64,000 nt of DNA from assembly GCA_027459625.1 (NCBI GenBank), contig DAIDHP010000006.1, positions 1-64,000 of the forward strand, read 5' to 3'. Below, piece by piece: positions 1-64,000 of this stretch (position 1 is its first letter; every line of letters starts with the position of its first letter). The notes under the pieces are model-generated. The model had not been told where the DNA came from. It searched no databases and was given only the letters and a program-made list of their open reading frames with translations. The DNA is from Chthonomonadales bacterium (lineage in GTDB: Bacteria > Armatimonadota > Chthonomonadetes > Chthonomonadales > CAJBBX01). Both the position numbers and the translations under genes were made by a program.

Positions 1-75
1 TGTGAACCGCCCGGTGCGGACCCGCATGCCGGGTGGTGTGGGAGGCGGGATCAGTAATGACCCCGCCTACCCGAT
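1..75 (+). mobile_element. 3' end of a group II intron (domains V and VI)
   Basis: This is the tail of a self-splicing ribozyme; the rest lies outside the window. Domain V is a hairpin at about 4-40: the arms ACCGCCCGG (6-14) and CCGGGTGGT (29-37) pair, with an inner TGCG/CGCA stem and a GACC loop. The CCGC near its base would supply the catalytic triad. Domain VI (40-72) pairs GGGAGGCGGG with CCCGCCTACCC, leaves A69 unpaired as the expected branch-point adenosine, and is capped by a GTAA tetraloop (54-57). The intron should end at GAT, about position 75, directly against the stop codon of the S9 peptidase gene on the other strand. The fold was read by eye. The family form is recalled from bacterial ORF-bearing group II introns. 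Confidence 0.85.
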
Positions 76-1917
76 TCATTCCTCCACTCGTCCCCCTAAG
101 TGTTTCACAAGGAACTTCTCCGCAGCCGTGTAAAAGATAAGACGATTTTCCGGTCTGGCGAAGCCATGTCCTTCATCCTCGAAGAGCATGTACTCCACCT
201 CCTTGCCTCGCTCCTTGAGAGCGGAGACTATCCTCTCGCTCTCCGCCTGCTTCACCCTTGGATCGTTCTTACCTTGAGCTATGAGCATCGGGCACTTGAT
301 TTGATCCGCCTTATAGAGAGGGGATCGGGAATTCAGGAACTCCACCTCCGTATCCGGATCTCCCACGCGCACGATGAAGACTTTTTTCAATGGCTCCCAA
401 TAGGGCGGTATGGAGTTGATAAGCGTTATGATACTGCTTGGTCCCACGATATCCACCGAGCATGCGAAGACACCTGGTGTGAAAGCCGCACCAACCAAGG
501 CGGCATATCCCCCGTAGGAGCCGCCGTATATCGCCACCCTTTTTGGGTCCGCGACGCCTTGAGCGATCGCCCAGTTCACGGCGTCTATCAGGTCATCGTG
601 CATTTTCCCGCCCCACTCTCTGTCGCCTGCGTGCAGAAAACGCTTACCAAATCCCGTGGAGCCTCGATAATTCACCTGGAGGGTGGCGTATCCGCGATTA
701 GCGAACCATTGCGATTCCGCGTCGTATCCCCAATTGTCTCTCGCCCAGGGTCCTCCATGCACGTTTAACACCATGGGGAGGTTTTTCGGCTCAATTCCGA
801 TCGGAAGCGTTAGATAACAGTGCAGTGTCAATCCGTCTCGAGCTTGGATATGCACCGGTTTCATCTCCGCCAGCACCGCCTTTTCGAGTTTCGGACGGGT
901 GGTGAACAGAAAATCCAACTTCCCGACTTTTCGGTTATACAAGTAATAACCGGCGGGAGCCTTGTCCTGTGTGTATAGAATCACCCAAAGATCATCGGCC
1001 AAGGTTCTAGAGGAGATATGCATCTCTCCTTCAATGGCGCTCTGAAGGAACCTTAAATCCTTGTCGATCGATTCATCCAGGCATCTCCATTCCAATTTAT
1101 CCTCGTTAAAACCCACCGCTTGAACGCGATGTTCCGTGGGATGAAATATCGCGTCACTCAAGTCCACCACCGGATGAGAGGCGAGAGTGGATTCCTCGGC
1201 GGTGGCGATATGGATCTTGCGTAGTTCCACGGTGTTAGCATCGATGCTGCTACCAATGTAAAGAGAGGAGCCGTCCTCCGTAAAGGAGTACGGGCTACCC
1301 TCCTCGTCGGGCCCCCACGTCACCAGCGGTTTCCAAGCCGCGTCCGTGGTTTCACGCACCCTAAGTTGAAAACCTCCATCCGGCATCGCCGCGTAGGAGC
1401 CGCGTATTTTCATATCCGCATCCGCCACCCATCCGACAATATCCCCGGGGTTTTGCTGCTCCTCGGTGAGTTCGGCGGTCTCGAGGTTAAGGCGATAGAC
1501 GTCATGAATACGCGGATCGCGTCTATTCAAGCCGACCAACACCTCGTTAGGATACTTGTGGTTTAATCCCAGAACCTCTGTCATCACTTCCGGGAAAGGG
1601 GTCATATCCCGGTTTTCATTCGTTAGCATATTGGCGGACCAGAGGTGCCAGTTCTCATCTCCATCCTTGTCTTGGATGAAAAGCAGATGCTTCCCGTTGA
1701 ACGCCCAAAAGAAGAAACGAACTCCCCTTTTTCGATCATGGGTTACAGGGCGAGAATCCTCCTTGCCAAGGGTTTTCACCCAGACGTTCAACACCCCCTC
1801 GTCCGGCGCTAGCCATGCAAGGTATTTGCCGTCGGGGGAAATTTGCGCGCTTGTTCTTTCCGGATTGCCAAACAGATCCTCTCTTGGGATGATGGGGGGC
1901 AGATTGAAAGATAACAT
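76..1917 (-). CDS. S9 family prolyl oligopeptidase
   Basis: Serine peptidase of the prolyl oligopeptidase/acylaminoacyl peptidase family, which cleaves short peptides. The 613-residue protein has an N-terminal beta-propeller (about 20-340, with SPDGKYLAW-type WD40-like blades) and a C-terminal alpha/beta hydrolase domain (about 355-610). The catalytic triad is visible: Ser467 in GGSYGGYA, Asp552 in GKNDPRV and His584 in DEGHGF. The oxyanion-side NVHGGPW motif is present. No clear signal peptide is seen, so a cytoplasmic location is likely. The C-terminus looks complete even though the group II intron ends right at the stop codon. The start follows a purine-rich AAGGAG-type site on the minus strand. 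Confidence 0.93.
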   Translation of the reverse strand: MLSFNLPPIIPREDLFGNPERTSAQISPDGKYLAWLAPDEGVLNVWVKTLGKEDSRPVTHDRKRGVRFFFWAFNGKHLLFIQDKDGDENWHLWSANMLTNENRDMTPFPEVMTEVLGLNHKYPNEVLVGLNRRDPRIHDVYRLNLETAELTEEQQNPGDIVGWVADADMKIRGSYAAMPDGGFQLRVRETTDAAWKPLVTWGPDEEGSPYSFTEDGSSLYIGSSIDANTVELRKIHIATAEESTLASHPVVDLSDAIFHPTEHRVQAVGFNEDKLEWRCLDESIDKDLRFLQSAIEGEMHISSRTLADDLWVILYTQDKAPAGYYLYNRKVGKLDFLFTTRPKLEKAVLAEMKPVHIQARDGLTLHCYLTLPIGIEPKNLPMVLNVHGGPWARDNWGYDAESQWFANRGYATLQVNYRGSTGFGKRFLHAGDREWGGKMHDDLIDAVNWAIAQGVADPKRVAIYGGSYGGYAALVGAAFTPGVFACSVDIVGPSSIITLINSIPPYWEPLKKVFIVRVGDPDTEVEFLNSRSPLYKADQIKCPMLIAQGKNDPRVKQAESERIVSALKERGKEVEYMLFEDEGHGFARPENRLIFYTAAEKFLVKHLGGRVEE

Positions 1918-2068
1918 CCGATATCTCCTTTTGTGAAATGTAAATGCGTCATTCCGTCGTTTGGTTTATTGTAGCATCCGCAGCGCGGATTTTGACGGAA
2001 TCCACGGTTTCGCGCCATCAGTTGGTCTCATAAACTTCCAAAAAAAATATTTCATTTTCATTAAACTA

Positions 2069-2084
2069 TGGCATGCAATATACA
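2069..2084 (+). promoter_or_regulatory. Decayed sigma-54-type -24/-12 element
   Basis: TGGCATGCAATATACA lies 71 bases before the ATG of the broken PEP-CTERM gene. It matches 14 of 16 bases of the element before the intact PEP-CTERM gene (45083-45098). The -24 GG is kept, but the -12 GC reads AC here. PEP-CTERM genes in some bacteria are known to be sigma-54 dependent; the link here is inference. Confidence 0.45.
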
Positions 2085-2155
2085 GCATAGCTAAATAAAT
2101 ATCCGGTGCGTTCAAAATTCTACGCAGGAAGGAAGAAAGGAGATATAAATCAATC

Positions 2156-2734
2156 ATGAAAGGTAAGTTTCGTATTGAATTGTGGATCGCACTCATTGTT
2201 GCACTCATATTCGCCGCATCCAAGGCTCACGACACCACTTTGGAGTTCGGCAATCTTACTAACGCCGGGATGAGTAGTATTGGAAGCAACACACCTCCGG
2301 GGTATGGAGACAATGTAACCTCCACCTCGGACACTTATGGAAGTTATTTGGAGGGAACCGGATTTACCCCGAATATTACCACCAACTATTCCATCGGCGG
2401 CATTTTCGGCGGAAACGGAAAGGCTTTATAGGGGTATGATAGCAATACGAACCATATGCACCCAAAACACCACATTTTATATTCATAATTCCACTGGTGG
2501 CACTTTGGATTCCATTTTGTTCGATTCCAATTCCGTCATCACTGAGCCCGTGAATTTAACCGCACCGAAATGACGATCAAATGGTTTAACTGGAACATAG
2601 GCATCAACAATGTGTCCTTCAACCAGCAGGCTGTCGCGACCACTAATGTGCCCGAGTCCGGAGTTCTTGCTTTAATGGGAAGCATGAGGGTCGAGGATAA
2701 GGGATTATTCTTACGCAGGCTGCGTTTTGCCTAA
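2156..2734 (+). pseudogene. PEP-CTERM surface protein, frameshifted
   Basis: Remnant of a secreted protein meant for exosortase sorting. Frame A (2156-2431) starts after GAAAGGAG with a signal peptide (MKGKFRIELWIALIVALIF) and a Thr/Ser/Gly-rich mature part. It stops at TAG 2429. A convincing continuation (TTFYIHNSTGGTLDS) runs in another frame to 2573. The original frame then resumes at 2570-2734 and carries a sorting signal, VPESGVLALMGS, followed by an Arg-rich tail ending FLRRLRFA. Two compensating frameshifts are needed to join the parts. The hydrophobic segment also holds charged residues (RVEDK), so the sorting signal itself looks damaged. Sequencing error in two places is the alternative. 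Confidence 0.7.
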
Positions 2735-2750
2735 TCCGATTTGAAACATT

Positions 2751-2786
2751 AGCCTCTTTCGGCGCAGTCGGTTGCGGAAAGAGGCT
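2751..2786. terminator. Bidirectional hairpin between convergent genes
   Basis: AGCCTCTTTC (2751-2760) pairs perfectly with GAAAGAGGCT (2777-2786) across a 16-base loop. It sits between the PEP-CTERM remnant and the rhamnosidase, which end towards each other. Neither side has a long T run. Confidence 0.5.
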
Positions 2787-2802
2787 GAATTATGCAATCC
2801 CC

Positions 2803-5547
2803 TCAAGCGGTTGTTGATGTAATGGAGTAATCGCCGGATAACATGTCCATTACGACGTATCCGCGCTCCTCGCGCACATGGCTGATTCCCTGGCATTCAG
2901 TAATGGGTTTCATGTTTTCGTGGAGGCATTCAATTTTCATGCCTGGAATCCAAACGGTGGCTTGAGTGTTCACTGGGATGAGAATTCTCCATAGCAAACC
3001 TTCCGACTCTTTTCGCCATTCCACGCGAATCTTCCCATGTATGGATTGGTAATCCACTTCCGCCCAATCCAACTCCTTGTAATTATGTGGATGGATAAAA
3101 AAGCGCTTGAACCCCGGATGCTCCGGATCGGGCGCTATTCCTCCGACGCTCTCGTGAAACCAAGAGGCGAACCCGCACTGCATGGGATGGTTCAGGGAAC
3201 CGAGTGAGCGCGTAGCGTTTGGATCACCGGGAATCTCATCCCGAAACTCCTCGGGCATGGTGGTGTGTCCCTTGACGAATAGATCGGCGAAACCGGGGTA
3301 ATCGGGCATATGCATGATGTTCATCGCCAGGCTTTGGTATTCGTATGCGTTAAGCAGGGAGAGAATGGATTTCGCCCCGTGTATTCCCGCGAACATGTGC
3401 CCTGAGTGGGTCTCTTCGATATTTCTCACCAAAGCCCTAGCCACGTCCCCTTTTAACTCTTCAGGGGGCATTTTGAAACGCAGAGCAATGGCGTTTGCGG
3501 TTTGCGAACCGTAGCTTTTGGTTTCGTTGTCGAGGAACGTTCGATTGAAAGCTTCGCGCGTGGATTCCGCTTCGGATGCGTATCGGCCTGCGTCATCGTT
3601 TCTACCCAGCAGCTTCGCCGCTTGAGCCATGATTCTCAGCGCTTCGTATTGGTATGCGGTGCTTGAGAGCTCCACCGGACACTCCATTTTTTGGTTCCCT
3701 CCTGGCGGACACCAATCCCCGTATCCCTCCTCGACGATATGATCCTTCGCCAAAGCCATCACATAATCCGTCCATCTCTTCATCAACGGATAGTGTTCCT
3801 GAAGTGGTTTAGTGTCCCCGTAATAAATGTAAAGGAACCATGGCAGCATCACCGTCGCCACTCCCCAGTCGGGGCGTGCCTCCTCGCACAGCCGTTTACC
3901 CACGGCGATGTTGCAGGGGATGCCCTCCGTCGCGGGTCTGCCAGTGTAGGTTCTTCCTCCCCTCCCCAATGTGGTTTCAATGTCGCCTTCAAACTTCGTC
4001 CAGAATTGAGCCATGTCGAAATTGAAGATGGAGGTCTCCGCCACCACATGCGCGTCACCAAGCCAACCGCATTTTTCCCTGTGCGGACAATCCTCGGAGA
4101 CGCCGTGCAGGTTATCCTCGATGGTCCACAGGGCGGTTTGATAGATACGGTTTAGAAGGGGATCGGAGCTACGGAAATTCCCCTCTTTCGCCACGGAATT
4201 ACGCACAAGTTCGCCTTCAAGATCCGTCAATTCGGGTTTGTGTGTCAAGCCTGCGACCTCCACATAGCGGAACCCGTGATATGTGAAGCGCGGCTCCCAA
4301 ACCTCCGTGACATCACCGCTACATACATAGATGCAGGTCTGCTCCACTCCCGTGGCGAAGACTCCGGTGGAGCGAGTGGACAAAGCTTTCTTATCCGGTG
4401 TGATGGCCTCGGCAAATCTCATCGTGATTTGAGCTCCCTGCTCCTCACGGATTTTGATGCGCAGCCAACCGGCGATATTCTGGCCCAAATCCACAATCCA
4501 TTTGTTTCCGTCGGTGGGATAGAGCGCGACCGGATGAACGGTTCGCATTTTTTTAATGGGGGGAATCACTTGCGCCTGCAATATCCGCGTGACAGTATCC
4601 GCCTCCAACGCGGATTGCCAATCCGTATCGTCGTATCCGGGCAGGTCCCATCCGATTCGCTCAAGATTCGCGTCATAGGTTTCCCCTGCGTATACGTTGT
4701 CAAACAATATCGGACCGGTCTCAGCCTTCCAACCGCCGTCCGATACGAGAGTGTCCCGTCCTCCGTTGACGTAATCAACAACGATTTTGCATAGAAGCGT
4801 TGGCGGACCCCAACCTAGATCCGGTGCCGCGAAGGCTATATTTTGACCATGGAATCCGTTCCCAAGCCACACTCCAATGGCGTTGGCACCTTCCTGAACA
4901 AAGGGCGTGATGTCATAAGATACATAAAAGGCGCGAACATCATAAGTGGTTATGGCGGGGTCCAATAGATGATCTCCTACCTTCTGCCCGTTGAGATAGA
5001 GTTCATAGTAGCCCAAGCCGCAGACATAAGCTCTGGCATGTTTGATTTCTGAACTTGCGTGGAACTCGCGACGGAACATCGGAGAGGGATAAGATTCCCA
5101 ATACCGAGGCTCTGGCATGTTCTCGGTTTGAACGGGGCGTTTGCTTAACGGGGAGTTTCGAGTATCCTTCGGCATCCGAATCCACTTTGCGGATTCCCAA
5201 TCCTCGGGATGCAGCAAGCCCATTTCCCAGCATGCCGGAGGCGACCACTCGGACGCCACCCCAGTTTCATCCCAGACTCTCACCTTCCAATAGATTCTTT
5301 CCATGCTGCGCGGAGGAGGTCCGGCATATGGAACCAAAGTGTTTTGCGAGGAACCCACCTTGCCGGAATCCCATACAAGCAACTTCCCGTTATTTAGTTC
5401 ATCCTCGCTATGGGCGGTGAAAATCTGATAGGCGGATTGAGCCGTGCCCCGTCGAAAGGATTCCATCATCCAACTGAGACGAGGCTTGACATTGTCAATT
5501 CCGATAGGATTAGCCAAGTATTCACAAGTTAATGAATGAATTCGCAT
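2803..5547 (-). CDS. Alpha-L-rhamnosidase, GH78
   Basis: Hydrolyses terminal alpha-L-rhamnose from glycans or plant glycosides. The 914-residue protein has the family order: an N-terminal fibronectin-like domain (PRLSWMMES), beta-sandwich domains with a GLGYYELYLNG stretch near 180, an (alpha/alpha)6 catalytic barrel from about 450, and a C-terminal beta domain. The GH78 signature EDCPHREKCGWLGD lies near 485-498 and holds the acidic active-site residues. I chose ATG 5547 because GGAGGGG sits just upstream; a GTG four codons earlier lies inside that site. No signal peptide is seen, so it is probably cytoplasmic and acts on imported oligosaccharides. Confidence 0.93.
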   Translation of the reverse strand: MRIHSLTCEYLANPIGIDNVKPRLSWMMESFRRGTAQSAYQIFTAHSEDELNNGKLLVWDSGKVGSSQNTLVPYAGPPPRSMERIYWKVRVWDETGVASEWSPPACWEMGLLHPEDWESAKWIRMPKDTRNSPLSKRPVQTENMPEPRYWESYPSPMFRREFHASSEIKHARAYVCGLGYYELYLNGQKVGDHLLDPAITTYDVRAFYVSYDITPFVQEGANAIGVWLGNGFHGQNIAFAAPDLGWGPPTLLCKIVVDYVNGGRDTLVSDGGWKAETGPILFDNVYAGETYDANLERIGWDLPGYDDTDWQSALEADTVTRILQAQVIPPIKKMRTVHPVALYPTDGNKWIVDLGQNIAGWLRIKIREEQGAQITMRFAEAITPDKKALSTRSTGVFATGVEQTCIYVCSGDVTEVWEPRFTYHGFRYVEVAGLTHKPELTDLEGELVRNSVAKEGNFRSSDPLLNRIYQTALWTIEDNLHGVSEDCPHREKCGWLGDAHVVAETSIFNFDMAQFWTKFEGDIETTLGRGGRTYTGRPATEGIPCNIAVGKRLCEEARPDWGVATVMLPWFLYIYYGDTKPLQEHYPLMKRWTDYVMALAKDHIVEEGYGDWCPPGGNQKMECPVELSSTAYQYEALRIMAQAAKLLGRNDDAGRYASEAESTREAFNRTFLDNETKSYGSQTANAIALRFKMPPEELKGDVARALVRNIEETHSGHMFAGIHGAKSILSLLNAYEYQSLAMNIMHMPDYPGFADLFVKGHTTMPEEFRDEIPGDPNATRSLGSLNHPMQCGFASWFHESVGGIAPDPEHPGFKRFFIHPHNYKELDWAEVDYQSIHGKIRVEWRKESEGLLWRILIPVNTQATVWIPGMKIECLHENMKPITECQGISHVREERGYVVMDMLSGDYSITSTTA

Positions 5548-5666
5548 CTTCCCCTCCACTTAGGTAACAATTGATTAGGTTTGAATAAGGATATATGATT
5601 GCGAAGGAGACTGCGTTCCATCATACACAAGTAAAACGATTGAGACCCCTGCATGGTTCCAAATAA

Positions 5667-5742
5667 GGCGGGAGAACGCGTATATCTGAAATCCCTCCAG
5701 TATTCGGCATTTCCCGATGATAACGCGTTCTCCCAAGACGCC
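5667..5742. repeat. Long-looped inverted repeat
   Basis: GGGAGAACGCG on the left (5670-5680) is matched by CGCGTTCTCCC (5724-5734) on the right. The pairing extends inward over TATC/GATA with one bulge and outward over GGC/GCC with a gap; the centre is about 43 bases. It lies just after the stop of the zinc peptidase gene (minus strand) and could be its terminator or a small repeat unit. Confidence 0.4.
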
Positions 5743-5800
5743 GTTTCACATCAAATGAAATCGGCTTGTACGTGTGCTGTGAATGCTTTGAAGTGTCAGT

Positions 5801-6454
5801 TTAAGAGTTTGCTTTGACGAAATCAGCCCAAAGCTGATCCAACGGCTTGCCCGCCCACTGTACGAACAGATCGTCATTGTAGGTGCCCGCCTTGCACACC
5901 GCATTTGCTTCCTTGACGATGTTCGGATGATCCTTGACCAGCCAATGGAGGAAAGCGGCGGTAACCTGATACCCCTGCTTGTAGCTGGCGTGAGTGAAAT
6001 CGAGATGCGCGCGTTTGGACGCCGGTTCGTAACACCACCAACGCACGTAGTCCGCCATCCCCTCCACCAGCCAGCCGGGAGCGGGCTTGTCATAAGCCTG
6101 CACTACGTGAGTTAATTCATGCACCACGAGGCCGATATCGTCTGGGTGCTGCTCGATCCAGCAGACATTGACAGTAGTCACGTTGCCGGAGGTATACGCC
6201 ACGCCGTCGAAAGCCTTGAAGACCAGCTTGACCGGCGGAGGGGGGTTCAACTCTTTCGCTCCAATAATCTTAACGATCTTTGGATACCATTCGATTTCCA
6301 GAGCTTTCGCTTTTTGAGCCCATTGATCTATGTTAACTGTTTGGGAGGTGTCCACCGTGACGGATAGGGGAGCCTGTTTGGCGTTAACAGCCCCACCGAA
6401 TGCAAACCATGCCATTGTAACCAATGCCACGGCGAAACATGTTCGGAAATGCAT
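5801..6454 (-). CDS. Secreted basic-secretory-protein family zinc peptidase
   Basis: A 217-residue exported protein of the plant/bacterial basic secretory protein family, a putative zinc metallopeptidase. A signal peptide covers about residues 1-25 (hydrophobic core followed by AVNA). The zinc motif HELTH is at 112-116. The third ligand is expected in the conserved WLVEGMADY segment near 127-135, as in gluzincins. The C-terminal part (LFVQWAGKPLDQLWADF) is also family-like. GAAAGGAAG sits just before the ATG. The gene stands alone, divergent from the oxidoreductase at 6757. Its substrate is unknown; extracellular or periplasmic proteolysis is an inference from the fold. Confidence 0.85.
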   Translation of the reverse strand: MHFRTCFAVALVTMAWFAFGGAVNAKQAPLSVTVDTSQTVNIDQWAQKAKALEIEWYPKIVKIIGAKELNPPPPVKLVFKAFDGVAYTSGNVTTVNVCWIEQHPDDIGLVVHELTHVVQAYDKPAPGWLVEGMADYVRWWCYEPASKRAHLDFTHASYKQGYQVTAAFLHWLVKDHPNIVKEANAVCKAGTYNDDLFVQWAGKPLDQLWADFVKANS

Positions 6455-6756
6455 CTATTCTTCCTTTCATAGAGATGTGTACAATATATTATTAACCAAA
6501 GGTTTACAATTTCCTGCATGATTTTAACGTTTCCATATATTTTATTCTCCGCATCGGCTGGCTCGATTATCAACAAAACATGTGAAGATGGCTCGAATGG
6601 TTGCGAACCGGAACGTGAATTTCGATTTTTTAAATCATGCGTGGATATGACTACCCGTACCTTGGGATAATCTGTCAAAATGTACGTGAGACATGAAGCG
6701 GTTTGTCGCTTCGTAACATGGTCAGTGATAATCTCTATTATTGCGAGGAATGCATT
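6455..6756. other. Divergent intergenic region, 302 bases
   Basis: Promoter region between the zinc peptidase (minus) and the oxidoreductase (plus). It is AT-rich. GCATGATTT (6516-6524) and AAATCATGC (6632-6640) form a widely spaced inverted pair. No gene, tRNA or clear operator was recognised. Confidence 0.4.
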
Positions 6757-7812
6757 ATGGCTAAAAAGTTAAAGGTTGGCGTGATTGGCGTTGGCGGAAT
6801 CGCCCAAACTCATTTTCCAGGTTGGCGGAACAGCCCGGATGCCGAAATGGTGGCGTTTGCGGATATTGATCCGAAAATTTTGCGCCGCGAGGGGAAGGAT
6901 CAGGGGATCGAAACGTTGTATGACGAGGACGATGATATCATCAACAATCCTGAGATAGACATCATCGATATCTGCACCCCGAACATGTTCCATCGCCCCT
7001 TGGCGGTCCAGGCGTTGCTGGCGGGGAAGCATGTAATTTGCGAAAAGCCGTTGGCTCCCACCCCCGAGGATGTCAGGATGATGATCGAGGCGAGGGATAA
7101 GAGCGGGAAGAAGCTCATGACCGCGCAGCATTTTCGTTTTGAGGCGAAATCCAAGTCGATGAAGGCTGCGATTGACAGGGGGCTGCTGGGCAGCATCTAC
7201 CATGCGCGAAGCTGGATGTTACGCAGAGCCGCCGCACCGGTGAAGGACACCTTCGTTTACAAGAAGAATAGCGGCGGCGGACCCTGCATCGATATCGGGG
7301 TGCATATTCTCGACCTCACCCTGTGGATGATGGGGCATCCCAAGCCGATATCCGTCTCAGGCATCACCCAGGACAAGCTGATCCATCAACCAGGCGCATT
7401 CAGCGTGTGGGGCGGAGATATTCCGAAGGATTTGGATGTGGAGGAGTTCGCGGCGGCGTTCGTGCGTTTTGAGAACGGCGCCACCTTGATACTCGAAGTG
7501 AGCTGGCTGCTCCATCACAACACAACTGGTGAAGACATGCGTATGTGGCTTTACGGCGACAAGGGCGGCGCCCTCTGGCCGGATAATGACATCCTCACCA
7601 CGGATAACAAGATTCGGCAGCAGTTCAACACCAAACTGCAACTCAACCCAAGCTCCGGCGAGGCGCATGCGGCGGAATGCATCGCCTTCGCGGATTGCGT
7701 GGCGCATAACAAACCCGTTCCCGTTCCTCCCGAGGATTCCATTCCCGTCATAGGGATACTGGACGCCCTGTACCGCAGCGCGAAAACCGGCAAGGAAGTC
7801 ACGTTGGCGTGA
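6757..7812 (+). CDS. Gfo/Idh/MocA family oxidoreductase
   Basis: NAD(P)-dependent sugar or cyclitol dehydrogenase, 351 residues. The N-terminal Rossmann domain opens with KVGVIGVGGIAQTH (GxGxxA/G nucleotide loop). The EKP motif (ICEKPLAPT), whose lysine is catalytic in the family, is near residue 96. A C-terminal alpha/beta domain has the GGGPCIDIGVHILDL stretch with the expected D and H. I chose ATG 6757, which follows GCGAGG; a longer frame from 6703 adds 18 residues that do not fit the family. The substrate cannot be told from sequence. The sugar-degrading neighbours make a monosaccharide oxidoreductase likely. Confidence 0.9.
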   Translation: MAKKLKVGVIGVGGIAQTHFPGWRNSPDAEMVAFADIDPKILRREGKDQGIETLYDEDDDIINNPEIDIIDICTPNMFHRPLAVQALLAGKHVICEKPLAPTPEDVRMMIEARDKSGKKLMTAQHFRFEAKSKSMKAAIDRGLLGSIYHARSWMLRRAAAPVKDTFVYKKNSGGGPCIDIGVHILDLTLWMMGHPKPISVSGITQDKLIHQPGAFSVWGGDIPKDLDVEEFAAAFVRFENGATLILEVSWLLHHNTTGEDMRMWLYGDKGGALWPDNDILTTDNKIRQQFNTKLQLNPSSGEAHAAECIAFADCVAHNKPVPVPPEDSIPVIGILDALYRSAKTGKEVTLA

Positions 7813-7840
7813 AAAATCGTGTTTGGGATTCATAATGGAG

Positions 7841-7882
7841 CCGGGGCGCCGCTGTAGATGGTTAGTGTCGGTGGCGCCCCGG
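7841..7882. terminator. Strong hairpin between convergent genes
   Basis: CCGGGGCGCC (7841-7850) pairs perfectly with GGCGCCCCGG (7873-7882) across a 22-base loop. It lies between the oxidoreductase stop and the 3' end of the restriction-modification gene. No long T run follows on either side. Confidence 0.55.
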
Positions 7883-7912
7883 ATCAAGATTTAAAGCATA
7901 ACATGACGCTTG

Positions 7913-10900
7913 CTACAACTCGATCGTATCATTTTCCACCAACGGATAGATCATATCAATCTCTCTCTCTATCTCCATGGTTTTCCCAAGGGCGGTGACG
8001 ATGCGGCAGTACTGTCGGATATCCTCCAATTCAAGACGGCGTCCTCTCCGATCCTTAATCCACTTTTCGCAGACCTGATACCCCCCCACTTTGTATTCCC
8101 ATACCGATTGCGTCACAGGGGCGAAGTATTGGGTGGCGTTAATTTGAACGCACTCTTTCGAAGCGACATAGCGCAATCCATCTTTCGCACCTTTGAGGAT
8201 TCGACGATCGCCGGTTCCCTCGAACTTACACGCAGGCACATCGAGTTCAGGGGTTCGCAAGAGATGCAGAGCGACAAGCCTATATCCAATTTCCGCAAAT
8301 TCGCGGAAGAGAGACCCGTCGGTAGTGAAAGGAATTCGCGGGAAATCACTTTTTAGAAACTGTTCGTATTTAGCACGGTACAAGGTGGAGTGAAGAATGG
8401 CGTAGACATAGCGGAATATCTCCTCCGGAGATGGCTCAAACCCGTATGACTTCGAGAGAGATTCAATCAAGTCCGGATTTAGGTTCGCACTTCGATTGAT
8501 CGGCTTGTGGTGGTTGAAAAGGTGAATTCGCTCCCCATTTTCGTAAACATAAAGCGGAAAATGATAGTCGATAGTTTTCAAGGACACTGAAACATGATCA
8601 GAGATAATATCTGTCACAAAAGTATGTTGCCAACTACCTACATGTTCAACCCGTTTGGGGGATATAATCGCCATGTTCTCGCCTTCCAGCATATGCCACA
8701 TCACTTCGGTACGGGGCATGCAGAGGAAACCGCGTGAATGACCTGTGTAATAGGTGTAACGAATATCGAAAGGCCTATAAAGAATGGACGCAATTTTATC
8801 ATGAACAATTCCGGAATCTCTTAAATCCTCTTGTGCCATGGTTACGCTCCAATCCCGTGAATCTCTTCCCAAATTATATCCTTGCCGCGCCATATCCGGC
8901 TCCATGCGGGAGAAGACATTGACAGTCTGCCACACCTCTTCGGCCGACCAGTGGATGGTTAGTTTATCTCGTGCGGTCACGATCCCAACGCTGTTGACTG
9001 GGAATATGTCTGGCAGGGATGGAGAGCGGCGATAATCGGTTTCCAGCGAGTCATCCCGTATTGTGAAGAGATAAAGGGGAGAGGATGGATGTAACTCCCT
9101 CCATTCGGTTCGTCCAAGGTTATTTCCCTCAAGCCACGCATATTTGGAATCCCGCAACCCCCATATCTCGGCGAAATGAACGTCAGCGAGCTTTTTAGAA
9201 TCCTTTTTCGTCTGCGTTGGCTGACTTCGTTTGATGAAGAAAGCGATGGCGACTCCTTGACGGATGTCAAAAACGTTCGAGTCCCTGCCGCCATCGGGAC
9301 ATATCTCCCTCTTCAGGGAATTGCCGTGAAGGTTTAGAATATGGATTTTGTCAAATGTTTCCATCAGGCTTTGGCGCATGCCTCGGAAAGTTGGGTTGTC
9401 AAGGTAGGCATGGTTTGTAATCATTCCAACCACCCCGCATCCTGAGCGCTCTATCTTCCATTGGGCGAAACGCAGAAACTTAACATAGTCATCCTGCAGC
9501 CATTTGGGGTTTTTCTCACCCAATGGCTGTCCATCAACTCGCTTGTAATCCTCAATAAGACTGCGTATCCAGTCCCCTTGATTGCAGGATTCCCCGGAAT
9601 ATGGCGGATTGCCGAGAATGACTAGAACGGGTGTTTGTTGCTTGATTTCGCCAGCGAGTCTGGATTCGTCGGCTAGAGCTACGAACCCAGGCAAGCGGCT
9701 CTGCTCCAATTCCTCCATGTCGAAAGTGTTGGTCAGATAAAATTTTACTCGCTCGTCATCATGGAGGCGGTGGCCAAGCTCTTCAAGAAAGAAGTTCATC
9801 TTCAAATGCCCGACGGCGTAAGGCGCCATCATCAACTCGAAGGCGTAAAAATTACTCAGAATATGCCGTCGGATAAATTCCCCGCGCGCTCCGGAGCCGT
9901 AATGACTTTCGAATTCTCGCACCGCTTCCTGAGCCGCGCGGGCGACGAAGGTCATAGTGCCCGCTGCCGGATCAAGCAGTGTGACGCCATCGGACGCCAA
10001 GCCGTCGGTTTTGCCGAATTCGGTTTTTAACAAGTCGTTCAAGGAACGAACGATGTAGGAAACCACCGGTTCCGGAGTGTAATAGACGCCTCTTCGCTCT
10101 CGCTCCTCCGGATCATATCGCTCCAGAAATGTTTCATAGAAATGCACAATTGGATCGCCACCCTTGCCTTCACGGTAGTATCGCTCAAGAATACCGGGGG
10201 CGTCTGCGACGGCGAGGACTTCCGCAATGTCATCGATACACCAGGCAAGGTCATCGGATGGATCGCCGAGGGATATGAAGCGGAATAGATCGCGCAACAC
10301 GCCGATGGTGTGAGGAATATTATCGAAAGCGGCGCGGCGATTGAATCCGTTCCCAGCGCGGGTTCGCGCGGCGAATAGACCGTAAGTGATGGTTTGCGCG
10401 AAGAGATCGGCGAAATCCTCTTCCGATAATGTGCCGATGAGGTAGGTACGGAACGCCTCGAAGAAACTGGCAAGCATATTTGGACGTTCGATTTCCAATT
10501 GAAGCTGCCGAGCCACCACATCACGCATGAAACGAGTACGCTTAGCCAGTTCCATGGCGAGGGATTCCGCTGTGAACGCTTTAGGGATGGAGAAATCCAA
10601 AAAACGCTGAAGCAGTGCATACAACTCTTCCGCTTTTTCAACAGGCGGCGTGGTGTGAAGTTGGTTCAGAACCATCGGACGAGCCACTGTAACGGAATCC
10701 ATCCGCTCGCCATTGCGATAAAGCCGAAACTCCAGGAAATTGGTCAGGATGAGGTTGGGAAAGGTGGTGCGATAACGCAGGAGTTGTTCGGAGTTCTCGA
10801 TGCTGTCCAAGCGCTCCTCGGTAGGTCTTTTCGCTTCGATATAACCGATGATCCGGTCGGTTCCGTTCCATATGCGAAAATCGGGATTGCCCGCGTCGGT

Positions 10901-11071
10901 GGCGGCGGGAAGGGTGGTTACGTGGATATTCGATCTCCCGCTCGCCTGTGCCATCTCAACGAGCATATCCGCTAAAACAGGGTAGAAACTTTCCTCCCGC
11001 CAATCCTGTTGAAGCGTGACCTGAGTTAGATTCTTTAAATATTTATTGAATAATCTCTTATGATCCGCCAT
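7913..11071 (-). CDS. Single-chain Type IIG/ISP restriction-modification enzyme
   Basis: A 1052-residue protein joining DNA cleavage, adenine methylation and target recognition. A PD-(D/E)xK-like nuclease core is visible at the N-terminus: Asp64 in NPDFRIW, then Glu79 and Lys81 in YIEAKRP. The gamma-class N6-adenine methyltransferase domain has motif I LDPAAGT (366-372) and motif IV NPPY (488-491). The C-terminal third resembles the Type ISP specificity domain. No helicase motifs are seen, so it differs from full ISP enzymes such as LlaBIII and fits a compact Type IIG layout. The frame is intact. It adjoins a decayed methyltransferase and transposase debris, which suggests acquisition by transfer. 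The recognition site is unknown. Confidence 0.9.
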   Translation of the reverse strand: MADHKRLFNKYLKNLTQVTLQQDWREESFYPVLADMLVEMAQASGRSNIHVTTLPAATDAGNPDFRIWNGTDRIIGYIEAKRPTEERLDSIENSEQLLRYRTTFPNLILTNFLEFRLYRNGERMDSVTVARPMVLNQLHTTPPVEKAEELYALLQRFLDFSIPKAFTAESLAMELAKRTRFMRDVVARQLQLEIERPNMLASFFEAFRTYLIGTLSEEDFADLFAQTITYGLFAARTRAGNGFNRRAAFDNIPHTIGVLRDLFRFISLGDPSDDLAWCIDDIAEVLAVADAPGILERYYREGKGGDPIVHFYETFLERYDPEERERRGVYYTPEPVVSYIVRSLNDLLKTEFGKTDGLASDGVTLLDPAAGTMTFVARAAQEAVREFESHYGSGARGEFIRRHILSNFYAFELMMAPYAVGHLKMNFFLEELGHRLHDDERVKFYLTNTFDMEELEQSRLPGFVALADESRLAGEIKQQTPVLVILGNPPYSGESCNQGDWIRSLIEDYKRVDGQPLGEKNPKWLQDDYVKFLRFAQWKIERSGCGVVGMITNHAYLDNPTFRGMRQSLMETFDKIHILNLHGNSLKREICPDGGRDSNVFDIRQGVAIAFFIKRSQPTQTKKDSKKLADVHFAEIWGLRDSKYAWLEGNNLGRTEWRELHPSSPLYLFTIRDDSLETDYRRSPSLPDIFPVNSVGIVTARDKLTIHWSAEEVWQTVNVFSRMEPDMARQGYNLGRDSRDWSVTMAQEDLRDSGIVHDKIASILYRPFDIRYTYYTGHSRGFLCMPRTEVMWHMLEGENMAIISPKRVEHVGSWQHTFVTDIISDHVSVSLKTIDYHFPLYVYENGERIHLFNHHKPINRSANLNPDLIESLSKSYGFEPSPEEIFRYVYAILHSTLYRAKYEQFLKSDFPRIPFTTDGSLFREFAEIGYRLVALHLLRTPELDVPACKFEGTGDRRILKGAKDGLRYVASKECVQINATQYFAPVTQSVWEYKVGGYQVCEKWIKDRRGRRLELEDIRQYCRIVTALGKTMEIEREIDMIYPLVENDTIEL

Positions 11072-11870
11072 TTTTCACCATAGATTCCCGAAACACCCTA
11101 TAGTCCCTTTTTCACTTGCGATTTGTAACCGCACGCAACACACACATTGTACCTTTCGCCAGGCGCGTATCGATAGAATGGTGCTTTTGCGCCGAAGCCA
11201 GCTTAAAATCGTTGGAGAGCATCCTCAGCCTAATTGCGGCGTATTTCGAGCCCTTGTTCGCATGACCAACGCTCGTATCGACACCCAGCGTCATTCAGTA
11301 AAGTTGAGTTTTCATCAAAGGAGCCATCGACGAGATGTTTCAAACGAACAGACTGTTTGGCGTTAAATATGCAATAATTGTCATTGTATCCTTGCATGTA
11401 GCCCTATCCCCGTCCCGTCGCGGCAGCCAATCGTTCCAGGCTCTCATGAAAGTGGATCGGCTTTTATCTTTGCACCACCGATCACCATAACCATTTCCAT
11501 CACACTTATATCTCCGCCTAAGATTCAACTGGTCAAAGGGATCACTGGATGCGTTAAATGGGGATTTCCCGAGTTCAACACGGAAAAACTATAAGGTACG
11601 AAACAGTATCGTGGTTCTATGGAACAACTTGGTCATTATGGCTGGGAGAATCCTGGCGTATGGAGAGCAGGGGCGATAGTTTCACATGATCCGAAATACG
11701 ATGATGCTCGACATACAATGGATGATTACGACCATATGATATAAATAATTGGGAATGAAATCGTTAAGGATGTTATTGCTTATTCACCTAAGGCAATTGC
11801 CTGATTTGTTATGATATCAAGTCATTAGCTTCGACAGGTTATGTAGCTTTATAGTCTCTTTGAGGAAAGG
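11072..11870. other. 800-base gap with possible gene fragments
   Basis: No intact gene is seen. On the plus strand, 11335-11490 (51 residues) has AAGGAG upstream and a signal-like hydrophobic run (YAIIVIVSLHVAL) but then a short odd tail. A second open stretch, 11619-11744 (41 residues, GHYGWENPGVWRAG), reads like real protein yet has no proper start site. Both could be pieces of one decayed exported protein. I could not name a family. Confidence 0.35.
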
Positions 11871-12410
11871 ATGAATATTATGCAACAACCTTCAAATCAG
11901 ATTTGCCCGGAATGCGGCGCCCCGGCCGAGATCGACGCAAAAACATGCCAGCAGTGTGGACACGTATATCACGCTCAGTCCGCAACTACGGAAAATCAGA
12001 CACAATCGGCTACCCCATCAATAAACGAACCATATCCTATTCAACCGCAATTTTGGCAGTGTCCTAACTGCCATGGGAATGTTCCTCTTAACTACCGTTA
12101 TTGCGCGAATTGTGGGTTCCAACTCAAGAGCATGGAAACGATAAAGCCGCCGCATATGGCATTAATAATTATTATGTGGGTGTTTCATGTTTTATCGATG
12201 TTGACTTACTACACAAGAATCCCCGGATTGAGTATTATCATCGATTTTCCGTCATTGATTATTGCCATTGTGCTGGTGAATCAAAAAAATAAAACTGATA
12301 GGATCAATGGATGGATTGTGATCGGGCTTGAAATTGTCGGATTCGTAACTGGTTTCATACGCGGATTTATAATTGGTTTTATGAGATCCGCCGGTCGATC
12401 CGGATATTAA
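11871..12410 (+). CDS. Double zinc-ribbon membrane protein
   Basis: A 179-residue protein with two zinc ribbons and a membrane tail. Ribbon 1 is CPEC...CQQC (about residues 14-34). A Gln/Thr/Ser linker follows. Ribbon 2 is CPNC...CANC (about 64-83). Hydrophobic segments follow at about 95-115 (MALIIIMWVFHVL), 120-140 and 155-172. AAAGG precedes the start; ATG at 11871 or the second Met four codons on are both possible. Proteins of this build are common and mostly of unknown role. Nothing in the neighbourhood fixes a function. It lies inside the restriction/transposon relic zone. Confidence 0.7.
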   Translation: MNIMQQPSNQICPECGAPAEIDAKTCQQCGHVYHAQSATTENQTQSATPSINEPYPIQPQFWQCPNCHGNVPLNYRYCANCGFQLKSMETIKPPHMALIIIMWVFHVLSMLTYYTRIPGLSIIIDFPSLIIAIVLVNQKNKTDRINGWIVIGLEIVGFVTGFIRGFIIGFMRSAGRSGY

Positions 12411-13151
12411 GTGAAGGTCTCTTTCAATGACGCCAAGATGCATGGTAATCGGGTTCCTCGTGTTGAGTGCGAACGATGCGGGGTCAAGACCGCGCAAGTT
12501 CCTTGGCGCCGCCCCGAAAGCGGTTTCACTTTGTTATTCGAGGCTGTCATCATAATGCTATGCAAGACCAAGACCGTGAAGTTGGTCTCCGAGTTAATAG
12601 GCGTTTATGACACCCGTCTATGGCAATTGTCCGACGTTAAGCGGAGGATGTTCGTTCAAAGCCGGACATGAGCGAGCAAATGTGATCCTTCCAAGTCAGG
12701 AGATCAGGATGAACGATCTTCCAAACAAACAGACGGTACATCTGGTAAAGGCGACCAGAAAATATGCTTAACTTTTCAACGTCCAAGGCCTATCAATCGA
12801 AAACAAGTTTACAAATTAATGAAGCCAAACGGCATTGAGATTTGGGAGATACCCGACAGAGAGACGGTTGCCGCTCATCCGGATGCATGGTGTCCGTGGG
12901 TGACGCAAAGCGATATCGTGCTGAGCATGAAAAGACTGGCGAATACGAAAAGGGCTTGCGCTTCCCGGATTCGAAATTACTTTCCGCACCGACTGACAAA
13001 CGGGCTGATGGAGGGGAGAAATCCCATTAGCAAGGAGGTCAAGTCTAAGGCGAGAGGGTATCGGAATTCGAATTATCTCAAGACAATCATTCCTATTATC
13101 GCGGGCAAGCTCCAACCAACCCCAGCGTCCACCATTGGAACTGGAATTTAG
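12411..13151 (+). pseudogene. ISL3-family transposase remnants
   Basis: Two pieces of an ISL3-type DDE transposase with the middle missing. The 5' piece (about 12430-12671) reads VECERCGVKTAQVPWRRP then FTLLFEAVIIML and YDTRLW, which matches the zinc-binding and helix-turn-helix part of the family. The 3' piece (about 12930-13125) reads NYFPHRLTNGLMEGRN then KARGYRN, the C-terminal signature of the DDE domain. The central catalytic part, some 200 residues in intact members, is absent or unreadable. No terminal inverted repeats were found. The 3' piece overlaps the tail of the methyltransferase relic on the other strand, so the element landed in or beside that gene. Confidence 0.7.
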
Positions 13152-14144
13152 CATCCTCTGTGAGTTTCTCCGCATCGACAGATGTTACCGGCTCGCCTAT
13201 GATACGGATGATGGATGTGTCATAAGAGCTATGAGCGTCATACGCAAGCTTTGTATCCGTGGACCAGGTTCCCTTGTTGGCGGAGGATTCCATGCCGTTA
13301 ACGCATTTCAAGCAATTTCCGTAGGTGTCTTGAAGTCGGTTTTTAATGAGGGATATGGCTAATTGTGTGATGTCTATGCCAATCCATTCTCGGGGCGCCA
13401 TTTCGCTTTGTCAAAATTTATCCATCCGCCCACCATTTTTTCCAATTGCTCAAGCGTGTAACCCCAACCGTGCCATTCAAATTTTCCAGAATCGTTATTT
13501 GGTCTGCTTGCTGTTTAATCTTGGCCTGTATAAAGCCTGCCACAATTATCTTTTTTATAACGTTTCAATTGCGCTTTACTATATTCAGTGCGCACACTAT
13601 TCCATATATGATACTTTCCTTTAGTACAAAATAAAATCACATCATGAATTCTTCCATATCTCCCGGCAGAATTGTGTGCAATTGTTCGTTGCTAAATAAT
13701 TTGATTTTTGAAAAAACCATGACCAAAGATTGCTTCCCAAAGAATTTGTAAATATGCTGCAGCAGTATCATCACAATGCAAATATAACGAACCCGTAGGG
13801 TTTAAAACACGACGAAGTTCTACAAGTCGTGGCGCCATCATCGCCAGATACGCCATCATATCGTTCGTGCCAAGGAAGGTGCGGAAAGCCTGCATGACTT
13901 CACTGACCTTGCCGGGTTCCAGAATCAGTTCCTCATATACGTGCTGGCTTTCCCGGTTCCAAGTCCAGGTGTCCCCGAACGCTTGAATCTGACTCACGGT
14001 GGTACTGCCGTCCTTCTCTTGGAAGAAAGCGTTATAGTTTTGCGTGGAGTTGAATGGCGGATCGAGATAGATTAAGTCCACCGATTCGTCATAGAGGTAA
14101 CACCGGTGAATATCTAGGTTATCGCCGTAATAAAGTGTGCCCAT
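13096..14144 (-). pseudogene. Site-specific DNA methyltransferase, broken
   Basis: Remains of an N4/N6 (beta-class) DNA methyltransferase, read from 14144 downwards. The N-terminal part (13692-14144, 150 residues) is well kept: MGTLYYGDNL, DPPF (motif IV), DTWTW and SLYLHCDDTA. It breaks after FFKNQI. The chain continues in another frame at about 13545-13675 (GRYGRIHDVILF, then YKKDNCGRLY) and in a third at about 13400-13500 (GKFEWHGWGYTLEQLEKM). It ends at 13096-13401 with REWIGIDITQLAI and FQWWTLGLVG. Motif I (FxGxG) is missing, so an internal deletion joins YTLEQLEKM to REWIGID. The gene cannot make an active enzyme. Confidence 0.8.
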
Positions 14145-14306
14145 CTCTTATAATCCTATGCTTTCTCCTATTTCACCTTGCTCGGTGTCATTTTTACCTT
14201 CCATTCGTTGCTGTCTCCTTAGCAAAGAAATTTCTTCGCTTCGATGGATCTCGGCATGAGCCCCTCCTCATATGCGACAGGAAGGTCGTCCCCACCCCTA
14301 CTCAAT

Positions 14307-14335
14307 TTGACACGAGCCACCCCTTCGGGTATAAT
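14307..14335 (+). promoter_or_regulatory. Consensus sigma-70 promoter of tRNA-Lys
   Basis: TTGACA (14307-14312), a 17-base spacer and TATAAT (14330-14335): a perfect vegetative promoter 13 bases before the tRNA. Confidence 0.9.
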
Positions 14336-14348
14336 AGTAAAGCTGTGC

Positions 14349-14421
14349 GAGGGTGTAGCTCAGCCGGTAGAGCACCGCCCTTTTAAGGCGGGTGTCCTGG
14401 GTTCGAATCCCAGCGCCCTCA
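14349..14421 (+). tRNA. tRNA-Lys (anticodon TTT)
   Basis: A full cloverleaf of 73 bases. Acceptor GAGGGTG pairs with CGCCCTC (one G-T), the D stem is GCTC/GAGC, the anticodon stem is CCGCC/GGCGG with loop CTTTTAA (anticodon TTT at 14382-14384), and the T arm carries TTCGAAT. The discriminator is A14421. No CCA is encoded. Confidence 0.97.
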
Positions 14422-14425
14422 TGGA

Positions 14426-14449
14426 AAGCCGGAACGTGCGTTCCGGCTT
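14426..14449. terminator. Terminator hairpin after tRNA-Lys
   Basis: AAGCCGGAAC (14426-14435) pairs perfectly with GTTCCGGCTT (14440-14449) over a GTGC loop and is followed by CTTTC. It lies between the tRNA and the convergent acetyltransferase gene and can serve both. Confidence 0.8.
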
Positions 14450-14459
14450 CTTTCATCTC

Positions 14460-15620
14460 TTAGAAATGATCCGGCATCCAGGGAATGGGTCCGCCGAAGA
14501 TGAGCGAGGCGCGATCCAATGCAGATCGATCCCCCTCCAGCCAGCCAATGCGATGCAACTCCGTGGCGGTCAGGAAACTCGCGTAAAGCGAAGCGAATGC
14601 GTCGATATGCAGTTTCAACTCTCCGCTTCCCCCTTTGGTGACGCTCCCGCTTCCGTCGGCTACCTCCAAGCGATATCTTCCGATGTTTTCCGGAAGGACA
14701 TCGTCAGTTATCTCCAAGTCGAGAGAACAACTTAGACTTAAAGGATATCCTCTCTCCCGCAGAGCCTTTTCCACGTTCACGATCCGTATCATCCACACCA
14801 TGTAGTCGTTTGGCTTCGCCGTCTGTTCCGGCAGCATCTGCACTATCGGGTCCGTCGGGGCGCCGCGCCACTGAATGTGATGAATCATCGACCGATCGTC
14901 TGCGAAGAATGTCATGATGCGCGCATACGCCGCAGGATCCAGCGCCGCCATGTCTCGGATGTTGGCAAGGTCGTATCTATCCCCGAAGTTGTAGATCAGG
15001 TAGCCCACGTGCGTGTCATCCATCAGGATAAAATAGCCGAACTGTTTGTTGGAAGGGTTCAATATCCGGTTCCAAGTCCAGTCGTTTCGGTCCAGCATCC
15101 CGTTTTGCATTTGGGCGTATTTATCGTAGACCGGCATTACCTCCTTCCATTCATCCGCGTCCATCTCTATCATCTCGCACGTTCGATTCAGCTTGAGGAT
15201 GGAGTGCACCTGGCATTCGTACCCCATGTAATATCCGGCTCTCTGGTAACCCACGGTGCGGTAAAGCGCTTGAGTTGCCGGATAGAGGGTGGAGATGGCG
15301 TATCCCCTGTCGTACATCTCCCGCAATGCCCCTCTCAGCATGAAGCCCGCAGCCCCTTTTCCTCTGGATTCCGGGGCGATTCCCACGCAGGCGACGCCTC
15401 CCATGCTCACACTTTTGCCGCCAAACCATTGTCCCATGGGAATGATTTGCAACCCACCCACCACTCTGTTGTCGCAGCGCACCACTCGGAAGGTGTCCGC
15501 GCCATGGTCTCCAATCCAATCCCTTGCAGGGTCCACCGCGAAATGAAGGGATTGCGGAAGGATTTTTCGCACCCTCTCCCCTTCATCCATTCTCATCGCG
15601 CCGTATTCGTATTTGAGCAT
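14460..15620 (-). CDS. Eis-like GNAT N-acetyltransferase
   Basis: An acetyl-CoA dependent acyltransferase of 386 residues, the length of the Eis family (tandem GNAT domains plus an SCP2-like C-terminal domain). The first GNAT domain holds VACVGIAPESRGKGAAGFML near 80-100 (the R/QxxGxG/A acetyl-CoA loop) and STLYPATQALYRTVGYQ, a typical family stretch. The last 100 residues (LKLHIDAFASLYASFL) match the sterol-carrier-like part. Known members acetylate aminoglycosides or protein amines; the substrate here is unknown. The gene is convergent with tRNA-Lys and preceded by AGGAGAG. Confidence 0.85.
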   Translation of the reverse strand: MLKYEYGAMRMDEGERVRKILPQSLHFAVDPARDWIGDHGADTFRVVRCDNRVVGGLQIIPMGQWFGGKSVSMGGVACVGIAPESRGKGAAGFMLRGALREMYDRGYAISTLYPATQALYRTVGYQRAGYYMGYECQVHSILKLNRTCEMIEMDADEWKEVMPVYDKYAQMQNGMLDRNDWTWNRILNPSNKQFGYFILMDDTHVGYLIYNFGDRYDLANIRDMAALDPAAYARIMTFFADDRSMIHHIQWRGAPTDPIVQMLPEQTAKPNDYMVWMIRIVNVEKALRERGYPLSLSCSLDLEITDDVLPENIGRYRLEVADGSGSVTKGGSGELKLHIDAFASLYASFLTATELHRIGWLEGDRSALDRASLIFGGPIPWMPDHF

Positions 15621-15696
15621 TCCTCTCTCCTAATGTGATCCGTATTTTCAAAAAGCGGGCGTTCGGACGTCGGTCGCATCGCCGCACTTACATCTC

Positions 15697-16977
15697 TCAT
15701 TCATTCTCCTCCATGGCGGGATGGTTCATTGATGAGTTGAATAACTCCATGAGGAAGGCGTCCGGGTCGGTCCAGGTTTTGGCGCCGGATTCCAATAGGG
15801 TATTCCACATGGCGGTCGCTTTGCCGTCCGTGAAATCTCGCGTCTCAATCGGCGGGGAGGCGGGAAGATAGACCTTGGCTCCCTCTTTCAGAGCGTCCAA
15901 AGCCAGTTGCAGATTCACCAAATTCCCTCTGCCGAACGGGCAATCCGTAACCAACACCCATTGCGCCTTCGAAATGAGTTCCCTCGCCCTTGCCAGGCAC
16001 TCGGCTCCTATAGGCGAAAAGGGTGCGTCCACGATCTGCTCGACGCCCAACGCCTCCGCCGTCTGCTGATCCGTATCCAGTCTGTTGAGCACCCCCGCAG
16101 TTACCTTGATTCCGTGGCGATAGAGCGCGGCGAGCGCTGAGGAACCGGTTCCCCCGCCGCATATCACGTGCACCCGGGCGTCCCTAGCGAACTCATTTTC
16201 CTCGATTGGCATCGGGGATGCGAAGGGCGTGCCGGTGGCGGGATTCACGGACACATGCAGTCGCGATCCGTATGCGCGTTCAAGGAGTTCGGCGCTGAAC
16301 ACCTCCTGCGGCGTTCCCACCCTTAGTATTGAGCCGTGCGATAACAGGATGAGCCTGTCACAATATTCCGCTGCCAGGTTTATGTCGTGAAGCGCGGCGA
16401 GTGCTCCCACCCCTTGGTTGCGAGTTCTGTTGCGTATGAGGTTCAGCACCTCCGCCTGATGCGTGAGATCCAAATGCGCGGTTGGTTCATCCATCAGCAG
16501 GGTGGGGGTGTTCTGAGCCAACGCCCTCGCCAGCAGCACCCTGCGATGCTCCCCTCCAGAAAGCGCGGTGACCGTTCTTTCTGAGAGATGCAGGATATCC
16601 GCCGCCGTCATCGCCCGCACCACAATGTCGAAGTCCTCCGCTGTGTAACTTCCTCCAGGGGGGCACCACGGGTATCGCCCCATGAGCACAACGTCCCTCA
16701 CGGTGAAATCGAAAAGCGTCGGCTCGCTCTGTGGCATGAAGGTCACATGGCGCGCCCTTAGCCGAGCGTTCAGCTTGGCGCGATCCCTTTCGCCGTAGAA
16801 CACTTCTCCCTTGGAAATAGGTGTTACGCCGGTGATTCCCCGCAGCAAAGTGGATTTGCCCGCGCCGTTCGGTCCAATCAACCCCACCAACTCCCCAGCG
16901 TCAAGGGTCAGGGATATGTCCTGCAGAACGGTGCGATTGTCATAACCCGCAAATAGATGATTAACCTGAATCAACAT
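15697..16977 (-). CDS. ABC transporter ATPase with C-terminal extension (cobalamin/iron type)
   Basis: ATP-hydrolysing subunit of an importer of the cobalamin/haem/siderophore class. Residues 1-255 form the ATPase: Walker A GPNGAGKS (36-43), Q-loop MPQSEP, signature LSGGEHRRV, Walker B LLMDEP and the switch His in ALHDINLA. Residues 256-426 are an extra domain starting VHVICGGGTGSSALAAL and containing PFSPIG and DCPFGRGN. I recall a similar extension on some archaeal BtuD-type ATPases. No permease or binding-protein gene lies nearby, so the partner must be elsewhere. Function beyond ABC import is inference. Confidence 0.85.
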   Translation of the reverse strand: MLIQVNHLFAGYDNRTVLQDISLTLDAGELVGLIGPNGAGKSTLLRGITGVTPISKGEVFYGERDRAKLNARLRARHVTFMPQSEPTLFDFTVRDVVLMGRYPWCPPGGSYTAEDFDIVVRAMTAADILHLSERTVTALSGGEHRRVLLARALAQNTPTLLMDEPTAHLDLTHQAEVLNLIRNRTRNQGVGALAALHDINLAAEYCDRLILLSHGSILRVGTPQEVFSAELLERAYGSRLHVSVNPATGTPFASPMPIEENEFARDARVHVICGGGTGSSALAALYRHGIKVTAGVLNRLDTDQQTAEALGVEQIVDAPFSPIGAECLARARELISKAQWVLVTDCPFGRGNLVNLQLALDALKEGAKVYLPASPPIETRDFTDGKATAMWNTLLESGAKTWTDPDAFLMELFNSSMNHPAMEENE

Positions 16978-17026
16978 ATTTCCAGTATAGCGCCAATCAG
17001 AGCGAATTGATGAGGAAATGAGGGAT

Positions 17027-17056
17027 CGCCGGAGATAACCGGGCTTATCTCCGGCG
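17027..17056. terminator. Perfect 12-bp hairpin
   Basis: CGCCGGAGATAA (17027-17038) pairs with TTATCTCCGGCG (17045-17056) over a 6-base loop. It lies just past the stop of the secreted protein at 17066 (minus strand). No strong T run follows. Confidence 0.6.
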
Positions 17057-17065
17057 AAGTATGGA

Positions 17066-18202
17066 TTACTTTGATTTCAGCGCGATAATGTTCGCGAGCA
17101 TCAGGATGTTGCCTTGGTTGGCGTTATTGATCAATCCGCTGGGATCGATGAAATAGAGGCTCTTCACTTTGCCGGGATCGAACTTCGCGTTGGCGTTGGC
17201 GGAATCGTTGGACACATGGAAATCGTCCGTCGATACGGAGATATGGTGGAACTGTCCATCCCCCGGAATGTCGGCGGATGCGTAAAATTTAAATCCGTCC
17301 GTCTGCTCCGCCTGAAGCAGAAGCGTCATGGGGGCTTGGGAGGCTGCGTCGAAATCAAGGGAGATCATTCCGGAAAGAGAGCCGACGGGAAGATTGCGCA
17401 TCATTCCCGCAGGTATGCCCGGAGTCTGCTGATAGGTCATTCGCATGTAGCGGGTGCTGGGCTTGTCCCCGTCCATAGGGGTGAGTTGTACTCCGCCAAG
17501 CGGGAGCCACATCGCCTGCGGTCTGGCGAAATTATCCACGAGGTACCCTTTGTCGCTGGCGCCGAAAGCCAAGGGAAGAGGATTGGCGCTGATTGAGACG
17601 TCATCCAGATAGAGAGTGTGCCGACCCGGGGAAACTTGGAAGAACTTGCGCACCTCCGGTGAATCCATCTGCGAGAAGAAGACCCCCAAATCGATGATTC
17701 CCATTGCGGACACCTGATTCATCTCCAGCTTGCCATCAGGATCCGGAGGATCCCCCGGGTTGTTGGAGAGCACGAAATCATTTACGGAAAGGGCTACTCT
17801 CTGCCATCTCTTCTTCTCCGTCATAAAAAACGCGGTGTACCTCGCACCATTGGATTTCTGGAGCACAAACCCCATCGGGGTGGTGTAATCGGAGTATATC
17901 CAGAACTGAATGGATTTCGCACCCGCAAGACTCGTGCCAATGGTTGGACACACGAGGAGATTGACATCCCCCTTTTTCACATCATAGTCGAACTCAAGAG
18001 CGTATTTCCCCTCCTTCACGTAAGCCACGTCTTGGGTCCGGGTTACGGAGGAGGACTGACCGGCGGCGGACCATCCGTCCAGGCCTTTTTCGAAATTCAT
18101 GGAGAGGATGGGGGGCGTGTCAGCGTGGGAGATTCGAGCGGAACCATGGAGGATCAAAGAGGCCAAACAAAACAGAGCGGAAAAGACGCGTTTAAGGTTC
18201 AT
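17066..18202 (-). CDS. Secreted protein with two carbohydrate-binding-like domains
   Basis: A 378-residue exported protein. The signal peptide covers about 1-28 (FSALFCLASLILHG...SHA). The mature part has two jelly-roll-like halves: the first (about 30-200) contains FEKGLDGWSAAG, GKYALEFDYDV, IQFWIYSD and TLYLDDVSI, the pattern of CBM11/CIA30-like beta-sandwiches; the second (about 210-370) repeats YLVDNFARPQ and MISLDFDAASQ. It has no enzyme motif. I chose ATG 18202, preceded by AAGGA and 14 bases after the HIT gene stop; a longer frame would overlap that gene. It is probably a polysaccharide-binding surface or periplasmic protein. No named family is certain. Confidence 0.75.
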   Translation of the reverse strand: MNLKRVFSALFCLASLILHGSARISHADTPPILSMNFEKGLDGWSAAGQSSSVTRTQDVAYVKEGKYALEFDYDVKKGDVNLLVCPTIGTSLAGAKSIQFWIYSDYTTPMGFVLQKSNGARYTAFFMTEKKRWQRVALSVNDFVLSNNPGDPPDPDGKLEMNQVSAMGIIDLGVFFSQMDSPEVRKFFQVSPGRHTLYLDDVSISANPLPLAFGASDKGYLVDNFARPQAMWLPLGGVQLTPMDGDKPSTRYMRMTYQQTPGIPAGMMRNLPVGSLSGMISLDFDAASQAPMTLLLQAEQTDGFKFYASADIPGDGQFHHISVSTDDFHVSNDSANANAKFDPGKVKSLYFIDPSGLINNANQGNILMLANIIALKSK

Positions 18203-18216
18203 TACAGGGTCCTTAT

Positions 18217-18558
18217 CTATCCCGGGGGCCACGTCATGAAGCGCCCGCCAAGGATGTGCACATGCATATGATATACGGTTTGGCCGCCGTTATCTCTGCA
18301 ATTAATCACAAGTCGAAAGCCATCGTTGTCAATATTGAGTTTCTTAGCCACCGCTCCCGCCGCCTGGATGGCTCTTCCTATCACGGCGGGATCCTCCATA
18401 TCCATAACGGTTGGATAGTGTTTTCTGGGAATTAACAGGACATGCACCGGTGCCTGCGGGTTTAGATCACGGAACGCAACGAACTCCTCGTTTTGATAAA
18501 CAAATTCCGCGGGAATCTCGCCCGAGGCGATTTTGCAAAAAACGCAGTCACTACTCAT
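18217..18558 (-). CDS. HIT family nucleotide-binding protein
   Basis: Histidine-triad hydrolase or transferase of the Hint branch, 113 residues, cytosolic. It has the N-terminal zinc-type motif CVFCKIASGEIP, the central DLNPQAPVHVLLIPRKHY and the triad HMHVHILGGR near the C-terminus. Hint proteins cleave purine nucleoside phosphoramidates. I chose ATG 18558 because GAGGAG lies 8 bases upstream; an in-frame ATG four codons earlier overlaps that site. The secreted protein follows after 14 bases, so the two may be co-transcribed although their jobs look unrelated. Confidence 0.95.
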   Translation of the reverse strand: MSSDCVFCKIASGEIPAEFVYQNEEFVAFRDLNPQAPVHVLLIPRKHYPTVMDMEDPAVIGRAIQAAGAVAKKLNIDNDGFRLVINCRDNGGQTVYHMHVHILGGRFMTWPPG

Positions 18559-18716
18559 TTTACTCCTCATAGCCTGTGCGTATCCGACACTGCTGACGGA
18601 AACTATATTATCTTATGGATTGTATTGTGTCAAATATGATAATTGCAAAGTCGGCTTAAATCTCTTGTTTAGCGTTTGAGAACATATAAAATCTTTCTTG
18701 CAATTACTTTAAATGA

Positions 18717-18750
18717 GATAAAAAAACCGGGAAAGCGCAGCCTTCCCGGT
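18717..18750 (-). terminator. Intrinsic terminator of the Gfo/Idh gene
   Basis: On the minus strand ACCGGGAA (from 18750) pairs with TTCCCGGT (18733-18726) over a short loop, followed by an eight-T run (the A run on the plus strand). It directly follows the oxidoreductase stop at 18761. Confidence 0.88.
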
Positions 18751-18760
18751 CTGTTCGTTG

Positions 18761-19900
18761 TTAGGCGTAATGCGGATCGAGGACGCGTTGCTCTTTGATC
18801 TGGCTCTTTTCGGACGATGTGGCTTTGAGTTCATCGAGCAGCTTATTGAACGCCGCGCGATTCACCGGAACGGAAACCGTCTTTCTCGTGTGCCCGGAGA
18901 GGATCATGCCGTCGATAAGCTCCACAGCGTTGAGCCCCTCCTCGCCAGGTGAGATCAAAGGCACATCAAAGAGAATGCTCTGGCAGAAATTCCGAGTGAT
19001 GTCCGCATGCGCCCCTCCCGTTCGATTGTATTCCATCGGCACGGTTTTAGCCTCCGGACTGCTCCACATGGAGGTGTTCTCCTTGTTGTGCTGGCTGATT
19101 GAGGGGTTAATTTCCCACAAAGTGAGCTTGCCTTCGGAGATAAGTAGCTTCCCCTTATCGCCACAAATCTCGATTCTTTCGCAACCGGGGGCTTCGGTGG
19201 TGGAGCAGTAGATATATCCGTGAGCGCCGTTCGCATACTCCAAAATGGCGAACGCCTCATCCTCCACTTCGATTTGATGCATGTGGGTGCGCGTTTGCGC
19301 CGTAAGCTTCACAGGCAAGCCGCCTAGCCAGGAGAACATGTCTAGGAAATGAGGCGCTTGGTTGATAAGCACCCCTCCGCCCTCCCCGTTCCATGTGGCT
19401 CTCCATCCGCCGGAATCGTAATAGGCTTGGCTGCGGTACCATCCCATAATCAGCGAGGTGCGATAGATATCGCCGAGTTTCCCATCGGAGATGATTTGGC
19501 GAGCCAACTGGTATGTGGAACTGGAGCGCATCTGGTACATCACGCTGAACTTGCATCCCGATTCCTTCGCGGCGGCTATCATCGCGTCCACCTCGGAAAC
19601 CTGCACGCCAAGGGGTTTTTCTGAAATTACGTGGATTTTTCGCTTGAACGCCTCAATGGCTATCGGAGGATGAAAGTAGTGCGGCGTGGCGATGATGACC
19701 GCATCCACAAGCCCGCTATCCAACAAGCCCTCCGCCTTGTAAAACGCCGGAACCTGGTACTTATCTGCCATCTCATCCGCGACATCCTTGCGGATATCGC
19801 AAACGGCGGTTAGTTTCGCCTCCATAATGGTGTGCATCCAACTGCAGTGACCGGATCCCATTCCGCCAACACCGACCACTCCGAAGCGTAACTTGCTCAT
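18761..19900 (-). CDS. Gfo/Idh/MocA family oxidoreductase
   Basis: A 379-residue NAD(P)-dependent sugar oxidoreductase, paralogous to the one at 6757. The Rossmann start is RFGVVGVGGMGSGH, the catalytic EKP motif reads ISEKPLGVQ near residue 100, and the C-terminal domain has GGGVLINQAPHFLDMFSWL with the family H and D residues. I chose ATG 19900, preceded by AAGGAG; the 61 codons before it are not family-like. It lies 232 bases downstream of galactokinase on the same strand, consistent with a sugar-use role. It ends at a strong terminator. The substrate is unknown. Confidence 0.9.
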   Translation of the reverse strand: MSKLRFGVVGVGGMGSGHCSWMHTIMEAKLTAVCDIRKDVADEMADKYQVPAFYKAEGLLDSGLVDAVIIATPHYFHPPIAIEAFKRKIHVISEKPLGVQVSEVDAMIAAAKESGCKFSVMYQMRSSSTYQLARQIISDGKLGDIYRTSLIMGWYRSQAYYDSGGWRATWNGEGGGVLINQAPHFLDMFSWLGGLPVKLTAQTRTHMHQIEVEDEAFAILEYANGAHGYIYCSTTEAPGCERIEICGDKGKLLISEGKLTLWEINPSISQHNKENTSMWSSPEAKTVPMEYNRTGGAHADITRNFCQSILFDVPLISPGEEGLNAVELIDGMILSGHTRKTVSVPVNRAAFNKLLDELKATSSEKSQIKEQRVLDPHYA

Positions 19901-20132
19901 GAGTAACTCCTTCCATAAAAGGCGATTGTTAAATGCCGGGGAAATCAAGCGGATGTCGCCTGTGAACATTTCGCCCGAGATCGTTAGGCAATCGCCTGAT
20001 AGTGATGAATTGATAGCGAACGATCCTCTCCGCCAAGATCGGATATTCGGTCTTTCATTGCGGGGATTGAGGCTCCCTTCCAAGCGCAGTCAAGCGACAG
20101 CGATTAGCCGGACCGGGAAGGAGTGCGCGGAC

Positions 20133-21299
20133 TTAAAAGATTCGGCGCGCACCATCCGAAGCTTTGCACACGAAGAAATCGGGCTTGAGATTGGTCAGCT
20201 TGACGTACTCCTCGCCAACCTCTTTCTGGAATCTCTCCACGCTTTCGTCTTTTACGAGGCTCACAGTGCATCCTCCGAAGCCGGCTCCCGTCATGCGGGA
20301 TCCGAGTGTGCCCTTCACTTTTCGCGCCGCCTCCACCATCACATCCAGTTCACGGCAACTCACTTTGTAGTCATCCCTGAGGGAATCGTGGGATTGGTTC
20401 ATCAATTCCCCGAACCTCTTGACATCTCCCGATTTCAGAGCGGAGATGCTCTCCAGAACTCTTTCATCCTCCGAAATGACGTGCCGTGCGCGTTTGTATG
20501 CTTTCTCGTCCATTTGAGGAGCATACCTCTCCAATTCCTCGCTTGTCACATCGCGCAACTCTTTGACTCGGGGCAGATCCTTGCGAATCACATCCCTGGC
20601 TCGATAACACTCGTTGCGTCGGTCATTGTATTCGGACCCTACAAGCTGTCTTGGCTTGTTGGTGTTGCCGATAACGATCGAAACCCCGCTCTCAGGCAAC
20701 GGCACCGCCTCGTATCCGAGCGTTCGAGTGTCTATGAAGAGCGCATGCGATTTTCTGCCGAGTGATGAGATGAACTGATCCATGATGCCGCATTGAACCC
20801 CCACATACTCCCGCTCCGCTCTCTGACCGATCAGCGCGCGCTTGACGGGATCGATATCAAACCCGCCTGCGGTTTCATACGCCAGGCAGGACGCCACCTC
20901 CATTGCCGCCGAGGAGGAGAGTCCGCTTCCCAGCGGAACATTTCCCGCAATCAGTATATCCATTCCCTTCAAATGGTATCCCTCGGGTTGAAGGACGTAC
21001 CCAACCCCTTTCACGTAGTTGCACCAAGCTTTGTCTCGAACGGAAAGATTATTCAGGCTGAATTCGCACATTTCATCAAAGGTCACGGAATAGGCTCGCA
21101 CCGTATTGTCATTGCGCGGGCTGCCGAGAATGGTCACATTGAAATCCAATGCGCACGGAAACACATAGCCGTCATTGTAATCCGTATGTTCGCCGATGAG
21201 GTTCACGCGCCCGGGCGCTCGAACGGCGAATTCCGCCGGAACTCCGAATTTGCTTTCATAAACCGGTTTGAGATTTTGTATGTTCATGGTCATGTTCAC
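20133..21299 (-). CDS. galK: Galactokinase
   Basis: Phosphorylates galactose at C1 with ATP, the entry step of the Leloir pathway; cytosolic. The 388 residues match the family. All GHMP motifs are intact: motif 1 GRVNLIGEHTDYNDGY (about 31-46, galactose binding), motif 2 PLGSGLSSSAAME (about 124-136, phosphate loop), the catalytic-base region CGIMDQF and motif 3 TGAGFGGC near the C-terminus. No other Leloir gene (galT, galE) is in the window. Two Met codons five residues apart (MNMTM) leave the exact start open. Confidence 0.95.
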   Translation of the reverse strand: MNMTMNIQNLKPVYESKFGVPAEFAVRAPGRVNLIGEHTDYNDGYVFPCALDFNVTILGSPRNDNTVRAYSVTFDEMCEFSLNNLSVRDKAWCNYVKGVGYVLQPEGYHLKGMDILIAGNVPLGSGLSSSAAMEVASCLAYETAGGFDIDPVKRALIGQRAEREYVGVQCGIMDQFISSLGRKSHALFIDTRTLGYEAVPLPESGVSIVIGNTNKPRQLVGSEYNDRRNECYRARDVIRKDLPRVKELRDVTSEELERYAPQMDEKAYKRARHVISEDERVLESISALKSGDVKRFGELMNQSHDSLRDDYKVSCRELDVMVEAARKVKGTLGSRMTGAGFGGCTVSLVKDESVERFQKEVGEEYVKLTNLKPDFFVCKASDGARRIF

Positions 21300-21413
21300 T
21301 TTGCGTAGGATGATTTTGAGATTTTTCAGTTAATCCAACCGATTGCTGCGTTCATGCAGTCACCTTGCGGTTGCTGTGGCACGCTAACCGACAAGACTGC
21401 GCATCTTTTTAAC

Positions 21414-21884
21414 TCAGTGGGGATCCAAATCCCCGAGAAAGAGTTGATAGGTGTTCAATTGCCCGTCGTGATAATCCATGTGATTTGCCGGCGCCAACAA
21501 CCCCAACGCCAAGGGCATTCTTTCGCCCCATGGCATGATAATGTTCTCCTCCAAGCGGTCATCGGTGATGGACGCCAGATTGTCGCAGATTGCGGTCACG
21601 CTTGCATTTAGAAAATTGATAGCCTTTTCCAATGTGTCGCAAGCGGCTATCGCCTCCTCCTTTTCCGCCTTGGTAAGGTATGGAAGAGGGGAACCGGTGT
21701 ACGCCGAGGCGAAGAACAGGTTGGAAGTGGCGCAATGAGCCACGATGCCTACGCAATGGGGCATGTATTCCGATGGGCTCCATAGCCTTTTGTCCGGCGG
21801 TATCGCATCCGCGGAACGCGAGAGATTGTCACAACTTCTCAGCGTGGCTCGGATCGCCACCTCCAAACATAAACGAGAAGACAC
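21414..21884 (-). CDS. DinB-like four-helix protein
   Basis: A 156-residue protein of DinB/YfiT type, a four-helix metal-binding fold. Three possible metal ligands are spaced as in the family: a His in helix 2 (MPHCVGIVAHC) and the late pair in ANHMDYHDGQL. Members often act as thiol-dependent transferases; here nothing fixes the reaction. I chose GTG 21884, because AAGGATGGAG lies just upstream, over an ATG ten codons earlier that overlaps this site. It is the last gene of the hisC-aroF-NIL run, 42 bases after the NIL gene. Confidence 0.75.
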   Translation of the reverse strand: MSSRLCLEVAIRATLRSCDNLSRSADAIPPDKRLWSPSEYMPHCVGIVAHCATSNLFFASAYTGSPLPYLTKAEKEEAIAACDTLEKAINFLNASVTAICDNLASITDDRLEENIIMPWGERMPLALGLLAPANHMDYHDGQLNTYQLFLGDLDPH

Positions 21885-21926
21885 GTCTCCATCCTTTCCA
21901 CCATACCGACGCATAGGTTGGAACTA

Positions 21927-22172
21927 TTATTCCTCTTCGATTTTCCGCACGGTAACTCCGCAGGTTTCCAGCCAATCCAAGCCCTTCCGCATGTTCTGCG
22001 GCTCGCCACTCAAATCAAGAACGATAAACCCTCCGGAATGCACCTCTATGTTCGCTTTGCGAATATTGGGCACCAGTCCGAAATCCTTGATTAGCCGATA
22101 GAGAATCGGCTCCTTCACCCTTTCCAGAGGATAGTTGAGTTGGACGCGGCACGTTGTCCGTTCTTCCGACAT
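21927..22172 (-). CDS. NIL domain small protein
   Basis: An 81-residue stand-alone NIL domain, a ferredoxin-like fold best known as the C-terminal regulatory domain of methionine ABC ATPases and also found with iron-sulphur proteins. The pattern RVQLNYPLERVKEPILYRL, then an IEVHSGGFIVLDLSG core and a final LETCGVTV strand fits the family. No ABC transporter is beside it. It lies between aroF and the DinB-like gene on the same strand with short gaps, so it is probably part of that transcript. A small-molecule sensing role is inference. Confidence 0.85.
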   Translation of the reverse strand: MSEERTTCRVQLNYPLERVKEPILYRLIKDFGLVPNIRKANIEVHSGGFIVLDLSGEPQNMRKGLDWLETCGVTVRKIEEE

Positions 22173-22246
22173 ATTCGTTTGTTCCTTCCATTCCCAATCA
22201 GCATGTTATAAGTCATTTGCATTCATCCGTCAAATTCGCAGCAGGC

Positions 22247-23269
22247 TTAAATATCCCTGCCCACCGCCTGAGCGATCGGGCGACATTCCTGAATGAGTTC
22301 GGCGAAATGCTCATGGTTTAGAGATTGAGCGCCGTCCTTGATCGCTTTGTCCGGTTGGGCGTGCACTTCGATTAAAAGTCCGTCCGCGCCGCATGCGATG
22401 GCGGCTCGGGTCATCGGATTGACCAAAGACGCTCTGCCAGTCCCGTGCGCCGGATCGGCGATGACAGGCAGGTGCGAGAGCTGTTTTACGGAGGGTATGG
22501 CGGAGAGATCCATCGTGTTGCGTGTATGGGTCTCGAAGGTTCGTATCCCTCTTTCGCAAAGCATCACCTGTGTGTTGCCTCCCAGCACAACATATTCCGC
22601 CGCCTGCAACCACTCTTCGATCTTCGCCCACATTCCGCGTTTGAGAAGCACCGGCTTTCTAACCAACCCCACCTCTTTCAGGAGATCGTAATTCTGCATA
22701 TTGCGCGTACCGATTTGGAGAATATCGGAGTATTCGCACACCAAATCAACGTTTCGAGGGTCCATTACCTCCGTGATGATCGGCAAGCCCGTATCTTCGG
22801 AGACCTGTTTCAGAATTTTCAAGCCTTCCTCGCCCAACCCAGGGAAGGAGTAGGGGGAGGTGCATGGCTTGAAGGCGCCCCCGCGCAGGATTACCGCCCC
22901 GCCCTTTTGCACCGCTTTGGCGGTATTCAAGGTCTGCTCGTAGCTTTCAATGGTGCAAGGCCCCGCCATGAAGACGATTTTAGGACCGCCGATCTTCACA
23001 CCTTTGACGTCAATGATTGTTCCTTCCGGGTGTATCTCCCGACTGACGAATTTATAGGGGCGTAATATTGCGATCACCCTTTCCACATAATCCAAGCTCT
23101 CCAGCCTTTCCGCATAATCGGCTTTGTCCGCCTCGGGCACCCCGACAGCGCCGACCACTGTCCTCTCCTGCCCGTAGATGGTGTTAACCCCGTAGCCCCA
23201 ATCCTTGATTCTTTGCTCCACATCCATTATATTTTCAGCGGTGGCGTGCGCCGCCATCACAATAATCAT
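22247..23269 (-). CDS. aroF: 3-deoxy-7-phosphoheptulonate synthase, type I-beta
   Basis: First enzyme of aromatic amino acid synthesis, joining PEP and erythrose 4-phosphate; cytosolic. The 340 residues comprise an N-terminal regulatory ferredoxin-like domain (1-70; VEQRIKDWGYGVNTIYG) and the barrel (85-340) with MAGPCTIES (PEP/metal Cys105), QIGTRNMQN, LLKRGM and DPAHGTGR. The usual KPRTS substrate loop reads KPCTS at 134-138 (codon TGC), an odd change at a residue normally Arg. The following FPGLG replaces the common FQGLG. It lies 18 bases after hisC on the same strand, a natural aromatic/histidine-aminotransferase pairing. Confidence 0.93.
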   Translation of the reverse strand: MIIVMAAHATAENIMDVEQRIKDWGYGVNTIYGQERTVVGAVGVPEADKADYAERLESLDYVERVIAILRPYKFVSREIHPEGTIIDVKGVKIGGPKIVFMAGPCTIESYEQTLNTAKAVQKGGAVILRGGAFKPCTSPYSFPGLGEEGLKILKQVSEDTGLPIITEVMDPRNVDLVCEYSDILQIGTRNMQNYDLLKEVGLVRKPVLLKRGMWAKIEEWLQAAEYVVLGGNTQVMLCERGIRTFETHTRNTMDLSAIPSVKQLSHLPVIADPAHGTGRASLVNPMTRAAIACGADGLLIEVHAQPDKAIKDGAQSLNHEHFAELIQECRPIAQAVGRDI

Positions 23270-23287
23270 TCCAGTTCCCTTCGTCCT

Positions 23288-24397
23288 TTATTTGCCTAGT
23301 GTCTCTTTCAATGCGGAGAGGAACACCTCGTTTTCCCCCTCCGTGCCAATGGTGATTCGCAAGTAGGTGGGGGCGTTAAAGATATCCCCCGTGCGCGTGA
23401 TAACACCTCTGCGCAACAGGGACAGGAAAATCTCCTTGCTGTCTCTTTCCACATCCACCCATACGAAATTCGCCTCGGTAGGCACGTATTTCAAGCCTAA
23501 CTCCTCGAAACCATCATAAAACCGTTTTTTGCCGATCTGGTTGGTTGTCAGTGTCTTCCTCAGATGTTCCTTGTCCGTCAATGCCGCAAGAGCCGTCTCC
23601 TGGGCGAGAAGGTTCACATTGAACGGTTCCCGAGGCTGGTTCAGATAGTTGATGATTTCGGGACGCGCCACTCCGTATCCAATCCGCAAGCCCGCCAATG
23701 CATACGCCTTTGAGAAGGTTCGGAGTGTGATCAGATTATAGCCTTCCGAAATGAGACGAAGCGTATCGGGATAATCGGAGCTCTCCACATACTCGTAGTA
23801 GGCTTCGTCGAAGACAACTATCACCCTGTCGGGAATTTTTTCCATGAACTTGCGGACTTCCCGCTCCGTCACTATCGTTCCTGTGGGGTTGTTCGGGTTG
23901 GCGATGAACACAATTCTGGTTTTCTCGTTGGTTGCCTTGCGAATCGCTTCGAGATCGTATGTCCAGTTTTTCAAGGGCGGCTTGACGGTTTTCGCTTGAT
24001 TCAACACCGCCGCGGACTCATAACGCGAAAAGGAGGGATCGCCTAAAATTAACTCGTCACCCTCCGAAAGGAAGGTGATGCCGATTAATTGTATGATCTC
24101 ATCGGAGCCGTTGCCGAAAATCAAATGGTCGCCGGGCACATCCAAATGAGTCGCAACGGCTTGGCGAAGCTCGTAACAGGACCCGTCCGGATAGAGTTGC
24201 ACATGAGCTGCGGCATGGCGAATGGCTGCGATGGCTGCGGGGGAGGGTCCCAGGGGATTCTCATTGGAGGCGAGTTTTATCACGTCCGTCAAGCCTAACT
24301 CCCGTTTCACCTCCTCGATGGGTTTGCCTGGCGAGTAGGGAACCAATTGACGGATATTCTCCTTCACCTGCAGTTGCCTCTTTATGCTATCGCTCAT
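23288..24397 (-). CDS. hisC: Histidinol-phosphate aminotransferase
   Basis: PLP-dependent class I/II aminotransferase of 369 residues. HisC converts imidazole acetol phosphate to histidinol phosphate, and many homologues also transaminate aromatic keto acids. Visible are KLASNENPLGPSP near 40, FGNGSDEIIQL, the NPNNPTGT motif and the PLP lysine in RTFSKAYALAGLRIGYG. GGAGGAATAAAA precedes the ATG. Its place directly before aroF suggests it may serve phenylalanine/tyrosine synthesis as well as histidine synthesis. That is inference; sequence alone does not separate the two. Confidence 0.9.
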   Translation of the reverse strand: MSDSIKRQLQVKENIRQLVPYSPGKPIEEVKRELGLTDVIKLASNENPLGPSPAAIAAIRHAAAHVQLYPDGSCYELRQAVATHLDVPGDHLIFGNGSDEIIQLIGITFLSEGDELILGDPSFSRYESAAVLNQAKTVKPPLKNWTYDLEAIRKATNEKTRIVFIANPNNPTGTIVTEREVRKFMEKIPDRVIVVFDEAYYEYVESSDYPDTLRLISEGYNLITLRTFSKAYALAGLRIGYGVARPEIINYLNQPREPFNVNLLAQETALAALTDKEHLRKTLTTNQIGKKRFYDGFEELGLKYVPTEANFVWVDVERDSKEIFLSLLRRGVITRTGDIFNAPTYLRITIGTEGENEVFLSALKETLGK

Positions 24398-24994
24398 TTT
24401 TATTCCTCCGTGAGCTTTCTCTCCAAAATCTATTTATAGCATGGTGATGCTAAAATCAGAATATGAGGGTGAGAGCGCATTTTTCGCTCTCGCCAAAACA
24501 CATGAAATGCGGATTTTGCATCCAGCCATGTTTCCATCATATGGTCGCCAATAGATCGATTGATAACCGTATGCAGAGTGTTTAACTTTTATAACGAAAG
24601 ACGTTGATTTTTGACTTTGAAAGGTAATAGCAAAAATCGCGTTTGGACGCAGCTATATACGATGATGGCTGAATTGACGCCTTTTTTCCGACTTATGCAT
24701 TTACCTTTTTCGATATAAAGTTTACCCTATGAAAGCGTATGGCACATAGATTATGCGCATCGGTTCGTGCGGGATTATAGTCTCCGATAACGGTTTGATT
24801 CAGCCGTTGAGCTTAGCGTGCGCATAGGTGTTAATAATCCGGCGAACATACTGTAATTTAGATCGTATACTACGTAAGTGATTGTAAAATTCCTCGCAAG
24901 ATGCATACGCGCATGTTGCAAGCCCAAACGGCGTGCATGGCGAATTTTACTATTGCTAGATCCGTTAATATCCATCACACCTCGGGAGAAAAAA
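24398..24994. other. 597-base intergenic region before ferritin
   Basis: It holds the hisC promoter on one strand and the ferritin promoter on the other. It is AT-rich with no open gene. One clear structure is an inverted repeat at 24884-24950, listed separately. I saw no convincing Fur box. Confidence 0.4.
24884..24950. repeat. Inverted repeat GTAAAATTC...GAATTTTAC
   Basis: GTAAAATTC (24884-24892) and GAATTTTAC (24942-24950) are perfect inverted arms. Inside them TGCAT/ATGCA and GC-rich bases pair partly. A similar pair, GCAAAATTC...GAATTTTGC, occurs at 36566-36637, so this may be a dispersed palindromic unit. Confidence 0.4.
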
Positions 24995-25483
24995 ATGATC
25001 ATCAGCAAAAAAATGAACGATGCCATCAACGAAGAGATCGGTCTTGAATTGTTCGCCTCCAACCAATATATCAGCATCGCCTCCTACTTTGACGATATGG
25101 CTTTGAAGCTGCTTGCGAACCTCTTCTACAAACAGAGCGATGAGGAAAGAGCGCACGCCATGAAGTTCGTTAAATATCTCAACGATGCCGGCGGACCGGT
25201 TGAAATCCCCGCTGTTAAGAAGCCGAAAAGCGATTTTAAGGGCCCGGAGGAAGCGATCAAGCTCGCCTTGGATTGGGAGTTGGATGTGACAGCTCACATC
25301 AATAACTTAATGAACTTGGCGATTGAGGAGAAGGATTATGCGAGCCAAGATCTACTCCGCTGGTTCGTTACGGAGCAGGTGGAGGAGGTTAGCGCCATGG
25401 AGAATTTGATGAAGGTCGTCAAAATGACTGGAGATAAGAACGTTATCATGGTGGAAGCCTACCTGGTTCATCAAACCTCTTAA
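24995..25483 (+). CDS. Ferritin
   Basis: Iron-storage protein that oxidises Fe(II) and forms a 24-subunit shell. The 162-residue length fits bacterial FtnA. Ferroxidase ligands are in place: Glu15-type in LELFASNQY, the Glu/His set in SDEERAHAMKF, and the later pair in TEQVEEVSAMENL. There is no Met haem site of the bacterioferritin kind in the expected place. I chose ATG 24995, preceded by CGGGAG; a longer frame from 24878 would add 39 unrelated residues. It may be co-transcribed with the glycosyltransferase 19 bases downstream, though the two have no obvious shared role. Confidence 0.93.
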   Translation: MIISKKMNDAINEEIGLELFASNQYISIASYFDDMALKLLANLFYKQSDEERAHAMKFVKYLNDAGGPVEIPAVKKPKSDFKGPEEAIKLALDWELDVTAHINNLMNLAIEEKDYASQDLLRWFVTEQVEEVSAMENLMKVVKMTGDKNVIMVEAYLVHQTS

Positions 25484-25502
25484 ACGAAATACGGAGAGTG
25501 CC

Positions 25503-26726
25503 ATGAAGCATTCCTCGAAACACTCTATTTCCACTTTTTACCAACCATGGAGAGTGACCTTCCTGGACCATTGCGCTCGAATGGGGGGCGGGGAGATTGC
25601 ACTTCTCCATTTGGTCGAGGAACTGGATATCTCAAAGGTCAGCCCTTCCGTCCTGCTTGGGGAGGAGGGGCTGTTGCATTCAGAGCTTGAACGTACGGGG
25701 GTGGATTGCCAATGCCTTCACATCCCCGTAAGCCTGAATGGCATTCACCGTCAGGAGGTGTTGCGAGAAGGATTTTGCAAGCCGTTATCCGTTCCTCGGC
25801 TTCTCAAAACCTCCCTATGCGTTGCCCGACAAGCTCGAATGAAACGCGCTCTCCTTCTGCACTGCAACTCTCTTAAATCCGATGTGATTGGGGGGATAGC
25901 GGGAAAATTGGCGAATATCCGAGTGATATGGCATGTTCGTGATCGCCTCCATACCGGATACATGCCGCAACAAGTTTGCCGAATGCTCGGATCGCTCAGC
26001 CATATCGTTCCCGACGGGGTCATCGCAAACTCCCGCTCCACCATGCTCAGCCTGTTTCCAGAGGAGAATATTGCGAGCGCACCCTCTTTCCAATGCCGAG
26101 AGGTGATCCATGACGGCGTTCCTTTAAGTGCATTCACATCGTTACTGCCGATTCGCCGGGGCTGTGAATTAACGGTGGGCATGATCGGCAGAATCGCACC
26201 ATGGAAAGGGCAGCGCATCTTCATCGAAGCGGCAAAAGGAATTCACTCCCGATTCCCCGGAGTGCGTTTTCAGATCGTGGGAGGAGCGTTGTTCGGCGAG
26301 GAGGATTACGAACGAGAGATTTCCGATATGGTGGCGGGGGAACCATCGGAATACATTCGATTCCTCGGGTATCTGCCTAATCCGGCGGAGGTGATGCGAC
26401 ATTTTGACATCCTGGTTCACGCTTCGATCATTGGTGAGCCGTTCGGGCAGGTTGTAATCGAAGCGATGGCATCCGGAATTCCCGTGGTTGCCACTAACGG
26501 CGGTGGGATTCCCGAGATCATCACTGACGGTGAGAACGGATTGCTGGCAGAGATGGGAAACTCCGTCGACCTTGCAAACTGCATTAAAAAGCTCATCGTT
26601 GATCCGGATTTGCGCACCGGATTGGCGAAGTCGGGTCGCGAGTGCGTATTGGAAAGGTTCACGGTATGCCAAGTGGCTCGCAAGGTGGAGAAGTTTTACG
26701 ATCATCTTCTAAGTGCGCCGGATTAA
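25503..26726 (+). CDS. Glycosyltransferase family 4
   Basis: A GT-B fold retaining glycosyltransferase, 407 residues, likely at the inner face of the membrane. The N-terminal acceptor domain starts FLDHCARMGGGEIALLHL. The C-terminal donor domain has GMIGRIAPWKGQRIFIEAA near 235, the sugar-nucleotide region HASIIGEPFGQVVIEAMASG (the E-x7-E motif) and NGGGIPEIITDGENG. Such enzymes build capsule, exopolysaccharide or lipid-linked glycans; donor and acceptor cannot be told. It runs convergently into rsmE with only 3 bases between the stops. Confidence 0.9.
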   Translation: MKHSSKHSISTFYQPWRVTFLDHCARMGGGEIALLHLVEELDISKVSPSVLLGEEGLLHSELERTGVDCQCLHIPVSLNGIHRQEVLREGFCKPLSVPRLLKTSLCVARQARMKRALLLHCNSLKSDVIGGIAGKLANIRVIWHVRDRLHTGYMPQQVCRMLGSLSHIVPDGVIANSRSTMLSLFPEENIASAPSFQCREVIHDGVPLSAFTSLLPIRRGCELTVGMIGRIAPWKGQRIFIEAAKGIHSRFPGVRFQIVGGALFGEEDYEREISDMVAGEPSEYIRFLGYLPNPAEVMRHFDILVHASIIGEPFGQVVIEAMASGIPVVATNGGGIPEIITDGENGLLAEMGNSVDLANCIKKLIVDPDLRTGLAKSGRECVLERFTVCQVARKVEKFYDHLLSAPD

Positions 26727-26729
26727 CAA

Positions 26730-27434
26730 CTACGGCTGCAATCTCGCCAAAGCGGTGAGCGCCGCCGTTTCCGTGCGCAGCACCCAGGGACATAAGGAAA
26801 CCACGCGACCCCCATGCGATATCCACGAACAGATCTCCCCTTGAGAAAATCCGCCTTCCGGGCCCACGACCAATAGGACAGCGCTTCCACTCCCTGCGGA
26901 TTTCATAGCCTCGCCATCCTGATGAAGGAGAAGGGGATATTCGTACTCGCCAACTGAAAGGAGCAGGTCGCTGAATTCCATAGGGGCGGAGATTTCAGGC
27001 ATTTTTGCCCGATGGCACTGTTCCGTCGCCCCCTTTATGATCTCCCTCCAACGCTCAGTCTTCTCTTGCTGGTGATCCCTGGATATTTTGACGACGGTTC
27101 GCTCCGTCAAAAGAGGGATAAACCGGGAAGCGCCTATTTCGGTGCAGTGCTGCAGAACTCTCTCGAAGCGATCCCCCTTGCCGGGGGCTTGTGCGACGGT
27201 TATATGGATTACGGGTTCGGGGGGCAGTTTATGCTCTTCAAGTATTCTTGCGGAGAGAGCTTTGTTCCCGACGCTTTCAATGCAAGCCCTCCATCCAACG
27301 CCGGAGTTGTCGAGTAGAACGATCTCTTCGCCCACCTGAATGCGCAAAACATGTATCAGATGGTGGAAGTCGGGGCCGTCGATGGTGACGATGGCTTGGC
27401 GTAACTTTTCAGGTGGCGGGAAGATGTGGTGCAT
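26730..27434 (-). CDS. rsmE: 16S rRNA (uracil1498-N3) methyltransferase
   Basis: SPOUT-class methyltransferase that modifies U1498 of 16S rRNA in the 30S subunit. The 234 residues fit. An N-terminal PUA-like domain (HHLIHVLRIQVGEEIVLLDNSG) is followed by the knotted domain with QAPGKGDRFERVLQHCTEIG, the Arg-rich ERW segment and the AdoMet loop LLVVGPEGGFSQGEI near 185-199. The usual LG.RILR.ETA motif reads LCPWVLRTETAALTAL. It lies 7 bases after prmA as the last gene of the dnaJ cluster, a common bacterial order. Confidence 0.95.
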   Translation of the reverse strand: MHHIFPPPEKLRQAIVTIDGPDFHHLIHVLRIQVGEEIVLLDNSGVGWRACIESVGNKALSARILEEHKLPPEPVIHITVAQAPGKGDRFERVLQHCTEIGASRFIPLLTERTVVKISRDHQQEKTERWREIIKGATEQCHRAKMPEISAPMEFSDLLLSVGEYEYPLLLHQDGEAMKSAGSGSAVLLVVGPEGGFSQGEICSWISHGGRVVSLCPWVLRTETAALTALARLQP

Positions 27435-27441
27435 GACGTGG

Positions 27442-28299
27442 CTATTTTTTGTGAATGAGGGCGCGCCAAATGTCCTCTTCGCGAACTTCGAGCAATTGGA
27501 ATCCGACCTTCTCTGCGGCGCATTGCACGTCGTTGAGTCGTTCCTCCACGATGCCGGAGGTTATCAGAACCCCTCCCTCCCTCAGCCTGGTGTAAAAGGA
27601 GGGCAAAAGATCGATGATCGTTTCCGCGATGATATTCGCAACAACCAAGTCACAATCGCTGACGAGGGAGTAGAACTCCTCCATCTCATGCACGGTAACC
27701 TTATCCGCCACTCCGTTTAGTTCCGTGTTTTCCCTGGCGACGCGTCGTGGCAGGCTGTCTATATCCATTGCATGCACCTCGCCGGCTCCAAGCTTGGCTG
27801 CGGCGATGGATAAGATACCCGAACCAGTGCCGACATCGGCAACCTTGTCGCCTGGATGGATGTAATCCTCCAAGGCGATCAGGCATAGGCGGGTGGTGGC
27901 GTGGCCTCCCGTGCCGAAAGCCTGCCCGGGATCCAATTCCAGAATGATTCTGGTGCGCTCGCCTTCATAATCCTCCCAACTCGGCTTGATTACTAGTTTG
28001 TCTCCAATTTCCATCGGTTTAAAATACTTTTTCCATTCATTAGCCCAATCGGCTTCATTGATGCGGTGAGTGGTGATGGAGGAAGGAGGTTCCAATCCAA
28101 ACTGCGATATCTCCGATAATTTTCCGCTCAATTCCTGGAATTTGATGTCGAAATCCGGCGTATCCTCCATAAATGCGCTGAGAGTTTCCGGCTTCGAGCT
28201 ATCCTCCGCAACCCCCTGGCAGCCTGCGTCAAGTAATATGGCGGTGGCGGCCTCAAGGCTTTCGTTTCCGAGGCGGATATTGATTTCCATCCAGGTCAT
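27442..28299 (-). CDS. prmA: Ribosomal protein L11 methyltransferase
   Basis: AdoMet-dependent enzyme that trimethylates lysines of ribosomal protein L11; cytosolic, 285 residues. It has the N-terminal substrate-recognition domain (MEINIRLGNESLEAATAIL), the conserved DPGQAFGTGGHATTRLCL segment near 150, motif I VADVGTGSGILSIAAAKLGA and the motif IV region VVANIIAETI (NxxxxxI/L form). It is 6 bases downstream of dnaJ and 7 upstream of rsmE, clearly one transcript. Confidence 0.95.
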   Translation of the reverse strand: MTWMEINIRLGNESLEAATAILLDAGCQGVAEDSSKPETLSAFMEDTPDFDIKFQELSGKLSEISQFGLEPPSSITTHRINEADWANEWKKYFKPMEIGDKLVIKPSWEDYEGERTRIILELDPGQAFGTGGHATTRLCLIALEDYIHPGDKVADVGTGSGILSIAAAKLGAGEVHAMDIDSLPRRVARENTELNGVADKVTVHEMEEFYSLVSDCDLVVANIIAETIIDLLPSFYTRLREGGVLITSGIVEERLNDVQCAAEKVGFQLLEVREEDIWRALIHKK

Positions 28300-28305
28300 C
28301 GGCGG

Positions 28306-29421
28306 TTAGCCTCGAAATAGCTTTCCAAGGAAACTTTTTTCCTCGGGTGTCTCGATGTTTTCGCCCATGCTTTGAGCGAACTGGCGCAGAAGGGCTTTCT
28401 GATCGTGGCTGAGTCGGGTCGGGGTTGTCACCTTGAAAAGAATATATTGATCCCCTTTACCGCGTCCGTTGATATCAGGGATTCCCCTTTCCTTTAAGCG
28501 GAATTTATCTCCGCTTTGGACTCCCTCGTTCAGTGCGATCTTATCCTCGCCGCCTAAGACAGGCACGGTGATCTCACCGCCAAGGACAGCCCGAACCATG
28601 CTGATGGGAATCTCGCAAAAGATATCGTTTCCTCTGCGATCGAATATGTCGTGCGGCTTTACATGAACGACGATATAGAGGTCCCCGGGGCCGCCGCCGC
28701 GAATTCCCGAATCGCCCTCGCCGCTCAACCGAATACGGGAGTTGTTATCCACTCCCGCCGGAATTTTGACGTTGATATCGCTAACCTTGCGCATTCGACC
28801 CGATCCGGAGCATTGAACGCAGGGCGAGGCGATCACTCTGCCTTTGCCCCCGCATCTGCCGCAGGTGGCGGTTGTTTGGAAGGTGCCGAGAATGGTGTTT
28901 TGCGAATGGCGAATCACTCCGGAACCGTGGCAACTGGGGCACATCTCCGGTTGGGTGCCGGGACGGGCGCCGGTGCCGTTGCACGCTTCGCAATTGCGGA
29001 GATGGTTATAGCGGACTGTTTTTTCAACTCCCTTTGCCGCTTCCTCAAGGGTTAATTCGATGTCGTATCGAAGGTCGTCACCGCGTTCCGCCATGCTGGA
29101 GGGTCCCGTCGCGGTTCCGCCTCCCCCTCCGAAGAAGATATCGAAGATATCACCGAAATCGCCAAATCCCATTCCGGGACCAGCGGGACCGCCACCCTCC
29201 AAACCTTCCATGCCGAACCGATCGTAGGTGCGTCTCTTCGCCTCGTCGCTCAGCACTTCATAGGCTTCGTTGATCTCTTTGAACTTGGATTCCGCATCCG
29301 GTTGCTTATTGACATCCGGATGATACTTACGAGCCAAATTACGATAGGCGCGCTTGATCTCCTCCGCGCTTGCGGATTTGGACACACCCAATAAATCGTA
29401 ATAGTCTTTTTTTTGTGACAT
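28306..29421 (-). CDS. dnaJ: Chaperone DnaJ
   Basis: Type I Hsp40 co-chaperone that delivers unfolded proteins to DnaK and triggers its ATPase; cytosolic, 371 residues. Domains in order: J domain (4-70, HPD in RKYHPDVNK), Gly/Phe-rich linker (75-115), four CxxCxGxG zinc repeats ([32 protein letters not shown], about 150-215), then the two client-binding domains. I chose ATG 29421 ([12 protein letters not shown]); 26 extra codons upstream are not family-like. It follows rpoZ by 153 bases, a gap that could hold its own promoter. dnaK is not in the window. Confidence 0.97.
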
Positions 29422-29574
29422 GATCGCGATTTTATTCCTGAATGAGTTTGTTGTATATGAAAGGGGATATTTTCTAATCCCTACCCCCGTTTCATTCATC
29501 TAATACGGATGCAGTTGTGACATATCGAATGATCACGGTTTGACACGATCGCTTAACTGCGGAGCGCTAAGAAC

Positions 29575-30066
29575 TCATTCGTCGTCGCCGTGATAAACCT
29601 GTTCCAAATCCTCGTTGCTGTCTTCGTTTGAATCGATGTCGGAATTGTTGATGCTTAGCGGATATGCATCTGTTTCGGCACCGGATTCAAGATCCACATC
29701 AATGGAATCGTCTGGAAGAGGCAAAATGTCATCCGAGGACAACACGTCCTTAACGTCCGTGCTTTCCGCATCCATCCATGAGGTTGAGGAAATATCATCC
29801 TCGTCATCAAGGGAGGCGTTCAATCCGCCTAGCACTGGAGTTGGCGGCAGACTTGCGGGCAGTTTCTCAGGATCGCCGACCATCATGGGAATGATCTCCC
29901 CCGCCGCAATCTCCTCCAAGGCGAGAGTGAGGGGATTGATCGATTCCGAATCCTCAATCATCAGACGTGCACCATCTTTGATCTGTTTGGCGCGCTTTGC
30001 AGAGACGATCACCAAAGCGTATTTGCTGTATTTTCCATCCAATGTATCCGCTGCGGGATATATCAT
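29575..30066 (-). CDS. rpoZ: RNA polymerase omega subunit with long acidic tail
   Basis: Assembly and stability subunit of RNA polymerase. Residues 1-75 carry the omega fold: MIYPAADTLDGKYSKYALVIVSAKRAKQI then NPLTLALEEIAAGEI, with the conserved ALVIVSAKRA and LTLALEEI segments. Ordinary omega proteins are about 70-100 residues; this one has 163. The extra C-terminal half is rich in Asp, Glu and Ser and looks disordered. It is 17 bases downstream of the MerR-type gene. The tail's role is unknown; it could contact basic DNA-binding proteins. Confidence 0.85.
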   Translation of the reverse strand: MIYPAADTLDGKYSKYALVIVSAKRAKQIKDGARLMIEDSESINPLTLALEEIAAGEIIPMMVGDPEKLPASLPPTPVLGGLNASLDDEDDISSTSWMDAESTDVKDVLSSDDILPLPDDSIDVDLESGAETDAYPLSINNSDIDSNEDSNEDLEQVYHGDDE

Positions 30067-30083
30067 TTCTCTTCTCCTTCAAA

Positions 30084-30377
30084 CTACGGGTTGGGAGAGT
30101 TTTCGGCGGGGGGATGCTCCCCCTCGGATTCCGATTCCTTCTCCATCTCAAAAATCACCTTGACACCGGACATGTTCACACCGCGCACTTCAGTGAGGTA
30201 ACGAACACGCTCAAGGCGCTCGATATCCTGATATGAATAGAGACGCCTGTTCTTTTCCGTGCGCGTCGGGACGACAATCCCTTCCTGATCCAAAAGCCGC
30301 AACATCCACGCAGGCAATCCCGAAAGCCTCGCCGCCACGCTAATGACGTATACCGGCACATCGCTTTCAGTATCCAT
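30084..30377 (-). CDS. MerR/HspR-type transcriptional regulator
   Basis: A 97-residue DNA-binding protein with a winged helix at 9-75: YVISVAARLSGLPAWMLRLLDQEGIV, then RTEKNRRLYSYQDIERLERVRYL, the MerR-family HTH-plus-wing pattern. It lacks the C-terminal effector domain of metal sensors. That size and the nearby dnaJ fit HspR, which represses dnaK-operon genes through an inverted repeat of HAIR type. The end is acidic and Pro-rich. It heads the run to rpoZ and dnaJ and may control it. I saw no clear HAIR repeat upstream, so the HspR name remains inference. Confidence 0.8.
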   Translation of the reverse strand: MDTESDVPVYVISVAARLSGLPAWMLRLLDQEGIVVPTRTEKNRRLYSYQDIERLERVRYLTEVRGVNMSGVKVIFEMEKESESEGEHPPAENSPNP

Positions 30378-30696
30378 GAAACGGGCTTCTCCGAATGGAT
30401 TGTATTTGTAACGAAGGGATTTTTCGCAGGAAAACTCCCTTCGGATAAAGCCGTATGGACTTGCGGCAATGTAAAATAAGGGGTGACGGGAAACTTCTCA
30501 TGCAAGTTTTTTTCACACGCCGACATACGGGACTTCAACGCGACCCCGAGCTTATTTCGTAATTACTCCAAGTTAAATATTATGAGCGAAACGGAATGAC
30601 GAGTCAACCGTCATTGACACATGTCATGGGAGGATCATTCGCGATCCTCCCATGCATATATTACGATTCAGTCCGGCTAATGAGTTCTTGAATACG
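30378..30696. other. 319-base region upstream of the MerR gene
   Basis: It contains the presumed promoter of the merR-rpoZ-dnaJ run and, at 30625-30654, a perfect 12-bp hairpin (CATGGGAGGATC/GATCCTCCCATG, loop ATTCGC) that probably ends the nitronate monooxygenase transcript. No gene is seen. Confidence 0.5.
30625..30654. terminator. Perfect 12-bp hairpin after the monooxygenase gene
   Basis: CATGGGAGGATC (30625-30636) pairs with GATCCTCCCATG (30643-30654). It lies 43 bases past the stop of the minus-strand gene at 30697. The T run is weak. Confidence 0.55.
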
Positions 30697-32184
30697 CTAT
30701 ATCCCCGCCACTGCGGGCATTGTGGAGTATGAAGGCATGTATCGCGCATTCTCTCGGGCGGGGATTGCGAGCCGCAACTCCGCTTCGCGAACCACCTCAG
30801 GTGTGAGGATGTCCTCCACCACTTCCCTGGCGGAATAGTGTCGAGTTACCTGCTTGCCGCTAACCCCCAAGGTGAGAATAGGCGGCTCCTCCTCGTTATA
30901 GAGTCCTGCGGTTGAGAATAGTGCGTTGCACAAGCAAACCCGATTCTCCGTGTTCTCTTGCTTACCACCCAGTTTGAGATACTGCTTTAACGGCATAGCT
31001 GGACAGATGTAGGTCTCCTTCATGGTGCCATCAGGCAACTCCTCAAAGTGGGACTCCGTAAGGTACCCTCGATTGCAAATTCGCTTTCGGTTTTTATACA
31101 CCTCTTCATCCGTCAAGGTTCCTTGCATGGAAACGGCTTTAAAGGGGAACCCGGTTGGCGATAGAACCTGGCTCGTCTCAATTTCCGATCCGCCGTTGGT
31201 GTTCGTATTGATGATTCGAGTCCGCAGATCAGGACGCATTCCGGATTCCTCGCACAGGGCGAAACGCGATCCCACCTGTATTCCGTAGGCTCCTCGTTCC
31301 CGCCAGTATAGATAGTCCTCGCGATTGCCACCATTGGGGAACGATCCCGCCACATAAACCTCCACTCCCATGTTCAACACACGGTCGAAATAGCGGTCGA
31401 TGTCGTCCTGCTCGCCGAAATTAACCTTGTTCCTTGGAGGTGCGTTATGTCCTCCCGCCAAGTGATTCTCAAGCACGAATGCGAAAGGCTTCGCTCCCTG
31501 GTACTGTCTCTCCCAGATGTCCATAATCCGCTTTGGAAAGGCGAAATTGGAGAGGATCGGCATTAATTTCGGAGGTTTCATCCTCTTGAGAAAATTCTCC
31601 GGCTTGTCATCACTGATATCCAAACGCACATTCGTTCCTGTGCCGTGAAGGGGTTGGTACGTCATGTTCATTCCGGACCGTATCTTTTGCACGATGTCGG
31701 GCAATTCCATGGGAACCCCCGCCCCGCACAAGAGTGCGTCCACGCCCGCAAGCATCGCGCCGTATATGGTGGGGAGCACAGTCAGCGCGCATTTCCACAT
31801 TACGTTCACCCCAATCTTGCCGCAATGCCCCTTCTTCGCCTTCATCACCTCGACGTAAGCCGCGATGACGCTCAGCCGCTTCGATATCGCGCCTTTAAGC
31901 TCATCGGGATGATCCATGGGAACGGGACGATTATGCCTCTCCCCACCCTTGGCGAACTCCATCAACTCATCCACATAGTGTTTGAATGGAAATGTGTGCG
32001 CTATTTCAATTGTTTCCTGATCCCCGCTGCGTACCTGTTCGGCTACGATGTGGCGTAATCCTACTCCGGAAACCACCCCGAGAGCGCCAAGTCTTGCCGT
32101 AACGTTGGCTAATCGGGCGCAGGAGATATGCACTCCCATGCCCGCTTGGATCAGCCTGGGCATATCTTCAATTAATTCCGTCAT
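30697..32184 (-). CDS. Nitronate monooxygenase family protein
   Basis: FMN-dependent TIM-barrel enzyme of the NMO/2-nitropropane dioxygenase family, 495 residues, longer than the typical 320-370. Visible are LIQAGMGVHISCARLANVTARLGALGVVSGVG near the N-terminus, GVNVMWKCA, GVDALLCGAGVPMELPD, FVLENHLAGGHNAPP (the conserved AxGxxAGGH-like loop) and VYVAGSFPNGGNREDYLYW with QVGSRFALCEESG (FMN phosphate site). Known members oxidise nitronates or act on acyl-carrier-bound substrates. The extra C-terminal part (CPAMPLKQYLKLGGKQ) is seen in a subgroup of bacterial homologues. The gene stands alone. Confidence 0.87.
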   Translation of the reverse strand: MTELIEDMPRLIQAGMGVHISCARLANVTARLGALGVVSGVGLRHIVAEQVRSGDQETIEIAHTFPFKHYVDELMEFAKGGERHNRPVPMDHPDELKGAISKRLSVIAAYVEVMKAKKGHCGKIGVNVMWKCALTVLPTIYGAMLAGVDALLCGAGVPMELPDIVQKIRSGMNMTYQPLHGTGTNVRLDISDDKPENFLKRMKPPKLMPILSNFAFPKRIMDIWERQYQGAKPFAFVLENHLAGGHNAPPRNKVNFGEQDDIDRYFDRVLNMGVEVYVAGSFPNGGNREDYLYWRERGAYGIQVGSRFALCEESGMRPDLRTRIINTNTNGGSEIETSQVLSPTGFPFKAVSMQGTLTDEEVYKNRKRICNRGYLTESHFEELPDGTMKETYICPAMPLKQYLKLGGKQENTENRVCLCNALFSTAGLYNEEEPPILTLGVSGKQVTRHYSAREVVEDILTPEVVREAELRLAIPARENARYMPSYSTMPAVAGI

Positions 32185-33172
32185 CCCGTCACTCTTTCCT
32201 TATATAATCGATTGGCGGGTTGCAACACTGGCGTTCATCTTTTCCACGAGCCGTTCGTTGCATTCCCGCCAACGAGAGATAGGCTTTGTTTTTATTGTCG
32301 GCATATACCGACACAAATTATATTGTATCACACATTTCAGGAAAATATGAAGGGAGGGATTGCCTCGCCTTGGGAGTCCTCGCACGGATTGTTTGATATG
32401 ATCGGAAGTTGTAGCTTCGGGAACATCCGCCGTCCAGTTCCGTCTCATCACGCTTTCATGGAAAGGGCGTCTACAATGAATCCATTTTTCCGGATTGAAC
32501 AATCTATCTATGGGCGACCCTTGTGGGCGCCCATACGATATGTCATCCAAACGCATGAGGTATCCATCTTTACCGAATATGGGGATACACACAAATTGCA
32601 TCCATATGCTACGTTTGGAATGGTATGAGTCAAATACCTCCGATGCATCATAGCGGTCTCGTGTGCCTAAATCGCATATCCACCTGAAATAATGCAAGGC
32701 GGGATTTCCACCAATCGAAGGTCTATTACGTATATCGCACCACGTCGATTGTTTTATATCTCCTGCTCGTGAAGCCATTTAAGTTAGAAATCAAAACCCG
32801 CCGTCCCGTTTCGCCCCCGGTATAGGAGTGGCGCTCTTGGCGCTTATAAGAATGGAAATGATACCGAAATAACTCGATTTTTTTGAAAAAAACTGTAACG
32901 AAATGGACGCGGAATTTGTTTGTATATATGGAGGGGTGAAAAAGGCTAGTTGAAGAGGTTGCTATGCGTCCTATACAAAGATAGAGTGGAAGGATGAGGT
33001 GACTACTTATTAAAGATTTATATTTATATAATGTATAATGTGAAGCTTCCACGTTCCCATACAAATGCGGGAGATTTGCGTCAACCAATCACTGAACCAA
33101 TCACAACTGCCTCTTACCCGTATCAGTTAGCTTTTCAACATAAATCAATGATAATATATCAAGGATCAGATT
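32185..33172. other. Nearly 1 kb without a recognisable gene
   Basis: AT-rich towards its right end. Long open frames on both strands (for example 192 codons, 32200-32778 minus) show no family likeness, and part of that frame is a translated repeat (residues GRPQGSP). A palindromic repeat is at 32511-32535. A promoter for the gene at 33173 should lie at the right end. Confidence 0.4.
32511..32535. repeat. Short GGGCGACCCTTGTGGGCGCCC palindrome
   Basis: TGGGCG (32511-32516) and CGCCCA are self-complementary ends of a 25-base unit. It shares the GGGCGACCCTTGTGG core with the arms of the element at 38652-38757, so the two belong to one dispersed repeat family. Confidence 0.6.
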
Positions 33173-33595
33173 ATGAATAAATCGTCAATAATAATTACAT
33201 TTTTTAATTGTGTTTTAAACGTAGCGATTATTTTATGAATTGGATTATTTATCGCATCATTCCGTTTGCCTATTTTTAGCAATCAATTATACGTTAATCC
33301 AAGCATTCATATTTTTAATCCGGTGGATCCAGGAAGCGAACTCACTTACGAATTCACCGTTCGTAATCTTCATCCATGGTGCGTGAACATTATTGGAATT
33401 GCAGGTGATTGCGGTTGTACTAGGGGATTTTTCGATAAAAAACCGCCTTTCGTACTTTATCCTTTGGAATCCGCAAAAATCAACGTAGGAATTAACACAG
33501 CGGGTAAAATTGGGGTTTTTGAAGAAGTGGCAAGAATTATTACGAAGGATAACAGACAAGGAACACCTATCGCATTAATTGCTATCGTTCGTTAA
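33173..33595 (+). pseudogene. Membrane-anchored DUF1573-like protein with in-frame TGA
   Basis: One frame runs from ATG 33173 (preceded by AAGGA) to TAA 33593, about 140 codons, but TGA at 33236-33238 interrupts it after residue 21. Before the stop is a signal anchor (SIIITFFNCVLNVAIIL); after it the membrane segment continues (IGLFIASF) and leads into a beta-sandwich with FTVRNLHPWCVNI and GDCGCTRGF, typical of DUF1573/ASH-like domains. The stop replaces one residue inside the membrane helix. Restart at TTG 33266 would give an unanchored domain. A point mutation in a lost or dying gene is the simplest reading. Confidence 0.65.
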
Positions 33596-33621
33596 ACCTA
33601 TTTCGATGAAAGGATAGATAA

Positions 33622-33986
33622 ATGAAAAAGTTCAGAATGTTAATATGTTTATTTTTCAGTCTCGGCATGCTGTCCATAATCATTCCTGGTTATGGTGATT
33701 CTCATTGTGATGGTAATCCTTAAGGTGTGCTATTTGCTCCACTACTCCGCCTAATTATGTTGTAAAAGAAGAAGTGTCAACAGGTTATTGTCAATGTTGT
33801 AAAGACTTAGACGGTGATGGAATTTATCATTATGTTCAATGTGATTGGACTGATTACTCATGTTTATTATATGTTTTTGATTTAAGTAGTACAACTTTAT
33901 ATTTCGAAACTAGTTTTCCATGTTCTACAACGATTAATTGCAATGTTATGACACCAATATCTGAATGTTATCCAATAGGTTATTGA
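33622..33986 (+). pseudogene. Small secreted Cys-rich protein, frameshifted
   Basis: ATG 33622, after GAAAGGATAG, opens a clear signal peptide (MLICLFFSLGMLSIIIPGYG) and stops at TAA 33721 after 33 codons. The next frame continues without its own start from about 33723: RCAICSTTPP, GYCQCCKDLDGDGIYHY and SCLLYVF, to 33986. Joined, they form a mature domain of about 85 residues with ten or more cysteines and a DGDG acidic loop. One frameshift near 33720 explains the split. It lies 26 bases after the DUF1573-like gene; the two may have formed a unit. No known family was recognised. Confidence 0.55.
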
Positions 33987-34060
33987 TAAAATAATAATAT
34001 ACAACTCACATAATATATATAGTTATTGATAGGATGGAAGTTAAAATAAAGGATTTCAAA

Positions 34061-34855
34061 ATGTCGTGTAAGATTGACGGCGTAAAATTGCGATTGGGGA
34101 TATTATTAATCGTGCTGGCGCTAATCGGTTACCAGTACGTCCGTTCTCGTCAGCCTGGTTTGCCTCCTCCTCATCCGCGTTATATTCCCCCTCAGGGCGT
34201 ACCGGAGGAGATTGACACGCACGGCAAGGTTCCCGAAAACCCCGCAAGGGAGCTAAGGGACGCGAAACGCCTATACTCCCTTATTCAGATATATCGAAAG
34301 CGACACAATGGGGAATACCCCTGCAGTCAAAATCCGGATTTTATAAGCGATTTGATTGAACACGCACCGGATTATGGAATTGGCGTTGGAATGACGGGTT
34401 TGAAACGTGCTTCGATAACAAGGGATTTTATTTCGAGTTTTAAAAATCCTGATTTTAAGTATGCGGATGATCCAGCATTACGGCATTTAAGCCCTAATAC
34501 GGGAATGATACCATTTTTTATATTTAACAATCGTCCAAACGGAGAACCGGTGGGAGGGCCGAAACAGCCTGGCACACAAGATGTTCTTGCTTACAACAAT
34601 CTCTACGTTCATCAAAACGTTCGTTATTACAAAGGCGATCTCACCACCAGCCATCCCGTCGGCTTCTACATTGTGCTTTGGGCTGACGGCAAGGTGACAG
34701 AGGTGCCTTACAATAAGATTCTCTTTTATCCGCAGGGTTTTGGAAACTACAAAAACGCATTCCTGGGACAGGCGGGGGTTCCATCCGACGCGATAACATA
34801 CGACACCTATCAAAAAACGGTGATGCATCGTTCGCCCAAAGCTCGCGTTCCATAA
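34061..34855 (+). CDS. Membrane-anchored protein of unknown function
   Basis: A 264-residue protein with one N-terminal transmembrane helix (about 9-25, LRLGILLIVLALIGYQYV), a Pro-rich linker (QPGLPPPHPRYIPPQG) and a soluble domain facing outward. The domain starts RELRDAKRLYSLIQIYRKRHNGEYP, like the helix that follows the pilin-type N-terminus in some type II secretion-related proteins, but there is no prepilin cleavage site. I chose ATG 34061, with AAGGATTTC eight bases upstream; an in-frame ATG nine codons earlier is less well placed. It precedes two membrane-protein genes on the same strand. No function can be given. Confidence 0.7.
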   Translation: MSCKIDGVKLRLGILLIVLALIGYQYVRSRQPGLPPPHPRYIPPQGVPEEIDTHGKVPENPARELRDAKRLYSLIQIYRKRHNGEYPCSQNPDFISDLIEHAPDYGIGVGMTGLKRASITRDFISSFKNPDFKYADDPALRHLSPNTGMIPFFIFNNRPNGEPVGGPKQPGTQDVLAYNNLYVHQNVRYYKGDLTTSHPVGFYIVLWADGKVTEVPYNKILFYPQGFGNYKNAFLGQAGVPSDAITYDTYQKTVMHRSPKARVP

Positions 34856-34975
34856 TCCATTGAGGTAATTCCCGAATAACCATGCAATCACAATCAATCA
34901 TCCGACGATTTATTTGCAAGAAACCTCAATCCATTGAATTAGTCGATTCGAACGTCAATATACGAAAATATCGTT

Positions 34976-36544
34976 ATGAAAGGCTCGCCTTTTTTTGTCT
35001 TATGGCTGGCAATAATCTCTTACGCTCTCTTTTACGGATATGTCACGATAGAGCGTTATTATCGTTATGACACCACCGTTTTCGATATGGGCATCTTCGA
35101 TCAGGCGATATGGTTGATCGCCCACGGCAAGCCGATCTTTCTCTCCACGCGGGGATTGACGATCTTCGCGGATCATTTTAGTCCGATCCTCTATCTCATC
35201 GCGTCGTTGTACTGGATATGGGACAGCCCGAAAACGCTTCTGATATTGCAGACCGCGGCGTGCGCCTTGGGAGCGCACCCCGTGTATCTGTATGCCAGGA
35301 AACGACTGGAAAATCCTCTTCCCGCTTTGCTTTTCGCCATCGCCTATCTTCTCTATCCCGCGCTTCAGGGATTGAACTGCTTCGATTTTCATCCGGAATC
35401 GATTGCGGTTCCCCTTATCCTTTACGGATGGTGGTTTCTGGCGTCGGACCGTTTCACGCCATCCCTGGTTTGTATTTTTTTCGCGCTGCTTTGCAAGGAG
35501 ACGGTCGGATTGGTGGTTGTTCCCTTGGGGATATATGCGTTTTTCGCAATCGACAGGAAAAAAGGCGGCATACTGGCGACGGTCGGACTTACGGCCTTGT
35601 TCGTTTCACTGGAGACAATCCGTCTCGCCAACCATGGGGTTTCATCCGCATACATCTCTTTCTATGGCGCCTACGGAAACTCCTATTCATCCATTTACAT
35701 AAACCTGCTGACTCATCCCGCTAAGATTCTCGATGCGCTCTCAACCGGGGATAATTTTCGATGCATCATGGACCTCTTCGCCCCCTTGGCGTTTTTGTCC
35801 TTCTCCTCCCCGGAAACTCTCGCCATCGCCGCGCCCGCCATGCTCTCCAATTTTCTGTCCAATCGCCACTCCATGCACACCATCTATTTTCAATATGACG
35901 CGACGGTGATCCCGTTCGTATTTCTATCCGCCATCGCCGGATTTGATCTGTTTTACCGCATGTTTTCGGACCGCCCTTACGTTCAAGGAATTTGGCGCGC
36001 GTTGGTAATCCTGACACTTATCGGATGCGTTGCGTATGGCGTTCGGAATGATCAGGCGATAGGGAACCCAGCGTTATTCAGGATTTCCAACCGATATTAC
36101 GACGCCGCCGCAATCAACGATGGTCTCTCCCTCATTCCCCTGAACGCATCCGTATCCGCTCAATCCGCCATCGCCTCGCATCTCGCCCATAGGCTCCAAA
36201 TCTATATGTTCCCAAATCCCTTTCAACGGGTATGCTGGGGAAACAGCGTCACCGCATTGAATCAGGAGGAGGGAATGGATTTGCAAGTGAAATCACTTGA
36301 CTATTACAAAACGGCGATTGAAAATGAAAAAGTCTTGTATATCGTCCTAGGTCCTTTTGATTCATCGCATTTCCCGCTTCAGGGGGATATTTTTCTTAAG
36401 CTAGTCCATATTTTCCTGTCGGACAAGCATTACGGAGCGATTTGGGCGAATCAGATTATCATCCTTAAGCGTGGGGCGGATTACAATTCCGGACGTCGCC
36501 TATTGCAACATTCCGGGTTTCCGGAATATATAACCATGCAATAA
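34976..36544 (+). CDS. DUF2079 family multi-pass membrane protein
   Basis: A 522-residue integral membrane protein with about ten transmembrane segments. The N-terminal signature YDTTVFDMGIFDQAIWLIAHGKP, followed by ADHFSPILYLIASLYW, is typical of DUF2079. These proteins resemble GT-C glycosyltransferases, with an Asp in the first large loop (here FDMGIFDQ) as a candidate catalytic residue. The C-terminal third (NASVSAQSAIASHLAHRLQIYMFPNPF) is an outer domain. It is followed by the PIG-V-like gene on the same strand, so the pair may build a surface glycan. That is inference from fold and neighbourhood. Confidence 0.85.
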   Translation: MKGSPFFVLWLAIISYALFYGYVTIERYYRYDTTVFDMGIFDQAIWLIAHGKPIFLSTRGLTIFADHFSPILYLIASLYWIWDSPKTLLILQTAACALGAHPVYLYARKRLENPLPALLFAIAYLLYPALQGLNCFDFHPESIAVPLILYGWWFLASDRFTPSLVCIFFALLCKETVGLVVVPLGIYAFFAIDRKKGGILATVGLTALFVSLETIRLANHGVSSAYISFYGAYGNSYSSIYINLLTHPAKILDALSTGDNFRCIMDLFAPLAFLSFSSPETLAIAAPAMLSNFLSNRHSMHTIYFQYDATVIPFVFLSAIAGFDLFYRMFSDRPYVQGIWRALVILTLIGCVAYGVRNDQAIGNPALFRISNRYYDAAAINDGLSLIPLNASVSAQSAIASHLAHRLQIYMFPNPFQRVCWGNSVTALNQEEGMDLQVKSLDYYKTAIENEKVLYIVLGPFDSSHFPLQGDIFLKLVHIFLSDKHYGAIWANQIIILKRGADYNSGRRLLQHSGFPEYITMQ

Positions 36545-36565
36545 AAAAGATAATTACTGGAAATC

Positions 36566-36637
36566 GCAAAATTCAAAATCTGAGATTGATACCGCTCATT
36601 TCGACGTTTGAAGAAATAGCCGAAACGCGAATTTTGC
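36566..36637. repeat. Inverted repeat GCAAAATTC...GAATTTTGC
   Basis: GCAAAATTC (36566-36574) and GAATTTTGC (36629-36637) are perfect inverted arms about 54 bases apart, much like the pair at 24884-24950. It lies between two membrane-protein genes. Confidence 0.4.
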
Positions 36638-36674
36638 AATTACCTGATTAAGCTGCAATGGATAATTAGGTCAA

Positions 36675-37859
36675 ATGACAATTCCTCCTCTCTCACGCTT
36701 CAAGAGATTTAATCATAATTACTTTAAAAACCAACTCAATATTCCGTGGTTTTTCAATGAGATAGCGCCCGCATATATATTCAGCCGATTGGGTTTGATC
36801 CTGGTTGGCGTGATGGCGCTTGCCACGCTTCCCTTTTCAACCTATCCCGGCGTATGGCAATTCTCCGCCAATCCTTTCATAAATATGTGGTCTCGCTGGG
36901 ACGCCGGTTGGTATCTATCCATAGCCGAAAAAGGCTATTCCTATCATCCCGGAGTTCAAAGCAGTATCAACTTCGCCCCGCTCTATCCTGTGATAATGGG
37001 CACTGTCTGTCGGATTTTTCATGGCCATTCTCACGAGGATATGCTCCTCGCCGGAATCATTCTTTCGAATGTCTCACTTCTAGTGGCGATTATTTTTCTT
37101 TATTTGCTTGTCAAGCTGGATTTTAATGACCGGATATCCGCCCGCGCGACGTTATTTCTTCTGATCTTCCCGTCCACACTGTTTCTTTCCGCCGTCTATC
37201 CGGAATCCCTCTATTTGGCGCTCACCCTTATCGCTTTCTATAACGCCCGATGAGGCGTATGGTTGCTCGCCGGTGTGTTTGGAGGCTTGGCGGCGTTAAC
37301 CAGACCTTACGGCATTATCCTTGTCGTTCCCTTCCTCTATGAATACATGGATCAGCGAAACTTCCGTTTGCGTTCCGTTCGGTGGGATATCCTTGGCATC
37401 GGATTAACGGTCGCCATCTTTTCGGTCTGGCCCTGTTATCTTTATAAAAAATTCGGCAAACCATTCCTTTTCCTACTCTCTCAATCCTACTGGCATAGAA
37501 TTCCGGCCCCTCCGTGGATTGTCATAGCGAATTTTTTCAGCGCTCCCTTGACGGTGCATGGCCCGGGTCATTCCCTGATAGATTTGTCATTCACAATACT
37601 TTCCATCGCTTTATTCATTTATTCAATCGGTATCATGCGAGGCAGTTACGTCGCATACGAGGGATTGGCCTTACTGTGTATCATTTCCTCGGGATTGCTG
37701 GTTTCGATGATGCGATACGATCTGGATATCTTCCCGTTGTTCATCTCCCTGGCTTTGCTGGGACGCCATCGGGGTGCGCGGAGTTCAGTCACGACTCTCT
37801 TCGCATGTCTGTCCGGCTTTTTCATGGCCGCGTTCGCACTCTGGTATTGGGTGGCGTAA
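36675..37859 (+). pseudogene. PIG-V-like mannosyltransferase with in-frame TGA
   Basis: A multi-pass GT-C type glycosyltransferase related to PIG-V mannosyltransferases. The first half (192 codons) has WSRWDAGWYLSIAEKGY, whose RWD.xWY pattern with an Asp is the expected catalytic loop, then INFAPLYPV and FPSTLFLSAVYPESLYLALT. TGA at 37251-37253 stops it after YNAR. The same frame goes straight on with GVWLLAGVFGGLAALTRPYG, a conserved family stretch, to TAA 37857. The total of about 394 codons is the family length. One nonsense change (CGA or TGG to TGA) is enough. The product may be lost or very rarely read through. Confidence 0.75.
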
Positions 37860-37911
37860 GGAAAGAAGAGCGGAGAATCTCATGCCAGCATTATTAAATC
37901 AAAAAAAGATG

Positions 37912-37940
37912 TTGACTTATTAGCTTGATTTTCTTATAAT
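37912..37940 (+). promoter_or_regulatory. Strong sigma-70 promoter
   Basis: TTGACT (37912-37917), a 17-base spacer and TATAAT (37935-37940). It lies 50 bases before ATG 37991 of the broken sigma-factor-like gene. Confidence 0.75.
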
Positions 37941-37990
37941 ACGCCTGACAAACTAAGTCTTTAAGCCGTTAATGATGAAAGGAGAGACAG

Positions 37991-38566
37991 ATGCGCTGCA
38001 CAAGCGACCCGTGTGAAGCCTGTTTGGAAAAGGAGATACGGTATTGGTGTGATCATTACCATATTGACTACCATGAAAAGGAGGACTGTGTTAGTGTGTT
38101 TGTAATTACAGCCCTTCTCCTGGATTCCCGTATAAACAAAGCGATCCGAAGCAAAAAATGCTGAACAAGGTTTGTGTCGATTTGCGCAAGACGCTTCTCC
38201 ATCGGTTGCGCCAGGAAGCTTGAAGCGGATAAAAAGAAATTTGCGCCCATGAATGATTCCCGAACGAATAATTGTCTTCGCAACAATGATTCCAACCAGC
38301 AACGCATAGATCCTGAAAAAGAGGCATTGAAAAAAGAATTTTGGAAACGAATTGATGAAGCGATGGAACTCCTCAAACCGCTTGAAAGAGAGACGCTCTC
38401 GCTAAAAATAAGAGACGGGGAATCAATAAGTTCAATTTCATCCATTTTAAAAATATCTGAAAATTACGCGCGTCAAATCATTTTTCGCGGACGTAAACAT
38501 TTGATCGAGATATTAAAAAGGCAAGGGATGTCATACAGGGTAATAAAGGATTACATGATGTGTTAA
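37991..38566 (+). pseudogene. Sigma-70-like factor, frameshifted
   Basis: ATG 37991 follows AAAGGAGAGACAG. The first part (57 codons, YWCDHYHIDYHEKEDCVSVFVITALLL) ends at TGA 38162. After a slip in the A6 run at 38153-38158 the next frame gives MLNKVCVDLRKTLLHRLRQEA and stops. The first frame then resumes with KKKFAPMNDSRTN and a good region 4: LLKPLERETLSLKIRDG, then ISSILKISENYARQIIFRGRKHL, the -35-binding helix-turn-helix. Two frameshifts split one protein of about 190 residues. An alternative is a separate region-4-only gene from ATG 38249, but no good ribosome site precedes it. Confidence 0.6.
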
Positions 38567-38651
38567 AATGATAATTCGCTGGCATGAAAATATTCTCTTC
38601 GCAAGGGATATTCACCGCTTAACACCTTATTTAGGCTGAGTGATATTCGTA

Positions 38652-38757
38652 GGGGCGACCCTTGTGGTCGCCCGCAGGGTGCGGATTCATATATCATGTA
38701 CAAACATTCGGAGGATGTTTCGTTGCCGGGCTTGCGGGCGACCACAAGGGTCGCCCC
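38652..38757. repeat. MITE-like element with perfect 25-bp inverted ends
   Basis: The arms 38652-38676 and 38733-38757 are exact reverse complements, starting GGGGCGACCCTTGTGGTCGC. The whole is 106 bases with no coding capacity. It lies between the sigma-like relic and the arabinofuranosidase gene. Translations of this repeat give the well-known spurious residues GRPQGSP and GATLVVAR, found in repeats of many bacterial phyla. Confidence 0.85.
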
Positions 38758-38829
38758 AACATTGGGTTTTACAAGGGATAGCAATACGCCCCCACTTACT
38801 GCGATCCCGTCTCTCTTAGTTAGCACTAC

Positions 38830-40809
38830 TCATCGCCGCACTGTGAGCGCTATCGTGCCGGCGGAATGCGCAGGCAACATAAACTTAGCCCTTCCCTCGC
38901 TAACGGTCACGTCCAATGGTTCCACCCTCACATCATCGGGATGCTCCTGCGTGTTACTTGCATCCATGGACTCAGCCGTGCATGCCAATCCGTTTAGAGC
39001 CTTGACAATGTGCAAACCCGAAAGGCTAACGGAAACGGACGCGGACGAGACTGGATCGTAATTAACGACGTTTACCGCGATACGCTCGCCATCTCTAACC
39101 GCCACCGCGCTGACTACTGGAAGGGGGTTGGAGGAAGCGCCCGGTTCCTGCGGGAAATTGAGGCAACGCACCTCCGTTTGAAGCGTTACACCGTGCGCGA
39201 GCGGCTCGAAAATACGGTAAATGTCGCCGGATGCGGTCATAAACGCTCCGTCGGAGCCGGGATGGAGTATCTGAAAATACCAGGAGTTCAAGCACCAGTA
39301 ATTCGTTTCCTCGCATCGCGGCTCCAGGAGAGCGCATTGCAATATTCCATCCACCATCAAGGCGCTTTTCAACTCGAGAAGAGATTTTGCTGAGATATCC
39401 GTCATGCCGTACATCGCGTTGAATTCCGTAACGAAGACGTGTATCTTTTTTGATAAAGCCGGGGAGTATTCCTGAATTGCTTTGTTGATATCCTTGAACC
39501 TCGACTCGAAAGACACCGGCTCGCCTGCCAGAAGTTGCATCTCAGCCGTTGGAGTGAGCAACTCTATCGGTGTCCGGCTTCCATCCGCTTTTTGCAGGGA
39601 CACTCCTGAGACGAATAGGTTTCTATCTTCCGTCTTGGTCATGACGTCATTTGTGAAGCCGAAGGTGAGCTGATGGTCGCCTGCGGGCAAGTTCAAGGGG
39701 ACAAAGTAATTTTGAACTTGCCCCTTTTTCTGATCGGCTGAAACGCTCAAATTCGCCACCACTTTGTCATCCACGCTCACTTGCAGATTCGGCCAGACGC
39801 CTTCGGCGGGAGTGCCGGAGGCGAGGAAAACCAATTGGAAGGGACCGCCTGGAGCGGTGAAGTTCACCGTGCGGGAGCCGTTGCTCCAGAAGGTGGCTCC
39901 CTGCATGTCCGAACCGGGACCGTAAAAATGATAGATGAGAAATCCTATGTCCTTGCCCGCCATGGAGAGGATATCCTTGAGCCAATCGAAGCCAAGCACT
40001 GCGCCGATCTTTACGGAGGGATCAACAGCGTGCATTGCCACCGCATACTGGTGAACCCTCTCGGCGTACTCCTTGCCAGTCACTCCCGCTCCCTGCCCAA
40101 TGTCGTTCACCTCGTTGCCGATCTCCCAGTAGAGGCATTTGTAGGGTGCGGGGTGCCCGTTTTTTGCTCGCAGACTCGCCCAATAGCGACTCGTGTGATA
40201 GTTCACTCCGCGATAATCGGTCCCGATCCTGACATCCGGGCCGTTTACTCGAGCATTTGCGTAGGCGACCCATGCGGCTGCCTCCTGCGGGCTTCCGCCC
40301 CAGATGGGGGAGCCGGGGAAATAGGTGGCGTTTACGGTGATCAACGCCCCCTTTGCGCCCATGTCATGCACGAATCGCATATGCTCGTCGAAACCGTATA
40401 AGGAGGGGGCTGATTGCCCGTTTTTCAAGGTCCAAACACCGTTCGACGCCAAAGGCTGAGCGCTAAACCACACTAGGTTGGGCTTACGATCGTTTTTGGG
40501 ACCGATTCCCCATTCCCAATGGTAGCAGTTGGTCAGAGAGCCTCCGGGAAAGCGAATCAAACCGATGTGAAGTGGTTTCAGCAATCGGGTGATCCCTGCC
40601 ACCGGTTTGTTTCCCCGAGCATCCCACAGCCCGTCGCCGTATGAGGTCCATTCGATGTTCTGTCCGTAAAAGAGAGGGGGAATTGAGCGCCCCGAGGAGT
40701 TGCCTTTGACGGCGATGGATACGGGAAAAGAGTCCGCCATCGCCGTTTCATTGGCGAATAGGAGTAAAAGAATGAGAACGCTTATAGACATTAAGAGATG
40801 ACGGATCAT
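38830..40809 (-). CDS. Alpha-L-arabinofuranosidase-like glycoside hydrolase (GH51-type) with inserted beta domain
   Basis: A 659-residue exported enzyme of clan GH-A. The signal peptide is at 1-26 (SVLILLLLFANETAMA). The barrel starts with PPLFYGQNIEWTSYG and IRFPGGSLTNCYHWEWGIGP, the substrate-pocket strand of arabinofuranosidases. The acid/base is Glu233 in EIGNEVND and the nucleophile Glu462 in FVTEFNAMYG. Residues about 303-430 form an inserted beta-sandwich (TVNFTAPGGPFQLVF...AGDHQLTFGF) like a CBM, placed between the two catalytic residues. A C-terminal beta domain follows. I chose ATG 40809 with GGAGGGG upstream. It is divergent from the beta-helix protein gene. Substrate identity is inferred. 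Confidence 0.82.
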   Translation of the reverse strand: MIRHLLMSISVLILLLLFANETAMADSFPVSIAVKGNSSGRSIPPLFYGQNIEWTSYGDGLWDARGNKPVAGITRLLKPLHIGLIRFPGGSLTNCYHWEWGIGPKNDRKPNLVWFSAQPLASNGVWTLKNGQSAPSLYGFDEHMRFVHDMGAKGALITVNATYFPGSPIWGGSPQEAAAWVAYANARVNGPDVRIGTDYRGVNYHTSRYWASLRAKNGHPAPYKCLYWEIGNEVNDIGQGAGVTGKEYAERVHQYAVAMHAVDPSVKIGAVLGFDWLKDILSMAGKDIGFLIYHFYGPGSDMQGATFWSNGSRTVNFTAPGGPFQLVFLASGTPAEGVWPNLQVSVDDKVVANLSVSADQKKGQVQNYFVPLNLPAGDHQLTFGFTNDVMTKTEDRNLFVSGVSLQKADGSRTPIELLTPTAEMQLLAGEPVSFESRFKDINKAIQEYSPALSKKIHVFVTEFNAMYGMTDISAKSLLELKSALMVDGILQCALLEPRCEETNYWCLNSWYFQILHPGSDGAFMTASGDIYRIFEPLAHGVTLQTEVRCLNFPQEPGASSNPLPVVSAVAVRDGERIAVNVVNYDPVSSASVSVSLSGLHIVKALNGLACTAESMDASNTQEHPDDVRVEPLDVTVSEGRAKFMLPAHSAGTIALTVRR

Positions 40810-40909
40810 AATATCCCCTCCGCATTGACGAATTGGAAAATCCAGTGGGTATATATTACCGATTCCAATTGGAAAAGCGCATTGTCGGTTGGCTTGAAGG
40901 TGGTATGAG

Positions 40910-43822
40910 ATGGACTTCCGCGATCTTTTGGCATATGTGTCTACTCCGTCATCCCGCAATCGTGGGTATGTCGTTATTTTTCTTGTGTTCATAGTGATTT
41001 TATCCGCTGCAAGTTGCCTGGGAGCGTCCTCTGCTAAAAAAGCTGATTCCATTGCGCCCTTGCCTTTCGAGGACGCACTCGCAAACTCCGACACTCAGTT
41101 CGGCGATATACAAGGAAAATTCGGTTGGAGTTACGGATACATGAGGAGCAATACTTCAAACATAACGGAAACTGGCAAATTTCAAACTTTCTCCAAGTGC
41201 ATTTATGGCATATGGAGAAAGTCCGAATCCTCCTCGCCATGGATAAGCCGCACCTCGATGTCCCCCAGACGAGCCAACGGGGCGATATGGATTCCCGTCC
41301 GCAGATGGAGAACCGTAAAGGAGGGAAGCGTGCGTCTAGTCGGATTCCTTCAAAGACAGCACGCGGGGGCGGAGACGCTGGATTGCAAAGTGTTCGTGAA
41401 CGGAGAGGAGCGTTGGAGCTATCCCCTGGCTCCGAATGACACCATCCCGCATTGTTTCGATATCCTATTGCTTGATACACCCACCAACGCGAATATCGAT
41501 ATGGTACTGTTCCCCTCATCCGCTGATAACGATTCGGCGGTCACATGGACCACACAGGTTGTTCCCGAGCCTTGCACCGCCTGGAACCCCGATCTGCCGA
41601 TCGGTCCGACCTTTACTCCCGAACAAAAAGAGGCTCAACGCGCTGCGGGGACGGCTTTGCTTCAGCAAATACAAACCGCTGCTTTAAAAAACTCACCCTC
41701 ATTCACCATCCCACCAGGGGATTACCGTTTTTCCGCCGATTGGAACGTCTACCCGCATCTGAAGAACATTCGGAATATGGTAATCAATGCGAAAAACGTT
41801 ACCTTTTGGTTTGACCCCCCGGACGTATTCGGCTTGGAGTTTGACGATTGCCGTAACGTAACCGTGAAAGGTCTGACGCTGGACTATGATCCTTTGCCCT
41901 TCTTCCAGGCGAAAATCACCGATATCGACTCCGCTAAAGGCACAGTGACGGGCGATATCATGCCAGGGTACGCGCCAACGGAGACAAGCGGAAATCGCAC
42001 TGTGTTCTATTACCGCCCGGACGGCTCCTTCATTCTTAACGGGGTTATCCAATGCCAATGGAGCCGAGATGGAGACAAGGTGGATGTGAAAGCCCCCGCG
42101 CCGGGAGTCGAAACGGGGGATTACATGGCGTGTCCTATCCGCACGGGGCAGACACTTCGAGTTATCGGCTGTGGCGGGATGACGTTCGAGGATTGCAATC
42201 TTTATTCCGGCGGCGGAATGGGGGTTATGGAGGCTGACGGCCCTGGCGGGGATGTTTTCAAGAGGGTGCGATGCACCCGCCGACCCGGTACTAATCGGTT
42301 GCAGGCGTTCGGAGCGGACGGATTCCACTTCTCGGTTCTTGGCAGGGGGCCCACCTTGGATGAGTGCGAGGCGGCGTATTTGGCGGATGACGAGATAAAT
42401 GTGCATGGCAGGTTCGGCTCGGTAATCAGGAAACTCGCCCCCAATCGTTATATCATGGCGGGAGAGGATAGCCCTTTTGTGCAAGGCGGGAGGCTCTCCT
42501 TTTGGGATTTCTCCACCCTCATGCCGCTCGGGGATAGCATCATCAAGTCGGTGTCGCCTTCGCCGGACGGGAAGGATTGGGATGTCACACTGAAACAGAA
42601 TCTGAACCTGCCCGTTGGAACGTTAATAGACCCTCATAGGATGGACAGCCGTTATTTCGTCATCCGTAACTGTTGGTTCCATGACACCCCGCAACGCTTT
42701 CTTATCAACGGCGCGCCATATGGCTTGATCGAGAACAACACCTTTCAAAACACTGGCGGAAACGTCAATATCCACGAGGAGAGTTGGACGGGTTGGACGG
42801 AGGGGTGTTTCGCCAGCGGGACGATATTCCGAAATAACCGTATTCTTGGGTGCGGAGTCGGAGGCGCTTCAGCGGAGGCGTATTTCCAAGGAGCCATAAT
42901 GGTCGTGGTGGTTCCTGGCGGAGGCAACTACCTTCGTCATTCCACACCGATTCAAAACTTCACCATTGAGGATAACTACCTAGAGGACGTTCCAGGAGTG
43001 CCCATCTATGTGACGAACGTCAACGGTTTGAAGATAAAGGGGAACGTGATTTGCAAGCCATTCAACAGTCCGGGTTGGAAAGGGTTTGACAAACCACTTG
43101 CGGATACCTGCGGAGATCTTCCGAACGCTCCTATCTTTCTGGCCTCCGTCAGAAACGCATTCATTGATGATAATCGCGTATATGATCCATTGGATTTTGT
43201 GGATAACAGAATAGTGGCGACCGGACCAATCATTCAGAACGTCTCCGTTAACGGCAAGCCGCTCTGGAACACCATTGCGGATTTTATCACCGGATGGACT
43301 CCCGAACCTTCTCAAGGCGGTAACGGCTGGTACTATGGATCTATCGACGCTCGAGATATTCTCACCGACACCTATCCGGTCTCGGATTTTCACCCATTCG
43401 CCGTGAACGCCGATGGGTGGCGCGCCGCACCGGGGCAATACCCCATCATTTGGCGCACTCGAATGCATCCCGGCGTTAATCTGGCGGCGGTTCGGCGTTG
43501 GGTCAGTTACACTTCCAACAATCTGAAAATCGAAGGTGTTGTGCAATGTCCCTCCCCATCCAGCGCCGGAGACATCGCCTGCATTTATCAGGACGGTGTG
43601 CGGGTGTGGGAACAGGACACCGAAGATCACCAACCTCACAAGTTCCGCATCTTGTTAAAGCATGTAAGGAGAGGCACGGTGATCGATTTCGTTGTGGCGC
43701 CACATGGCGGTATCGATTACGACTCCACGATGTTTTACGCCAAGATAATGTCCGAGCCTCGCGTCACTCCAAGGAGTGTTGCACCGAAACGCAACAAACC
43801 GAGAGCTATGAAAAGGAGTTGA
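40910..43822 (+). CDS. Secreted right-handed beta-helix protein
   Basis: A 970-residue exported protein with a signal anchor near 20-38 (YVVIFLVFIVILSAASCLGA; AASC could also be a lipobox). A first beta domain (about 100-220, SVRLVGFLQRQHAGAE) is echoed at the C-terminus (GVVQCPSPSSAGDIACIYQDG), as carbohydrate-binding modules would be. The middle (about 250-780) is a parallel beta-helix with repeats such as NMVINAKNVTFWF, FDDCRNVTVKGLTLDYDP, MTFEDCNLYSGGGMGVME and FRNNRILGCG. The layout resembles GH110-type galactosidases and pectate-lyase-like proteins. I did not identify catalytic residues with certainty. ATG 40910 follows GAAGG. Confidence 0.8.
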   Translation: MDFRDLLAYVSTPSSRNRGYVVIFLVFIVILSAASCLGASSAKKADSIAPLPFEDALANSDTQFGDIQGKFGWSYGYMRSNTSNITETGKFQTFSKCIYGIWRKSESSSPWISRTSMSPRRANGAIWIPVRRWRTVKEGSVRLVGFLQRQHAGAETLDCKVFVNGEERWSYPLAPNDTIPHCFDILLLDTPTNANIDMVLFPSSADNDSAVTWTTQVVPEPCTAWNPDLPIGPTFTPEQKEAQRAAGTALLQQIQTAALKNSPSFTIPPGDYRFSADWNVYPHLKNIRNMVINAKNVTFWFDPPDVFGLEFDDCRNVTVKGLTLDYDPLPFFQAKITDIDSAKGTVTGDIMPGYAPTETSGNRTVFYYRPDGSFILNGVIQCQWSRDGDKVDVKAPAPGVETGDYMACPIRTGQTLRVIGCGGMTFEDCNLYSGGGMGVMEADGPGGDVFKRVRCTRRPGTNRLQAFGADGFHFSVLGRGPTLDECEAAYLADDEINVHGRFGSVIRKLAPNRYIMAGEDSPFVQGGRLSFWDFSTLMPLGDSIIKSVSPSPDGKDWDVTLKQNLNLPVGTLIDPHRMDSRYFVIRNCWFHDTPQRFLINGAPYGLIENNTFQNTGGNVNIHEESWTGWTEGCFASGTIFRNNRILGCGVGGASAEAYFQGAIMVVVVPGGGNYLRHSTPIQNFTIEDNYLEDVPGVPIYVTNVNGLKIKGNVICKPFNSPGWKGFDKPLADTCGDLPNAPIFLASVRNAFIDDNRVYDPLDFVDNRIVATGPIIQNVSVNGKPLWNTIADFITGWTPEPSQGGNGWYYGSIDARDILTDTYPVSDFHPFAVNADGWRAAPGQYPIIWRTRMHPGVNLAAVRRWVSYTSNNLKIEGVVQCPSPSSAGDIACIYQDGVRVWEQDTEDHQPHKFRILLKHVRRGTVIDFVVAPHGGIDYDSTMFYAKIMSEPRVTPRSVAPKRNKPRAMKRS

Positions 43823-43871
43823 GCGTGTGGAATCCACCCGAAAACCAAAGGAAAATGGATGAAATATAATT

Positions 43872-45002
43872 ATGGAAAATCGCTTTGTGTTTGTCTTTTC
43901 GATGATGCTTCTCTTGCTCGTTGCCGGAATGCAACGGTCGTTCGGCGAACCGGGAGTGAGCAAGGTGGAGAACAGAGGGTTACTGTTCACGGATAATCAA
44001 GCCGGAGTTAGCGGGGTGGATGGCGGCTACTCCACCCTGATGGGGGATAAGATCCTGTGGTTTTTCGGCGATGTCTTTCTTCTAAGCCCAACATCGCCAA
44101 CGCAGGCTTACGTGGGAGGGGTCACCAATTGCGGCTTGCTGACGGATGCCGGCAAGGGAGTCGAGCCGCTATCCCATTATCGGTTTTTCACCGATCCGAA
44201 AACAGGCGTTGCACGTCAACTAATTCCATATCTTCCCGGGGAGGACAACTCCCTGCGCATGTGGCCGTTCGGCGCATGGTACGATCCCTCCGCGAGGCGT
44301 GTGTGGGTCTTCTACGTGCTTGTGCGCACCAACTCCTCCGGGGGACCGTTGGGGTTTACCACTCTGGGAACCGGTTTGGCTGCGGCGGATGCGAAGGATC
44401 CTGATAATCTTCAGTTTGAGAGGTTGACCCCCAAGAATGGCGAGGCGTCAAATCCGCTCCGAATCTGGTGGAACAACGCAACAGTACCCATCTTCGGAGA
44501 GGCGGTTTTCACATCCCCGGATAAAAACGATCCCTTTCTGTATATCGTTGGAAGTCAAATGATAAAAGGCGTTCAAACGGGCTACATGGCGAGGGTTAGG
44601 AGGAATCATATCGGGGATATTGGCTCCTACCAGTATTTCATTGGAACGGCGCAATCTCCGGCATGGAGTTCGGATATCTCTAAAGCCGCGCCCGTGGAAG
44701 GGTTAACCAATTTCCCCACGGAGCTTTCAGTCTCTTATAACCGCTACCTTGGCGCCTATTTGGCGGTGCATTCGCAAAACCTTGACGAGAAACTTGATCT
44801 CAGCATTGCCCCCCATCCATGGGGACCCTACCACACGATCGCGCAAATCAAAGCCCCCCATCGTGCATTCTCAAAGGCGTTTTGTTACGCCGGCAAGGAG
44901 CATCCTGAGCTTTCCAAGGATGGGGGCAGAGTGATCTATGTGACCTATGTGGATAGCGAACGGTACTGGCTGCAACTCTACCGTGTGACGCTAACACGAT
45001 GA
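43872..45002 (+). CDS. Secreted DUF4185-like beta-propeller protein
   Basis: A 376-residue exported protein. The signal peptide is at 1-25 (VFVFSMMLLLLVAGMQRSFG). The mature chain reads like a five-bladed propeller of DUF4185/GH43-like type: GYSTLMGDKILWFFGDVF, WPFGAWYDPSARRVWVFYV, FGEAVFTSPDKNDPFLYIVGS, ELSVSYNRYLGAYLAVH and HPELSKDGGRVIYVTYV. The blade pattern and acidic residues at the centre suggest sugar binding or hydrolysis, but no catalytic set can be assigned. It starts 49 bases after the beta-helix gene on the same strand, so the two probably act on the same polysaccharide outside the cytoplasm. Confidence 0.78.
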   Translation: MENRFVFVFSMMLLLLVAGMQRSFGEPGVSKVENRGLLFTDNQAGVSGVDGGYSTLMGDKILWFFGDVFLLSPTSPTQAYVGGVTNCGLLTDAGKGVEPLSHYRFFTDPKTGVARQLIPYLPGEDNSLRMWPFGAWYDPSARRVWVFYVLVRTNSSGGPLGFTTLGTGLAAADAKDPDNLQFERLTPKNGEASNPLRIWWNNATVPIFGEAVFTSPDKNDPFLYIVGSQMIKGVQTGYMARVRRNHIGDIGSYQYFIGTAQSPAWSSDISKAAPVEGLTNFPTELSVSYNRYLGAYLAVHSQNLDEKLDLSIAPHPWGPYHTIAQIKAPHRAFSKAFCYAGKEHPELSKDGGRVIYVTYVDSERYWLQLYRVTLTR

Positions 45003-45082
45003 TTTGAAAATAATTTTCTTGTTTTATTTGTTATATTCGGATAGGAATCAGGCGGAGATATTGGAGCGTCATTCTTTGTTTC

Positions 45083-45098
45083 TGGCATGAAATATGCA
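45083..45098 (+). promoter_or_regulatory. Candidate sigma-54 -24/-12 promoter
   Basis: TGGCATGAAATATGCA has GG and GC exactly ten bases apart, the sigma-54 layout. It lies 202 bases before the ATG of the PEP-CTERM gene and matches 14 of 16 bases of the element before the other PEP-CTERM gene (2069-2084). Confidence 0.6.
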
Positions 45099-45300
45099 AT
45101 ATTACATTATCAATAGTGGTTCTTCTCTGATAATCAGACAGTGAGAACGGGGTGGCGGGAGAGAGGATTTCCATGTACCGATTTTTCCCGTGATGTTCCA
45201 CGTCGCAGCCTCTATGACGTATAATAAAAAAGTATCGTGTCCAATTCTTCAGTCCGTAATCATTTCGGCGTTCCGTTAAGAACCTACAAGAAAGAGCAAG

Positions 45301-46170
45301 ATGAGACTCAACAACAAAATATTGATATCGATGCTCGTTTCCATACTATCAATGGGGAACGCAGGAGCTGTTTTGCATCTTCCGCCAGGTTCTTTTCTGA
45401 GATCTCCTGTCCGATCACGACAGGAGTTGTGCAAGGAGTTGCAGAAGGACCAGTTGGTCCGCACTCGTTACTCAAGAGTCTTTCAGATAACATCTCAAAA
45501 CGTATTGGATGCTTTTAAAACGCTCCATGTGGCAAGGTTGCCGAAAAACATGAAGTTCAAGGTCTACTATGTCCATAAGGGCGATGTGATCGGTTACAAG
45601 GTGCGGACGATTAAGAAAGGGGTTAACGTATTCGCTCTGTCAAATGGCGAACCCGTGTTGCTTGGGATATGCGGCAACCCCCTTCGGAACAAATTGCCGG
45701 TGGTGAGAAAACAGGTGAATGCTATTCTCCCCCCGAAGATAACCCTACCGCAAAAGACTCTGCAGGAGGCGTTGGCTCCAATGATGTCGTCGAGCTTGGC
45801 GCTTCCTCCGCAGTTTACGGGTTCAATAATGGATCATACAAACGATCCGGGCAACTTGTGGTCGCTAACCCCCGCTGGTTATAATAATTCACTCTTCGTT
45901 CCTCCGACGGGATTGCCTGGCGGCTCCGGGTCCGCAGGCGGGGGAGGGGGTGGTTTTCCCCCGATCTACCCATTCACGCCTGGGGGCTCCTTCGGACCAT
46001 CGTCAACGCCTACGCCTCCGGTTCCGCCTCCGCCTTTCACGCCGCCGAATATCGTGCCACCTCTGTTTCCCCCTGCGGTGCCTGAACCGGGAGTGGTTCC
46101 CATGCTTTTTGCCCTTGGGGGTGTTACGGGATTAATGTGGCGCGGAAAGGTACGGAAATCTCGTTCCTAA
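45301..46170 (+). CDS. PEP-CTERM sorted surface protein
   Basis: A 289-residue exported protein with a signal peptide (about 1-23, ILISMLVSILSMGNAGA) and a C-terminal exosortase signal: VPEPGVVPMLFALGGVTGLMW followed by the basic tail RGKVRKSRS. The middle (30-165) is a Lys/Arg-rich globular part of unknown family. The stretch 205-262 is a Gly- then Pro-rich spacer (PTPPVPPPPFTPP), fitting a stalk. EpsH/XrtA-type exosortases are known to cut at PEP; no exosortase gene is in the window. AAGAAAGAGCAAG precedes the ATG. It is intact, unlike its partner at 2156. Confidence 0.88.
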   Translation: MRLNNKILISMLVSILSMGNAGAVLHLPPGSFLRSPVRSRQELCKELQKDQLVRTRYSRVFQITSQNVLDAFKTLHVARLPKNMKFKVYYVHKGDVIGYKVRTIKKGVNVFALSNGEPVLLGICGNPLRNKLPVVRKQVNAILPPKITLPQKTLQEALAPMMSSSLALPPQFTGSIMDHTNDPGNLWSLTPAGYNNSLFVPPTGLPGGSGSAGGGGGGFPPIYPFTPGGSFGPSSTPTPPVPPPPFTPPNIVPPLFPPAVPEPGVVPMLFALGGVTGLMWRGKVRKSRS

Positions 46171-46207
46171 GTGGGATGGCATCCGGAATGCCCTGTGATT
46201 TTGCGAC

Positions 46208-46237
46208 TTGACACAAAGAGGAAAACCGGGTCATAAT
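46208..46237 (+). promoter_or_regulatory. Sigma-70 promoter of the initiator tRNA
   Basis: TTGACA (46208-46213), an 18-base spacer and CATAAT (46232-46237), 12 bases before the tRNA. Confidence 0.8.
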
Positions 46238-46249
46238 AAAAGCGTATGA

Positions 46250-46326
<77 letters not shown>

Positions 46327-46348
46327 TTTTTTTGTATAGTCCTTCGTT

Positions 46349-46400
46349 CCTCGCGAAACTTCGGAGATGCATGCATCCTCTGTTCGCGAGGCTTTTTTTT
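46349..46400 (+). terminator. Intrinsic terminator after the initiator tRNA
   Basis: CCTCGCGAA (46349-46357) pairs with TTCGCGAGG (46383-46391), followed by a run of eight T. The loop holds an inner palindrome GATGCATGCATC. Confidence 0.88.
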
Positions 46401-46479
46401 GTATCCCCGCCGCTTTTCCAGCTATGATATGGTTCCTCGCATTGATGGCGAGGATGGGAAGGGTATTATGACAAGGCTG

Positions 46480-47138
46480 TTAATCCCCTTTGGATTCCCC
46501 TTGCACCCTTCGAAGCTCTTTCACCAACTCATGAACCGTAGTCATCGGGCAACAACGCGAGTAAGGCGTGCCCGGAGCGTGAATTGTTAGCAGGCTCTCC
46601 GCGTTCCGTATGGCGTCAGCCTCGCTTCCCTTGGATTGCATTTTTTCATAATTTCCCACATCTCCTTTGGCATAACTCCCCAAGTGGCGCTTAAGCTTGG
46701 CGCAATAGTCATCACGCGATGTAGCGGATTGCAGGTATTCGAAGTGAAGCAGATACCATAACTCGAACGATTCGTTTGAAAACGCCACGTGAAATCCCTG
46801 GTCTGAAAGAGACTCCGCCTTTTTATGGCGTTATCAAAATCATCCGCCGGAAAATCATCCTTGTCGAAGACGCACCATACCTGATCGAAAGGGCCTTCTT
46901 TTTCATTTAATCGAATAGCTTCTTCCACGACTCGGATGGTTTCCAGCCCTCGGCCATATACATCATTCGTAACCTTGAATGCAAGAAAATAGTTCGGCTC
47001 TGTCTTGCCGCCTTCGCAAACGATCAGGATGCGCGGACGCATTGCACGTCGATCTATCATACGTTCGCGGGTTGCGCGAGTTCTTCTGCCAGGATTTCCA
47101 AACTTTTTCGATCCGCTAGACTTCCCTTGTTTTCTCAC
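46480..47138 (-). pseudogene. RloB-like (AbiLii-like) protein, single frameshift
   Basis: Partner of the AAA ATPase. The chain starts at GTG 47138, overlapping the ATPase stop by four bases (GTGA), a sign of coupled translation. The N-terminal half has RILIVCEGGKTEPNYF and DQVWCVFDKDDFP, the acidic motifs of RloB proteins, TOPRIM-like in spacing. After KDDF-DNAIK the frame breaks at a run of five A (46832-46836). One more A would restore KKAESLSDQGFHVAFSNESFELWYLLHFEYLQ, the best conserved RloB stretch, which continues to TGA 46480. The full protein would have about 220 residues. Homopolymer sequencing error or true inactivation cannot be told apart here. Confidence 0.78.
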
Positions 47139-48523
47139 GAGATCGCCTCCGCGTTATCCTGTCCTTCGGATCGACGATTGTTTTTATTAAACTCCTCCAG
47201 GAAGAGGCGACCCAAATCGCCAAGATAAGGGATAGCGCCATACCGCCCTTGTATGTAATCCTTCTCATAACTCGCGTCATTACGGATACTGCGTCCTTTG
47301 CCTTTAATCGAAGGCAACTTAAATTCGGCAAGGGAATACAACCTTGTGGCTTCGTTACCGTCCTTCTCCATAAAGTATATCTGGTCTCTCCTGAACCTTC
47401 TGCGGTCAAGAAGATTGGTGTCATGCGTTACGCAAATGAGTTGTGCGTTTTTTGGGTTGGTCTCGGGGGAATTAAACAGACGTATGATCTCACTCGTTAT
47501 TAACGGATGCATGCGAGTATCGATTTCATCGATAAAAAGCGTCCAACCATTTGTGAGTACATCTAAAATCGGTACCAATAAGGCGATAACCTTCCGAGTT
47601 CCTTCCGATTCCATCAGATGTCCGAAGAATGGTATTTCACGAACGATATTACCTTCGTTATCGCGTTGTGCATGATATGTCACGAATTCCAATTGGGTAT
47701 CCATATTGGATGAAATGGAGATGTCCGCGCCAGGAGAAACTCTCTCTTTTCCAAGGTTGGAGGATTTAGCATCCTTTTTTTCCTTTATCGGTTCTTCAAT
47801 GACCGATATATCTCTAATCCCTAAATCCAAACGACGCACTAACTCCACAATTTGTTTTTTATAGCGCCCTTTTGCAATGCAGGATATCGTGAAAGGAAGA
47901 TAACCTTCATCCCCAATAGTATTGAGGGCCCGGCAGTTCATGGTAAACCACTGTAATAATCGTTTGGCAACAGGTTTGTTGAACTGTGCGGATACAGAGA
48001 GGAACAAGGCGTTATCCCTCGTCATCTCCTCCAACCCCCGACACTCGCGGAACCGATCCTTGACATATATTCCATCCGTATCTCGGGTGAACAACTCCAC
48101 TTCCACCCTGGTGGGCACAAAATAGAGCCACTCCTCCGTCACTTTTTGGCTGGTGGCGGCGAAACCGTAGCGATATTGAACTCCATCAAGTAAAAACACA
48201 ACTTCAAACGCGGAAGGTTGATCAATGGTTGAGGTATTCAAGCTAAATGGTTTGACTGGTATCATATCGGTCGCTTGTCCCTCGCGAGCCGAGTTCGCTA
48301 CAAAATCACGCATGAAGTGTAACGCTTGCACCAGATTGCTCTTGCCGCTAGCATTGGCGCCGTAGATGAGCCCTGATCGAAGCAACGCCAGTTTATTGTT
48401 GACCTCAATGACATTGTCGGTATCAAGCTGCTTGTCGGATGATCGGAGTTTGGCGGCCACCATGCTCAGGGTGACTCGCTCCTTGAACGATCTGTAATTT
48501 TGCACGCTGAATTCCACAAGCAT
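47135..48523 (-). CDS. RloA/AbiLi-like AAA ATPase
   Basis: An OLD/SMC-type ATPase (COG1106 kind) of 462 residues. It starts MLVEFSVQNYRSFKE, a standard opening. Walker A is GANASGKSNLVQA (about 55-67), the signature region is near LMESEGTRKVIAL, Walker B is TLFIDEIDTRMHP and the final His-containing loop is ICVTHDTNLLD. This ATPase family pairs with RloB in loci linked to restriction genes and in the lactococcal AbiL phage-resistance system. I chose ATG 48523, with GAAGG just upstream, over GTG 48535. The ATPase probably senses infection and licenses the RloB effector; that is inference. Confidence 0.87.
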   Translation of the reverse strand: MLVEFSVQNYRSFKERVTLSMVAAKLRSSDKQLDTDNVIEVNNKLALLRSGLIYGANASGKSNLVQALHFMRDFVANSAREGQATDMIPVKPFSLNTSTIDQPSAFEVVFLLDGVQYRYGFAATSQKVTEEWLYFVPTRVEVELFTRDTDGIYVKDRFRECRGLEEMTRDNALFLSVSAQFNKPVAKRLLQWFTMNCRALNTIGDEGYLPFTISCIAKGRYKKQIVELVRRLDLGIRDISVIEEPIKEKKDAKSSNLGKERVSPGADISISSNMDTQLEFVTYHAQRDNEGNIVREIPFFGHLMESEGTRKVIALLVPILDVLTNGWTLFIDEIDTRMHPLITSEIIRLFNSPETNPKNAQLICVTHDTNLLDRRRFRRDQIYFMEKDGNEATRLYSLAEFKLPSIKGKGRSIRNDASYEKDYIQGRYGAIPYLGDLGRLFLEEFNKNNRRSEGQDNAEAIS

Positions 48524-49067
48524 CGCCTTCGTCACCTTTCCTAGGTTGTTAATTCAACTATATGAGTATATACCACATATATATCCATTATGTTATCATA
48601 TAATGCAGATATTATGTCTTTATTTGTGAATTTTTCACATATATAGAGTTTTACGAAGAAACTGCCGATAAACATCCTCGCAGGAGGAGTTATCTTAGGG
48701 AAGGACGAACTACGAAGATCTTAAGGGTTGAGGGGAACGTCTGCCAACACATTCAAACATGCAAAAATCTCTAATCCGCACCTTGCAAATGAATAGATGT
48801 CAGCAAACTTTACTTAAAAATACCCGAAACTTTTCTGCTAAGCATTACGTCTTAATGGCGTGCACTTCCTCGTAACCATGTTCACGCCATCCCTCTCCGG
48901 TCATTACGGAGAAATATTGGCTTAATCATTGTATTTTTTGACATTAGCAGACGGTCAACCATTCCTTTGGTTCGTTTGGTTAATACACATGCATTCACCG
49001 CGTTAAGGGAAAACACAGGGTAAGTAACGACCGCTTAGGATAACATACTCGTTCCTTGGAGGAAAAA
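48524..49067. other. Divergent control region of the defence island
   Basis: It separates the ATPase gene (minus) from the helicase gene (plus). The left 150 bases are very AT-rich with overlapping TATAAT-like boxes. TGTGAATTTTTCACA (48625-48639) is a palindrome with 6-bp arms and could be an operator. TTTGACATT near 48936 may be a -35 for the helicase gene. No gene was seen. Confidence 0.5.
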
Positions 49068-51164
49068 ATGCGCTTTAAAAACGTGGGGCTGCAGTACTTA
49101 CGTCAGGCTCTCAACGACCCTGACGCCGATTTCCGTGACGGACAATGGGAGGCGATAGAATCCCTGGTCGTCCGCAAGTCACGTCTGCTTCTCGTGCAAA
49201 GAACCGGCTGGGGCAAAAGCCTCGTCTATTTCATCGCAACCCGCTTTCTGCGTGAAGCAGGGCACGGGCCTACGCTACTCGTCTCCCCGCTGCTCTCCCT
49301 CATGCGTAACCAAATCGAGATGGCGTCACGCCTGGGAATCAACGCGCAAACGGTCAATTCCAGCAATTCCGGGGAATGGGAGACGGTATATGAGCGACTG
49401 CTGTCGGACAAGGTGGATGTCCTGTTCATCTCCCCGGAGCGTTTCGCCAACGAGGAGTTCCTCGAAAGAGTGATGCCTCTCCTCTCCAAAGGGAACGGGC
49501 TTTTCACCGTGGATGAGGCTCATTGCATATCGGATTGGGGGCACGACTTCCGTCCCGATTACATGCGCATCGGTAGAATGCTCAAGGAGTTCCCGCCGGG
49601 GTCCCCCGCATTGGCGGTTACCGCCACAGCGAACGATCGCGTGGTGGAGGATATCGTCAGTCAGATTGGTCCCGATCTCGAAGTCATCCGCGGCTCCTTG
49701 CACCGGGACAGCATTCGTTTGCAGAACATCCGACTCCCGAGTCAGGCGGAAAGGATGGCGTGGCTTTCGGAGAATTTACCCAAGCTGCCTGGCAGCGGAG
49801 TGATCTACACTCTCACGGTCAAGGATTCGGACAGGGTGGCGAACTGGCTCCGTCTCAAGGGGCATAATGTCCAACCTTATCACGCCGGAAAGGATGGCGA
49901 TGATACGGACAGACCTCTCCTCGAACAAAAGCTTCTGAAAAACGAGGTGAAGGCGCTCGTGGCGACGGTCGCGCTTGGAATGGGGTTCGACAAGCCCGAT
50001 CTCGGCTTTGTTATCCACTTTCAACGCCCACCCTCGCTCGTTCACTACTATCAGCAGATTGGGAGGGCTGGCCGAGCGATGGACGTGGCGTACGGCGTAC
50101 TGCTATCGGGGAAAGAGGATAACGACATCGCGGATTATTTCCTGCGTACCGCGTTGCCTCCGGACGAACGCATCGTCGAGGTGTTAACCGAACTCGAGAA
50201 AGCGAACGACGGTTACTCCGAGCCTGAACTTATGAACCGACTGAACGTTCGTAAAAGCCTGATGGATAAGATTCTGAAGATTACAACTATTATCAATCCG
50301 TCGCCTGTGGTGAAAAGAGACGGGCGCTACTATCGCACCGCGACGGAATGGAAACCTAACACCGATAAGTTCGAACGACTCACCGCAGCGCGATTGCAGG
50401 AACAGATGAGCATCGAAAGTTACGCCCGCTCCTCGGAATGCCTCATGGAGCTAATCGAGCGGGAGCTCAGCGACCCCTATGCGAAGAGATGCGGTGTGTG
50501 CGCCAACTGCGTCGGAGAACCCCTCCTGCCGATCTCTCCGAAAAAGGAGGTGGTCATGGAGGCGATTGAATTCCTGAGACAGTGTGACGATCCCATCACA
50601 CCTCGCAAAATGTGGCCCGCCGCAATTTCACAAACCCATGATGGTTTCAAGGGCAAAATCAGCGCTGAATTGCAGGCTAAAGAGGGCAGAGCGCTGTGCT
50701 TCTGGGGGGATGCTGGTTGGGGGGAGCTGGTGAAACGCGGAAAGATGATTGACGGCTATTTCCCGGACGATCTGGTGAAGGCGATGGAGGAGATGATTCG
50801 ACTTCGTTGGAAACCGGAGCCCTTTCCGACCTGGATCACGTGCGTATCCTCCCTCACGAAACCTGGTCTGGTGCCCGAGTTCACGGAAAGACTGGCGGCT
50901 AAACTGGGACTTCCTTTCAAACCATGCGTCATCAAACATACGACAACAAACAATCAAAAGGAGATGGAGAACAGCCATTTCCAGCTTAAAAACATCCTTG
51001 ATGCGTTCGAAGTCGTGCCGGATAAAGTTTTACGGGGACCGGTCTTGTTAGTGGATGATATGGTAGACTCGGGATGGACATTAACTGTCATCGCAAGGCT
51101 GCTTCGACTTGCGGGGGCGGAGTGTGTGTACCCGGCCGCCTTGGCTAGGGTGATAGGCGATTAA
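49068..51164 (+). CDS. RecQ-type helicase fused to a phosphoribosyltransferase domain
   Basis: A 698-residue ATP-dependent DNA helicase with an added transferase domain. RecA-like domain 1 has Walker A RTGWGKS (about 45-51), DEAH (149-152) and VTATAN. Domain 2 has ATVALGMGFDKPD and QQIGRAGRA (330-338). Four Cys (458, 475, 478, 481) match the RecQ zinc-binding site. There is no clear HRDC domain; instead residues about 590-698 form a ComF/PRTase-like fold with the PRPP loop VLLVDDMVDSGWT (659-671). ATG 49068 sits behind a perfect GGAGG. The DprA-like gene follows after 18 bases. The pairing recalls ShosTA (PRTase plus DprA) with a helicase attached. Confidence 0.9.
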   Translation: MRFKNVGLQYLRQALNDPDADFRDGQWEAIESLVVRKSRLLLVQRTGWGKSLVYFIATRFLREAGHGPTLLVSPLLSLMRNQIEMASRLGINAQTVNSSNSGEWETVYERLLSDKVDVLFISPERFANEEFLERVMPLLSKGNGLFTVDEAHCISDWGHDFRPDYMRIGRMLKEFPPGSPALAVTATANDRVVEDIVSQIGPDLEVIRGSLHRDSIRLQNIRLPSQAERMAWLSENLPKLPGSGVIYTLTVKDSDRVANWLRLKGHNVQPYHAGKDGDDTDRPLLEQKLLKNEVKALVATVALGMGFDKPDLGFVIHFQRPPSLVHYYQQIGRAGRAMDVAYGVLLSGKEDNDIADYFLRTALPPDERIVEVLTELEKANDGYSEPELMNRLNVRKSLMDKILKITTIINPSPVVKRDGRYYRTATEWKPNTDKFERLTAARLQEQMSIESYARSSECLMELIERELSDPYAKRCGVCANCVGEPLLPISPKKEVVMEAIEFLRQCDDPITPRKMWPAAISQTHDGFKGKISAELQAKEGRALCFWGDAGWGELVKRGKMIDGYFPDDLVKAMEEMIRLRWKPEPFPTWITCVSSLTKPGLVPEFTERLAAKLGLPFKPCVIKHTTTNNQKEMENSHFQLKNILDAFEVVPDKVLRGPVLLVDDMVDSGWTLTVIARLLRLAGAECVYPAALARVIGD

Positions 51165-51182
51165 AGGGGGGAGAGGAAAGTG

Positions 51183-52178
51183 ATGGAATCGATAAGCACG
51201 GATGCGAAGGCGACGCTACTACTGGTTTCGCAGCTAAGACAAAAGGCTAACGGAGACGCGAAAATTCTATCTCCAACCGAATTCGACGCCCTGATGACTT
51301 GGATGGTATCACAGAATATCTCCCTAAGCGACCTATTTGGCGCTGAAAAGATCGAGAGCGAACTTGACGGTTATCCGGAAAAGGAGCGAATCGTCAGCCT
51401 CATGTCTCGAAGGTTCACGCTTTCAGTCGCCCTGGAGTCTTGGAGTTCCCAGTCGATCAGCGCTCTGTGCGTCAAGGATAGTTTGTACCCCGTCAAATGG
51501 ATCGAGAAGCTCAAGCGCGTCCCCCCCATCGTGTTCTTCGCTGGCAATCTCGAACTGGTGAAAAAGGGGGATGTCGCCATCGTTGGTTCGAGGAATATCG
51601 AGGAAAGCGCGGAAGATTTCACGCGCAAACTGGGGAAAACCTGTGCGGCGGTTGGCGTTCAGGTTGTATCCGGCGGCGCCAAGGGGGTCGATCAGATCTC
51701 GTTGACATCCTGTCTTGAAAACGGAGGGACGGCGATAGCGGTGTTGGCGGACAGCCTGTCGAAAGCCACTCTCTCCCCCGCCTACCGCGAGTATCTTCGC
51801 AACGGCTCCCTTTTGCTACTGTCGCCGTATGATCCCGAGGCGCATTTCATGGTAGGGAACGCCATGGCGCGCAACAAGCTGATTTACTCTCTCTCCGATA
51901 TTGCCGTGGTGGTGAGCTCGGAGGCGAAAACCGGGGGCACATGGGCGGGCGCCGCGGAAAACCTTAAAAACGGATGGGCGAGGTTGTATGTGCGATCATC
52001 AACCAACTTGGTTCCGGGAAACAAGGAATTGCTTGCCTTAGGAGGGAAGCCGTTAAAAGATACGGATGCGGATAATGAAGATATCGTAAAAACAATATGC
52101 AAGCAATGTGAACCGAATACATGCGCCGCTGCGGAAACAAAACAATTGGACGGACAACAGACTCTTCCGTTATTTTAA
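51183..52178 (+). CDS. DprA-like SLOG-fold protein
   Basis: A 331-residue Rossmann-like protein related to DprA. The core has VAIVGSRNIE (132-141), VVSGGAKGVDQIS (161-173), AIAVLADSLS, then ARNKLIYSLSD (229-239) and TGGTWAGA (250-257), the ligand-binding loops of the DprA/SLOG fold. The first 95 residues resemble the DprA SAM-like helical lead. The C-terminal DprA winged helix is replaced by a short tail with CKQCEPNTC. GGGGGAGAGGAAAG precedes the start; ATG 51183 and GTG 51180 are adjacent. In ShosTA the DprA-like partner restrains the PRTase; a similar control of the helicase-PRTase is proposed here. Confidence 0.85.
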   Translation: MESISTDAKATLLLVSQLRQKANGDAKILSPTEFDALMTWMVSQNISLSDLFGAEKIESELDGYPEKERIVSLMSRRFTLSVALESWSSQSISALCVKDSLYPVKWIEKLKRVPPIVFFAGNLELVKKGDVAIVGSRNIEESAEDFTRKLGKTCAAVGVQVVSGGAKGVDQISLTSCLENGGTAIAVLADSLSKATLSPAYREYLRNGSLLLLSPYDPEAHFMVGNAMARNKLIYSLSDIAVVVSSEAKTGGTWAGAAENLKNGWARLYVRSSTNLVPGNKELLALGGKPLKDTDADNEDIVKTICKQCEPNTCAAAETKQLDGQQTLPLF

Positions 52179-52329
52179 CACTGAGGTGATAATGACGTCG
52201 TATCTGGTACAATTCGCCTAGGTGAACCGCCATTTCACAACCGATATCAACGCCATTGAGAATAGGTTGGTACGGCAACAGCATGTCTCGCGGTAGCCTA
52301 ATAGTACTGACATCACTTGGAGGTCTCTC

Positions 52330-53223
52330 ATGAAATACCCGAAAATTAGATTTGCCGTCGCTATTGCCGCGATTTCAATTGGCATTTGCCTCTTGCTTCC
52401 CGCATATGCTCAAGACAACTCCGCCATAAGGACACAGAAGGATGTGGCATACGAACGCATCGGCGATGTCACCGAGGCCATGGACATCTATCAGCCCTCT
52501 CAAACCGGAGTCGTATATCCGGCGGTGATCCTCGTTCACGGAGGGGGATGGTCGGCGGGAGATAAAAAGGACTTCACCACTCTCGGCGAGGGGCTGGCCC
52601 GCGCGGGGTATGTCGCCTTTAACGTCAACTATCGCCTCGCCACGGCGGAGGGAAACAAGTATCCCGCGCAACTGGACGATGTGCAAACCGCCGTGCGTTG
52701 GATTCGCGCTCACGCAAAGGAATACGATATCAATCCCAACAAGCTTGGGGCGTTGGGCGCCAGTGCGGGAGGGCATCTCGTGGCTTTACTCGGTACGATG
52801 GATACCAGGAACAACAGCGACAAGGCTCTCTCTAAATACTCCAGTCGAGTTGATTGCGTGGTGGATTTCTTTGGTCCTGCGGATTTCACCCCGAAGCACG
52901 TGAAAAACTACAACCCACTTGTTATGAATATCCTTGTAAACTTTTTCGGCAAGACACCACAGGAGGCTCCCGCACTGTATCGGGAGGCATCCCCCGTCAC
53001 GCATATCAATTCCAAGACTGTGCCGTTTCTCATCTTCCAAGGGACAAGCGACCCCTTGGTGCCCTACAGCCAGTCGGTGGAGCTTTACAACGATCTGAAG
53101 GCAAAGCATATCGAGGCGAAACTGGTGCTTTTCAAGGGGGAGGGACACGGGTTCAGCAAACCCGAGGACAACCAAACCGCCCTCAAAGACACCCTTGCGT
53201 TCTTCGCGAAACATCTCAAATAA
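52330..53223 (+). CDS. Secreted alpha/beta hydrolase (esterase/lipase family)
   Basis: A 297-residue exported hydrolase. The signal peptide is at 1-27 (AIAAISIGICLLLPAYA). The fold follows the BD-FAE/carbohydrate-esterase type: HGGGWSAGDK oxyanion loop, NVNYRLA, nucleophile Ser in GASAGGHL (about residue 149), acidic residue in QGTSDPLVP and His in EGHGFSKP near 278. Such enzymes remove acyl or feruloyl groups from polysaccharides, which would suit the glycan-degrading neighbours. AGGTCTC precedes the ATG. The next gene follows after 40 bases on the same strand. Confidence 0.9.
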   Translation: MKYPKIRFAVAIAAISIGICLLLPAYAQDNSAIRTQKDVAYERIGDVTEAMDIYQPSQTGVVYPAVILVHGGGWSAGDKKDFTTLGEGLARAGYVAFNVNYRLATAEGNKYPAQLDDVQTAVRWIRAHAKEYDINPNKLGALGASAGGHLVALLGTMDTRNNSDKALSKYSSRVDCVVDFFGPADFTPKHVKNYNPLVMNILVNFFGKTPQEAPALYREASPVTHINSKTVPFLIFQGTSDPLVPYSQSVELYNDLKAKHIEAKLVLFKGEGHGFSKPEDNQTALKDTLAFFAKHLK

Positions 53224-53263
53224 CAGGCATTCGATAAATATCTTCGGCGACGGGATAGCTGCA

Positions 53264-54010
53264 ATGAATAACAAAGAAACCTCAGTCATCTCTGAAAAGT
53301 GGCAGGATGCGTATTACCGAAATCTTCCGATGGCGGAGGTGGAACGGTTATCCCCGCCCCTGCTGGATTTTTTCGCCAAGCGGGTCGTGTTTCAGGGCAT
53401 CCCCATCATGGCGTCGGAAAATGTGGAGGATATCGCTCTTCTTCTCGCATACGCCAGGTTGGAGAGACTGCTGGGCGATATTCCCCAAACCACATCCAAA
53501 TTATGCGAGGAGGGGGTGGAGCTTCATATCATTGGCAGAGATGAGGTGACCTCCGACCTCCCGGAAAACCGCGAATGGAAGGGGAAACCCTTTGATGGCG
53601 AGAAGACCATCGATGAGCGCACCCGTGGTGTGGGCGGGAAATACTGCTCCTGCGGCGAGGAGAACCTTATGGGCTTGGAGCCGGACCGGTACGCCGACAG
53701 GGATATCTGCATCCACGAGTTCACTCATGCAATCTTCGGGCTCGGATTGCCGGATCGGCTGCGGGAGAGGGTGGAAGCGCAATATCATCGCTCGTTGGAG
53801 AGGGGGCTGTGGCGCACCGCATACGCCTCCACAAACTCCAATGAGTTTTTGGCGGAACTAACCATGTGGTATTTCGGCACCAAAGGCGATCTCGGCCAAA
53901 TGTCCCCTGCGCCGGAGAGAGGGCGGGCCGGGCTTCGCGAATACGATCCCGAGGCGTTCGCATTGCTTGAGGAGATATACGAGGGGAAGTGGTCGGATAA
54001 CGAAGAGTGA
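53264..54010 (+). CDS. Putative gluzincin metallopeptidase
   Basis: A 248-residue soluble protein with the zinc motif HEFTH (about 157-161) and a downstream Glu in NSNEFLAELTMWYFG that would be the third ligand. The N-terminal half (VELHIIGRDEVTSDLPE) and the GGKYCSCGEENLMGL turn resemble domains of lethal-factor-like or Zn-dependent hydrolases of unknown role. No signal peptide is seen from ATG 53264; a longer frame from 53195 overlaps the upstream gene. The ribosome site is weak. It may be translated together with the hydrolase upstream. The substrate is unknown. Confidence 0.7.
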   Translation: MNNKETSVISEKWQDAYYRNLPMAEVERLSPPLLDFFAKRVVFQGIPIMASENVEDIALLLAYARLERLLGDIPQTTSKLCEEGVELHIIGRDEVTSDLPENREWKGKPFDGEKTIDERTRGVGGKYCSCGEENLMGLEPDRYADRDICIHEFTHAIFGLGLPDRLRERVEAQYHRSLERGLWRTAYASTNSNEFLAELTMWYFGTKGDLGQMSPAPERGRAGLREYDPEAFALLEEIYEGKWSDNEE

Positions 54011-54020
54011 GTGGGGAATG

Positions 54021-55865
54021 TTAGGGGATATGCGACCAACTCTCCCCCGCCTGTTTCTCGTAATACAGGCAAGCATTTTGATTACATTCATTAAAGCTGA
54101 CGCTCATTGTCCTCTCCACCCTTACGGTTTTGAATATCAGAGCGCCATAGGCCATCATCACAACAAATGCGAGGATGATTGCGGTCCGTTGAAAACCCTT
54201 CACCAATCCGACGGATACGGGCAGCTTTCTCCTCCAGCTTACGATGCATATCCCGATGATCCACATCGCCATGATGATGAGCAATATGCACATGGAAACA
54301 ATGAAGATAATGGATGGTTTATCAATCAGAGAAGCGATTATATCTCCGGAATTCAACATTAACCACCATGTCATCAGATAGCTGATTACAACACCGACTA
54401 CTGCGTAAACAGGCAAGGAGATCAGAAACGACCGGAGCCAGATGGTAAAATCCCTCCTCTCTCGTCCTTTGTAATTACGCCAAACCCACCAAAGAGCGCA
54501 CGCCAAAATGAGACCTGCGATCTCTATTGCGGGGAGCATGGAAATATGTGCAACGCAAGCAATTCCGAAAAATGATACCGTCAATACGATCAAACCGAAC
54601 AACGCCCCTCGACGAGTCATTGAATGGAAGGAACTGCCTTGCCGGATGCGTTTGAACATTGACAACGCCGTTCCAATGATCATCAGTAGGATCAATAGAA
54701 TGACCGTTTTCAATAATCTGACACCAGCCACCCAATATAATGCAAGAGATTGCTCTCCATTCCATAAAGTATCCTTCTGAATAACAGGCTTTAAGATACT
54801 GAGAGTGGATTCGTTGGCGTTATACTCGCGTTTCACCCATTTCGCTTCATTAGCCCAGCCGTGTTGTTTCAAATAAGCGATGTAATTCGCAAGAAGCATC
54901 CGTGATGAAATTCGAACAGGATGGTGTTTTAGCGGGATATTGGAGAGGTAGCTTGGCAGTTTGCCACCGGGATTCACCAAGGCGATTTTTGAGATCGCGC
55001 TTTCAACTAATTCATTAAGTATGGAGTGAGAATCGGCTCTGATTAGCCCTCCAAGATGAAGGATCGCGTGTCGAATCGCGACTCCTTGCAGTAATTTATT
55101 TTGCTTTTCAAGATGATGAGTTACGTAATATATCCCCACGTCTGTTATGCCTCTCTCAACGGCTCCAGGCGAGGATAAGCGGGCATAAAAATTCTCGGTT
55201 AATATTTCAGACGCACTCATTTCCCCATAAGTGAATTGGAAAATACGCCGAATTCCATTCGTCACCGCGCCTTCATATAAATTCCATTTGGGCTTGTTGG
55301 ACGATATCAAAAGAGCATTCACGCCCTCTGAATAATCATGCAAACTGAAATCAATCCCGGTCATCATGATAAACCAATATGCGTTATTCGGATCGATTTT
55401 CGCTCCCCTGTGCGCTATTTTCAGAAGTTGGAGCAAAATCTTTTTCCGCTTGCCGGAGGGAGGAGGACCATTCAAGCGCCAGAAGGAATCCATATGATAA
55501 TCCGGTTCGATCGTTCGCTGACAGGCGGTTTTGAGGATCTGAGCGTAAAGGACGGGATCGTTCGGATACTTTGGTTCGAGATTCATAAGCTGTTGAGTAA
55601 AGGGACCAAACCCATCGTTGCTCATCAACACGGAGGCGATTTGAATATCCGGGTCGTTAGGATGCTCATGCAACACCGCGTCGATTTGACGGGGTGTTAG
55701 GGAGGTGTCAAATGGCCGGGCATGCTTGAGCGTATTGGGGCTCCATGCTAGGTCCGCCTGAAGCCTCATAATCCAACCGGTGCTCGGAATAACGGATAGA
55801 ATTAATGCTGTGAGAATGAGCCCACCCAAGCTTATCACATTCATGGTTTTCAACGGGTAGCTCAT
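54021..55865 (-). CDS. Large membrane protein of unknown function
   Basis: A 614-residue protein. One N-terminal transmembrane segment (about 10-30, LGGLILTALILSVI) is followed by a large soluble helical part (35-365) with tetratricopeptide-like stretches (IDAVLHEHPNDPDIQIASVL, HRGAKIDPNNAYWFI). Then come about five transmembrane helices (375-580; VILLILLMIIGTAL, LFGLIVLTVSFFGIACV, IIFIVSMCILLIIMAMWIIG, AIILAFVVMMAYGALIF) and a short acidic/Cys tail. No family was recognised. It is convergent with the peptidase gene and divergent from the glycosyltransferase. A helical repeat domain facing the periplasm, serving as scaffold, is a guess. Confidence 0.7.
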   Translation of the reverse strand: MSYPLKTMNVISLGGLILTALILSVIPSTGWIMRLQADLAWSPNTLKHARPFDTSLTPRQIDAVLHEHPNDPDIQIASVLMSNDGFGPFTQQLMNLEPKYPNDPVLYAQILKTACQRTIEPDYHMDSFWRLNGPPPSGKRKKILLQLLKIAHRGAKIDPNNAYWFIMMTGIDFSLHDYSEGVNALLISSNKPKWNLYEGAVTNGIRRIFQFTYGEMSASEILTENFYARLSSPGAVERGITDVGIYYVTHHLEKQNKLLQGVAIRHAILHLGGLIRADSHSILNELVESAISKIALVNPGGKLPSYLSNIPLKHHPVRISSRMLLANYIAYLKQHGWANEAKWVKREYNANESTLSILKPVIQKDTLWNGEQSLALYWVAGVRLLKTVILLILLMIIGTALSMFKRIRQGSSFHSMTRRGALFGLIVLTVSFFGIACVAHISMLPAIEIAGLILACALWWVWRNYKGRERRDFTIWLRSFLISLPVYAVVGVVISYLMTWWLMLNSGDIIASLIDKPSIIFIVSMCILLIIMAMWIIGICIVSWRRKLPVSVGLVKGFQRTAIILAFVVMMAYGALIFKTVRVERTMSVSFNECNQNACLYYEKQAGESWSHIP

Positions 55866-56081
55866 TAATGATTACCTCACGAAAAGGTGTCAATCATCCC
55901 TCATAACGGGTGGAAATATGAATCGGTAACGCACATGCGTATCGAATGCGAAGGATACGCATCCCAATCGAATTAAGAGTGGATTTCCGATGGTTATGAA
56001 ATTCCACGTCGAACGTTATGCTATAGTATAGAATGTATGCTTGGCTTCTTCCAGTATTATAGATAGATTTTTCCATTACAA

Positions 56082-57212
56082 ATGATTCAACCCATCAGAA
56101 TTTTACAAATCGTTCGTCCTACACAAGGCGGAATACGTTCACATCTGCGCTTACTGTGCCGAGAGCTCCTGCATTTCGGGCATTCCGTCCACATCATCGC
56201 TCCGGAAGGGTTTAGGCTGGAGGATATTCCGGGCAGCCTGTCCGGCGATATAACCATCCATGTTGCCCCGCTTCGCTCAAAGCCCAGTGTGATTTCGGAT
56301 TTGAGGGCGGCTTTGAGAACCGCTCGCATCGGCAAGAAGGTGGATGTGATGCACGCCCACGGTGTGCGAGCGGCATGGATCGGAGCCATGGCTTGCCAGC
56401 TATGCGCAAAGCCATTGGTGTTCACCGCCCACAACCTTTGTCCGCCGCCAAGGAGAGACCTCAGCTCCAAATTAATTCGCTGGGCGCTGCATCAATGCGA
56501 CGAGGTGATAGGAGTCTCCAAAGCCGTTGGAACCTCCTTACAAAAATATGACGATGATTTTTCGAATTTCCGCGTAATTGCGAACGGTGTGGATTTGCAG
56601 GAGATCGACGCCATGATCGACGTGAACTCCTCCTGGATCCAATTGGGCATGAAGTTTGAACCGAAATCCACTATGGTTATCGCAGCCGCAGGCAGACTGG
56701 AACCTGAAAAGGGATATGATTATCTCCTGCATGCGGCGTCTCTTATTCACCCCATGTATCCCGAAGTGACTTTTTTGCTCATGGGGGATGGATCCGAAAA
56801 AAACAAACTGGCGTCACTAATTCCCGGATACGGACTGACGCAGAACGTTCTGATGCCGGGACAAATGCGTAACATCCCCGCGCTTTTCTCCAAGTCTCAA
56901 TTGGTTGTCGCCCCGTCACTTTCCGAGGGGCAGGGAATCACCGCTCTCGAAGCGATGGCGGCAAAAAGATGCGTTGTGGCGAGCGATACCGGGGGGCTTA
57001 GCGAAACCATAGAGGACGGGGTGACCGGAGTGTTAACTCCCGCAGGAGATGCTCACGCTCTTGCGGATGCCATCGTCCGTATGATCACCAACGATGAACT
57101 GCGTGATCGAATGGGCAAGGCGGGACGAATGCGCGTGGAGCGTTTATACACATCGCGCACAATGACTATCGAGACGGAAAACGCATATCAATCCGCCATA
57201 ACCAAATCGTGA
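56082..57212 (+). CDS. Glycosyltransferase family 4
   Basis: A 376-residue GT-B glycosyltransferase, the second in the window. The acceptor domain begins RILQIVRPTQGGIRSHLRLLCREL and contains HAHGVRAAWIGAMACQL. The donor domain has AAGRLEPEKGYDYLLHAA, VVAPSLSEGQGITALEAMAAKRCVVASDTGGLSE (E-x7-E motif and nucleotide pocket) and a final Arg-rich helix. It likely adds a sugar from a nucleotide donor to a cell-envelope glycan. The GHMP kinase follows 200 bases later on the same strand. No strong ribosome site is visible before the start. Confidence 0.9.
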   Translation: MIQPIRILQIVRPTQGGIRSHLRLLCRELLHFGHSVHIIAPEGFRLEDIPGSLSGDITIHVAPLRSKPSVISDLRAALRTARIGKKVDVMHAHGVRAAWIGAMACQLCAKPLVFTAHNLCPPPRRDLSSKLIRWALHQCDEVIGVSKAVGTSLQKYDDDFSNFRVIANGVDLQEIDAMIDVNSSWIQLGMKFEPKSTMVIAAAGRLEPEKGYDYLLHAASLIHPMYPEVTFLLMGDGSEKNKLASLIPGYGLTQNVLMPGQMRNIPALFSKSQLVVAPSLSEGQGITALEAMAAKRCVVASDTGGLSETIEDGVTGVLTPAGDAHALADAIVRMITNDELRDRMGKAGRMRVERLYTSRTMTIETENAYQSAITKS

Positions 57213-57416
57213 TTCACCGTTCAAGCTTTTTAGCATTACGATATTTATGTTTCAATGTCCGAATAATATGCCGCATACACGCATTGCATTACGGCATGCC
57301 ATATGCAAATAACGTTTATAACGGCGTGCCCGATCTGACAAGATCAAACGACATATTTGCATCTTACGCTTCACAGATTTGGTTGAATCCGTAATACTGC
57401 CGTTACACGAAGGAAA

Positions 57417-58820
57417 ATGGAACTGCAACCCTATTTCATCAATGAATCCAACAGATGGCGCGATTTTGCCGTGAACGTAGCGCTTCGATCCGACTTTTTC
57501 GACGGAGAAGCGGCGATCATTGGCGCCAGATCGCCTTGTCGTTTGGACCTCATGGGGGATTTTGCCGAATATGGCGGCGGGATAGTGGCGGGAGAGACTG
57601 TTGGGGAATACGCCTTGACGGCGGTTCAGCGTCGAACGGATGGAAAAATTAAGCTTGGCGCTCTTAACGCCAGTAGAGAGGGATGGAGATCGGAGGTTGT
57701 CTTGCCGATATCTCTCCTCTTTCCCGGGCGAGACATAACTTCACCGATAATCATTCAAGACGCCTTGGGAATCCAAGAATATGAAAGCTGGATGGCGTCT
57801 CTTTTGGGATGCCTCCATATACTAGTTTCAAGCGGGAGAATTAACGTTGAAGATATGCTCGGTGTGAACATACTCGTGGATAGCGACATTCCTCAACATT
57901 CCGGTTTGGGGGAGATGTCCGCTCTTGAGGTCGCATTGGTGATGGCGTTACGGGGTGTCTTCAACCTCTCAATGAGTAGCTCTGAGATCGCGACGATATG
58001 CATGAAGGCGGAACAATCCATTTTAGGCGAACTTGGTAGCGTGAAGGATCCCATGAACTGCATTCTGGGAAGACGGAACGAGATTTTCATTTTGAAATGT
58101 CAGCCTCACGAGCCACTTGGATACATTCCCATTCCGAAGGGATGGCGTTTCATCGGCATTGAAACCGGGATGAAACACTCGAGAAATGGCTCTCTCCTCG
58201 CGCATATCAATACAGCCCGTCAAATGGGTTTGTCAATGATGCAATCATTAACAGGGGAAAGCTGGGGGGGTTACCTTGTAAACATAAGCGAGGAAAAATG
58301 GGAGGCTTTCCGAGACCGCATTCCCTCCAAGATGAGCGGCAAGGAGTTCTGTGTCAGGCAGGGGAGTTTACCGAATGCAAGAACGGAAATTGATCTTAAC
58401 CGTCTCTATAATATACGATCAAGCGCCGAACATGCAATCATTGAAAACAACCGCGTGAAGGAGTTTATCGCACTGATCAACCTCGCGGGCGATGAACCGG
58501 ATGAGATGCTCATGCAGGAAACAGGCGCTCTTATGTATGACGCTCACGCCGGTTTCCAAGAAATGATGGATACGGATTTTCCCGAGGCGGACTTACTCGT
58601 TCACCTATCTTTGGACCGCGGACCAAAACGAGGGATTTACGGAGCGAAAAGCGCTGGAGGCGTAGGGGGAGTGGTTGTGGTCCTTTGTCAGGAAGATAAA
58701 TATGAAGAGACGATCAAATGGATATGCGTTGAGTATGAACGCATAACCGGTATCCCCCCTAGAATACTCCCCGAAACCGCTCCCGGCGCCCTGGATTTTG
58801 GCTGGATGATTATACAATAA
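57417..58820 (+). CDS. GHMP family sugar kinase, galactokinase/arabinokinase-like
   Basis: A 467-residue kinase relative. Motif 1 is ARSPCRLDLMGDFAEYGGG (37-55), close to the ARAPGRLDVMGGIADYSG form of arabinokinase-type proteins. The phosphate-loop motif 2, usually GLSSSAA, reads HSGLGEMSALE (161-171) and so has lost its serines. VKDPMNCILG stands where galactokinases have the catalytic Asp in GxMDQ. Later MKHSRNGSLLAHINTARQMG and a Gly-rich motif 3, SAGGVGGVVVVL, fit the family. The start follows GAAGGAAA. It may phosphorylate a pentose or hexose at C1, or be a non-catalytic relative given motif 2. Confidence 0.8.
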   Translation: MELQPYFINESNRWRDFAVNVALRSDFFDGEAAIIGARSPCRLDLMGDFAEYGGGIVAGETVGEYALTAVQRRTDGKIKLGALNASREGWRSEVVLPISLLFPGRDITSPIIIQDALGIQEYESWMASLLGCLHILVSSGRINVEDMLGVNILVDSDIPQHSGLGEMSALEVALVMALRGVFNLSMSSSEIATICMKAEQSILGELGSVKDPMNCILGRRNEIFILKCQPHEPLGYIPIPKGWRFIGIETGMKHSRNGSLLAHINTARQMGLSMMQSLTGESWGGYLVNISEEKWEAFRDRIPSKMSGKEFCVRQGSLPNARTEIDLNRLYNIRSSAEHAIIENNRVKEFIALINLAGDEPDEMLMQETGALMYDAHAGFQEMMDTDFPEADLLVHLSLDRGPKRGIYGAKSAGGVGGVVVVLCQEDKYEETIKWICVEYERITGIPPRILPETAPGALDFGWMIIQ

Positions 58821-58821
58821 G

Positions 58822-58856
58822 GAGTGGTCGGCAAGAGACACTCACTCCGACCACTC
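58822..58856. terminator. Bidirectional terminator hairpin
   Basis: GAGTGGTCGG (58822-58831) pairs perfectly with CCGACCACTC (58847-58856). It lies between the convergent GHMP kinase and GH50-like genes. Confidence 0.7.
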
Positions 58857-58863
58857 ATGGTTT

Positions 58864-60972
58864 TCATCTGAGGCGACGTTGATACGCTTCGCTTAAAACT
58901 TTGCGCGCCGCATCCACCATTTCCGGATACGGGGTGTCAGTTACGTTCAAGAATCCTATGTTGTAATTCTCACCGTCAAACGACCTTCCAGTTAATGGCT
59001 CATCCACCAATTGGAACCAATGACACCCCACGAATGAGGGGTTATCCAACACGCTATGCAGGTAATCGATATACATCGCCGCCCGCGCCTTTTGGTTTGG
59101 GGTGTAAACTAGCCCGGGACTGAACATTCCCCTGTCAAGCGATCCGAAATGAAACTCCCCGATAATACACGGTTTGTTAAACGCTGCAGTGAACGCCCAC
59201 GCCTTCGGGTCAAGACGCGGGGCGTAGATATTGAAGCTCACGACATCACACACTTTGGCGGCCGCGGCCATCGCCTCGGGTGTTTTCCAGGCGAAACGAC
59301 AACCTAGATAGAGATGGTTCGGGTCCAATCGATGCAACTCGTCATGTATGATGGTGAAATACTTCAATGCGAGCGCGTAGACGAAAGCGCCGAAGTCCTT
59401 TGTCATAGCCGGATTTAGATGACCGATCGGTTGCCAAGAGGGTTGCATATCCTCCCAAGTTGAAAAGGTCGTTCCCCAAGCCTTGTTGAGCGCGGAGATA
59501 TCGCCGTATTTGGCTTTCAACTCGGCGATAAACGCTTGTTTGGCCGGAGATGAGCCGTCCTCTTTTAATGCACCGTATGCCAGACCATATCTTCCGCCGT
59601 CATCGCCCCCTCCGCCCCAACTAAGCTCGTTATCGATGAAGTATCCGATGCACCACGGATCGTTTTTCACTTTTTGAATGAGAGGATCCAGACTGTTACG
59701 CACATCCACAGCGAATTGGGGATCGAAGGGATCGTGCATCTTGCCCCAGTAATCGGAGCCGCTGCTGATGCGCCGATAATTCCCACCGACGCCGCCTGTC
59801 GCTACATAGGGGATGCGCTCATTGCGATAGTAGGATTGATCCGACCAGTTGCCGATGGTGTTGAAGCCCCATGAAATCAAACGTGTAATTTCACGTTTTT
59901 TCCAGATGTTTTGGAAATCGGGCCCGTATTTGCGATATAAATTGGCTTCGAAAAAATTATAAGTTTTGCCCTGTTTCACCGGTCCGTATAAAACGGAAGA
60001 GGCGTATTCGTAAAATTGCGACAGAGGATCTCCCTCCTTGGGCAACCAGGTGAACATGCTCTCTCTTCCGGTGATCATGGTATAATTCGTGGTATTTACG
60101 CAGTCGATACCCATGGAAAAAAAGAGATGCCCGCTGGGATCGACAAACCACCATTTCCCATTGTATTTGGTGGTGCGGAAGAAGCCTGTTGCTTTTAGTT
60201 GCGGGCCCTGTTCCCATCCTCCGTAAATATCTCGCCCGGGCATGGCGGGATGCTTCGCCAAATCCCTATTCTCCTCCTGCAATCGTGTCTTGAATTCAGA
60301 TTCGTCCAATAGTTTGCCAGACCATTCGCCCTTGGCATATTGTCCGAATCGGTCCACAATGCCATCAAGGTTTACCGGTGGGGAGAGGCGTATGTTATCT
60401 ATGATTAATGTTACGGGTTGCGACGGATGGTCGAGGAACACCTGAAAAGCGACGATATGTTTCGTGTTCAGCACATATCCCGACCCTACGGACATCTCCG
60501 TGCAAGAGGGATCTGCGGAGGGTAAACCTCGCATACCGTAATGCATCGGATTTTGGCTGAAAGTGCAGATAAACGATTTGGTCTCTCCTGCCTCGATCTT
60601 TCCTGTCCCCGTAATGCAATGGGTGACGCCATCCGCCTTGACATCATCATCAACGCGGATATGGAAGGTGACCGATTTCTTGCCGGGATTGGTGATATCC
60701 AGCGCTAATCCGCCGTATTCGTGCCAATCCTGTGGGGGGTCCATGGCGAAGAAAACGTTCGGCCATTGCTTGGTTTCGAAGTTCACTTGGAGGGCTTTTT
60801 GACCGTTAGTCACTCCTTTGTCGGTGGATTGAATCGTGGCGGAATGACCTACCGCGCTGTCTATGTCCTCTTGCGTTTCAAAGGAGTGAAGCAACTTCCA
60901 AGTATCCGCGGAAGCGGTTAAAGTGGTGAAACATAATAAAATGACCAGGGATATCCCCGGGATCAGACGCAT
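58864..60972 (-). CDS. Secreted GH50-like glycoside hydrolase (agarase/beta-galactosidase type)
   Basis: A 702-residue exported clan GH-A enzyme. The signal peptide is at 1-22 (SLVILLCFTTLTASA). A beta-sandwich CBM-like domain (25-195; GGLALDITNPGKKSVTFHIRV) precedes the barrel. The stretch NGKWWFVDPSGHLFFSMGID (271-290) is characteristic of GH50-type enzymes. The acid/base is probably Glu449 in FIDNELSWG and the nucleophile Glu606 in IIGEFHFGS. GH50 members cut beta-galactosidic bonds in agar, but homologues on land act on other galactans, so the substrate is open. AAAGGAGATTGAG precedes the ATG. CCA-enzyme and YfhO-like genes lie upstream on the same strand. Confidence 0.83.
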   Translation of the reverse strand: MRLIPGISLVILLCFTTLTASADTWKLLHSFETQEDIDSAVGHSATIQSTDKGVTNGQKALQVNFETKQWPNVFFAMDPPQDWHEYGGLALDITNPGKKSVTFHIRVDDDVKADGVTHCITGTGKIEAGETKSFICTFSQNPMHYGMRGLPSADPSCTEMSVGSGYVLNTKHIVAFQVFLDHPSQPVTLIIDNIRLSPPVNLDGIVDRFGQYAKGEWSGKLLDESEFKTRLQEENRDLAKHPAMPGRDIYGGWEQGPQLKATGFFRTTKYNGKWWFVDPSGHLFFSMGIDCVNTTNYTMITGRESMFTWLPKEGDPLSQFYEYASSVLYGPVKQGKTYNFFEANLYRKYGPDFQNIWKKREITRLISWGFNTIGNWSDQSYYRNERIPYVATGGVGGNYRRISSGSDYWGKMHDPFDPQFAVDVRNSLDPLIQKVKNDPWCIGYFIDNELSWGGGGDDGGRYGLAYGALKEDGSSPAKQAFIAELKAKYGDISALNKAWGTTFSTWEDMQPSWQPIGHLNPAMTKDFGAFVYALALKYFTIIHDELHRLDPNHLYLGCRFAWKTPEAMAAAAKVCDVVSFNIYAPRLDPKAWAFTAAFNKPCIIGEFHFGSLDRGMFSPGLVYTPNQKARAAMYIDYLHSVLDNPSFVGCHWFQLVDEPLTGRSFDGENYNIGFLNVTDTPYPEMVDAARKVLSEAYQRRLR

Positions 60973-61009
60973 CTCAATCTCCTTTCACGCTGTTCCTCCA
61001 ACGAACGAA

Positions 61010-62404
61010 TCATTGATGTTTTTCGAGGGTTTGCGGGAAATGCTCGCGAAGCATTCTCTCTGCTCCCGTTTTGTCGTCTGCGGGCAATTTTCCGTCCAAT
61101 ATTTGATTGACTAGGAAATCCTTCGCCATCCTTACTTGGGGGGACGGCGGGATATTGAGTAGCTTCATGATTTCCCGACCATTCAAAGGGCTTGTGATCT
61201 TCGTCACCTTCTCTCGCGCTTCCAGATCCGTCATGCGTGTTCTCAAAGCTTCGAGATCGGTTACAGGGGCGTTTGGGTTCATTGCCGCCATGTCGCACCT
61301 TGCCAGATCGAAAAGTGAATCCATATGGTCTCCCACGGCTCGAATTAAGCGTTTGACGGCGGAATCTGACCATTCAGGACGCGATTCGCCTAATCGCATA
61401 TGCAATTCCACCATACGGGAGACGTCATGCACCACATCGTTGGGAAATTTAAGGCGTCGCAATATATCGGTCGTCATTTTCGCCCCCACGAACTGGTGCT
61501 CGTAAAAATGCACGCCCTTGTCATCCTCCGTGCGTGTTGATGGTTTCCCCACATCATGCAGAAGCAGCGCCAAACGCAGGTTCAGTGGCGCATCAGGAGG
61601 GTGATTCCGGAGAACGCCCATGGTATGATCCCATACATCATACAGATGCCATGCGTTTTGGGTTACCCCGATCATATCGACGAGTTCGGGTAAAAATTGT
61701 CGCAATAAATTGGAGCGTCGCAAGAGCTCCATTCCTTCGGCGGGGTGGGTCGACATCATGATTTTGATGAATTCATCTCTAATTCTCTCCGCGGACACCA
61801 CAGGCGACGGATTATCGACAAGGTTCAACCTGCCCGACTCCTCAAGAATGGAATCCCAGGTTTTGAATTCGATATCGAATTCAAAACGAGTGGAGAAGCG
61901 GATCGCCCTTAGCATGCGCAAAGGGTCGTCGTAAAAAGTGAGTTTGGGATCCAACGGAGTGCGGATCAACCCGGCATGTATATCTTCGTATGCTTTGCCT
62001 GTGATATCCAGTGTCTCACCGGTGTGCAGGTTGCGGAGAAGCGTGTTGATGGTGAAATCCCTTCGCATAATATCATCATGTAGCGAAGCGAATTTCACAT
62101 CGGGCTTGCGACTATCCGACTGATAGCTCTCCGCTCTTGCGGAAACCAACTCCACTTGCACCCGGTGAATAGTGAGCATCGCGGTTCCAAAGCGGGGATA
62201 GACTACCGGGGCGTGGTCTGACAGACCTCTGGATGCGAGGAATTGCGCCAAAGCGGCGGCGTCCCCCTCCAAGACCAAATCCACGTCCTCGCTAGGCGGG
62301 AGCCCGAGGTATTCGTCTCGAAGAGAGCCACCCACTAGGTATAAGTGTCCGCAATATGGCGTATCCGATGTGACATCGCGTATCAAATCTAGTACTTGGT
62401 TCAT
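61010..62404 (-). CDS. CCA tRNA nucleotidyltransferase with HD domain
   Basis: Adds or repairs the CCA end of tRNA (or only CC or A in split systems); cytosolic, 464 residues. The class II nucleotidyltransferase head has LVGGSLRDEYLGLPPSEDVDLVLEG (near 24-48), holding the GG loop and the catalytic DxD. RRDFTINTLL and DDPLRMLRAIRFSTRFEF are the nucleotide-binding motifs. An HD domain follows (LLHDVGKPST, then YEHQFVGAKM), a build that can give phosphatase activity. The shown start ATG 62404 gives the family N-terminus. An alternative ATG 62449 overlaps the upstream stop as ATGA and could be used by coupling. Confidence 0.93.
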   Translation of the reverse strand: MNQVLDLIRDVTSDTPYCGHLYLVGGSLRDEYLGLPPSEDVDLVLEGDAAALAQFLASRGLSDHAPVVYPRFGTAMLTIHRVQVELVSARAESYQSDSRKPDVKFASLHDDIMRRDFTINTLLRNLHTGETLDITGKAYEDIHAGLIRTPLDPKLTFYDDPLRMLRAIRFSTRFEFDIEFKTWDSILEESGRLNLVDNPSPVVSAERIRDEFIKIMMSTHPAEGMELLRRSNLLRQFLPELVDMIGVTQNAWHLYDVWDHTMGVLRNHPPDAPLNLRLALLLHDVGKPSTRTEDDKGVHFYEHQFVGAKMTTDILRRLKFPNDVVHDVSRMVELHMRLGESRPEWSDSAVKRLIRAVGDHMDSLFDLARCDMAAMNPNAPVTDLEALRTRMTDLEAREKVTKITSPLNGREIMKLLNIPPSPQVRMAKDFLVNQILDGKLPADDKTGAERMLREHFPQTLEKHQ

Positions 62405-62445
62405 ACAGCTATTATAGCGCCTAAGGACTATTCTCCCCGTAAACC

Positions 62446-64000
62446 TCATTGTTTGTTTGATTGTTCGATACGGGTATTACGCCCTGCAAACTCGGCGGAA
62501 AGGAGGAACGCTATCACTCCCAGACTCGCCATCATGAGGAACATGCCAAGTCTAAGTGTGAAGGGTTCGAAACGAAATTGAATCAAGTGATTGCCTGCGG
62601 GAATGGTTATCCTTCGATAGACATTATGAGCGAGGGAGATCGGGGTTTTTTGACCGTCCACCAGGCATAGCCATCCCGGATACATCTCGTCCGCGAGTGT
62701 CACTTCGCACGGGGATGAAGTTTTTATTCGAAAAGCGACGCGGGTTGGATCGTCCTGAAGCCATGTCGCCTGCGCTTCGGGCGAGGAGACTTGAATGCGT
62801 CCGGGACCTGTGAGCGGATCAATATAGATATTATCCAAATGAATTTCGCCATTCAATCCCAAAGGGGTGTCGCTAAGAGCCCATTTCGCCCCGGTGATCG
62901 ACCAGGCTTGGTCGGGAATACGCTTGACGAGTACCATATTCCCCACTTCCGGCGGACTGGAATCCTCGCCGTCGAGTTGGTCCATCAAACGTTTGTATCT
63001 TCCCGGAAAAAGCGAATCATATCCCTGAACATCCCTCAATCCGAACACCGTGGCTCCGTTCGGAGGAAGCACGCCCGTGGGGCCGAGAAAGCTAAGCCCA
63101 TGCGTGTTTAGGGGGAGGATTCGGTCGTGCCCGATATGGGCGGCGAGATAACGCAATGCCGAGGTTTCCGAGTAGATCGTTGAGTTCCTGGCGGATTGGT
63201 TGTAGTTCATGCCGGTTGCGGCAAGATCGGCGATGAGAATAACGACGAACAACAGCGGTGCATATTTCAGCGATAACTGTTTAGCAGTCACCCCAAAAAA
63301 GAGTAAAAGGGAGAGCATGAAGAGGGCGATTTGTCGAGTCAATTGCGGATCCCAAATCAGTTCGCCTCCATGGGTTGTAGCGAAGTTCATGGCTTGATTC
63401 AGGGCGGGCATCCCCATCGCCATGGCGGCGCCGCACAATGCGAGTATCGCCGCCAAAGCCACCCCCCCTTTTTTCATCAGTCCTGCGACATTATCCTGAA
63501 CCTCCTCCAAACCGATTGCCCCTAATCCTGCCATCGCAAACGCCCACATGGCGAGCGATCGGCCAGGAGAGCCGCTTTGCGCAAAGCCAGGCACTAGGAA
63601 GTAGAAGAGCCGATCCAACACCGATCCCATCGCCATTAGCAGAGCGATTACCGCCAGAATCCCTAGGAAAGCTGCCAATCCGTGACGTTTTCGCAGAGCG
63701 GTGAGACCTACGCCGATGAGAATGAGAGAGGTAATTCCAACGTAGAGCGCCCCTTCGGCGTAGTTGAAATACATCCCTCCAAGACTTTGCCCGAAATACG
63801 GTGCGTCGGGGCGGGAGGGGTTGCCGTAAAAATCGGGAAGGAAAAGTGTGACGAGAGAGTTAGGATTAACAGCGTACGCGACATATGCAGCGTATCCTTG
63901 CGAGGTTGGAGGGGTGGCGCGATGGGATTGTCGAGCCAACTCCATGGAGGGGAGCATTTGAGGCGCCGCCAGAAAGAGGCCTAACACCAAGGCGAACAGG
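62446..64000 (-). CDS. YfhO-like membrane protein, 5' end outside the window
   Basis: The C-terminal 518 residues of a large multi-pass membrane protein of the YfhO type, a GT-C-like family linked to glycosylation of cell-wall polymers in Firmicutes. The frame stays open to position 64000, so the start and first helices are missing. Visible are AAPQMLPSMELARQSHR, LFLPDFYGNP (a conserved family stretch), FNYAEGALYVG, several transmembrane helices, and a C-terminal beta domain with EVTLADEMYPGWLCLVDGQ and AGNHLIQFRFEP, typical of the family. One final helix precedes the stop, which overlaps a possible ATG of the CCA enzyme. Confidence 0.85.
   Translation of the reverse strand, partial: LFALVLGLFLAAPQMLPSMELARQSHRATPPTSQGYAAYVAYAVNPNSLVTLFLPDFYGNPSRPDAPYFGQSLGGMYFNYAEGALYVGITSLILIGVGLTALRKRHGLAAFLGILAVIALLMAMGSVLDRLFYFLVPGFAQSGSPGRSLAMWAFAMAGLGAIGLEEVQDNVAGLMKKGGVALAAILALCGAAMAMGMPALNQAMNFATTHGGELIWDPQLTRQIALFMLSLLLFFGVTAKQLSLKYAPLLFVVILIADLAATGMNYNQSARNSTIYSETSALRYLAAHIGHDRILPLNTHGLSFLGPTGVLPPNGATVFGLRDVQGYDSLFPGRYKRLMDQLDGEDSSPPEVGNMVLVKRIPDQAWSITGAKWALSDTPLGLNGEIHLDNIYIDPLTGPGRIQVSSPEAQATWLQDDPTRVAFRIKTSSPCEVTLADEMYPGWLCLVDGQKTPISLAHNVYRRITIPAGNHLIQFRFEPFTLRLGMFLMMASLGVIAFLLSAEFAGRNTRIEQSNKQ

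Follow-up and report, generated by a model that had tools for sequence, protein, structure and literature searches.

How toxin-antitoxin modules that pair a phosphoribosyltransferase (PRTase) with a DprA-like protein sense trouble, and how they reach DNA, is the question raised by a two-gene operon in the window, the whole stretch of 64,000 nucleotides from a Chthonomonadales bacterium that was analysed. The first gene, psyrT (rqlH; 49068..51164, + strand), starts with ATG and encodes a predicted toxin of 698 residues that joins a RecQ-like helicase to a C-terminal PRTase; the second, psyrA (rqlI; 51180..52178, + strand), starts with GTG and encodes a predicted antitoxin of 332 residues, a DprA-like (SLOG) protein without a helix-turn-helix (HTH). 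The gap between the genes is 15 bases from the GTG at 51180, or 18 bases if the alternative ATG at 51183 is used, and the downstream gene, which an earlier note on this DNA had called DprA-like, matches PF02481 (DprA/SLOG) with 121 bits.

A PsyrTA/RqlHI pair in the window

PsyrT was matched by the PADLOC profile PDLC03928 with 894.8 bits (E 8.7e-270; residues 7-695 aligned to profile positions 8-684 of 689), and PsyrA was matched by PDLC03927 with 340.8 bits (E 2.9e-102; profile positions 2-313 of 398). By these sequence matches the pair is a full-length member of PsyrTA/RqlHI, an already known toxin-antitoxin type. The earlier note had proposed a novel, helicase-armed relative of ShosTA; a novel system is ruled out, as the family is already in PADLOC and in the literature (described 2013-2015). 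psyrTA of P. syringae (Sberro 2013) belongs to the same family as RqlHI of extraintestinal E. coli, with which the window pair shares the gene order, the full-length domain match, the PRPP-loop aspartates, the equivalents of helicase residues K50 and D149, and a DprA-fold partner.

The helicase half of PsyrT carries a Walker A motif, TGWGKS (49203..49220, + strand), which is invariant in 47 relatives and whose K50 corresponds to the K49 mutated in RqlH, a DEAH box at residues 149-152 (49512..49523, + strand; D149, equivalent to D148 in RqlH, E150 and H152 are invariant), and the RecQ-type motif QQIGRAGR (QxGRAGR). A zinc-binding tetracysteine region, C458, C475, C478 and C481 (50439..50510, + strand), was read from the translation, and C481 is kept in 27 of 37 non-lone and in 10 of 10 lone relatives. 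The RecQ motifs and the four zinc cysteines were thus as the earlier note had described them. PsyrT falls below the canonical RecQ equivalog, with 278 bits against TIGR01389 versus a cut-off of 640. The copy of PsyrT in the sister genus is 84% identical to that of the window.

No match to an HRDC domain was found in the window PsyrT with Pfam, and, again in agreement with that description, a PRTase domain with a PRPP loop stands in its place at about residues 587-695 (50826..51152, + strand). This C-terminal region scores 27.5 bits against Pribosyltran (PF00156), just over the gathering cut-off of 26.3. The AlphaFold2 model of PsyrT has a mean pLDDT of 90 with nearly all residues confident, and residues 590-690 are mostly above 90. 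Foldseek of the full-length protein returned RecQ helicases only among the best 50 matches listed, so that it is Pfam and the confident model that support the assignment of the PRTase fold. The PRPP loop, VLLVDDMVDSGWTLT, occupies residues 659-673 (51042..51086, + strand; residues 659-671 read VLLVDDMVDSGWT), and its D663, D664 and W670 are invariant across 47 relatives. Loss of PRTase catalysis in the lone homologues, which might have explained their absent antitoxin, is ruled out, since D663 and D664 are invariant in both paired and lone forms.

PsyrA is modelled with a pLDDT of 91, and Foldseek of the model retrieved S. pneumoniae DprA (3uqz) and E. coli ShosA (8zva). The protein scores 102.8 bits against the housekeeping DprA model TIGR00732, below the cut-off of 191.15, and a separate housekeeping DprA above that cut-off is encoded elsewhere in the host genome. 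The C-terminal winged helix was correctly reported as absent from the window protein: the last ~85 positions of the PsyrA profile, which correspond to the HTH, are missing. This HTH is not required for neutralisation in E. coli and is missing from many PsyrA homologues too, and hence was not taken as defining PsyrTA. The C-terminal tail, residues 313-332 (52116..52175, + strand), has a pLDDT below 50 and is predicted to be disordered. It is Cys-rich in the window protein, as had been noted; however, this does not hold as a conserved feature, and a functional zinc site is ruled out because the corresponding tail in the sister genus contains a single Cys. The tail sequence, cysteines included, is not conserved among PsyrA proteins, and its recurrent feature is a motif resembling those that bind the beta sliding clamp.

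The parallel that had been drawn with ShosTA is sound as a likeness, in that both systems comprise a PRTase toxin and a DprA-like antitoxin and the PsyrA model retrieves ShosA; ShosTA is nonetheless a cousin of the window system and belongs to another family. ShosT is a HAD-PRTase without a helicase, whereas PsyrT is a RecQ helicase-PRTase without a HAD domain; the antitoxin gene comes first in ShosTA, whereas the toxin gene comes first in the window; and the PADLOC ShosT profile gives the window PsyrT 27 bits only, at residues 587-695.

Paired and lone loci and their neighbours

Across 291 genomes of the phylum Armatimonadota, full-length PsyrT matches were clearly separate from plain RecQ. 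The recurrence of the DprA-like partner, as the earlier note had expected, was confirmed: PsyrA lies directly downstream of PsyrT in 33 of the 34 loci of the phylum whose downstream sequence was long enough to judge. In named genomes PsyrA was found in most phyla and was missing, with few exceptions, in Actinomycetes and haloarchaea. When 110 PsyrT proteins were placed on a tree, 4 changes accounted for the label 'lone', versus 33.9 with shuffled labels, and the paired and lone forms therefore cluster. The lone RqlH of Mycobacterium smegmatis is a RecQ-type helicase whose activity does not require its PRTase domain (PMC4670107, PMC5512222); it combines RecQ-type and PRTase parts as PsyrT does, but lacks a PsyrA partner in the actinomycete loci examined. 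PsyrA was almost never encountered in collections of phage and viral sequences.

To compare neighbourhoods, 80 nearest neighbours per kind of locus were searched with PADLOC (E <= 1e-20). Paired loci had 267 PADLOC families beside them (type I RM, BREX PglZ, Hma, SoFic, DRT and Gabija), while lone RqlH loci had 0 among 80 neighbours, a contrast that agrees with the suggested enrichment beside defence genes but is confounded with phylum, the lone set being all actinomycete. In single cases PsyrTA lies within BREX, as in Acinetobacter, or, on a plasmid of E. coli, within a type I RM operon. The window operon itself is preceded, outside PsyrTA and on the - strand, by a gene for an AbiLi-type ATPase (47135..48535; PADLOC AbiLi 340 bits, PF13304) and a frameshifted AbiLii/RloB-like gene (46480..47138), in which two ORFs in different frames correspond to RloB positions 1-94 and 102-195. 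At the same chromosomal locus of the sister genus, a probable type II RM pair (ORFs judged by eye) replaces this AbiL pair.

These neighbourhoods bear on whether the pair might be a housekeeping operon for DNA repair or competence with no role in defence. DprA and ComF-like PRTase domains do occur in competence systems, and Actinomycetes often carry a lone RqlH that has no defence genes beside it. However, none of the ORFs and Pfam matches around the window operon was recognised as a competence gene, paired loci are surrounded by RM, BREX and other genes of defence, and the host has its separate DprA; such a housekeeping role is accordingly considered highly improbable.

A clamp-like motif in the PsyrA tail

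The free C-terminus of the window PsyrA reads QQTLPLF (residues 326-332; 52155..52175, + strand), a pattern match to a predicted beta-clamp-binding motif upon which the earlier note had not remarked. Bacterial motifs of this kind read QL[S/D]LF or QxxLF, with a hexapeptide form as in Hda, QLSLPL (PMC12309361). The Hda peptide resembles QxTLPL of PsyrA, both being a short Q-x-x-L-x-L or QxxLF peptide in a flexible end; clamp binding has been shown for Hda and others (PMC12309361), whereas in PsyrA it is predicted only. The window motif has the form of a clamp-binding motif and, according to the structural model, lies in an accessible, disordered region. A revised consensus calls for an aliphatic residue at position 2 (PMC13254535); the window protein has Gln there, and its affinity for the clamp may be low. 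The host genome contains a gene for DnaN, and its DnaE carries QGDLF.

Related forms recur throughout the family. The sister-genus PsyrA ends in QQILPLF, and other tails end in QGSLPLF, QGTLPLI, QPSLF, QASLF or QLSLL, such that both the pentapeptide and the hexapeptide forms are seen. In PsyrA proteins with an HTH, the motif usually lies in the linker before it (QLGLTLF, QADLF, QPDLL, QRSLF). This is also the arrangement in E. coli RqlI, a protein of 400 residues with an HTH and QPELF at residues 320-324, in contrast to the window PsyrA with its motif at the free end. ShosA of phage P2_4C9, from a ShosTA system in a P2-like prophage hotspot, has a clamp-like end, QLSLLGDE, comparable to that of PsyrA. 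Finally, a second RecQ-PRTase family in the same phylum (loci L205-L208 and L214-L219) likewise has a DprA-like neighbour with a clamp-like end. Its helicase is a canonical RecQ with RQC before the PRTase, is 30% identical to PsyrT in the helicase and is matched by the PADLOC PsyrT profile in the helicase half only; HTH_40 was found in 2 of the 4 proteins scanned.

The frequency of the motif was measured with the pattern Q.[SDEGTNA][LM][FL] or Q..[LIM].[LF], which was composed after PsyrA tails had been viewed and was fixed before the hold-outs were viewed. It was present in 40 of 65 PsyrA tails, compared to 8.2 +/- 2.5 in 500 composition shuffles, of which none exceeded 16, and 7.9 expected from same-length windows of the folded PsyrA body; about 1/3 of the tails are without a Q form. 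The excess persisted among PsyrA sequences not used in forming the idea (23 of 36 versus 4.8) and with one PsyrA per 45%-identity cluster (12 of 18 versus 2.0). Furthermore, when the first residue of the pattern was varied, Q gave 40 versus 8.2, and N, E, K, S, T, D, R, A and P were near or below background. In the hold-outs, the pattern was found in the last 15 residues of 6 of 8 DprA partners from the second family (0.25 expected), and the remaining two have QLGLW and QLKLF, so that all 8 carry the motif by eye, and in 3 of 6 ShosA proteins (0.37 expected), as QLSLL, QQDLNL and QLSLF.

The linkers of housekeeping DprA proteins matched in 3 of 30 cases versus 1.4 expected, which is not significant, and the motif as a general feature of DprA proteins is unsupported. 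A few housekeeping DprA proteins do carry a clamp-like motif (L177, L169 and L139).

Alternatively, the module may be an ordinary PsyrTA whose QxxL[F/L] tail serves for docking to PsyrT or to some other protein, or reflects nothing more than tail composition. RqlI does physically bind RqlH (PMC4670107), and P, G, Q and K are frequent at position 2 of the PsyrA motif; with the strict consensus (aliphatic at position 2), PsyrA matches are only modestly enriched, at 9 of 65 versus 2.8 +/- 1.6 expected. Against this stand the restriction of the enrichment to Q as first residue, the occurrence of pentapeptide and hexapeptide forms, the varying position of the motif, at the C-terminus or in the linker, as expected of a free short motif, and the canonical ends QLSLF, QLELF, QLALF and QLDLGL in the second family, which under the strict consensus still gives 6 of 8 versus 0.05. 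An E. coli truncation without the motif also neutralises RqlH. A tail unrelated to the clamp is thus rather unlikely. Instead, we consider it somewhat better than an even chance that PsyrA, ShosA and the partner of the undescribed second RecQ-PRTase family share the predicted clamp motif, in which case these modules would be docked on the replication machinery through a tether separate from the neutralising DprA fold.

A proposed placement at the replication fork

In E. coli, RqlH without RqlI is genotoxic, causing SOS, filamentation and mutation; a PRPP-loop mutant, D663A, is non-toxic, as is the RqlH PRTase by itself; and RqlI both neutralises and physically binds RqlH (PMC4670107). These data match the notion, already put forward for the window pair, of a PRTase effector restrained by a DprA-like partner. 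RqlI(1-320) still neutralises RqlH, with a nearly complete microaerobic rescue compared to the only partial rescue by the full-length protein (PMC4670107). Because this truncation lacks PELF and the HTH, the motif is dispensable for neutralisation, and it must act at some other step, of which targeting is the simplest.

The explanation that we favour, at a probability of about 0.6, is that the pair is a PsyrTA toxin-antitoxin and candidate defence module whose PsyrA tail docks it on the beta clamp at forks. PsyrT would be a 3'-5' RecQ-like motor with a PRTase, genotoxic once unrestrained and acting, as a guess, on a nucleotide or base at the fork. PsyrA, through its DprA fold, would bind PsyrT and either restrain the toxin or undo its damage, and the predicted clamp motif in its disordered tail would be a targeting device, separate from the neutralising part, by which the module is tethered to the beta sliding clamp. 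The pair would thus be poised at replication forks, where a disturbance such as phage takeover or another insult may free or mislocate the toxin. It should be noted that no protection against phage could be detected for a native PsyrTA in E. coli NILS69 (PMC12409345).

The earlier note had the helicase sense abnormal DNA ends and activate the PRTase, with the DprA-like protein as sensor or restraint. The presence of helicase and PRTase in one chain is consistent with this, and DprA proteins bind ssDNA. However, the Walker-A and DEAH (helicase-dead) mutants of RqlH reduce viability more than the wild type does (PMC4670107), which fits a restraining role of the helicase; motor activity thus appears to hold the PRTase in check, and activation by end sensing is improbable.

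PsyrA could also repair rather than inhibit, such that the PRTase perturbs nucleotide pools or DNA and a clamp-docked partner favours repair by recombination, a role that has been suggested in ShosTA. A 2025 review (PMC12593503, citing Pu et al. 2025) describes ShosT as a PRTase and pyrophosphatase that disturbs purine metabolism, ShosA as a DNA-binding protein that 'likely recruits additional factors' for homologous recombination, and ShosTA as associated with DNA duplications and triggered by T7 Gp0.7. A clamp motif on ShosA (predicted, QLSLL) would name one such recruited factor, and the induction of SOS by RqlH points the same way. Conversely, the physical interaction of RqlH with RqlI suggests that the restraint is direct, the HAD domain of ShosT has no counterpart in PsyrT, and the motif is not needed for rescue in E. 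coli. Repair by PsyrA is therefore a tentative possibility, and docking of the module on the clamp remains our preferred reading.

PsyrTA itself was already known; what is new here is a clamp-like tail that recurs in PsyrA, in ShosA and in the second RecQ-PRTase family. In the open-access literature searched, no paper was found to mention such a motif for RqlI, PsyrA or ShosA, and the authors of the RqlHI study discussed the HTH only, their paper leaving the clamp unmentioned (PMC4670107). If the proposal is correct, the shared clamp peptide would name the factor recruited by ShosA and would place the system at replication forks, a placement that would fit the SOS and filamentation phenotypes.

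Genes adjoining PsyrTA

Beside PsyrTA in the window, the RloB/AbiLii gene of the AbiL pair (46480-47138, reverse strand) carries a frameshift near 46.8 kb that breaks it in two, reflecting either true pseudogene formation or perhaps a fault in the assembly, whereas the ATPase gene paired with it (47135-48535) is undamaged. The locus was also present on a whole contig of the sister genus (L120), where the genes on the PsyrA side are conserved with those of the window, but other ORFs are found in place of the AbiL pair. These ORFs, whose functions were read by eye, encode a probable restriction endonuclease (L120 8132-8899) and a methyltransferase-like protein (L120 8904-9998). Gene content beside PsyrTA turns over between L120 and the window.

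PsyrA states in other genomes and clamp-like peptides in DprA

On the E. coli S931B chromosome, rqlH is intact and rqlI is annotated as frameshifted, in contrast to the reported harm of rqlI loss. In a Bacteroidetes MAG (L076), PsyrT is followed downstream by two successive PsyrA-like ORFs, the first of which ends in QGELFD. Clamp-like peptides were also observed in a few housekeeping DprA proteins (QPALPLPL in L177, QTSLNF in L169 and QGTLDL in L139), within the linker from the Rossmann fold to the winged helix; as a set, these linker peptides did not reach significance.

Other RecQ-PRTase and possibly related proteins

A second, divergent RecQ-PRTase family was observed in other genomes of the phylum (L205-L208 and L214-L219). 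In these proteins (826-1106 aa), a canonical RecQ that includes zinc and RQC domains precedes a C-terminal PRTase (..DDFYDSGAT..), and two of the four scanned also have HTH_40; their genes adjoin a DprA-like gene whose product ends in QLSLF, QLELF, QLALF or QLDLGL. With PADLOC, only the helicase half of this family matched PsyrT/DpdF.

On the E. coli plasmid pLAO18 (L209, 34711-40370), a DprA-like gene, similar to genes on Klebsiella and Raoultella plasmids, precedes a gene for a 1558-aa protein that combines HAD, a PRTase-like loop (IIDDVLTSGATT), DUF559 and a RecQ-like helicase. This arrangement is a possible bridge between ShosT and the RecQ-PRTase systems.
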